33,054 nucleotides of DNA from Chitinophagaceae bacterium (lineage in GTDB: Bacteria; Bacteroidota; Bacteroidia; Chitinophagales; Chitinophagaceae): assembly GCA_947379895.1 (NCBI GenBank), contig CANCPA010000032.1, positions 1 through 33,054 of the forward strand, in the 5' to 3' direction. The notes below the pieces were generated by a model, which worked only from the letters and a program-made list of their open reading frames with translations, was not told the DNA's origin and ran no database searches. Below, piece by piece: positions 1-33,054 of this stretch. The position numbers and the translations under genes are program-made. Within the stretch, counting starts at the first letter, position 1; each line of letters starts with the position of its first letter.

Positions 1-109
1 TAGTAATGAGGTGACCATTTAAAAATTCGTGTTTCAATTCGCTTTTTTCTTCAAACAGAAAGTATTCCTGTTCGCTTGCGAAGGTCTTCTTAATCATTTC
101 AAGTTTCAT
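1..109 (-). CDS. Uma2 family endonuclease-like protein, N-terminal part (cut by window edge)
   Basis: The minus strand from the ATG at 109 stays open for 36 codons to the left edge. The visible peptide contains EQEYFLFEEKSELKHEFLNG. This matches the start of Uma2 (DUF820) proteins, where a segment like YLxLEExSxxKHEYLxGE carries the first acidic residue of the PD-(D/E)XK-like core. A second Met at residue 5 is a possible alternative start. The rest of the gene lies outside the window. Its downstream neighbour on the same strand (420-977) is from the same family, so this is a tandem pair. Uma2 proteins are common in Bacteroidota and Cyanobacteria, often in multiple copies; their role is poorly known. 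The family call rests on a short stretch. Confidence 0.7.
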   Translation of the reverse strand, partial: MKLEMIKKTFASEQEYFLFEEKSELKHEFLNGHLIT

Positions 110-163
110 AATTAATCAATTTGTCTTTTTAATTGACAATAAAATATTCCGTCATGCTTTTAT

Positions 164-406
164 GTAGGTATAAGGCCTAAGGTATAAGGCTTGAGGCATA
201 AGGTGTAATGTGTAAGGCATATGGTGTACGGTAATCAGTATTAATTCTTAATCTTTATTTTTTTATATTCATTTTTTCCATTTACCTCACCTTATAAACT
301 CTATTTAAAAACCCAAAACCTTTTACCTTTTACATTCTAACTTATACCTTTTACCTTATCCCTTACACCTTCTCCCTTCTCCCTTTTACCTTCTACCCAA
401 TTTCCC
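164..406. repeat. Long base-skewed inverted repeat between the two Uma2 genes
   Basis: The left part (164-232) is C-poor and built of words such as aaggtataaggc and ggcataaggtgtaa. The right part is a run of 168 bases (239-406) with no G at all, built of words such as ccttttacctt and cccttacaccttctccc. The arms are loosely complementary, so the region can fold as a long imperfect hairpin. It begins 13 bases beyond the stop codon of the minus-strand gene at 420, so the 3' UTR of that gene is C-free RNA. I see no gene here. Function unknown; termination or mRNA 3'-end protection is only a guess. Confidence 0.75.
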
Positions 407-419
407 GTGAAGTAACGAC

Positions 420-977
420 TTATTCTGCCTTATAAATTTCTTTCAGAGATAAACTGACATTTATTTTATTGAGATGCACTATATCTTGTTCATTTATGAG
501 GGTTTGTGCTTGCCAATCTCCTTCCGTATCCCTAAAAAAGAATAATATAAATTGCTTTTCAGGTTCTATACATAGATAATACTGTAGTGTTTTTATTTGC
601 TGATACAATAAATACTTATCTATCAAATCTGTTTTGCGGGTAGTATCTGAGAATATTTCTACTATTAATAAGGGTTCAGCAGTAAAATATTTATCAGGAT
701 TAGGATTGCAGACAATTAAATCAGGAAAGGCAAATTCGCCCGAGGTAAGCTTTACACGAATCTTATCAAAGAAAATTCTGAAAGTGGATTTCTTCAATTT
801 TGTTTTCAGAACGAGAAAAAGATTGCCTAACAATTCATTATGTGCTATTGAAGTACCCAAAATTTCGAGTAGACTCTTTATGGGCACTACCGCTTTTGCA
901 ACCGGTGCAGTCACTACCACAGGAGTTGGAGGAGAATAAATAACGGGCCTTGCAATAACTCTACGTTTCATTATCAA
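420..977 (-). CDS. Uma2 family endonuclease-like protein with atypical N-terminus
   Basis: 185 residues. The C-terminal two thirds fit Uma2 (DUF820, restriction-endonuclease-like fold): PDLIV around D86, then PDKYF and EPLLIVEIFS with E107, then a Lys-Tyr pair around K121 in the typical DKYLLYQQI segment. GTSIAHNELLGNL (41-53) matches the family's segment after the first strand. The usual first motif (KHEYLNGE) is missing. In its place are about 35 residues rich in Pro, Val and Arg. The acidic and basic core residues of the usual active site remain, but one early Glu is lost, so activity is uncertain. It is encoded upstream of, and on the same strand as, the partial Uma2 gene at 1-109. The N-terminus may come from a recombination event or from a start codon chosen too far upstream; M3 is an equally possible start. 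Confidence 0.75.
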   Translation of the reverse strand: MIMKRRVIARPVIYSPPTPVVVTAPVAKAVVPIKSLLEILGTSIAHNELLGNLFLVLKTKLKKSTFRIFFDKIRVKLTSGEFAFPDLIVCNPNPDKYFTAEPLLIVEIFSDTTRKTDLIDKYLLYQQIKTLQYYLCIEPEKQFILFFFRDTEGDWQAQTLINEQDIVHLNKINVSLSLKEIYKAE

Positions 978-1002
978 AATTTTATTAATACTTAAATGCT
1001 TT

Positions 1003-1045
1003 TAACACAAAGAAAAAAAAGGAAAAGACAAGGACCACTAAGTTT
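1003..1045. repeat. Half copy of the CACAAG-rich inverted-repeat element
   Basis: The stretch containing ggaaaagacaaggaccacta, followed by agttttctaa, matches the reverse complement of the right arm of the elements at 2639-2804 and 21982-22148, where ggaaaaaacaaggggcacta is followed by agttttttat. Only one arm is recognisable, so this appears to be a decayed or solo copy. It lies just upstream of the Uma2 gene that starts at 977. Confidence 0.5.
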
Positions 1046-1096
1046 TCTAATACAATTAGAATATACATTAGAATAATTCCTAGTCTTCTCCATCAG

Positions 1097-1137
1097 CATT
1101 CATATCTCATATCTCATATTTTATCACTCCCTTACAC
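1097..1137. repeat. G-free tract at the 3' end of the gene at 1132
   Basis: 41 bases with no G on the plus strand, built of catatctcatatctcatatt words, touching the stop codon of the minus-strand gene. In the mRNA sense it is C-free. The same wording recurs before the nagP-like stop codon (28300-28335). Confidence 0.6.
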
Positions 1138-1827
1138 GTGTCCAATAACCGAAATTGTACATTCATTACTCCAATTGCCGATAGGAACATTTTTATATAC
1201 ATAGATAATCTTGTATTTCCACACTTCTCCGGATCCCATTATAGGCAACGCAGAAATGTCGGTATAATTAGCCGTAGTACTCACGGTTAATAATAAATAA
1301 CCCTTGCCAATATCCTTCCAAATCTGATACCCACTATAATCTCCAATAAAAGTGTGTAAAATAGGATGTCCTCCAGTACCAATCTTTCCAGTCAATTTGG
1401 GGGTACCTTCTTCAAGAACTACAGGTGTACCTAAATCAAGAATGCCTAAGTCAGCAGCGATTTCTTCAGACAAAGCACCACTATTTACACAATCCTGCAA
1501 TACTTCTCTAAAAAGGCCTTCAATATTATCCTCACCAAGTTCAGGCATTATTGTAGGATATTCAGGCATTTCAGGAGCTGCACCTAATAATCCAATAGTT
1601 ACACTTCCATTACGAACCCGATTCTTATAGGCTGTATAACCTTCTGAAAATACTTTTATGGCATTGTTTTCATCCATAATAAACTGCAAATACAAAACAC
1701 CTTTTTTTAGTCGGTTAATTTTTGAGGCAAGTACGAGTAATTTCGCAGAATAACTTGGGTAACGGTTTAAAAATCTTAACATTTGTAACAGTAGCATTTG
1801 ATCTGATGTGTGTACGAGTAATAACAT
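1132..1827 (-). CDS. Hypothetical protein with a C-terminal strand-rich, FN3-like segment
   Basis: I do not recognise a named family. 231 residues if the ATG at 1827 is used. The first 50 residues are hydrophobic and basic without a clear signal peptide. A middle part (about 85-130) is acidic, with an LFREVLQDCVNSGALSEEIAADLGI segment that looks helical. The end (190-231) reads as beta strands, EVWKYKIIYVYKNV followed by GNWSNECTISVIG, in the style of the last strands of a fibronectin-III-like domain (residue Y-x-Y, then W-S near the final strand). Similar helical-plus-beta proteins are common hypotheticals in Bacteroidota; that comparison is from memory and is not tested. It may start at the Met near residue 51 (MDENNAIKVF), which would give about 180 residues. 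Single gene, no evident operon partner. Confidence 0.55.
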   Translation of the reverse strand: MLLLVHTSDQMLLLQMLRFLNRYPSYSAKLLVLASKINRLKKGVLYLQFIMDENNAIKVFSEGYTAYKNRVRNGSVTIGLLGAAPEMPEYPTIMPELGEDNIEGLFREVLQDCVNSGALSEEIAADLGILDLGTPVVLEEGTPKLTGKIGTGGHPILHTFIGDYSGYQIWKDIGKGYLLLTVSTTANYTDISALPIMGSGEVWKYKIIYVYKNVPIGNWSNECTISVIGHV

Positions 1828-2013
1828 AATCTAATAATTTTTAAATCCCATTTATTAATGTGATTTGATGAAAAAATGATTCTACAATCAAAATAATCGG
1901 TTGCCAATATTTAATCCTCTATCATCAGAATCATTATCTGAGAAGAAGAAAATTTTAGTTCAAAAACAGACATTCTTTGGTTACTTTAAGGCACTTCAGC
2001 AGAAAATTCATTG

Positions 2014-2202
2014 ATTGCAACACCTCTTGATGTCTCTCCTAGAGCTGTTGAAATGACGTGACCACCTCTTGATGCGACATCAACACCTGCCGATGCCACT
2101 CCAAGACCTCTTGGAGTGGCTCCAAGAGGTCTTGGAGCCACTCCAAGACCCGCTGATGCCACTCCAAGACCCGTTGGAGTCACTCCAACACCTGCTGAAG
2201 TA
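2014..2202. repeat. 21-bp tandem array 1 (nine units) with GGAG-N3-CTCC palindromes
   Basis: Nine contiguous units of exactly 21 bp start at 2014, 2035, 2056, 2077, 2098, 2119, 2140, 2161 and 2182. The central units read like actccaagacctcttggagtg. At unit junctions they form short inverted repeats GGAG-TGG-CTCC, GGAG-CCA-CTCC and GGAG-TCA-CTCC, so the array is close to palindromic and both strands give open frames. The minus-strand frame (1986-2183, 65 codons) reads as heptapeptides of the type LGVAPRP. The plus-strand frame (2116-2304, 62 codons) also reads as heptads (TPRPADA, TPRPVGV) and then runs on with a hydrophobic tail. Because the unit length is a multiple of three, open frames are expected by chance, and I do not call either as a gene. 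It is not CRISPR: the units have no separate repeat and spacer. Confidence 0.85.
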
Positions 2203-2335
2203 ACGTCGAGAAAAGAAAAAATGACAAAATCAGAAGGAATCCTAATAAAATTAGCTATTTACTTGACTATTTTTTTTCTCTGCAAGTCTTTTTATTCCCG
2301 TTAGGTTGTACTTACCGAATGAAAAATAGAAGACA

Positions 2336-2374
2336 GACTAACAGTTGTGTAAGCACAAAACTGTTGACTAACAG
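2336..2374. repeat. Small inverted repeat and 9-bp direct repeat in gene-free DNA
   Basis: The 9-mer gactaacag occurs at 2336-2344 and again at 2366-2374. Between them, aacagttgtg and cacaaaactgtt form a hairpin with a 4-nt loop and a two-base bulge. The rest of 2203-2576 shows no convincing gene. One TAnnTTTG-like box on the minus strand (reverse complement at 2468-2475) faces array 1, but it lacks a well-spaced -33 TTTG. Confidence 0.4.
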
Positions 2375-2576
2375 AAAACCAATAAAATTGAAATGTGAAA
2401 TCGTTTAGTGAAAGTGAAATGATTTGAATTTTGCTTAGCGGAGCATCTATTTCGTTTCTTAAAAAAACAAAAGTATATTATGTGTTTTTAGCAAAAGCTA
2501 ACACAAGTCAATAGGCAACATGATTCTTTTGTAGTTTATTTTAGCATAACCTTTAATTCTCTACTCATCGTTTATT

Positions 2577-2620
2577 AAAGTGCAGTTTCTATTTTAAAAT
2601 AGTCGCTGCACTTTTTATTT
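2577..2620 (+). terminator. Terminator-like hairpin with no assigned gene
   Basis: A perfect 9-bp stem, aaagtgcag (2577-2585) with ctgcacttt (2606-2614), encloses a 14-base palindrome ctattttaaaatag (2589-2602). It is followed by a T-rich tail (2612-2620). This has the form of a Rho-independent terminator on the plus strand. No protein gene ends just upstream, so it may end a small RNA or a short unannotated transcript. Confidence 0.5.
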
Positions 2621-2638
2621 GATTTTATCTCCAAAAAA

Positions 2639-2804
2639 GTTACTACTCAGGAGGTTTTACCACAATGAACACGAAGATTTATACAAAGAAACACAAGGAT
2701 TAAAAAGTTAATTCAAGTAAATAATCATAATTATTTTAATAAAAAACTTAGTGCCCCTTGTTTTTTCCTTGATTACCTTGTGGTAAAAGCTCCTGAGTGG
2801 CAAC
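2639..2804. repeat. CACAAG-rich inverted-repeat element, copy 1 (MITE-like)
   Basis: The ends are inverted repeats: ctcaggaggttttaccaca at 2646-2664 against tgtggtaaaagctcctgag at 2779-2797, with one mismatch. The complementarity extends outward to about 2639 and 2804 and inward in interrupted form (acacaagg / ccttgtttt). The 166-bp element carries no gene. A homologous copy lies at 21982-22148 and a half copy at 1003-1045. The shape is that of a small non-autonomous palindromic element. I see no clear target-site duplication. Confidence 0.75.
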
Positions 2805-2825
2805 CAAAAAATACTGAGATTGCAA

Positions 2826-2856
2826 TTTGTAAGTTTTCTAAATGCCAATATTTTAT
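2826..2856 (+). promoter_or_regulatory. Possible rel promoter (Bacteroidota type)
   Basis: TTTG at 2826-2829, a 19-bp spacer, and TATTTTAT at 2849-2856, which matches the TAnnTTTG box only in part. The rel ATG lies 66 bases beyond. A second box, TATATTCG, sits close to the start codon but lacks a -33 partner. Weak evidence. Confidence 0.3.
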
Positions 2857-2922
2857 AAAATGAATCATCTTTTTTTCACGGATAACAATAAAAAACAATT
2901 GTATTTATTATATTCGTAATTC

Positions 2923-5181
2923 ATGACAGAAGAAAAAGCAATTCAGGAAAATACATCGTTAGTAAAATACACATTATCTCCCGAACAGGAAAAGAAGGAA
3001 ATTTTACGCCACTATAGGGCATTACTAAGAGGACTACGCCCTAAACTGAAAAAAGGGGACAGGGAATTAGTGAGAACTGCTTTTAAAATCGCAGCAGATG
3101 CACACAAAACAATGCGCCGAAAAAGCGGAGAACCCTACATTTTACATCCACTTGCTGTAGCAATGATTTGTGTAGAAGAAATTGGATTGGGTGTAAGAAG
3201 TACAATTTGCGCATTACTTCATGATACGGTTGAGGATACTGATGTTACTTTAGATGAAATTCAGACAGAATTTGGGGTTGAAATAGCCAAAATTGTTGAC
3301 GGTCTCACTAAGATATCCAATGTAATGGATACAAACACAAGTATGCAGGCCGAGAATTTTAAAAAGATTCTATTGACTCTTACCGACGATCCTAGAGTTA
3401 TATTAATAAAGCTTGCTGACAGGCTACATAACATGCGTACCCTCGACAGCATGAAGAAAGAAAAGCAGTTAAAAATTTCTTCAGAAACAGTTTGGGTTTA
3501 TGCTCCTTTAGCCCACAGAATGGGTTTATATACGATCAAAACTGAATTGGAAGACTTGTCAATGAAGTATCTCGAAACAGAGGCTTACAAAGACATTGCG
3601 AAGAAATTGGCTGAAACTAAAAGGGAAAGGGCTCGGTATATTAACGAATTTATACGCCCGCTAAAAGAAAAACTAGAGGCTACCGGGTTTAATTTTTCAA
3701 TTTACGGTCGCCCAAAAAGCATTCATTCTATTTGGAATAAAATCAAAAAGAAGTCAGTAACATTCGATGAGGTTTATGATCTTTTTGCTATTCGTATCAT
3801 ATTAGATTCACCTCCCGAAAAAGAAAAGGAGCAGTGCTGGAAAGTATATTCGATGATTACAGACGAATATAATCCTAGCCCTGAGCGATTGAGAGATTGG
3901 TTGAGTAATCCTAAAAGTAATGGCTATGAGGCATTGCACACTACAGTAATGGGTCCACAAGGGAAATGGGTGGAGGTACAGATTCGTACCAAAAGAATGA
4001 ACGAAATTGCCGAAAGAGGACTTGCTGCACATTATAAATACAAGGAAGGAAATAGCGAAGAAGATAGATTTGATAAATGGTTTGGACAAATCAGAGAAGT
4101 ACTTGCACAAGAAGATTCGGATAGTATTAATTTCTTACAGGACTTTAAAACTTCATTTTTAGCAGAAGAAATTTATGTTTATACCCCAAAAGGGGAAGTA
4201 AAGATGTTGCCAAAAGGGAGTACCGCACTAGATTTTGCCTTTGCGGTACACACTCAAGTTGGTAGTCATTGTATAGGGGCAAAGGTTCATCACAAATTGG
4301 TGCCTATTAGTCATAAGCTTCGTAGTGGTGATCAAATTGAAATTATTACGAGCAATAAACAAAAGCCTACCGAAGATTGGCTGAGTATTGTTGTTACAGC
4401 AAAGGCTAAGGCTAAAATAAAAGACTCGCTAAAAGAAGAAAAACGAAAGATTGCAGAGGATGGAAAATATATTCTTCAAAGGAAATTAGAAGGGATTGGC
4501 GCTAATTACAATCAATATAATATTGATGAGGTGATGAGTTATTATAAACTGTCATCACATCTAGATTTATTTTATCTGATAGCCACAAAGTCCCTCGATC
4601 TGAAGGAATTAAAAGATTTTAACGTATTAGGAGATAAATTAGAGATTCCAAAACCTAAACCAATTGTTCAGGAATTTATTCCCGACCATCAAAAGCAATT
4701 TAGCAAGAAAGATAGTGAACTTATCATCTTTGGGGAAAGTAGTGATAAAATTATGTATGGGCTTGCTAAATGCTGCAATCCGATTCCTGGAGATGCCGTA
4801 TTTGGATTTGTAAGCACAGGAAAGGGACTTATCATTCATCGCACTAATTGTCCGAATGCTACTCAGCTAATGGCTAATTATGGGCATCGAGTTGTAAAAA
4901 CAAAATGGGCTAAGAATAAAGAGATTTCATTCCTTACAGGACTAAAAATCATTGGGGTAGATGATGTGGGCGTTATTCACAAAATCACAAATATTATTAG
5001 TGGCGAACTGAAAATAAACATTGCAGCGCTCACAATTGAAAGTGAATCGGGAATATTTAGAGGTACCATCAAAGTATTTGTACATGATAAAGAGGAGTTA
5101 GAAGAATTGGTTGATAGATTAAAATCATTAGATGGTCTTCAAACAGTAGATAGGTTTGATCCTGAAACGGAAGGGGGATAG
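2923..5181 (+). CDS. rel: Bifunctional (p)ppGpp synthetase/hydrolase Rel (RelA/SpoT family)
   Basis: 752 residues, full length for a long RSH protein. It makes (p)ppGpp from ATP and GTP/GDP and hydrolyses it, setting the stringent response in the cytoplasm. The hydrolase domain (about 45-200) keeps the metal-binding set: H75 (ILHP), H100-D101 (LLHDTVEDT) and D166 (KLADRLHN). The synthetase domain (about 250-370) has GRPKS, D285 (VYDLFAIR), Y334 (NGYEALHTT) and E350 (VEVQIRT). The RLRD motif at 321-324 is of the basic RxKD type found in bifunctional enzymes, not the acidic type of RelA. The C-terminal half has TGS (from about 416, IYVYTPKGEV), a CCNPIPGD segment and an ACT domain (about 675-750). 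So both activities are expected. The gene stands alone and converges on rpsG across a terminator. Confidence 0.95.
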   Translation: MTEEKAIQENTSLVKYTLSPEQEKKEILRHYRALLRGLRPKLKKGDRELVRTAFKIAADAHKTMRRKSGEPYILHPLAVAMICVEEIGLGVRSTICALLHDTVEDTDVTLDEIQTEFGVEIAKIVDGLTKISNVMDTNTSMQAENFKKILLTLTDDPRVILIKLADRLHNMRTLDSMKKEKQLKISSETVWVYAPLAHRMGLYTIKTELEDLSMKYLETEAYKDIAKKLAETKRERARYINEFIRPLKEKLEATGFNFSIYGRPKSIHSIWNKIKKKSVTFDEVYDLFAIRIILDSPPEKEKEQCWKVYSMITDEYNPSPERLRDWLSNPKSNGYEALHTTVMGPQGKWVEVQIRTKRMNEIAERGLAAHYKYKEGNSEEDRFDKWFGQIREVLAQEDSDSINFLQDFKTSFLAEEIYVYTPKGEVKMLPKGSTALDFAFAVHTQVGSHCIGAKVHHKLVPISHKLRSGDQIEIITSNKQKPTEDWLSIVVTAKAKAKIKDSLKEEKRKIAEDGKYILQRKLEGIGANYNQYNIDEVMSYYKLSSHLDLFYLIATKSLDLKELKDFNVLGDKLEIPKPKPIVQEFIPDHQKQFSKKDSELIIFGESSDKIMYGLAKCCNPIPGDAVFGFVSTGKGLIIHRTNCPNATQLMANYGHRVVKTKWAKNKEISFLTGLKIIGVDDVGVIHKITNIISGELKINIAALTIESESGIFRGTIKVFVHDKEELEELVDRLKSLDGLQTVDRFDPETEGG

Positions 5182-5185
5182 GATT

Positions 5186-5290
5186 TTAGTTACATGTTAC
5201 TAGTTTCAAGTTACTGGTTGTTGTTACATGTAACTTGAATCCTGTAACTTTAATCCTGCAACCAGTAACCTGCAACCGGCATCTTGCAAC
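5186..5290. repeat. Imperfect inverted repeat downstream of rel
   Basis: GTTAC/GTAAC words dominate. caagttactggttg (5207-5220) pairs with caaccagtaacctg (5259-5272), 13 of 14. Between them lies the perfect palindrome gttacatgtaac (5223-5234). It follows the rel stop codon directly and precedes the terminator at 5296. No gene present. Confidence 0.6.
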
Positions 5291-5295
5291 CAAAC

Positions 5296-5336
5296 AAAAA
5301 GCCTCGATTAAAAATTAATTAACCGAGGCTTTTTTA
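5296..5336. terminator. Bidirectional terminator between rel and rpsG
   Basis: The stem aaaaagcctcgatta (5296-5310) pairs with taaccgaggcttttt (5320-5334), with one mismatch and a 9-nt loop. A runs on one side and T runs on the other let it serve rel (plus strand) and rpsL-rpsG (minus strand). Confidence 0.85.
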
Positions 5337-5382
5337 TATTTAGTATAAACTAAGAATCAATGGTGTTTTGTGAAAAGGCGTG

Positions 5383-5423
5383 AATACTTAATACTTACAA
5401 CCTAATAACTTACTACTTAAAAC
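5383..5423. repeat. G-free tract at the 3' end of rpsG
   Basis: 41 bases without G on the plus strand (words aatacttacaacctaataac), ending 4 bases before the rpsG stop codon. In the rpsG mRNA sense it is C-free. It belongs to the same class of stop-codon-linked tracts as those near 9341, 10596 and 28284. Confidence 0.6.
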
Positions 5424-5427
5424 GCTC

Positions 5428-5895
5428 TTACACTTTAAAGTGAGAGAATGCCTTGTTAGCTTCTGCCATACGATGAATATCTTCCTTCTTTTTGAAAGAA
5501 GCACCTTCACCCTTGCTTGCAGCAACTATTTCATTTGCTAATTTATCAGCCATTGTACGACCGTTTCTTTCACGGCTGTAACGAATCATCCACTTGATAC
5601 TCAATGAAACTTTTCTATCAGCACGAACTTCTGTAGGAATTTGGAAGGTAGAACCACCAATTCTACGACTTCTAACTTCAACTGCAGGAGTAATGTTGTT
5701 TAATGCTTTTTTCCAAACTTCATATCCATCTTCATTAGTTATTTTGCTAACCTTATCGATTGCATCATAAAAAATGGTGATTGCTGTACTTTTTTTGCCA
5801 TCCCACATGATGTTGTTGATAAAACGGGTAACCAATTTATCATTAAAACGTCCATCGGGTGCAAGAGGTAATTTCTTTGCTTGTGCTTTACGCAT
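5428..5895 (-). CDS. rpsG: 30S ribosomal protein S7
   Basis: 155 residues, normal length for bacterial S7, which binds the 3' major domain of 16S rRNA and helps nucleate assembly of the small-subunit head. The N-terminus MRKAQAKKLPL, then FNDKLVTRFINNIMWDGKKSTA, and the segments PAVEVRSRRIGGSTFQIPTEV and AEANKAFSHFKV, are diagnostic. It follows rpsL on the minus strand with a gap of 29 bases, so the two are very likely co-transcribed. The usual next gene of the str operon, fusA, is not downstream. The next gene is convergent rel. Confidence 0.97.
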   Translation of the reverse strand: MRKAQAKKLPLAPDGRFNDKLVTRFINNIMWDGKKSTAITIFYDAIDKVSKITNEDGYEVWKKALNNITPAVEVRSRRIGGSTFQIPTEVRADRKVSLSIKWMIRYSRERNGRTMADKLANEIVAASKGEGASFKKKEDIHRMAEANKAFSHFKV

Positions 5896-5924
5896 GACTT
5901 ACTATTCTAAACTTTTAATTAAAA

Positions 5925-6305
5925 TTATTTTTTCGCCTTAGCCTTTTTAGTACCGTATTTAGAACGACTCTTCTTACGATCCTTAACACCCGCAGTATCT
6001 AAGCTACCACGAACTATATGATAACGTACACCTGGCAAATCCTTAACACGACCACCACGTATCAAAACGATAGAGTGCTCTTGTAAATTATGTCCTTCAC
6101 CGGGAATGTATGCAATAACTTCTATCTTATTTGTCAAACGTACCTTTGCTACCTTACGTAACGCAGAATTTGGCTTCTTAGGAGTTGTTGTATAAACCCT
6201 TGTACAAACACCACGACGTTGAGGACATGCATCTAAAGCCCTTGACTTACTTTTAGCCCTGATTATATCACGACCCTTTCTTACTAATTGTTGTATTGTA
6301 GGCAT
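5925..6305 (-). CDS. rpsL: 30S ribosomal protein S12
   Basis: 126 residues when started at the ATG at 6305 ([12 protein letters not shown]), which is the conserved S12 start. An in-frame ATG at 6356 would add 17 residues, [13 protein letters not shown] and so on. That extension lies over the likely promoter and is rejected. S12 sits at the decoding centre of the 30S subunit. [19 protein letters not shown] and [14 protein letters not shown] keep the lysines and proline whose changes give streptomycin resistance, so this is a wild-type-looking allele. It is the first gene of a short rpsL-rpsG unit. Confidence 0.97.
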
Positions 6306-6332
6306 TTTAACCTTATATTTTTTTTCGGACGG

Positions 6333-6364
6333 CAAAAGTAACAGCCTAGAGCACAACTTCCAAA
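6333..6364 (-). promoter_or_regulatory. rpsL-rpsG promoter (Bacteroidota TTTG / TAnnTTTG type)
   Basis: On the minus strand, TTTG (reverse complement of 6361-6364), a 20-bp spacer, and TACTTTTG (reverse complement of 6333-6340). Both boxes match the primary sigma consensus of Bacteroidota with correct spacing. The start codon is 27 bases downstream of the -7 box. It is the clearest promoter in the window. Confidence 0.75.
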
Positions 6365-6453
6365 TAAATTAATGAATAATTTCAAAATAATCTTAAAAAG
6401 AAGCTTTTACTGTCTGTTAATCCCCAACAAAAGCATTTTTCAAGTAAATAAAA

Positions 6454-7518
6454 CTAGATTTTCACCATCCAGCCATGATTTTCTTTGACCTTTCCTGTTC
6501 GGATGTCGTCTAATCTTTCCTTTAGTGCAGGTGCAATCGACAATTTATTTAAATCGAAACTTAGTATTGATTCTTTATATTTTAATTCTTGGATTAATGA
6601 AATGGTTGCGGCGGTACCCGTTCCAAAGGCTTCTTGGAAAGTTCCTGCTGCATAAGCCTCCACCAATTCATTAATACTAATTTTTCTTTCCTCTACTTTA
6701 ATTCCCATTTCTTTCAAAACAGTGATAGCAGTATCCCTAGTTACGCCTGCCAAAATAGTTCCTTCTTCTAATGAAGGTGTAATTGCTACGTTGTCAATGA
6801 CAAAGAAAACATTCATCGTACCAACCTCTTGCAGCCATTTATGTTCAAAGGCATCTGTCCATAAAATCTGATCGTACCCCTTTTGTTTAGCAATAACGGT
6901 TGCCTTCAAACTCGCCCCATAGTTACCTGCATTCTTCGCAAAGCCCACTCCTCCCGGTGCAGCACGGGTATACACTTCTTCCACACATATTTTCATTGGT
7001 GCAGAGTAATAGGGTCCTGTTGGACTAAGAATTATGATAAATAAATAATTTTCAGAGGGTTTTACACCGATTATCTCATCGGTAGCAAACATAAAAGGCC
7101 TTATATATAATGAATGATCGGCTGCCGTGGGAATCCACTCTTTGTCAAGGTTGATTAATTCCTTCATCCCACCCAAGAAAATCTCTTCGGGCACTTCAGG
7201 CATGCACATTCTATCAGCAGAAATATTAAAACGCTTGAAGTTATCCTGAGGACGGAAAATCACAGCATCTCCATTCTCATATCTATACGCTTTTATACCT
7301 TCAAAAATAGATTGTCCATAATGGATCGCAACAATTGAAGGCTCGAGTAAAAGTGGTTGATAAGGTTTAATTTCTACACTCTGCCATGCTCCATCAGCAT
7401 ACTTCGCCACTAACATGTGGTCGGTGAAATATTTGCCAAAAGGAAGATTACCAAAGTCTAAATCTTGTAATTTGCTTTTTGTTACTTTCGTTACATTTAT
7501 CTTTACCGCTTCTGCCAT
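6454..7518 (-). CDS. ilvE: Branched-chain amino acid aminotransferase
   Basis: 354 residues, the size of the longer BCAT form. A PLP enzyme of fold type IV that transfers the amino group between Leu/Ile/Val and 2-oxoglutarate, the last step of their synthesis or the first of their breakdown. The PLP lysine is K195 in GFAKNAGNYGAS. EVGTMNVFFV (231-240) is the family's glutamate segment, and FGTGTAATISL holds the phosphate-binding Thr residues. IHYGQSIFEGIKAYR (65-79) is the typical N-terminal signature. It is divergent from the gene at 7612, with 93 bases between the starts, and apparently monocistronic. Confidence 0.95.
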   Translation of the reverse strand: MAEAVKINVTKVTKSKLQDLDFGNLPFGKYFTDHMLVAKYADGAWQSVEIKPYQPLLLEPSIVAIHYGQSIFEGIKAYRYENGDAVIFRPQDNFKRFNISADRMCMPEVPEEIFLGGMKELINLDKEWIPTAADHSLYIRPFMFATDEIIGVKPSENYLFIIILSPTGPYYSAPMKICVEEVYTRAAPGGVGFAKNAGNYGASLKATVIAKQKGYDQILWTDAFEHKWLQEVGTMNVFFVIDNVAITPSLEEGTILAGVTRDTAITVLKEMGIKVEERKISINELVEAYAAGTFQEAFGTGTAATISLIQELKYKESILSFDLNKLSIAPALKERLDDIRTGKVKENHGWMVKI

Positions 7519-7611
7519 CTCGATTTATTTATTGCTGTAGTTTTATGTTGTAATAATTGCAAATAAACTAAAAAATAAAAAGAGTTGGTTAACTAAATAA
7601 TAAAAGTTACA

Positions 7612-8259
7612 ATGAATCTTGATAAAATAGAATTGCCCGACTTCATAATTGCGAATCTTTTTACGGATAATCTAGTTATAACCTCAGATGTGAAACAAAA
7701 AGAATCTGGTGTAAACTTAGTTCAGACTGCACCAAAAGAAACATTAATTGAAAGTGTTTCAAGTGTAGAGATTGCTAAACCTTTTATTCCTGTAAAAGAA
7801 GTGGCAAAACAAACTGAAACATTGGTTGTAACTGAAAAGCCCCTTGTTTTCACCCCTCCAAAGGAACTTTATTTGGGGAATAATCTTAAAAATGTAACCA
7901 TAATTGTAAAGGATACTGAGTCGGTCTATTTAAGAGAAGAGTGGCTGCAATTTCTAACCAATATTTTGGGTGCTTGCAAACTGAATATCGGTGACGTTGC
8001 CATTATCAATCAGGCGCACAACAAGATAAATTTCTCAGATATTTTAACTGCAACGTCTCCTCGACATTTGATTTTGTTTGAAGTTGACTGCAAAGAAATC
8101 AATCTTTCTTTTGTGATTCCTACCTATCAGGTTCAGAATTACAACAATACAACGTTTCTTTTAGCCCCTTCTTTATCAGCTATGTTAGGTACAACAGATG
8201 AAGTAAAGATTGAGAAAACTAAACTTTGGACGAGTTTGAAAAAGATGTTCGGGATTTAA
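7612..8259 (+). CDS. Conserved hypothetical protein (possible HolD/uracil-glycosylase-like fold)
   Basis: 215 residues, function not recognised with certainty. Residues 1-85 are low-complexity and rich in Lys, Glu, Val and Thr, probably a flexible linker. Residues 85-215 look like a compact alpha/beta domain: an N-terminal strand (NVTIIVKDT), a helix (LQFLTNILGACKL), DVAIINQAH, a strand HLILFEVD, then FVIPTYQVQNYNNTTFLLAP and a C-terminal LWTSLKKMFGI. The order LILFEV, then PxxQ, FLLAPSL and LWxxLKKMF resembles HolD (DNA polymerase III psi)-like domains of the uracil-DNA-glycosylase fold. This is from memory of family style, at low confidence. Its stop codon overlaps that of the convergent mutY by 4 bases (8256-8259), with no terminator between. 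Confidence 0.6.
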   Translation: MNLDKIELPDFIIANLFTDNLVITSDVKQKESGVNLVQTAPKETLIESVSSVEIAKPFIPVKEVAKQTETLVVTEKPLVFTPPKELYLGNNLKNVTIIVKDTESVYLREEWLQFLTNILGACKLNIGDVAIINQAHNKINFSDILTATSPRHLILFEVDCKEINLSFVIPTYQVQNYNNTTFLLAPSLSAMLGTTDEVKIEKTKLWTSLKKMFGI

Positions 8260-9308
8260 ACCCAGAATAAATACTGATTAATGAATTTTGGGAAGGCTAA
8301 TCGAGATATATCCTTGATTGGTAACCACTGATGCTTCTGTAATTGAACAGGAATTGAATAAATCTCAACCTTTATAAACTGTCCTTTTATCAATTGATGT
8401 GTGAGTTGTTGATGTTGTAAAGGAGAAATACTAATTAATTCTGCTTTTCCTATTCCAAGTTGTTCTTGAAGCCAATTTTGAATAGATGGATTATCCCAAT
8501 GTAATTGCTCGGATGCCTCTAATAAATAGAATTCATGAAGATTTTCCCAAATATCCTTTCCTGTCCTTTTTTCTATTAATATCGAATCATTATATTGAAG
8601 GATGAAATAATAAAACCACCGATTTTTCTTGAGCAATACCTTTTCTTTTACCGGCAGTTTATTAACAAGACCTAACTCAAACCCAACACAAGAAGTTTGC
8701 AAAGGACAAGTGCTACATTTAGGATTCATCGGTCTACATACAGTGGCCCCAAAATCCATGATTGCTTGATTGAATAACCCTGGATTTTTTTTATCCAAAA
8801 CATCTTTCGCCAATAAGGTAAACTGCTGTTTGCCACTAGTACTATCAATTGCGGTATCGATAGCGAATAATCGAGCAAGTACCCGAAATACATTTCCATC
8901 AACAACTGCATAGGGTTGATTGAAAGCAAATGAGGCAATAGCAGCAGCAGTATAAGGACCGATGCCTTTTAATGAAATAATACTGTCGTATTCAGAAGGA
9001 AATATTCCATTTAACTCATTGGCTATAAATCGGGCAGTCGTCAAAAGATTCTTGCAACGATTATAATAACCTAGACCTTCCCAAAGTTTAAAAACGACTT
9101 CATCGGATGCTTTAGCCAAATCCTTTATTGTAGGAAAATGAGTGATAAAGCGTTCGTAGTAAGTAGTACCTTGTTCAACGCGTGTTTGCTGAAGAATTAC
9201 TTCACTTAGCCATATTTTATATGGATCTTTTTCCCCCTTCCAAGGCATCTCACGCAAGTTTTCGTGACGATGCCAATCCATTAACTGTGAAGTAATATTT
9301 TTATTCAT
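8256..9308 (-). CDS. mutY: A/G-specific adenine glycosylase MutY
   Basis: 350 residues, normal length. It removes adenine mispaired with 8-oxoguanine in base excision repair. The helix-hairpin-helix is LKGIGPYTAAAIASFAF (113-129). Catalytic D137 is in VVDGNVFRVLAR. E36 is in LSEVILQQTRV, where QQT fits the adenine pocket. Four cysteines at 191, 198, 201 and 207 (C-x6-C-x2-C-x5-C) bind the 4Fe-4S cluster. The C-terminal part (about 225-350) is the NUDIX-like 8-oxoG recognition domain, moderately divergent. It lies 76 bases downstream of the glycosyltransferase stop region's complement and could be the last gene of an ABC-GT-mutY minus-strand run, though skewed repeats separate the genes. Confidence 0.95.
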   Translation of the reverse strand: MNKNITSQLMDWHRHENLREMPWKGEKDPYKIWLSEVILQQTRVEQGTTYYERFITHFPTIKDLAKASDEVVFKLWEGLGYYNRCKNLLTTARFIANELNGIFPSEYDSIISLKGIGPYTAAAIASFAFNQPYAVVDGNVFRVLARLFAIDTAIDSTSGKQQFTLLAKDVLDKKNPGLFNQAIMDFGATVCRPMNPKCSTCPLQTSCVGFELGLVNKLPVKEKVLLKKNRWFYYFILQYNDSILIEKRTGKDIWENLHEFYLLEASEQLHWDNPSIQNWLQEQLGIGKAELISISPLQHQQLTHQLIKGQFIKVEIYSIPVQLQKHQWLPIKDISRLAFPKFINQYLFWV

Positions 9309-9340
9309 CTATAAATTCCTCTAAAAAAATACTCATAACG

Positions 9341-9389
9341 TTAAACCTAATACTTACAACTTATAACCTACAACTTAAAACTCACTATT
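9341..9389. repeat. G-free tract at the 3' end of the glycosyltransferase gene
   Basis: 49 bases without G on the plus strand (words aatacttacaacttataacc), including the glycosyltransferase stop codon at 9385-9387. In the mRNA sense it is C-free. Wording is close to the tract at the rpsG end. Confidence 0.65.
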
Positions 9390-10527
9390 GAACCTTCCTG
9401 TCTTTCCATTGATACTTTCCCCACATTCCAAAGCATCCTGCAAAAGCAGTGTAAAGGATATGAGGGAACTGTAATAAAGTATCTTTCCACTTTAGTTGAA
9501 TCGAGAAAAAGGCTGCAATATGTGTGGCGAAACTTGCTTCTATTATTGTTTTCAATAAAACAAGTAGTATCCAAAAGTAGAAAAGCAGAGGATAAAAAAG
9601 TGAACTAAAAGGAAGCAATAATAAGCTGATATTTAACAACAAAACCAACCACAATACAATCACAACACTTACATCCTTATATTTATTTGTCTTACTTGCC
9701 CACCTAATCCGTTGATTAAGGAATCCTTTTAGGGTAGGCATCGGTGCCGTATGTATGATAGAATTTGGATTAAACACATATCCCATCCTATCGGGATAAA
9801 CCTCTTTAATCTTGTTCATCAAAAGCATGTCATCGCCACTCGCAATATTGTCTATTCCTTTAAAGCCATTTACTTCGGCAAACACGCTCTTCTTATAGGC
9901 AAGATTTGCTCCGTTACACATGGCATGCAGTCCCGCTGAAACAGCCGCAGCAGTAATTCCTTGCAAAGCCATGAAATCTATACACTGAAAGGTTTGCAAT
10001 ACTGAACCATCATTTGTAAATGCAACGGGGCCACCCACAAAAACGGGTTTCTTTTCTTGTATATATGCATCTAATGTTTGTAACCAAGCCGGATTAGCAG
10101 TACAATCAGCATCGGTAGTAACTATCCATTCATTTTTTGCTAAGCTAACGCCTGTTTCTATTGCCTTCTTTTTATAGGCATTCAGTTGTTTACCATCAAG
10201 CACTTTTGCTAGCTCTACCAATTGAATATTGGGAAATTTCTTTCCTAATTCTTTAACGATTTGTGGAGTATTGTCCGTAGAGAAGTCATCAATTACAAAA
10301 ACTTCCCAAAGAGAGGATGGATAGTCTTGATTTATGATTGATTGCAACAAAGCACCAATATTTTCCTCTTCATTTCGGGCAGGAATAAGGATGCTAAAAG
10401 TACTTTTGGGATGAATGTTTGATTGAGGAATAAATTGTTTGAGTTTAATAAACCAATGCCGATACAGCAGCATTATTACTGAGTATATCACAAACAATAG
10501 GGTGGTAAAAATGAGTATAAAAAACAT
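9385..10527 (-). CDS. Membrane glycosyltransferase, family 2
   Basis: 380 residues. One N-terminal membrane helix (1-22), a cytosolic GT-A domain (about 44-275), and three or so C-terminal membrane helices (about 286-365). Motifs: ILIPARNEEENI (47-58), VIDDFSTDNT with D80/D81, the metal-binding DADC at 139-142, GDDM at 231-234 as the base region, and QRIRW at 272-276, the Q/RxxRW-type motif of processive or undecaprenyl-linked GT2 enzymes. So it transfers sugar from a nucleotide donor to a lipid or polymer at the inner membrane; the acceptor cannot be told. It is encoded just after an MsbA-like exporter on the same strand, which suggests a joint role in envelope glycolipid or polysaccharide work (inference). 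Confidence 0.85.
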   Translation of the reverse strand: MFFILIFTTLLFVIYSVIMLLYRHWFIKLKQFIPQSNIHPKSTFSILIPARNEEENIGALLQSIINQDYPSSLWEVFVIDDFSTDNTPQIVKELGKKFPNIQLVELAKVLDGKQLNAYKKKAIETGVSLAKNEWIVTTDADCTANPAWLQTLDAYIQEKKPVFVGGPVAFTNDGSVLQTFQCIDFMALQGITAAAVSAGLHAMCNGANLAYKKSVFAEVNGFKGIDNIASGDDMLLMNKIKEVYPDRMGYVFNPNSIIHTAPMPTLKGFLNQRIRWASKTNKYKDVSVVIVLWLVLLLNISLLLLPFSSLFYPLLFYFWILLVLLKTIIEASFATHIAAFFSIQLKWKDTLLQFPHILYTAFAGCFGMWGKYQWKDRKVQ

Positions 10528-10639
10528 ATTATAGTTGTTTGTGGTTAGTAGTTAGTTGATAGTGATTAGCTATTGCAAATAGGAATAAAAACTCGAACTA
10601 ACAACTAATCACAAAACACTAACCACTATTTTACCTCTT
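10526..10639. repeat. Skewed inverted repeat between the ABC exporter and glycosyltransferase genes
   Basis: 10526-10569 has no C (words gtggttagtagttagttgat). 10596-10639 has no G (words ctaacaactaatcac, aacactaaccac). The arms are imperfectly complementary. The G-free arm contains the stop codon of the ABC gene (10626-10628). Same design as 28197-28365. Confidence 0.7.
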
Positions 10640-12449
10640 GCATTTCAATTAATTTTCTATAAAAACCACCTAATTCAAGTAATTGTTCATGATTACCTCG
10701 TTCAACGATTGAACCTTTTTGCAAGACTATGATTTCGTCTGCATGTCTGATTGTACTTAAACGGTGTGCAATCACGATACTAGTCCTGTTTTTCATCATA
10801 TTATTGATGGCATCCTGAACTAGCCTTTCACTCTCAGTATCCAAAGATGAAGTGGCCTCATCTAATATCAAAATTGGAGAATTTTTAAGAATAGCCCTAG
10901 CAATAGTCAATCGTTGTCTCTCGCCCCCACTTAATTTAGTACCCCTGTCTCCAATATTTGCATCAAATCCATCTTCTTTTTGAATAATAAAATTATAAGC
11001 GTTAGAAACTTTAGCCGCCTCTTCCATTTCTTCTTTAGTAGCATCTTGCTTCCCTAATAAGATGTTATTGGCAATACTATCATTGAATAATATAGGATCT
11101 TGAGTAACAATACTTATTTGATTACGAACACTTTCAATTGTATAATCTTTGATATTAATGCCATCTATCAGTAATTCGCCACTTGTCACATCGTGAAAAC
11201 GAGGAACTAAATCAGCAAGTGTACTTTTCCCTGCCCCACTACTACCCACAAGTGCAACTGTTTTTCCTTTTTCGATTTTTAGATTGATATTATTAAGTAT
11301 GACTGTTTCATTGTACCCAAAAGATACATTTTTGAATTCAATGGTGCTGTTAAATTGTGCTAATACCTTTGGACTTGCTTTGTCTATAATGGTGTTAGGA
11401 GTCTGCAATACTTCTTCAATTCTTCTTAATGCAGCCGTCCCCCTTTGCATATTATAAAATGCCGTACTCAAACTTTTTGAGGGATTGATGATTTGACTAA
11501 ATATCGCGATATACATGATGAATGCCGATCCATTTAAGCCAAAACTTTTATTTTCCAAAATCAACTGACCACCAAACCACAGAATAATACAAAGAACAAT
11601 AATACCTAAAACTTCACTGACAGGACTAGCCAAATCACGCTTGAAATTCATTTTGTTTCTAACCCGAAATAACTCATTATTCACTGTTACGTACTTATTT
11701 TGAATGAATTTTTCAGCAGTAAAGGATTTAATGATTCTCATGCCCGACAATGTCTCTTCCAAAATACTCAAACCCTCCGAATTTTTCTCTGCAGCGATAT
11801 TACTCTGTTTTTTGAGGCTTCTACTAATCCTTCCGATAATAAATCCAGCGATAGGTAATAAAACAAGTAAAATCAAAGACAATTGTAGACTAAGAAAAAA
11901 GAGTGTACTCAAGTAAAACAACACTGTTACAGGTTCTTTAATGACCCCATCCATTGTATTTGTGACTGCACTTTCCAATTCGGACATATCATTTGTCATT
12001 CTGCTCATCAAATCGCCTTTGCGTTGTTCTGAAAAGTATCCTATTGGAAGCGTTAATATTTTATCATAAAGATTATTTTTTAATTGCATCAACATCCCAT
12101 TCCGCAACGGACTCATCACATAATAACTCATGTATACCGACGTATTTTTAAGCATTATGGCAAATGTTATAAATACACATACCATTGCTAATGCAAATAA
12201 TTTACTGTGAGCAATGATTATCTGACATAAATAATATTGTAAGGTGCCTATAACAGAAGCAGATGAAAATGATAGCGCAGGTTTTACAGTGATTAACTTA
12301 TCACCATTGAAAATTATTTCTAGAAAGGGAAATAACATGGCTAATGAAACCACACTAAAGACTACAGAACAAAGAATAAAAGTGAAATACAATACAATAT
12401 TTCGTTTATAAGGCTTTAGATATTGTAATAATCCAAGATAATTTTTCAT
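10626..12449 (-). CDS. ABC exporter, permease-ATPase fusion (MsbA-like)
   Basis: 607 residues in the half-transporter layout: a six-helix membrane domain (about 18-330) and a nucleotide-binding domain (about 368-605). Walker A is GSSGAGKST (402-410), the Q-loop is VTQD (448-451), the signature is LSGGERQRL (506-514), Walker B is ILILDEATSSLD (526-537) and the switch His is H562. A homodimer is expected in the inner membrane. MsbA-like proteins flip lipid A or other lipids, or export drugs. Most Bacteroidota carry one near envelope genes, and the adjacent GT2 gene fits a lipid-linked substrate. Substrate is not determined by the sequence. Confidence 0.9.
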   Translation of the reverse strand: MKNYLGLLQYLKPYKRNIVLYFTFILCSVVFSVVSLAMLFPFLEIIFNGDKLITVKPALSFSSASVIGTLQYYLCQIIIAHSKLFALAMVCVFITFAIMLKNTSVYMSYYVMSPLRNGMLMQLKNNLYDKILTLPIGYFSEQRKGDLMSRMTNDMSELESAVTNTMDGVIKEPVTVLFYLSTLFFLSLQLSLILLVLLPIAGFIIGRISRSLKKQSNIAAEKNSEGLSILEETLSGMRIIKSFTAEKFIQNKYVTVNNELFRVRNKMNFKRDLASPVSEVLGIIVLCIILWFGGQLILENKSFGLNGSAFIMYIAIFSQIINPSKSLSTAFYNMQRGTAALRRIEEVLQTPNTIIDKASPKVLAQFNSTIEFKNVSFGYNETVILNNINLKIEKGKTVALVGSSGAGKSTLADLVPRFHDVTSGELLIDGINIKDYTIESVRNQISIVTQDPILFNDSIANNILLGKQDATKEEMEEAAKVSNAYNFIIQKEDGFDANIGDRGTKLSGGERQRLTIARAILKNSPILILDEATSSLDTESERLVQDAINNMMKNRTSIVIAHRLSTIRHADEIIVLQKGSIVERGNHEQLLELGGFYRKLIEMQEVK

Positions 12450-13026
12450 GTAGTACTTTCTGTTGTAAAATTAATAGTCAAGAAATAAAATAAACACCAA
12501 CAAACCTAAAAAAGCCGCTAAGTTATAGATTCTGTGTCTCTATTAATAATTTGACTAAAAATAAAGCACTTGCATTCAATTGAATAACTGCAATATACTT
12601 TCGAGAACACTGAAGCATTCTATTTCAAATTAAAGAGATTACAAGAAAACGATATCATATCATTCGGATTTTATACAAGTTGAAATCAAATTATGAAGTC
12701 ATTTAAAAAAACATAACCTGTTTATAAAAAAAAGACAAAAAAGGATATTGTTCCTGATATATTTTGTAATAACATGAACACTTAGACTGTTTAAATACAA
12801 AATATTAAGCAACTTACATCACTTTCGCAATATCACTCCTTGCATTACCTTGAAATTTTTATTCTAGAAATTATATTTATTTTCCATCTTTTGAAAAAAA
12901 ACTGTATTCTTGTAGTAGAATTGACTATTTGACTATCGTACTTTCGTGTATTTATTGCTCTGCTAAGATTATTTTCAACTGTATTTTATATTTATTGAAT
13001 TAAAATTTCACCCTTATAGATTAAAT
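12450..13026. other. Divergent intergenic region, 577 bp, no gene seen
   Basis: Very AT-rich. It must hold the promoters of the ABC exporter (leftward) and the PKD protein gene (rightward). Two TACTTTCG boxes, at about 12598 and 12939-12946, are close to the TAnnTTTG box on the plus strand, but neither has a well-placed TTTG partner. No hairpin, repeat or open frame of note. Confidence 0.4.
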
Positions 13027-16000
13027 ATGTTACACAAAACTATTTACTATTCAGTTCGCTTAGTAGCGTTAACTCTTTTTTCATTTTTCCTTAACACAAC
13101 ATTAAATGCACAAATGACTGTAAATGGTCATTTACCTTCAAATGGAGAACAAGTAGGAGTTTGCCAATACAATAACAGCTTTTCATTTGCAATTTCAGAC
13201 CCTTTAGGTGTTGTATCTTATTTGTGGGATTTTGGTGATGGTACAACAAGTACAATAGCAAATCCTACTCATGCTTACACTAATTCGGGCATTTATAAAG
13301 TTGAATTATATGCTACCGGAAGTACAAGTGTAACTGAGTATAACCAAACTGTATATGTATATCCCACTCCTAATGTATCCTTTGACGTTATAAAAGCGAC
13401 TAACAATGGAAATGCCTATACGTTTATAAGTACCTCCTCTGTTAGTTCAGGAATGATATCTAGTTACATTTGGAGTTTTGGTGATGGTTCGGGTGATATA
13501 ATAAGTAATCCCAATAAAATATATGCAAGTGCGGGGAATTATTCTATTAAACTAGTTGCTCAATCAGATCGAGGTTGTGTGGACAGTACTGTTCAATCTG
13601 CTGTAATAGATTTAACAGGAAGTGTAATTCATAGTGCTTTTTCTGTAAATGCCGCTTCACAATGTTTGAATAGTAATAATTTTTCATTTTCCAATACTTC
13701 AGATCAAGGTAATGGTGAAACTTATAGTTGGGATTTTGGCGATGGCAATACTAGTTCAAGCTATAGCACTTCACATATTTATGGCAATTCCGGCAACTAC
13801 ACAGTGATATTAAAAGTTAAAAAAGGAAACGATAGTTCATTAGCGGTTCAATATATAAATGTAGAAGCAAAACCTACTGCTAATTTCAATGTAACCACAC
13901 ATGGTTTTAATGTGGCAGCAGAGTCAGCATCTTCAATAGCGTTTGGAAATATTGCTAACTATAATTGGAATTTTGGTGATAATTCAAATTCACAACAACA
14001 AAGTGTTCAACACGATTATGCGTCTGCAGGCAGTTATTCTATAAAGTTGGTTGTAGCATCACAAGCGGGATGTACAGACAGTATTACACATTCCGTTACA
14101 ATTGATTTGCCCGTATCGCCTGATTTGGCATCTTTTACAACAAACTCTCCGATGTGTTTGTCACAAAACTTATATCAGTTTACCAATAATTCAATTATTA
14201 ATGGAACAGGTGCTACCTATTTATGGAATTTTGGCGATGGTAATACCGATAATACACCTGCACCCTCTCATAGTTATGCATCTGCAGGTGAATATACAGT
14301 TATTCTCACTATCACTTCTTCAGCAGGTACAGCAACCACAAGTAAAGTCTTGAAAGTTTTCCCTCAGCCACAAGTTTCCTTTGGAATAACACATTTATTA
14401 TCAGATTATACTTTTACAAACAATTCATCAATCGTTAGTGGAAGTTTAGTTTCTTATAGTTGGACTTCAACTTCTGGAAATACAGGCAATGGAAATAATT
14501 TTAATGAGACTGTTGCACCTGGATCTTATTCAGTAAAACTTGTTGCTGTATCTGATAATGGTTGTACCGATAGTATTTCAAACAATTATTCTTTAAGTCC
14601 TACATTAAGTGCATCTTTTACAATTAACGGTCTATTATCCGCTTGTTATACGAATTCAAATACTTATAGTTTTATTAACACTTCCTCTACCGGTCAAGGC
14701 GTTAACTATTCATGGGATTTTGGTGATGGCAATACAGATAATCAGTTCCAACCTGCACATCAATATGCTGCTTATGGTACTTATATAGTAAAACTAACGG
14801 TTTCTAATGCGACTGAATCTATTTCTACCACTCAATCAATTGATTTATTCCCTATTCCTAAGGCTTCTTATATTTTGTATTTAGATACACGATTGACAGA
14901 AGTTTCTCCTCAAATTAAACTTTGCTTTACTCCTGGAATAGACTTTTCTTATATCAGCAACTCTACACTTGCAAAAGGGGAAATGCATTATCAATGGAGT
15001 TTCGGAACTAATGCAATTCATTTTAGAGATGGAGATAGTACAGCCTATATCAATCCTAGGATTATCTTCGATACTGCCGGGACATATCCGGTTAAATTAA
15101 AAGTAATTTCTGATAGAGGATGTACTGACAGTTTTACTGCAATTGTAAAATTGAGTGATCCACATGCCCATTTTAGTTATAATGTTGATTATGGTGGCGA
15201 TGTATATGCTAACCCTACTGTTGTGATCAATGAACACTCCTATGACTACGGTGCCATATTAACGAATTGGAATTGGAGTTATGGTGATGGGGCAACATCT
15301 ACTTTACAAAATGCACCTTCACATCATTATACTTGTGGAGGTAATTACCAACTAGCATTGACCGTAACTAGTGAAGTGCCATGTTTTAATTCTACAAGTT
15401 CGGTGGTTACAATAAGAATTAAGCCAAAGGCTGCATTTAGTGTAAGCAATCCTAATTATACACCAAATGCATATTCTCGGCCAACATTTACATTTACGGA
15501 TGCGACTACTGCAAATGATGCTTGTCCTAATTTTCAATATAATTGGAATTTTGGAGACGGTAACACGTCAAACGCTTCACATCCAACACATATATTTAAA
15601 GGAAGCGGCACTTATAATGTTCGCTTGATTGTTACAAATGCAAATGGTGGTTTGAAGGATACAACTAATCAAACTGTTACGGTTGCTATCAAACCTAAAT
15701 CTTTATTCACAACAAATTTATCGCAAAGTCCTTCTGTCAGTTTCTCTAATACTAGTTCATCTACAGACACAGCTGCGGGTGTGAATTCCTTGACTTATGC
15801 ATGGGATTTCGGCGATGGAGCTACTGCTAATGTCAAGAGTCCTGCAGCTCACTTATACACATGGGGTGCTGATTTCACAGTGACTTTAACCGTTACCAAT
15901 CCAATTAGTGGTTTGCAGGATGTTTACACTAGAGTAATTACAGTACATATTAAGCCACAAGCTAGTTATTCAATTGGTAGTCCTGTATATGCTCCAAATG

Positions 16001-17679
16001 CGTATGCACAGCCATCAATTTCATTCACAAATAATTCATCTGTTGCAGACACTCATGGAAGCTTGAGTTATTCTTGGGATTTTGGTGATGGTAATACATC
16101 TACAAGCACAAGTCCTTCTCATCGGTTTAAAGGAAGTGGCATTTATTCAGTGACATTAATTGCAACGAATTCTAATGGTGGATTACAAGATGTAAACGTT
16201 CAAAGTGTTACGGTATCTATTAAACCTAATGCTCAGTTTAGTTTGAATTCAACAAACAATCCTACTATTGCATTCTCCAATTCAAGTTCATCAACAGATA
16301 CTGCAGTAGCTGCTAGTGCCTTGAATTATTTATGGGATTTTGGCGATGGGTCAACTTCAGCTTTAATAAATCCACCTGCTCATTTATATGCATCAGGTGG
16401 TGACAAGAGCATTTCATTAACCGTAACAAATCCAATTAGTGGATTACAGGATGTATTTAGTGCAAATGTTACCATACAAATTGCACCACAAGCAAACTTT
16501 ACAATAGGTAGTCCTGTTGTTTCACCGGATGATTATGGCCAACCTGTTTACACATTTACTAACACCACTACCGCTAACGATTTGGCAGCAAACTTGACTT
16601 ATACCTGGGACTTTGGTGACGGAGGAACTTCTACAACAGCAAGTCCAAGCCATAAGTTCACAAATAGTGGAGTTTATACAATTAAGTTAATTGCAACCAA
16701 TCAAAATGGCGGCTTAACAAATGAATCAGATCAATCAGTTACTGTAGTATACAAGGCAAAGGCATCGTTTAGCTCGTCATTGAATTATAATGGTGATAAT
16801 TACTCCAATCCTTTAGTTGAGTTTACTAATACAACTACAATTTCAGACGCTACAAATACTTTGACCTATGCGTGGGATTTTGGCGACGGAAATTCTTCAA
16901 TTGCGGTTAATCCTACACATACTTATTCAGATGGCGGAACTTACCTTGTTACTCTAACAATATCAAATACAGTTAACGGAATTACAGTTAGTGATGTATC
17001 GGTTAATACAGTATCTGTTTCAATTAAACCTAAGGCAAGTATAAGTGTTGTTTCATCAACTGATCCTAATGATATCGCAGCAACTTGGATTCAGTTTTCT
17101 GCTGATAATGCATCAAGTCCTGCTATCAATTCATCAATTGCAACAGGCTCAATTGCAAGTTATTCTTGGTTAGTTACAATAACGCAAGTATCAACAGGAA
17201 ATGTATTTACACAAACATCAACAAATCCTCAAATAACATTCTCTACTGCGACACCAAATGATTATCAATTTTCTGCTCAGTTGATTGTATCTAGTGGATT
17301 GAGTGTGTCTGACACTTCGATTGGTACATATCAGAACGGAGTTGCGGCTAATAATGTAACAAGTTTCAATACGGCCGTAAATGTCCCTTCTAATGAAGTA
17401 ATTAAATTATCGGATTATGGCAATACACCTGTGGTTCTTTTCCCTAATCCTGTAGTTAATAACCTTAACATTAATACAAATAGTGACAACTCGGGTATTG
17501 TAAAATATCAGATCGTTAATGTATTTGGACAAGTATTAAGACAAGGAACTTATAGCGGTTCAGCCAATAGTAGTGTTACTTTTTCTGTAGATGTTTCTGC
17601 ATTAAATAGCGGTATCTATTTCCTTCAAGCTTTAAATAGTAATAATCAAATAATTGGAAGCAACACGTTTATTAAATAA
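13027..17679 (+). CDS. Giant secreted PKD-repeat protein with type IX secretion C-terminal domain
   Basis: 1550 residues. A signal peptide (1-29, ending NTTLNAQ), then about 16 PKD-type beta domains marked by Y-x-W-D-F-G-D-G and G-x-Y-x-V-x-L, three of them degenerate (near 490, 665 and 1385), then a T9SS sorting domain (about 1470-1550: VVLFPNP, GIVKYQIVNVFGQ, LNSGIYFLQ). It should cross the outer membrane by T9SS and be anchored or released as an adhesin or matrix-like rod. No enzyme domain is visible. The domains come as two-PKD modules. In the first half a module of about 165 residues carries paired Cys (GCTDS plus a second Cys about 30 residues on). In the second half a Cys-free module repeats with an exact 531-bp period (15601, 16132, 16663). 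No T9SS partner gene lies nearby. A strong terminator follows. Confidence 0.92.
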   Translation: MLHKTIYYSVRLVALTLFSFFLNTTLNAQMTVNGHLPSNGEQVGVCQYNNSFSFAISDPLGVVSYLWDFGDGTTSTIANPTHAYTNSGIYKVELYATGSTSVTEYNQTVYVYPTPNVSFDVIKATNNGNAYTFISTSSVSSGMISSYIWSFGDGSGDIISNPNKIYASAGNYSIKLVAQSDRGCVDSTVQSAVIDLTGSVIHSAFSVNAASQCLNSNNFSFSNTSDQGNGETYSWDFGDGNTSSSYSTSHIYGNSGNYTVILKVKKGNDSSLAVQYINVEAKPTANFNVTTHGFNVAAESASSIAFGNIANYNWNFGDNSNSQQQSVQHDYASAGSYSIKLVVASQAGCTDSITHSVTIDLPVSPDLASFTTNSPMCLSQNLYQFTNNSIINGTGATYLWNFGDGNTDNTPAPSHSYASAGEYTVILTITSSAGTATTSKVLKVFPQPQVSFGITHLLSDYTFTNNSSIVSGSLVSYSWTSTSGNTGNGNNFNETVAPGSYSVKLVAVSDNGCTDSISNNYSLSPTLSASFTINGLLSACYTNSNTYSFINTSSTGQGVNYSWDFGDGNTDNQFQPAHQYAAYGTYIVKLTVSNATESISTTQSIDLFPIPKASYILYLDTRLTEVSPQIKLCFTPGIDFSYISNSTLAKGEMHYQWSFGTNAIHFRDGDSTAYINPRIIFDTAGTYPVKLKVISDRGCTDSFTAIVKLSDPHAHFSYNVDYGGDVYANPTVVINEHSYDYGAILTNWNWSYGDGATSTLQNAPSHHYTCGGNYQLALTVTSEVPCFNSTSSVVTIRIKPKAAFSVSNPNYTPNAYSRPTFTFTDATTANDACPNFQYNWNFGDGNTSNASHPTHIFKGSGTYNVRLIVTNANGGLKDTTNQTVTVAIKPKSLFTTNLSQSPSVSFSNTSSSTDTAAGVNSLTYAWDFGDGATANVKSPAAHLYTWGADFTVTLTVTNPISGLQDVYTRVITVHIKPQASYSIGSPVYAPNAYAQPSISFTNNSSVADTHGSLSYSWDFGDGNTSTSTSPSHRFKGSGIYSVTLIATNSNGGLQDVNVQSVTVSIKPNAQFSLNSTNNPTIAFSNSSSSTDTAVAASALNYLWDFGDGSTSALINPPAHLYASGGDKSISLTVTNPISGLQDVFSANVTIQIAPQANFTIGSPVVSPDDYGQPVYTFTNTTTANDLAANLTYTWDFGDGGTSTTASPSHKFTNSGVYTIKLIATNQNGGLTNESDQSVTVVYKAKASFSSSLNYNGDNYSNPLVEFTNTTTISDATNTLTYAWDFGDGNSSIAVNPTHTYSDGGTYLVTLTISNTVNGITVSDVSVNTVSVSIKPKASISVVSSTDPNDIAATWIQFSADNASSPAINSSIATGSIASYSWLVTITQVSTGNVFTQTSTNPQITFSTATPNDYQFSAQLIVSSGLSVSDTSIGTYQNGVAANNVTSFNTAVNVPSNEVIKLSDYGNTPVVLFPNPVVNNLNINTNSDNSGIVKYQIVNVFGQVLRQGTYSGSANSSVTFSVDVSALNSGIYFLQALNSNNQIIGSNTFIK

Positions 17680-17791
17680 GCGGAAGACGTTGTAAGTTTT
17701 AGGATATAAGCTGTAATTATTAAGTTTTAGGAAATAGGTTTGAGGAGGTTGCAAGGTGTAAGAAATAGTGTTTGGTATTTTTAATAATTAA
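17680..17791 (+). repeat. C-poor tract downstream of the PKD gene
   Basis: After the stop codon the plus strand has only four C in over 100 bases, with C-free runs at 17712-17751 and 17753-17791 (words taagttttaggaaataggtt, gcaaggtgtaag). This is the only clear plus-strand gene with such a tract, and the C-depleted strand is again the mRNA sense. Confidence 0.55.
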
Positions 17792-17840
17792 CCCCTGAGC
17801 AATAAAATCAGAAATGAATTTATTGCTCAGGGGTTTTTAT
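17791..17840. terminator. Strong terminator between the PKD gene and the acetyltransferase gene
   Basis: A perfect 16-bp stem, acccctgagcaataaa (17791-17806) with tttattgctcaggggt (17819-17834), and a 12-nt loop. It is followed by TTTTAT and lies between convergent genes, so it can serve both. Confidence 0.9.
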
Positions 17841-17856
17841 TTAGTTGATTCCATTA

Positions 17857-18369
17857 TCAATTAGCTAATCGTAACAACATCACATAATCATTCATATAAT
17901 AACCTCCACCAATATGAAAATCCTGTTCCCTAACAATTTCAAAACCCATCTTTTGATAAAACCCTACTGATTTATTCTTTCTATTTACTTGTAATAATAT
18001 CTCCTTACCTCCCGAATCAATGACCCTCTTTATTACTTCCTGCAATAACTTCAATCCTGCACCTACCTTTTGAGCTTTGGGATTAACATAAAGCTTATCT
18101 AATTTATAAACTCGTTCTTCCTTAAATTTAAAACAAGCAAACCCAATCGCTGCTCCATTCAGTTCTGCAACTATATAAGAATGTCCTAGGAACATTTCTT
18201 CTTCTAGAGTATCAGTATTATATCTAGCCTCTAACATATACTCAATCTGCCGCGAAGTAATGATTCTGTTATAGGTTACAGGCCACGTCTCTTGTGCTAT
18301 CTCTTGAATTGCCGGAATATCTGAATTGACAGCACTTCTTATTTCTAATAATGGATTAGTCTGTTTCAT
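17857..18369 (-). CDS. GNAT family N-acetyltransferase
   Basis: 170 residues, the size of a single GNAT domain that moves acetyl from acetyl-CoA to an amine. The pyrophosphate-binding loop is Q100-K-V-G-A-G105 after LDKLYVNPKA. The later NRKNKSVGFYQKMGFEIV segment is the usual last helix-strand pair. The N-terminal IRSAVNSDIPAIQEIAQETWP is typical of small-molecule or peptide acetylating members. Substrate unknown. It begins 4 bases after the PAP2 stop codon, so it is the third gene of a valS-PAP2-GNAT transcript. Confidence 0.9.
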   Translation of the reverse strand: MKQTNPLLEIRSAVNSDIPAIQEIAQETWPVTYNRIITSRQIEYMLEARYNTDTLEEEMFLGHSYIVAELNGAAIGFACFKFKEERVYKLDKLYVNPKAQKVGAGLKLLQEVIKRVIDSGGKEILLQVNRKNKSVGFYQKMGFEIVREQDFHIGGGYYMNDYVMLLRLAN

Positions 18370-18373
18370 CTGA

Positions 18374-19027
18374 TTATTTTTTCATATTAAAAAACTTGTG
18401 TTGTAGCCAATTATTCAAGTAGGCACTACCCACACCAATCGCCGCTCCTGCCAAAACATCTGTTGGATAATGTTCGCCCAAATATAAACGGGAATAGCCA
18501 ACAGATGTTGCATACATATAAGCAGGTACTACGACATACCATTTCTTGCATTCAATCGATACTGAGGCGGCCAAAGAAAAGGCAGTTGATGTATGTCCTG
18601 AAGGAAATGAATTGCCCGTTTCTGCATGATTGTAAGGATTGATGATTGTGGGATATTTAGTGTAAGGACGAGGTCTGTTTATAGCAAACTTAAGACCTTG
18701 AGTAATTGCCGTATTCACAGCAACTGCCCCCACTATTTTCCATCCGTGTTGCTGTAATTCCTTATCATGATGAATATATCCTGCCAACAAAACACCCGCA
18801 GGAACAGCCACAGTGATTGGATAAACGGAAGAAGTTGTCTTCTGCCAATATTTAGAAGTTGGAATTGATGGATTAATGTTATCCAACAAATTCACTTCAC
18901 CTGATTGGGCAAGAAGATTAGTATTAATCAATATAAGGGCAATAGCAAGGACTGCCCATACTAGTCCCCCTTTAGGGGCGGAGGGGTGCGAGACTCTCTT
19001 CAATCGTCTTAATTCTTGCTTCTGCAT
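18374..19027 (-). CDS. PAP2 family membrane-associated phosphatase
   Basis: 217 residues. The acid-phosphatase triad of motifs is complete: K113-x6-RP (KFAINRPRP), PSGH at 142-145, and SR (179-180) followed by H186 and D190 (GEHYPTD). It should dephosphorylate lipid phosphates (undecaprenyl pyrophosphate, phosphatidate and the like) at the outer face of a membrane. The N-terminus has a hydrophobic stretch (about 21-41, ending NTNLLAQ) that looks like a signal peptide. The only good start, the ATG at 19027, lies inside valS, giving a 56-bp overlap. Residues 12-20 come from a GC-rich palindromic repeat (18964-18992), so the n-region of the signal peptide is repeat-derived. Next gene GNAT is 4 bases away. 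Confidence 0.9.
   Translation of the reverse strand: MQKQELRRLKRVSHPSAPKGGLVWAVLAIALILINTNLLAQSGEVNLLDNINPSIPTSKYWQKTTSSVYPITVAVPAGVLLAGYIHHDKELQQHGWKIVGAVAVNTAITQGLKFAINRPRPYTKYPTIINPYNHAETGNSFPSGHTSTAFSLAASVSIECKKWYVVVPAYMYATSVGYSRLYLGEHYPTDVLAGAAIGVGSAYLNNWLQHKFFNMKK
18964..18992. repeat. GC-rich palindromic repeat at the valS/PAP2 junction
   Basis: gtccccctttaggggcggag followed by gggtgcgag. ccccctttagggg is a short palindrome, and a further gaggggtgcg follows. It stands out from AT-rich surroundings. It lies in two overlapping frames. In valS it encodes LAPLRP and the stop codon TAA. In PAP2 it encodes the residues around SHPSAPKGG. Similar CCCCCTTTAGGGGG-type repeats are, to my memory, scattered in many Bacteroidota genomes. 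Confidence 0.65.
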
Positions 19028-21686
19028 CTGCTTGTTTTTTTCTTTCTAACTCTATTACCTCGGGTCTTGCATTTTGTACAAAGCGTTCATTACCCAATTT
19101 CTTTAATACAGATTGTAGGAATCCTTGTTGATGTGCCAAATCCTTCAGCAACTCTTGTTTCAACGCAGTGGTATCTAACTCCTTCTCACTTTCTATATAG
19201 AACTTATCTCTCTCAACAGCCACTACAATTGTATTTGCAACGGAATTGTCGGTAAATGAAATCTCTGCAGCATTAACTTGTTTAGTAAGTATAGATTCTA
19301 TTGCTTGATAATTAGCCGTATCTGCCGTTTGAATATGTAACTTAATCGTTTCCTTTGGCTTAATCTGATTCTTATTCCTTGCATCACGCAATGCGGTGAT
19401 TACCTGTTTCAACAATTCGCCTTGTTGTAAGGTATCTGCATCAGGCACTCCAATCGGTAGATTAACTTTCACACATAAATCATCTGATTGTTCTTTTAAA
19501 AGATGATAAATCTCTTCTGAAACAAAAGGCATGCCAGGATGAAGTAACTGCATCAGTTCTTCGAAGAAACCAACAGTCTTTTCATATACTTCCTTACTGA
19601 TAGGTTGTTCAAAACCGGGCTTTACCCATTCCAAATACCAACTACAAAAATCATCCCATACCAAGGAGTAGATGGTCTTCAACGCTTCGCTCAATTTGAA
19701 TTGTACCATCAAACTCTCCACCTCAGTTTTAACTTGATTTAGACGAGAAGAGAACCACTGAATTGGGAAAGGGGGTGTAGGGTGTAAGGTGTAAGGTTGT
19801 TGTTCACCTTCTACCTTAAACCTTTCTCCTTCAACCGAGGGCTGCCTTCCCTCCCACATCTTCACCAACTTAAGGGCATTCCAAAGTTTGTTATTAAAGT
19901 TTCTTCCTTGTTCTAAAGACGATTCATCGAACAATAAATCATTGCCCGCAGGGGAAGCAATCATGATTCCAAAGCGTACGGCATCTGCACCATATTGTTC
20001 AATCAACCCTAACAAATCGGGAGAGTTGCCCAATTGTTTACTCATCTTCCTGCCTTGCTTATCCCTAACCATTCCTGTGAAATACACATCTTTGAATGGC
20101 AATTGATGCTTGAATTCGTATCCCGCCATTATCATCCTCGCCACCCAAAAGAAGATGATATCCTGTCCTGTAACCAAAGTAGTGGTTGGATAATAATAGT
20201 TTATTTCCTCATTATCTGGATTACTGATGCCCTTAAATACCTCTATCGGCCATAACCAAGAAGAGAACCAAGTATCTAATACATCTTCGTCTTGAAATAA
20301 ATCATTCAAAGTCAAACTAGCATTAAAAACTTGTGCCTTTGCCAATGCTTCCTCTGCTGTTTTAGCCACAAATACATTTCCTTTTGCATCATACCAAGCA
20401 GGAATCCTTTGTCCCCACCATAACTGACGGCTGATACACCAATCCTTAATATTCTCCAACCAATGCTTATAAGTATTCTTTGTTTTTGCAGGATGAAATG
20501 TTATTTCATCACTCATCACAGCTGATATTACTTCAGGATTCTTATTAATGAATCCTTTCATATCCATAAACCATTGAAGGCTTAACCTTGATTCTATTAC
20601 TGCACCTGTTCTTTCGCTCGTTCCAACCTGCCCCTTGTAATCCTCGATTTTTTCTATTTGACCTAATGCTGCAATATCTTCTACAATCTTTTTTCTTAAA
20701 TCAAACCTGTCAACACCAACATAAGAAAGTACTAACTCAGAAGGATTCTCTTCCATTATTCCATCAGCCACAAACTTGCCTTCCGCATCGAGCGTATCAA
20801 TTGTTTTGAGGTTATGCTTACGCCCAATTTCATTATCATTCTTGTCGTGTGCAGGTGTAATTTTCAATGCACCTGTACCAAATTCTGCATCGACATAATC
20901 ATCTGCAATGATGGGAATTTTTCGATTAATGATTGGAACGATTACTTCTTTTCCAATCCATGCCTTATAACGTTCGTCATTTGGATTAACGCAGATAGCC
21001 ACATCACCTAAGATAGTCTCGGGACGGGTAGTTGCAACCATCATATAGCCCACTTCCCCTGAAGGTGTGCCTACTAAAGGATATTTAACATAGTACAACT
21101 TGCTATCAATATCCTTGAAAATGACTTCCTCATCGCTCAAAGCAGTCTTACCAACAGGATCCCAATTGACCATTCTCAACCCACGATAGATGATCCCTTT
21201 CTCGTGCAAATTGATGAAGATCTCAATGACCGATTTGTAGTAATCAGCATCCATTGTGAAAGAAGTCCGTTTCCAATCGAGGCTACAACCTATTTTCTTT
21301 AATTGTTGCAAGATGATTCCCCCATATTTCTCCTTCCATTCCCAAGCATAACTTAAAAATTCATCTCTAGATAAAGATGATTTCGCAATGCCCCTTTCCC
21401 TCAACATGCCTACTACTTTTGCCTCAGTAGCAATTGAAGCATGGTCAGTTCCAGGCACCCAACAAGCATTTTTGCCTTGCATCCTTGCCCGACGCACCAA
21501 TATATCCTGAATAGTATTGTTCAAACAATGCCCCATGTGTAACACTCCCGTAACATTGGGAGGAGGAATCACCACAGTGAATGACTCTCTACCATCGGGT
21601 TTACTGCTGAAATAGTCTTTCTCCAACCAATGTTCATACCACTTAATATCAATCAACGACGGTTCAAAATTCTTGCTTAATTCCAT
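18972..21686 (-). CDS. valS: Valyl-tRNA synthetase
   Basis: 904 residues, somewhat longer than usual. A class I aminoacyl-tRNA synthetase that charges tRNA-Val and edits mischarged Thr. The HIGH motif is HMGH at 50-53 (PPPNVTGVLHMGH), and the KMSKS motif is KMSKQ at 547-551. The editing domain spans about 190-350 (VATTRPETILGD), and IKDWCISRQLWWGQRIPAW is typical. A C-terminal coiled coil (about 840-895) is present. Residues about 612-641, in the linker before the anticodon-binding domain, are abnormal: they come from an in-frame copy of an intergenic skewed repeat (19759-19836). The last residues and stop codon come from a GC-rich repeat that overlaps the PAP2 gene. First gene of a three-gene minus-strand unit. 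Confidence 0.95.
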   Translation of the reverse strand: MELSKNFEPSLIDIKWYEHWLEKDYFSSKPDGRESFTVVIPPPNVTGVLHMGHCLNNTIQDILVRRARMQGKNACWVPGTDHASIATEAKVVGMLRERGIAKSSLSRDEFLSYAWEWKEKYGGIILQQLKKIGCSLDWKRTSFTMDADYYKSVIEIFINLHEKGIIYRGLRMVNWDPVGKTALSDEEVIFKDIDSKLYYVKYPLVGTPSGEVGYMMVATTRPETILGDVAICVNPNDERYKAWIGKEVIVPIINRKIPIIADDYVDAEFGTGALKITPAHDKNDNEIGRKHNLKTIDTLDAEGKFVADGIMEENPSELVLSYVGVDRFDLRKKIVEDIAALGQIEKIEDYKGQVGTSERTGAVIESRLSLQWFMDMKGFINKNPEVISAVMSDEITFHPAKTKNTYKHWLENIKDWCISRQLWWGQRIPAWYDAKGNVFVAKTAEEALAKAQVFNASLTLNDLFQDEDVLDTWFSSWLWPIEVFKGISNPDNEEINYYYPTTTLVTGQDIIFFWVARMIMAGYEFKHQLPFKDVYFTGMVRDKQGRKMSKQLGNSPDLLGLIEQYGADAVRFGIMIASPAGNDLLFDESSLEQGRNFNNKLWNALKLVKMWEGRQPSVEGERFKVEGEQQPYTLHPTPPFPIQWFSSRLNQVKTEVESLMVQFKLSEALKTIYSLVWDDFCSWYLEWVKPGFEQPISKEVYEKTVGFFEELMQLLHPGMPFVSEEIYHLLKEQSDDLCVKVNLPIGVPDADTLQQGELLKQVITALRDARNKNQIKPKETIKLHIQTADTANYQAIESILTKQVNAAEISFTDNSVANTIVVAVERDKFYIESEKELDTTALKQELLKDLAHQQGFLQSVLKKLGNERFVQNARPEVIELERKKQADAEARIKTIEESLAPLRP
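19759..19836. repeat. Skewed hairpin repeat inserted in frame in valS
   Basis: 19759-19804 has no C (gggtgtaaggtgtaagg words). 19803-19836 has no G (caccttctacctt words). The two arms pair loosely, as in the intergenic copy at 164-406, with which it shares the word aaggtgtaa and its complement. In the valS frame it reads VEGERFKVEGEQQ and PYTLHPTPP, residues unlike the compact linker of other ValRS proteins. Confidence 0.75.
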
Positions 21687-21763
21687 TTTATTAGTGAATT
21701 TGGTTCTGCATTGTTGTAGTTACAAAACACAGTCCCTTATTATACAGATAATTTTTAAGTCGC

Positions 21764-21771
21764 CAAAAGTA
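21764..21771 (-). promoter_or_regulatory. Possible -7 box upstream of valS
   Basis: TACTTTTG on the minus strand, identical to the box at rpsL and 77 bases before the valS start. No TTTG lies 19-21 bp upstream; the nearest T-rich patch is TTTTAAT. Only half of the promoter is supported. Confidence 0.35.
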
Positions 21772-21981
21772 AGGAAAACAAAAAGGTTGTATTAAAATAG
21801 AGAGGATAAAAGTTTTTTGAAGAATTAAAGACCAATGAAGAGAGTTTATTTTTGAAGGAAATAGAGAATAAATATCAATGAAGTTAAGTTTATGAAGGAG
21901 ACGAAATGAGGGGGTACTGTCAATTTGATAAATAATACCTACATTTATTAGGGGTAAACAATTTTCTATATGACAATAGTT

Positions 21982-22148
21982 GTTACTACTCAGGTATTTT
22001 TACCACTAGGGTCACAAGGTTTTGAACAAAGAAAAACAAGGTAAAATATCCTATTTATATATTTACCTGTCATTTATTTTAAAAGAAGTCCTAGTGCTCC
22101 TTGTTTTTTCTCCGTTGCCCTTGTGGTAGAACCTCTTTAGTAGTAACC
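21982..22148. repeat. CACAAG-rich inverted-repeat element, copy 2 (MITE-like)
   Basis: Same architecture and length (about 167 bp) as 2639-2804. The left end gttactactcagg and the right end (reverse complement gttactactaaag) share nine exact terminal bases. Internal taccac and aaaaacaagg words are inverted on the other arm. The left ends of both copies read gttactactcagg, and both right arms carry a ccttgttttttc run and a ttgtggta segment. No gene inside. The rest of 21687-22253 shows no gene. Confidence 0.75.
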
Positions 22149-22253
22149 AATAGTTTCTTTTCTTCCAAAAATAAATATTGAATGTTTAGTCTAAAGAAGT
22201 CATTTACATCAAAATGTGAAAACCATTTATAGAATAGGCATAGTCGAATGATT

Positions 22254-22562
22254 TTAAGTGAATCTATGTATTGTATTCGGAGACTCCCGCATTATTTTAG
22301 GAGACTCGCTAATTAAATGAAGAGATTGCGCAATTGTTTTAAGAGACGACTTCATTGAATTCGGAGACTCCCGCATGTTGTTAAGAGAATCACGATATGA
22401 ATGAAGAGTTATCGTAATTGTATTAAGAGACTCCATAACTGTATTAAGAAGTCTCTTAATAGTATTAAGAGACTTCTTAACACTATGAATAGACTCCATA
22501 ACAGTATTTGGAGACTCTCGAATTATAATATAATTTGATTTAGTACAACTATAAAGCTTCAT
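22254..22562 (-). CDS. Possible small heptad-repeat protein encoded by array 2
   Basis: 102 codons. After a start MKLYSCTKSNYIII, twelve heptads with the pattern (E/K)-S-(L/P)-N-(T/S)-(I/V/M)-x follow, rich in Ser, Asn, Leu and Ile. No signal peptide or known domain. Its ATG overlaps the stop codon of a 61-codon frame (22559-22744) as ATGA, a layout typical of coupled genes. However, a 21-bp array keeps any one open frame open, so the frame alone proves little. It could equally be a non-coding array. Confidence 0.3.
   Translation of the reverse strand: MKLYSCTKSNYIIIRESPNTVMESIHSVKKSLNTIKRLLNTVMESLNTITITLHSYRDSLNNMRESPNSMKSSLKTIAQSLHLISESPKIMRESPNTIHRFT
22258..22530. repeat. 21-bp tandem array 2 (twelve units plus one degenerate)
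   Basis: Twelve contiguous 21-bp units run from 22279 to 22530, each starting with a form of ggagactc or agagactc, for example ggagactcccgcattatttta and agagactccataactgtatta. A degenerate unit sits at 22258-22278. Many units hold a GGAG-A-CTCC or near palindrome. There are no indels over 252 bp. The minus-strand frame is open for 102 codons (22254-22562) and gives heptads of the type ESPNTVM, KSLNTIK, ESLNTIT. Confidence 0.88.
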
Positions 22563-22744
22563 AAGTAGATAAGGAAACGACTTTTCCTGCTCTTAAACCC
22601 TTTTATAATTTTGAACAGTTCCGAAGAAATTTGATAAACACCTCTAACCTTTTTCAATTTTTTTATGGAATATTTCATTCCCTGTATCTCATTATTACAA
22701 ATGTCTTTCCAAATGAAAGATGCTTGAAATAAATCATACTTCAT
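22559..22744 (-). CDS. Possible short basic protein upstream of the array 2 frame
   Basis: 61 codons from the ATG at 22744, starting MKYDLFQASFIWKDICNN and ending in a strongly basic FKSRKSRFLIYL. It lies outside any other gene but directly opposite the exbD leader; its start is only 16 bases from the exbD start, on the other strand. It overlaps the next frame by ATGA. No family recognised. It may be chance. Confidence 0.25.
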   Translation of the reverse strand: MKYDLFQASFIWKDICNNEIQGMKYSIKKLKKVRGVYQISSELFKIIKGFKSRKSRFLIYL

Positions 22745-22760
22745 CTTTAAAAACAATTTT

Positions 22761-23285
22761 ATGGCAGAAATAATGACAGCCAATAATGCGAATGCAAATA
22801 GATTTGGCAAAAGAAGCAGTAAGAAATCAACTAAGGTTGACCTCACTCCAATGGTTGACTTAGGATTTCTGTTAATCACATTCTTCATTGTCACTACCAC
22901 ACTTTCTCAAAAAACTACAATGAAGTTGGACTTGCCGCATGATGGTCTAAGGACGAATGTAAAACAATCAGGTGCACTGACAATTCTGTTGGGAAAGAAT
23001 GATTTTGTTTATTACTATGAAGGGGAATTATTGAACGATGGCTCAAACTTCATGGTCTCTTCTTTTGCAAAAATCAGGGACGTTATTATTACAAAGAAGA
23101 AGAGCGTTTTAGCAACTGATATGTTTGTAATAATAAAGCCCACTGATGGCAGTAACTTTAGAGATGTTGTGAATATATTAGATGAGATGTCAATAAATGT
23201 AATCAGAAGTTATGCATTAGATACAATTTCAGAAGGAGAAAACAGGTTAGTACAAGCGACAGAAAAGAAGGCAGGAATATTGTAA
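22761..23285 (+). CDS. exbD: ExbD/TolR family biopolymer transport protein
   Basis: 174 residues. The N-terminal cytosolic tail, then VDLTPMVDLGFLLITFFIVTT with the proton-path Asp at D33 and a single membrane helix (about 34-48), then a periplasmic domain (about 60-160). ExbD works with ExbB to use the proton motive force to drive TonB at outer-membrane receptors. No exbB or tonB is next to it, which is unusual, since Bacteroidota normally place exbB before one or two exbD genes. The next gene on the strand is a TonB-dependent receptor 481 bp on, behind its own riboswitch. An in-frame Met at residue 5 is an alternative start. Confidence 0.9.
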   Translation: MAEIMTANNANANRFGKRSSKKSTKVDLTPMVDLGFLLITFFIVTTTLSQKTTMKLDLPHDGLRTNVKQSGALTILLGKNDFVYYYEGELLNDGSNFMVSSFAKIRDVIITKKKSVLATDMFVIIKPTDGSNFRDVVNILDEMSINVIRSYALDTISEGENRLVQATEKKAGIL

Positions 23286-23587
23286 TGAGTAGTTACTTTT
23301 CAAGGAATTTCATTAACATTTCAAACTAAATAATTGAATAAATATCTGTACCAATTTTGTGCTTACTTATGTTTTTTACTACAAAGAAATCAAAGCAAAA
23401 TCAACAGGCACAAAGTTCTCTATTCAAATTTATCTAATTCAGGCAATTGTAGATGCTATAGGTACCTAAAATCATTTTGTTCTTTTTGCGAATACCATTG
23501 ATTTCTTTGCGGCAAACCCTCTTGAGAAGTAAGACAATTTCGTATTTCATATTTTTTATTCAGTTGTTTCCCTTTTCTTTGCAGTAA
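23286..23587. other. Intergenic region before the TPP riboswitch, no gene seen
   Basis: AT-rich. It should carry the promoter for the riboswitch-receptor transcript. A TTTCTTTG sequence at 23574-23581 resembles the -7 box but lacks TTTG at the right distance. A ctacaaagaaatcaaag stretch near 23380 vaguely recalls the CACAAG element. No terminator after exbD. Confidence 0.35.
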
Positions 23588-23686
23588 TTCCTCGGGGTGC
23601 TACTTTGCAAATTGGTCATTCAAATTGTAAAAGCTGAGATAATACCCGTAGAACCTGAACAGGGTAATGCCTGCGAAGGGAAGGCG
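23588..23686 (+). promoter_or_regulatory. TPP riboswitch (THI element)
   Basis: The conserved pieces appear in order: ctcggggtgct (P1/P2 side), gctgagataatacccg (the pyrimidine-sensor CUGAGA core), gaacctgaacagggtaatgc, and ctgcgaagggaagg closing P1. Thiamine pyrophosphate binding normally lowers expression of the downstream gene. The aptamer ends 80 bases before the receptor ATG. No clear terminator hairpin with a T-run follows, so control may act on translation. It identifies the receptor as thiamine-linked. Confidence 0.93.
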
Positions 23687-23766
23687 TCACTCTTTTACAA
23701 CGTTCTCTCCTCTTAGCGACTTTTATTCTGTTCCCACAATTTTTCTAACTTTTAAAACAAAAAGAA

Positions 23767-26184
23767 ATGAAACAATTCTTGGGAACAATGGCTGCAATCA
23801 TTATCAGCCTTTATTCCATTGCACAGCAAACAAACAAGTTATCCGTAAGCGGAACAGTAATTGACGCAGCAACGAGGAAGCCCCTTCCTTCTGCAAGTAT
23901 TAAACTCGGTAATACCGTAGCTATCGCAGATGTAGATGGCAAGTTTAAATTTAAGAAGGTATCTGCAGGAGTACAGGTATTAACGGCATCTAGTATCGGC
24001 TATTCAGAATCTTCGCAGGAGATTGTAGTAAATACGGCAGTCAACAATATTATTATCTCACTTAAAAACTCTCCCCTTTTTCTACAAGCCTTAGAAATAA
24101 AATCACTTCGCTCGAGTGACAAGGCGCCATTTACCAAGACAAATATTGGCAAGGAAGAGTTGGCTAAAACAAATATTGGTCAGGATTTACCCTTTTTACT
24201 CAATCAAACTCCTAGCACAGTTGTGGCTTCTGATGCAGGAAATGGCGTTGGTTATACCTATTTAAAAATTAGAGGTGTTGATGCAGGACGAACTAATGTT
24301 ACCTTAAATGGAATACCCTACAACGATGCGGAGAGTCAGGGAACTTATTTTGTTGATTTACCCGATTTTTCATCTTCCCTAAGTTCCATTCAAATTCAAA
24401 GGGGTGTTGGTTCATCGTCTAATGGAACAGGAGCTTTTGGGGCAAGTATAAATTTGCAGACTAATGAATTAAATGAAAAAGCATATGCTGAAATTAACAA
24501 TAGCATTGGTTCATTCAATACCATTAAGAATACAGTAAAAGTGGGTAGCGGCCTTATAAATAACCATTTTACTGTTGATGCTCGGTTAAGTCGTATCAAA
24601 AGTGATGGATATATTGACAGGGCTAGTGCAGATTTACAGTCTTTAGCCTTCTCCGCGGCTTACATCAACAATAGTTCTTCTTTGAGGTTCAATATTTTTT
24701 CGGGAAAAGAAAAGACCTATCAAGCTTGGTATGGTGTACCCGAAGAATTACTATCTACACACAGGACTACAAATCCTGCAGGAGATGAATATAATGGTTC
24801 CTATTATCCGAATGAAACAGATAATTATCAACAAAATCATTATCAATTATTCTTCAATCACTCATTTTCTTCCAAACTATCTTTCAATACCGCTTTCTTC
24901 TTCACACCGGGAAAAGGATACTACGAGGAATATAAGTCCGATGCATCATATTCTAACTACGGTGTACCTAATCCGAAATATGGAAATGATTCTGCCACTT
25001 CTACAAATTTAGTTCGGCAACAATGGCTTGATAATAAATTCTATGGCCAGATTATTTCATTTCAATATAAAAAAGCAAATGACCAAATCATCTTTGGTGG
25101 CGGATGGTCAAAGTACGAAGGTGAACACTATGGAAATGTAATATGGGCACAAAATGGTGGTTTTGCAACGAATTACTCATGGTATAACAACAATGCTGTA
25201 AAAACTGATGCTAACATTTACACTAAGTGGGAGCACCAATTGAATAATCATTTATTGTTTTATGCGGACCTTCAGTATAAGCATGTGATGCACCAAATGA
25301 ATGGCTTCAACTACGAGCCCACAAGAAAAGTAAAAAAAGAATGGAACTTTTACAACCCTAAAGTTGGTATTAGTTACAATAACAATGGATGGCAATTGTA
25401 TGGTAGTTGGGCAGTGGCAAACAAGGAACCTAACCGCACCGACTTTGAAAATGCAACAAACTATACGCCAAAACCTGAAACTTTAAATGACTTTGAACTA
25501 GGAATTGAAAAGAAAACAAATAACTATAATTATGGTGCTACACTCTATTTTATGAACTACAAAGATCAATTGGTATTGACAGGAGAATTAGATGATGTTG
25601 GCAACCCAATTCGAATTAATATACCTAAAAGTTATCGTTTGGGAATTGAGTTACAGGGAGGAATTGTAGCGAATAATTGGTTGAGTCTTTCAGGTAATTT
25701 GGCACTTAGCAGTAATAAGATTAAAGAGTTTTCGAATCATATTCAAGTTTGGGATAGCGCCTCAGGTAATCAATTGAATGATACAATTTCACTATTAAAA
25801 AATAGCACAATTGCTTTTTCTCCAAATGTAGTAGGGGGGGGTAGTATCAATATTACACCAATCAAAAACTTAGAAATCAGTTTGATTAGTAAATATGTAA
25901 GCAGACAATTTTTAGATAACTCAGAGACAAAATCTCGCAGTCTAGCAGACTATTTTACCGAAGATTTCAGGGCAATTTACACCTTACATGGCAAGTTGCT
26001 GAAAGAAACAAGTTTGATTTTGCAGGTAAATAACATTCTCAATAGATTTTATGAACCAAATGGAGCTTGTTATCCGGGATACACTTATTCGGACGTAACA
26101 AACACATCTACTTTATCAAATTACAACTACTTTTTCCCAATGGCAGGAACAAACTTTGTTGTAGCGTTGAATGTAAAATTATAA
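23767..26184 (+). CDS. TonB-dependent outer-membrane receptor, thiamine-related
   Basis: 805 residues. A signal peptide (1-19, ending YSIAQ), a carboxypeptidase-regulatory-like domain (about 24-100: SVSGTVIDAATRKPLPSASI), a plug (about 118-235: KIRGVDAGRTNVTLNGIPYND, then IQIQRGVGSSSNGTGAFGASI) and a long beta-barrel ending in a C-terminal NFVVALNVKL strand. It should take up a substrate too large or scarce for porins, using TonB-ExbBD energy. The TPP riboswitch in front points to thiamine, its phosphates or the HMP/thiazole precursors. TPP-controlled receptors are known in Bacteroidota, often followed by an inner-membrane PnuT transporter; none is here. The 3' end is closed by a strong terminator. 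Confidence 0.92.
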   Translation: MKQFLGTMAAIIISLYSIAQQTNKLSVSGTVIDAATRKPLPSASIKLGNTVAIADVDGKFKFKKVSAGVQVLTASSIGYSESSQEIVVNTAVNNIIISLKNSPLFLQALEIKSLRSSDKAPFTKTNIGKEELAKTNIGQDLPFLLNQTPSTVVASDAGNGVGYTYLKIRGVDAGRTNVTLNGIPYNDAESQGTYFVDLPDFSSSLSSIQIQRGVGSSSNGTGAFGASINLQTNELNEKAYAEINNSIGSFNTIKNTVKVGSGLINNHFTVDARLSRIKSDGYIDRASADLQSLAFSAAYINNSSSLRFNIFSGKEKTYQAWYGVPEELLSTHRTTNPAGDEYNGSYYPNETDNYQQNHYQLFFNHSFSSKLSFNTAFFFTPGKGYYEEYKSDASYSNYGVPNPKYGNDSATSTNLVRQQWLDNKFYGQIISFQYKKANDQIIFGGGWSKYEGEHYGNVIWAQNGGFATNYSWYNNNAVKTDANIYTKWEHQLNNHLLFYADLQYKHVMHQMNGFNYEPTRKVKKEWNFYNPKVGISYNNNGWQLYGSWAVANKEPNRTDFENATNYTPKPETLNDFELGIEKKTNNYNYGATLYFMNYKDQLVLTGELDDVGNPIRINIPKSYRLGIELQGGIVANNWLSLSGNLALSSNKIKEFSNHIQVWDSASGNQLNDTISLLKNSTIAFSPNVVGGGSINITPIKNLEISLISKYVSRQFLDNSETKSRSLADYFTEDFRAIYTLHGKLLKETSLILQVNNILNRFYEPNGACYPGYTYSDVTNTSTLSNYNYFFPMAGTNFVVALNVKL

Positions 26185-26240
26185 GGTAGTCAATGTAAAA
26201 ACAGATTACACTAAAGAACGCAAAAACATATAGTAAATAA

Positions 26241-26282
26241 AAAAGCACAGTAATTGTAACATCAATTACTGTGCTTTTTTTA
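26241..26282. terminator. Terminator between the TonB receptor and nagB-type gene
   Basis: A perfect 16-bp stem, aaaagcacagtaattg (26241-26256) with caattactgtgctttt (26263-26278), and a 6-nt loop. A-rich on one side and T-rich on the other, so it can stop both convergent transcripts. Confidence 0.9.
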
Positions 26283-26299
26283 TTCCAACTCCACTCCTA

Positions 26300-28198
26300 T
26301 CAATATTTCCACCTTACAAATGCCTCCATAGCAGCATATTTTGTCATGCCTAGTTGTGCATACAAGTTGGCAGTACCCGCATTTCGCACTTCTGCCCTTT
26401 GCCAAAACTCTCTTGTATCACTACCTTGAAACGGTACTGCATCCTTTTGACTCTGATGAATAAATATTCCAAACCTCTTTTTAACCACTTGATCAGGACT
26501 CATTGGAATTGCCATTTCTATTTCGTCAATATCCCATTCTTGCCATGCACCCTTGTACAACCATACCCAACAATCCTTTACCCAATCATCACCGGCGGCT
26601 TTTAATCGTCTCATACTCTCAAATACAATATCCAAACATACCTTATGAGTTCCATGTGGGTCGGCAAGGTCACCGGCACAATAAATTTGCTGTGGCTTTA
26701 ACGCTCTCAACATCTTCATCGTGATTTCAATATCCTTCTCTCCCATCGGGTTCTTTTCTATCGTTCCCGTTTCGTAGAAAGGAAGATTTAAGAAATGAAT
26801 CTGTTCGTCTTTCAAACCCACATAACGGGCCGTAGCCTTTGCCTCACACCGCCTGATTAACCCCTTAATTGCCCTGATATCAGCACTATCTGCCTGATGT
26901 AGTTTCTTGGAAGAGAGGTAAGACTTTGCCTCTTTCAATATCTGCTGACTCTTATTACTATCTATATCAAACATGTGTTCAAAACCTACAGCAAAGTCCA
27001 TGAAACGAGTGACAAATTCATCAGTCACTGCGATGTTTCCACTTGTCTGATAGGCTACATGCACATCATGCCCCTGTTCCACCAAACGCATGAAGGTGCC
27101 ACCCATACTGATAATATCATCATCAGGGTGTGGTGAAAACACTAGGCATCGCTTTGGATAAGGGGAACTTCTTTCAGGATGCGCAGGAATATGAACATTA
27201 GGTTTTCCTCCGGGCCACCCTGTAATGCTATCCCTTAGCATATAATAGACCTGTAGATTTATTTCGTAAGAATCGCCCTTCTCAACAATCAAATCACTCA
27301 ACCCATTTTCGTTATAATCATTTGTGGTCAAACTAAGAATTGGCTTATTCAACTTTAAAGAAGTATTCACCACTGCTCGCTTAATCATTTGATTCGTCCA
27401 CTCACAACCTCCTGCCAACCAAGGAGATTTGAAACGGGTTAAATCACCCGACGCCAATTCATCAATAACAAATGTGCAATCATGGTGTTGTTGCAAGATA
27501 CTTGCAGGCACTTGTTCAGTCACAATACCCTCCACACTCTCTGCAACAATTGCCGACTTATTACCCCAAGCCATCAGGATTACCTTCTTTGCTTTCAGGA
27601 TAGTACTGATACCCATCGTAATAGCCATTCGTGGCACTTGAGAAATGCCTTGAAAATCTCGGGCATTCGCAATACGGGTGCTATTTTCTAAGGTAACCAA
27701 TCGAGTAATAGAGAACAAACTACTGCCAGGTTCATTGAAACCAATATGTCCATTATTACCAATACCTAGAATCTGCAAATCAATACCGCCTGCTTTTTCG
27801 ATAGTCTCCTCATATTGACGGCAATATTGTTTGATACCTTCCTTCGGCAATTCGCCATTAGGAATATTGATATTTTCAGGCAAAATATCTACATGATTAA
27901 ATAAATGACGGTGCATGAAACTCCAATAGCTCTGAAAGGCATCCCGCTCAATCGTATAGTACTCATCAAGATTGAAAGTGACCACATTTTTAAAACTCAA
28001 TCCTTCTTCTTTATGAAGTTTTACCAACTCGGCATACAATCCGATTGGCGTAGAACCTGTTGCCAAGCCTAGTACACACTGCTGTCCGAGCGATTGCTTT
28101 TCTTTAATTAAGGTAGCCATCTCAAGTGCCACCAAACGAGCCCCGTCTTTAGGAGTCTTTGCAATCCGAACGGGAATCTTTTCAAAACTGTCTATCAT
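26300..28198 (-). CDS. nagB: Glucosamine-6-phosphate deaminase fused to a PIG-L/LmbE deacetylase-like domain
   Basis: 632 residues, more than twice a plain NagB. Residues 1-265 are NagB: LGLATGSTPIGLY (43-55), the TFNLDEY loop with D78, and GIGNNGHIGFNEP (145-157) with H151. It converts glucosamine-6-P to fructose-6-P and ammonia. The E. coli Asp two before that His is Asn here. Residues about 345-625 are a PIG-L/LmbE-type domain: CLVFSPHPDDDIISMGG with H357 and D359/D360 as zinc ligands, and DPHGTHKVC with the third His. PIG-L enzymes remove acetyl from GlcNAc groups. This fusion is known in Bacteroidota. With no nagA in the window, deacetylation by this domain is a fair hypothesis. Downstream of a NagP-like permease and a PL8 lyase. 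Confidence 0.93.
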   Translation of the reverse strand: MIDSFEKIPVRIAKTPKDGARLVALEMATLIKEKQSLGQQCVLGLATGSTPIGLYAELVKLHKEEGLSFKNVVTFNLDEYYTIERDAFQSYWSFMHRHLFNHVDILPENINIPNGELPKEGIKQYCRQYEETIEKAGGIDLQILGIGNNGHIGFNEPGSSLFSITRLVTLENSTRIANARDFQGISQVPRMAITMGISTILKAKKVILMAWGNKSAIVAESVEGIVTEQVPASILQQHHDCTFVIDELASGDLTRFKSPWLAGGCEWTNQMIKRAVVNTSLKLNKPILSLTTNDYNENGLSDLIVEKGDSYEINLQVYYMLRDSITGWPGGKPNVHIPAHPERSSPYPKRCLVFSPHPDDDIISMGGTFMRLVEQGHDVHVAYQTSGNIAVTDEFVTRFMDFAVGFEHMFDIDSNKSQQILKEAKSYLSSKKLHQADSADIRAIKGLIRRCEAKATARYVGLKDEQIHFLNLPFYETGTIEKNPMGEKDIEITMKMLRALKPQQIYCAGDLADPHGTHKVCLDIVFESMRRLKAAGDDWVKDCWVWLYKGAWQEWDIDEIEMAIPMSPDQVVKKRFGIFIHQSQKDAVPFQGSDTREFWQRAEVRNAGTANLYAQLGMTKYAAMEAFVRWKY

Positions 28199-28365
28199 AA
28201 TTGTTAATTATTAATTATTAATGGTTAGTTGTAGGTAGTTATTAGTGGTTAGTGGTTAGTGGTTAGTGATTTTATATAAATTGAAATTAATATAAAATTC
28301 ATAACTCATAACTTATATCTCATATTTCATCACTAACAACTAATAACTAACCACTAACAACTAAA
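28197..28365. repeat. Skewed inverted repeat between nagP-like gene and nagB
   Basis: 28197-28299 has no C (103 bases, words ttagtggttagtggttag). 28284-28365 has no G (82 bases, words ctaataactaaccactaac and cataactcataacttatatc). The outer arms pair well, for example gttattagtggttag with ctaataactaac. The G-free arm contains the stop codon of the permease gene. The clearest example of the class. Confidence 0.8.
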
Positions 28366-29623
28366 GTTTGTGCCCTTCCACTGCGTAATACCAAATAAAT
28401 AAATAACACGGCAACACGCACACTACAAATGCCAACTGATTGGCTAGATGAAAACTATCTTTTAATGTGCCATACAATAGCGGAACTAGTGCCCCACCTA
28501 CAATACCCATTATCAATAATGCCGCACCTGTTTGTGTGAACTTTCCAAGCTTGTTGATAGCTAAAGGGAAAATCGCAGGCCACATAATAGCATTTGCCAA
28601 ACCTAACAAAGAGATAAACACAATTGCCGTATAACCTGTAGTGAAATATGCCAAGAAGGAAAATAAGATACCGATGATTGCTGCAACCTTCAATGCGCCC
28701 TGTTGTGTAATATATTTAGGAATTGTCAGAATCCCGATAACATAACCTGCCAACATTGATATCAAGGTATAAGTGGTAAAATATTTTGTTTGGTCTAAGG
28801 GGATTCCCATTGCCTTACCATAACTACCAATTGCATCTCCTGCCATCACTTCTACTCCCACATAAACGAAAATGCAAATAACACCTAACAATAAATGAGG
28901 GAATTGAAAGATACTTGTCTTGTGTGTTTCTGTACCATCGGGATTCGTTTCTTCCTCTGCAACTATTTCAGGTAATGATGAGAAATAAATAATGACGGAC
29001 AATATCAATAAAACGATTGCCAAAACGATATAAGGTGGAATGATTTTCTGACTTAATTCATTTAATAAAATCCCCTTTTGAATAGGGTCGAGGGTTTGCT
29101 GAATATTATTTTCAATGACACTCGCATTGTTTAGTAATACCGCACCGAGTACTAAAGGACTCAATGCCCCTGCAACCTTATTGCAAATACCCATGATACT
29201 GATACGCTTTGCAGCACTCTCAACAGGGCCTAGAATACTCACATACGGATTGACGGCAGTTTGTATGAGTGCCAAACCCATTCCCTGACTAAACAAGCCA
29301 ATCAAAAACAAGGGAAACTGTCTTGTATAAGCCGCAGGAATGAATATCAACGACCCCAAAGCCATGATGAATAGTCCTAACGACATTCCTTTTTTATAGC
29401 CTGTAGCCTTCAAAATATAAGAAGATGGGAGGGCCAAAAAGAAGTAGGCGGTATAAAATGCGAAGGTTACAAAGAAGGCCTGCACATCGCTTGTCAACTG
29501 ACAAGTTAACTTTAAGAAAGGAATCAAGGTGCCGTTTAGCCATGTAACGAACCCAAATGTGAAGAACAACACACACATCATCATGATGGGGTAGAAATTA
29601 GATTTACTCGCTGCTTTTGTCAT
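28361..29623 (-). CDS. Sugar MFS permease, FucP/NagP type
   Basis: 420 residues, about 12 membrane helices. FTFGFVTWLNGTLIPFLK (21-38) is the signature of the FucP (fucose/glucose/galactose proton symporter) family, as are QGMGLALIQTAVNPYVSILGP and the first-half ALPSSYILKATGYKKGM loop. NagP, the N-acetylglucosamine permease of several Bacteroidota and Gammaproteobacteria, is in this family, and the downstream nagB makes GlcNAc or a related amino sugar the best guess. It lies 71 bases after the PL8 lyase gene and upstream of nagB on the same strand. Confidence 0.88.
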   Translation of the reverse strand: MTKAASKSNFYPIMMMCVLFFTFGFVTWLNGTLIPFLKLTCQLTSDVQAFFVTFAFYTAYFFLALPSSYILKATGYKKGMSLGLFIMALGSLIFIPAAYTRQFPLFLIGLFSQGMGLALIQTAVNPYVSILGPVESAAKRISIMGICNKVAGALSPLVLGAVLLNNASVIENNIQQTLDPIQKGILLNELSQKIIPPYIVLAIVLLILSVIIYFSSLPEIVAEEETNPDGTETHKTSIFQFPHLLLGVICIFVYVGVEVMAGDAIGSYGKAMGIPLDQTKYFTTYTLISMLAGYVIGILTIPKYITQQGALKVAAIIGILFSFLAYFTTGYTAIVFISLLGLANAIMWPAIFPLAINKLGKFTQTGAALLIMGIVGGALVPLLYGTLKDSFHLANQLAFVVCVLPCYLFIWYYAVEGHKL

Positions 29624-29694
29624 AAATTGAAAAGATTGAAATGATTAAAAATGTTTATCCCCCCACACCTATCTTGTTCACAATAAAACAATTA

Positions 29695-31875
29695 TTACTC
29701 GACATCAATTAACAAAGAGGCTCCTTTTGCATTTCCTGATGGGAAATGAAATGAATAGTCTTTGCTGTTATGTGTACTTTCATTCACTATTGTTATTTTT
29801 CCTTCCGACAGTTGTTGAGTTGGGTCGGAAATATAAAGTTTCTTTTTTGCATTGTTTACATTTCTTAGCATCATTGCACAAGGCTGATTACATTTTATCG
29901 TCAAGCCAGCTAAAGAGAGTGAACTTGCTTGATAAAAAATAGCCTCTGCAATAGCTAGTTTCTCATTATATACGGCTTGAATTGTATCATTATTGGCCAT
30001 AATTTTCAGCATAGATGCTGCAGATTCTATAGCTACGGGAGCATTTTCTCTCACATTTGGCACAACGATATAGGCATAATGAGCATCACTTGGATTTACG
30101 CCATGATTAATCCAACTCTTAAATACATCGCCTTTTATTTCATTTTTGGGTTTACTGTCATTAATATGAACCCAACTTCCAGTTTGCTCTTTTGTACTAA
30201 TCAAAAGATTTTGCCCTTCGGGGAAATAATAACCTATCCCGTCATGCAATAACCATTTTGAGCTTTTAATAGATACTAGGTCATGCGATTTTGCTTTAAT
30301 AGATTTATTATCGGCTCCTTTTACTTCCACAACACCCTTTAACCAACACTGATTAAGAGTGGTGGTGATATTTTCTTTTGCCGAACTTGTTATTCCTGCA
30401 CCTAAACAAACGACTTCTTTATCAAAAAAGAACCACGATTTATTTGCTTTAACACCATTGTAATTCATCGAATAACAGGTGGCACCATAACTACTATCCG
30501 AAACGCCACCTACAAAAGACGTACTACCTACTTCTCCCCAATGAGTTTCCATTAATTGGTCAAAATCATATTCACGGGATGTGATACCAGGAATCTTATT
30601 CCAATCCCAAATCGGCATGATATTATAGTACTCATCACCCCTCACTTGAATATTAGTTGAACCATCAGGCAGGAACTTGCCTACTAAGTTTTCACCATTA
30701 CCCGATTCCGTTCTTTTGGTACGAACAGAAACGGTTCGAACATTGAATGAATAATCAGGCTGTGTATGTATTGTATAATCGGCGCAATAAAAGTGATTAT
30801 GTGAAGGAATAATTTGAAACGAAGGTGCTTTGCTCCCAATCGTGCGGGCAATTGCAGCATTCCAAGTTGCAGTATTTGAAGGGTCAAGAATAGCCGCTTC
30901 CTTCAATAAGTTTTCTTCGCCATGCTTATTCAAAATATCAACTCGACTAACACCCCTACCCTCAACATTAAAATCACTGTATCCCCCACGAAGGGTTCTT
31001 AGATAGGTATTGATATAATAGTTTGACAACATAGCCAACTTTTCACCTTTCAATTCATAGTTAGTACCTTTTAAAATGGAGGCTATATGATATTCTCCCG
31101 AAATGAATACGGCTCCATAACTACCAATTTGCAATTGACGACCATGCTGCATAAAAGAATAATCATATTGCAAGCCTTCTTCAGTGGTAAAAGAAATGGG
31201 TTGAAAAGCCTCTTGAACTGCAGTATCTAATAAAGAACTATTTTTTGTCAATGCAGCCCTGTAGATATAATGTGTGGCAACATCTAACTTATTAGCACCT
31301 GTTTGTTTTAAAATCTCTCCCCTTTTCATCCTTTCGATGATGGAATCTTCTAAAGTTTGAGGAATGAGTATTTTGCCATGTCTTAATACAATCAACAGTT
31401 CACCCACATGTTGTGGTGCATCAATTTGATTGTGCCACCAATTTTTGCTAAGCGGGTTTTCCTGATACCAATATCTAATTCCATTGACTATTGATGTGTA
31501 CAATTCGAAGTTATTATAATAGCTACTTCTTTTATTAGTATAAGCATTTGCCAATGCTTTTAGTCTTTTTAGATGCTCAATAGGGGGCCAATTTGTGATG
31601 TCTTTTCGTGAATAACCAACATCACTCCAAGAACCATCAACCATCATATTCGTTAATTGCTTACGAACGCTATTATCTAAACTTGTAATTGAATGAATGG
31701 CATTTTGTTCTCTATTATAAACATTATCCATAATAATGGTAAATGCATTTGTAGGAACAGTTGCTTGAGAAAGCAGTCGATTTGAAAGTGATGACAATAG
31801 TAAAAATGTAATTGTAAAGATTCTACTCACGAAATATAATTTAGGCGAAATGCAAGCTTTATCAAAGTTGCTCAA
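29695..31875 (-). CDS. Polysaccharide lyase family 8 (hyaluronate/chondroitin/xanthan lyase)
   Basis: 726 residues. An N-terminal signal region, an alpha/alpha toroid (about 45-390), then beta-sandwich domains (about 400-726). NWWHNQIDAPQHVG (145-158) is the family tryptophan segment. Active residues are N195 (TGANK), H244 (FMQHGRQLQIGSYG), Y253 and R307 (VEGRGVSR). The His-Tyr spacing of 9 and Tyr-Arg spacing of 54 match what I recall for chondroitinase AC (H225, Y234, R288). It cleaves uronate-hexosamine chains by beta-elimination outside the cytoplasm. Start: the ATG at 31875 puts 15 charged residues before the signal peptide. A GTG in frame at 31830 gives a cleaner signal peptide (SRIFTITFLLLSSLSNRLLSQ). 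First gene of a PL8-permease-NagB run. No GH88 hydrolase or SusCD pair is visible. Confidence 0.9.
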   Translation of the reverse strand: MSNFDKACISPKLYFVSRIFTITFLLLSSLSNRLLSQATVPTNAFTIIMDNVYNREQNAIHSITSLDNSVRKQLTNMMVDGSWSDVGYSRKDITNWPPIEHLKRLKALANAYTNKRSSYYNNFELYTSIVNGIRYWYQENPLSKNWWHNQIDAPQHVGELLIVLRHGKILIPQTLEDSIIERMKRGEILKQTGANKLDVATHYIYRAALTKNSSLLDTAVQEAFQPISFTTEEGLQYDYSFMQHGRQLQIGSYGAVFISGEYHIASILKGTNYELKGEKLAMLSNYYINTYLRTLRGGYSDFNVEGRGVSRVDILNKHGEENLLKEAAILDPSNTATWNAAIARTIGSKAPSFQIIPSHNHFYCADYTIHTQPDYSFNVRTVSVRTKRTESGNGENLVGKFLPDGSTNIQVRGDEYYNIMPIWDWNKIPGITSREYDFDQLMETHWGEVGSTSFVGGVSDSSYGATCYSMNYNGVKANKSWFFFDKEVVCLGAGITSSAKENITTTLNQCWLKGVVEVKGADNKSIKAKSHDLVSIKSSKWLLHDGIGYYFPEGQNLLISTKEQTGSWVHINDSKPKNEIKGDVFKSWINHGVNPSDAHYAYIVVPNVRENAPVAIESAASMLKIMANNDTIQAVYNEKLAIAEAIFYQASSLSLAGLTIKCNQPCAMMLRNVNNAKKKLYISDPTQQLSEGKITIVNESTHNSKDYSFHFPSGNAKGASLLIDVE

Positions 31876-32035
31876 CAGAAATTATTACGGCTAATTATTC
31901 ATTACCCCCTAATAGGAAGAAAAATTGGTGAGAAAAAAATGCAAGAGGATTAAAGCTTAGGGGTTTCAAGATGATTGTACCACAAGAATTGTTATTTCAA
32001 AAAATCGATTGATGAAATAAATGTTTTAAGTTACG

Positions 32036-32077
32036 AACCTTATAACCCATATTTCATAATTCATCAATTACTAATAC
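32036..32077. repeat. G-free tract at the 3' end of the nuclease-like gene
   Basis: 42 bases without G on the plus strand (cttataacccatatttcata), covering the stop codon of the gene at 32071. C-free in the mRNA sense. No paired C-free arm is obvious. Confidence 0.55.
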
Positions 32078-32778
32078 GCTTTTAAGTTTTCAGCTATAAT
32101 TTCTACAACCTCGCCTCGTTGTCTGAGTATGGCAACACCATTTTCTTTTGCAAACTTTTCAACTCTTTTATCAAACGAAAAACTTGCGATACCCAAATAG
32201 AAAATGCGATTGGCATAAGTGGGGAAAAGTATTCTAAAATTGCTTACTTTCTTTTCTATCAATTTCACCACATCTTCTTCCTTTGCATTGTATTTACACT
32301 CAATGAGTGCAACATTTTTTCCATTAAACATTGTTATGTCAAATTCATCTTCTAGATTAGGTATTTTATTGTGAAGATTCTTGCTTATCTCATCAAAATT
32401 CAGATTACCGAGTCTTTTGTCATCCTCCAATGAATTAAAAAAGTATTCTTCTGTACTTAAACCATGACTGTTTGCCATTCCCCCAATATGAATGCCCAAA
32501 CTTTTTAATTTTTCATCTGTCTTTTTCATCTGTTCATCCGTCTTTTTCATTTGTTCATCTGTCTTTCTCATTTGCTCATCTGTCTTTTTCATTTGTGCAC
32601 TCGTCTCCTTAACAATTGCACTAGCTTCTCTAATATCAGCACTTGTTTCTCTAATCATTAGCTTTAATTCAGCATTTGCAGCGCGTGACTCTTCAAAATA
32701 AAGTCGCATCTCTTCCTCTGTTTTAGCATGAGCATCAGCTAAATAAGCAAACTTTATATTCAATTCATTTTCTGTCAT
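32071..32778 (-). CDS. Coiled-coil protein with PD-(D/E)XK nuclease-like domain (DUF3782-like)
   Basis: 235 residues from the Met at 32778 (MTENELNIKFAYLADAHAKT); an ATG at 32793 would add five. Residues about 20-95 form a long coiled coil whose centre (KKTDEQM repeats) is coded by a 21-bp tandem repeat. The C-terminal domain has EDEFDITMFNG and VALIECKYNA: Asp, then Glu-x-Lys 13 residues on, the PD-(D/E)XK pattern, then LIEKKVSNFRILFP and a strand IFYLGIASFSF. Such proteins are common in Bacteroidota and Cyanobacteria and are annotated as DUF3782 or nuclease-like; role unknown. No partner methylase or toxin gene lies beside it, at least up to the right edge (32794-33054 shows no gene). Confidence 0.8.
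   Translation of the reverse strand: MTENELNIKFAYLADAHAKTEEEMRLYFEESRAANAELKLMIRETSADIREASAIVKETSAQMKKTDEQMRKTDEQMKKTDEQMKKTDEKLKSLGIHIGGMANSHGLSTEEYFFNSLEDDKRLGNLNFDEISKNLHNKIPNLEDEFDITMFNGKNVALIECKYNAKEEDVVKLIEKKVSNFRILFPTYANRIFYLGIASFSFDKRVEKFAKENGVAILRQRGEVVEIIAENLKAY
32503..32652 (-). repeat. 21-bp (heptad) tandem repeat inside the nuclease-like gene
   Basis: About seven units of 21 bp coding for heptads. On the plus strand the best preserved read tctgtctttttcatctgttc and close variants, giving KKTDEQM four times and then diverged ETSAQM, EASAIV and ETSADI units. Real coiled-coil coding repeats, and a control for the two non-genic 21-bp arrays. Confidence 0.85.
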
Positions 32779-33054
32779 GATTTGTAATTTCAACGAATGT
32801 ACCCTTTATCATTCACTATAACTATTATAATAAAAACGAAAGAAGAGAGTGATAGGCTAATAATTCAATATGGTTTCAAAGTGGGTTAGAGGATTAAGAT
32901 TAAACCCTTAGTACATGACAAAAAATAAATATGGAGGTTTACACAATAAAAAGACCTTAATAGCATTATAGATTAGGAACAAACTACCACATCGGTTTCT
33001 AATGGCAAATACTACTAAGGTTGAGGACAAATATAGTGTACTAGTATCAAATTT

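Follow-up and report, generated by a model that had tools for sequence, protein, structure and literature searches.

The window, by which we mean the whole stretch of DNA that was analysed (33,054 nucleotides from a Chitinophagaceae bacterium), carries valS on its minus strand and several intergenic arrays of seven-base units (Table 1). The nearest named relatives of the window organism are uncultured Chitinophagaceae. We denote the genome to which the window belongs as G000 and its congeners as G001-G012 (13 genomes in all); each species is represented by one genome in the comparisons.

Table 1. valS, the two arms of its in-frame hairpin and the intergenic heptanucleotide elements of the window
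Feature	Coordinates	Strand	Description
Intergenic period-7 element	164-406	arms on both strands	word family as in the valS insert
Intergenic period-7/14 array	5187-5292		word differs from that of the valS insert
Intergenic period-7 array	9328-9387		AACTTAC word
Intergenic heptad hairpin	10529-10630		TTAGTTG/AACTAAC word
valS	18972-21686	minus	valine--tRNA ligase (ValRS), 904 aa; PRK05729, 1059 bits (cut-off 704)
C-free arm of the valS in-frame heptad hairpin	19769-19797		plus-strand word AAGGTGT; in the mRNA the downstream, G-free arm
Complementary arm of the valS hairpin	19806-19831		in the mRNA the upstream, G-rich arm; units AAGGTTT, AAGGTAG, AAGGTGA; no in-frame stops
Intergenic heptad hairpin	28191-28369		TTAGTGG/AACCACT word

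The valS gene contains an in-frame hairpin at approximately 19769-19831, with units of about seven bases on both arms. On the plus strand C is absent from 19760 to 19804 and G from 19803 to 19836, and the two stretches, which the first-pass annotation had picked out as a C-free arm followed by a G-free arm, do pair. The fold of the minus strand has an energy of -30.5 kcal/mol (z -2.97; 0 of 200 shuffles equal it) and that of the plus strand -34.1 kcal/mol (z -2.60; 2 of 200 shuffles equal it). Tandem Repeats Finder assigns period 7 to 19774-19797 and period 14 to 19809-19836. The word AAGGTGTAA is found at 19786, with a one-mismatch copy at 19779, and again in the intergenic element 164-406 (at 200 and, on the minus strand, at 363), which bears out the earlier proposal that the two elements have a word in common. 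With up to one mismatch it has 24 matches in the window, compared to 11.9 +/- 3.6 in shuffled sequences, and none of 100 shuffles reaches 24. In the whole genome AAGGTGTAAGGTGTAAGG has 87 matches with up to two mismatches (overlaps counted), while the reversed control has none.

The insert keeps the reading frame, as had been claimed, and does so without a stop. It occupies the linker between the catalytic and anticodon-binding domains, again as first annotated: Pfam tRNA-synt_1 extends to residue 585 and Anticodon_1 starts at residue 643. The original estimate of 28-30 inserted residues was too large. The window linker, as cut, has 32 residues, compared to 16-23 in most family members without period 7, so the excess is approximately 9-16 residues. 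In an AlphaFold2 model of ValRS built from 46 sequences (mean pLDDT 83.6), residues 619-636 fall below 50 and sit between helices 588-612 and 640-661; the suggested modelling of the insert thus gives a loop that is predicted to be disordered. The linker of Thermus ValRS (1GAX), the only solved relative at E 1e-50, is 16 residues shorter. At the protein level the valS insert is probably a neutral, disordered spacer.

Is the segment peculiar to this species? We collected 94 ValRS loci, 80 from named organisms and 14 from the genus; nine had no motif-found open frame and three lacked linker anchors, leaving 85 genes and 82 linkers. At a linker score of at least 0.75, 18 of 82 linkers are periodic at lag 7 (17 of 81 when L031 and L114, which are one contig, are counted once) versus 0 of 82 at each of lags 4, 5, 6, 8, 9, 10 and 11. 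At a score of at least 0.7 the numbers are 21 at lag 7 versus one at lag 8, two at lag 11 and none at the remaining control lags. Scanned over their full length, the 85 ValRS genes contain 33 lag-7 segments versus 0, 0, 1 and 0 at lags 5, 8, 10 and 11. These segments cluster near residue 210 (three), at 453-458 (12) and at 613-639 (16), with one at 746 and one before the start; the three array places in ValRS other than the linker are loops or a helix end in the AlphaFold2 model. The length and sequence of the linker vary across the whole family. Alignment of relatives did not reveal a linker of equal length and unrelated sequence in all of them: most have 16-23 residues, while linkers with two-arm hairpins, which belong to the window species and its nearest relatives, have 31-46. 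One-arm arrays occur within linkers of ordinary length (19-24 residues) in L053, L069, L072, L074, L079, L080 and L120, which looks like recoding rather than clean insertion.

Within the genus the valS linker word is AAGGTGT in G000, AAGTTGT in G007, G008 and G009, and CGGTTAA in G002, G010, G011 and G012. The linker of G003 is long without period 7, that of G005 is short and that of G006 has one arm; ValRS of G001 and G004 is only partial. Since congeners hold arrays at this place with other words, the valS array predates the window species. In a ValRS tree made by a quick method without the variable columns, G000 and G009 are sisters (SH-aLRT 68) in a clade with G008 and G012 (94), which G007 joins (97). 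Mapped on this tree, the linker word appears to have changed at least three times, the change between AAGTTGT and AAGGTGT being a single base per unit. In a 93-row tree, to which 10 more distant genes were added and from which L123 and L031 were excluded, the first three array sites, positive in 4, 12 and 15 rows, need 4, 9 and 13 state changes, respectively. The one-contig genome G045 has a heptad hairpin in the residue-210 loop of ValRS, and coding arrays with a single arm are present in three isolates, Lacibacter cauensis, Chitinophaga rupis and Sediminibacterium goheungense; an assembly artefact is thereby ruled out.

The suggested search for other coding copies, especially in loops, was productive. 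Besides the other ValRS loops, period-7 arrays are present in TrpG, TrpE, LigA, Mfd, IspE and HscA of congeners, so that at least seven core proteins carry them and the tolerance first proposed for one essential enzyme is wider than supposed. These cases are examples rather than a census, coming from two repeat peptides searched in the 13 genomes and from among the matches listed. Among the 13 TrpG genes, clear two-arm hairpins are found in six (G000, G003, G007, G008, G011, G012), one-arm or weaker arrays in four (G001, G002, G006, G010) and no clear array in three (G004, G005, G009). The six hairpins fall into two clearly distinct word classes, ACTCAC-like and CGGTTAA. Where TrpG of G000 has its hairpin, the sister G009 has a shorter, weakly folding segment. 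LigA, whose loops were read in 11 of the 13 congeners (G009 and G012 left out), differs in length: in G010 the segment comprises 78 residues and includes a hairpin (-68.6 kcal/mol over 234 nt, -82.9 kcal/mol over 270 nt), and G003 has 26 residues in its place, with intact flanks and 156 nt of heptad hairpin absent. Shorter LigA hairpins occur in G002, G008 and G007, while G000 and G011 have 46 and 48 residues without a hairpin. Among the matches listed, arrays are carried by Mfd in G008, by TrpE in G012 and by IspE in G006, G010 and G011, and HscA in G009 and G012 has one-arm arrays without a clear two-arm hairpin. In-frame palindromic inserts are therefore found in the unrelated genes for ValRS, TrpG, TrpE, LigA, Mfd and IspE. 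For LigA, Mfd, IspE, HscA (G009), ValRS and TrpG the assignment clears one or more NCBIfam cut-offs; TrpE, with 392 bits, falls short of the NCBIfam cut-off (517.7) and clears only those of Pfam. With peptides we also recovered leader arrays in L290, L293 and L216; they are open in frame but precede the likely start and were not counted.

In 32 coding segments the three sense frames hold 0, 70 and 116 stops in frames 0, 1 and 2, respectively, and the antisense frames hold 105, 58 and 89. The zero of frame 0 is partly due to selection, because the genes were chosen as open frames. The stop loads of the other frames show that the path open to in-frame arrays is narrow.

How common are such arrays in the genome? 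We scanned 60 stretches of G000 together with the window (1.23 Mb). At lags 7, 14, 21 and 28 there are 30, 35, 52 and 14 intergenic arrays and 4, 3, 7 and 0 coding ones, versus 0-2 intergenic and 0-2 coding arrays at each other lag from 4 to 30. The scan yields 124 elements with many different words, 111 of them outside predicted genes. In 1.20 Mb, 72 segments are periodic at lag 7, while lags 4-6, 8-13 and 15 give 1-13 segments each. The array rate of G009 is biased, its sample having been picked partly by AAGGTGT matches. The 80 named loci yield 46 lag-7 segments, nine of which come from one locus, versus 24 at ten other lags pooled. Beyond Chitinophagaceae the spread of the arrays is only hinted at: 20 genomes of the taxonomic class, five of them from the family, contain 5 lag-7 segments in 0.39 Mb, 9 at lag 14 and 0-3 at each other lag, and one of the 10 ValRS genes recovered from them by motif (out of 20) has a coding array.

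Only part of these arrays fold. Among the 111 intergenic period-7 elements, z is below -2 in 41 and below -3 in 26, compared to 24 and 17 of 111 array-free intergenic control windows. Ungapped inverted repeats in the arrays have a median score of 8, the same as random places, with an upper quartile of 13 versus 8. Hairpins are thus only moderately enriched among all period-7 arrays, which counts against the explanation that we prefer below, and we define the class as period-7 arrays, some of which are hairpins. In a fold scan of G000 coding windows, an excess above 0.15 is reached by 11 windows at lag 7 versus 8 and 10 in the control lag sets, and an excess above 0.2 by 2 versus 0 and 1; period 7 stands out weakly, and the valS window passes only the laxer cut (0.15). 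At the stricter cut for arrays, the intergenic density is 0.42/kb in co-directional gaps (44 elements) and in convergent gaps (10 elements) versus 0.07/kb in divergent gaps (three elements), with gap orientation taken from uncurated open frames of at least 100 codons. That the class is not only a terminator, as had been argued at the outset, holds because coding copies exist.

Matched sites can differ between congeners. Counting broken spacers only, the 13 that are comparable between G000 and G008 have arrays in both genomes in one case, on one side in three and in neither in nine; the six comparable between G000 and G009 give one, three and two, respectively. Two of the spacers that align unbroken keep the word. 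At the intergenic site L169 9870-10000 the word differs between G000 and G009 on both arms. We took contig G009:C536 to be shared or mis-binned and left it out of the spacer comparison: against window positions 1-480 it is identical over 381 bases, although valS DNA is only about 88% identical.

The arms of one word class match each other across genes. In an all-versus-all comparison of 16 coding hairpins, which were chosen for folding and whose word classes were set by hand, the mean arm match is 16.7 for own arms, 17.0 for arms of the same class from another gene or species and 5.8 for arms of a different class; the own-arm score is high by choice, because the hairpins were selected for folding. 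In all 16 hairpins the own arm scores above every partner of a different class, with a narrow margin for the two ACTCAC-like TrpG words. Arms of one class fit across genes, including valS versus trpG. Since the arms of other words do not fit, both arms have changed. Seven-base units on both arms are seen in the 16 coding hairpins and in LigA, Mfd, TrpE and IspE, while some arrays of the class lack them.

Word usage differs by lineage. We counted three words over whole genomes, overlapping matches and coding copies included. AAGGTGT has 87 matches in G000, 17 in G012, 15 in G009, 9 in G006 and 0-4 in the other congeners. CGGTTAA has none in G000, G004 and G009, 1-2 in G001 and G005, and 21-57 in the other eight. 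AAGTTGT is present in all 13 genomes, with 1 to 248 matches. Reversed controls give 0-7 matches per genome except in G006, where the reversed AAGTTGT control has 40 matches versus one for the pattern, another word being common there. Coding arrays of the CGGTTAA class, counted in valS and trpG only, are found in seven of the eight genomes rich in the word, while none was seen in the five poor ones, two of which (G001 and G004) offer only part of ValRS (Fisher p 0.0047, a value that ignores kinship).

We read the class as fast-turning heptanucleotide arrays, often self-complementary, that are tolerated in protein loops. Our preferred explanation, to which we give a probability of about 0.57, is that the valS insert belongs to an array class that is dispersed in this Chitinophagaceae genus and turns over by slippage, template switching and ectopic copying. 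Many copies form hairpins, both arms of which consist of seven-base units in tandem; others are one-armed, and the word varies by locus and genome. Arrays would lengthen and shorten by slippage; where two arms exist, one might be copied onto the other by template switching, i.e., quasipalindrome correction; and words may spread between loci via ectopic copying or conversion. Selection would purge copies located in 5' regulatory regions or in proteins, sparing those protein copies that keep the frame, lack in-frame stops and sit in a flexible loop. The lineage-specific words argue for copying between loci, and sites that keep the word and lengthen both arms, along with one-arm arrays in ordinary linkers, argue for growth in place; some of both is likely. 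The first-pass annotation proposed that the repeats can move or grow in place: in so far as sites do differ between congeners (LigA, TrpG) this is supported, be it by movement or by growth. Words in valS and trpG often differ within one genome, which counts against the preferred explanation. It is tempting to hypothesize, though only tentatively, that an active copying process draws on a lineage-specific stock of words to build palindromic seven-base arrays, and that it inserts these into intergenic DNA as well as core-protein loops, exchanging the word at a site while preserving hairpin and frame. If true, this would be a new route for selfish DNA to supply protein sequence.

Alternatively, each locus might build its own array purely in place, through slippage and correction of the hairpin, without any exchange among loci. 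This is conceivable but doubtful. At 10529-10630 G000 and G009 share a single word, the two arms being longer in G009; the valS arms of these two genomes are in phase when aligned, with most differences at a single position of the unit; and one-arm arrays sit within linkers of ordinary length. However, word counts are lineage-specific, and G000 and G009 (67% complete) nest in a CGGTTAA-rich clade and hold none of that word; growth in place therefore needs independent change or loss at every site.

A defined palindromic element moved by an enzyme, like REPs or the Rickettsia palindromic elements, would account for in-frame copies in unrelated genes, for congeners that differ at one site and for same-class arms that fit between valS and trpG. 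REPs are linked with RAYT (Y1) transposases. Here Y1_Tnp genes are present in nine of the 13 congeners, while G007, which is 99% complete and has many arrays, has none at E 1e-10. Unlike in REP/RAYT systems, a period-7 array lies near none of 15 Y1 loci (approximately 42 kb), although the density leads one to expect only two or three. The copies read have no fixed ends and no shared body beyond the seven-base word. A search for Y1_Tnp in the 13 genomes, and of the neighbourhoods of these genes, gave no link to the arrays. No mobiliser was found and no transposition was seen, and we consider such an element unlikely.

We regard it as improbable that the hairpin is a selected device that sets the pace at which core-gene mRNAs are translated or decay, or that the loop has a protein function. 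The same ValRS loops are hit in many lineages, as the state changes in the 93-row tree indicate, and intergenic copies are depleted between divergent genes; many relatives, however, lack an array, the words, lengths and number of arms vary, and the loop is predicted to be disordered. It is very improbable that the hairpin escapes translation through ribosomal skipping or splicing, like the bypassing elements of yeast mitochondria that are mentioned in PMC6649704: strong hairpins do lie in reading frames (down to -82.9 kcal/mol in LigA), but the 32 coding segments have no in-frame stop versus 186 in the other two sense frames together, partly through the selection of cases. An ordinary hypervariable linker whose repeats come from chance or codon bias fits the family-wide variation of the linker but is scarcely credible, since the arms pair, amino-acid repeats cannot give period 7 (seven is no multiple of three), and the control lags of the G000 scan, the ValRS linkers and the whole ValRS genes rule it out.

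Among known systems, two come nearest, the Rickettsia palindromic elements and the P6b stem-loop of the Nostoc tRNA-Leu(UAA) group I intron. The latter consists, in the passages of PMC4476775 devoted to it, of heptanucleotide repeats with word classes TDNGATT and NNTGAGT, and the entire hairpin was swapped to the other word class several times at a fixed site. The resemblance lies in a hairpin of seven-base repeats whose word class is replaced at a fixed site (valS; L169 9870-10000). In contrast to this intron RNA, as it is described there, the arrays here are found in open coding frames and intergenic DNA rather than a group I intron, at many loci, in translated regions of core proteins and with many words per genome. 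Heptanucleotide simple sequence repeats resemble them in their tandem seven-base units, which here far exceed other periods. According to the relevant parts of PMC4679880 (MacGregor), TAACTGA repeats occur in Beggiatoaceae, Cyanobacteria and five Bacteroidetes, heptanucleotides are the commonest simple-repeat class in most genomes surveyed (Mrazek et al. 2007, as told there), and some lie in reading frames as direct repeats, mainly towards protein ends. Those parts concern one word in direct orientation with one inverted case, whereas we find many words, often two arms, and internal loops of core proteins. In Nematomorpha mitochondria, inverted repeats in translated genes are gained and lost between species, and template switching has been proposed (PMC6649704); the arms there are long and perfect and encode conserved protein parts, and the passages on them do not mention seven-base units, unlike the heptad arms seen here. 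Template switching homogenises inverted-repeat arms and can alter coding DNA, as stated in sections of PMC8604942 and PMC8794818, but it is a mechanism rather than an element and, on that description, would not alone give seven-base tandem units. Unlike intrinsic terminators, the arrays are not confined to gene 3' ends, although the intergenic copies do avoid divergent gaps.

We found no published account of in-frame heptad hairpins in internal core-protein loops of Bacteroidota, in a search that mostly did not extend to subscription journals. Few systems are known in which core proteins contain repeats. In this one genus the internal loops of seven or more core proteins have acquired a repeat whose unit is not a multiple of three and whose arms often contain stop triplets. 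A repeat class that is frequent in intergenic DNA has thus made its way into proteins repeatedly. Orthologous presence, absence and change of word make it testable, in environmental isolates, how palindromic repeats enter proteins and how their arms stay complementary, and annotators are warned that such loops are not conserved protein features.

The family copies of Rickettsia palindromic elements share one element sequence. Here no shared body is seen, and the seven-base word varies by site and species. The portions of PMC6649704 and PMC2635572 that deal with the Rickettsia elements describe protein genes that stay functional with a palindromic repeat inserted in them, and the present arrays are likewise in-frame palindromic inserts in unrelated protein genes. 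In setting, these elements are the nearest known system.

The longest coding array found among the tandem seven-base (heptad) repeats lies in ispE of the congener G006, where about 77 residues, or eleven seven-residue periods, are encoded by repeats of the CGGTCAA/CGGTCGA type. At three further loci (L290, L293 and L216), the likely start codons are immediately preceded by long heptad arrays. Because these upstream arrays are open in frame with the gene, gene callers may run the predicted protein on into the array.

The window also carries 21-base repeats, that is, three times seven (see table below), and the frame encoding LNT..ES.. has a strong predicted fold (-52.7 kcal/mol).

Coding arrays in other loci and 21-base repeats in the window
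Feature	Location	Coordinates	Strand
Region with a one-arm heptad array coding the linker directly before a C-terminal stretch starting YPNPL/FPNPL	L157	17929-19998	-
As above	L185	481-10782	-
Array-bearing ispE of G006	L301	671-1732	+
Reading frame with 21-base repeats, repeat peptide LNT..ES..	Window	22254-22562	-
Reading frame with 21-base repeats, repeat peptide KTDEQMK	Window	32501-32596	-
21-base repeat, palindromic core TCTTGGA/TCCAAGA, outside the listed long frames	Window	2063-2193	

Upstream of valS, a segment about 170 bases long (positions 21982-22147 of the window) has at least 20 dispersed matches in the congener G009 (70–91% identity); among the matches listed, the other six congeners account for two, both partial and both in G010. 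This segment is possibly a MITE-like repeat. A contig of G009 (C536, L221) shares 381 identical bases with window 1-480, and the contig start is also the same. Since this identity exists despite a difference of about 12% between the valS genes of G009 and the window's genome, the sequences suggest a shared or mis-binned contig.

The C-terminal stretches that follow the array-coded linkers in L157 and L185 look like type IX secretion sorting domains.
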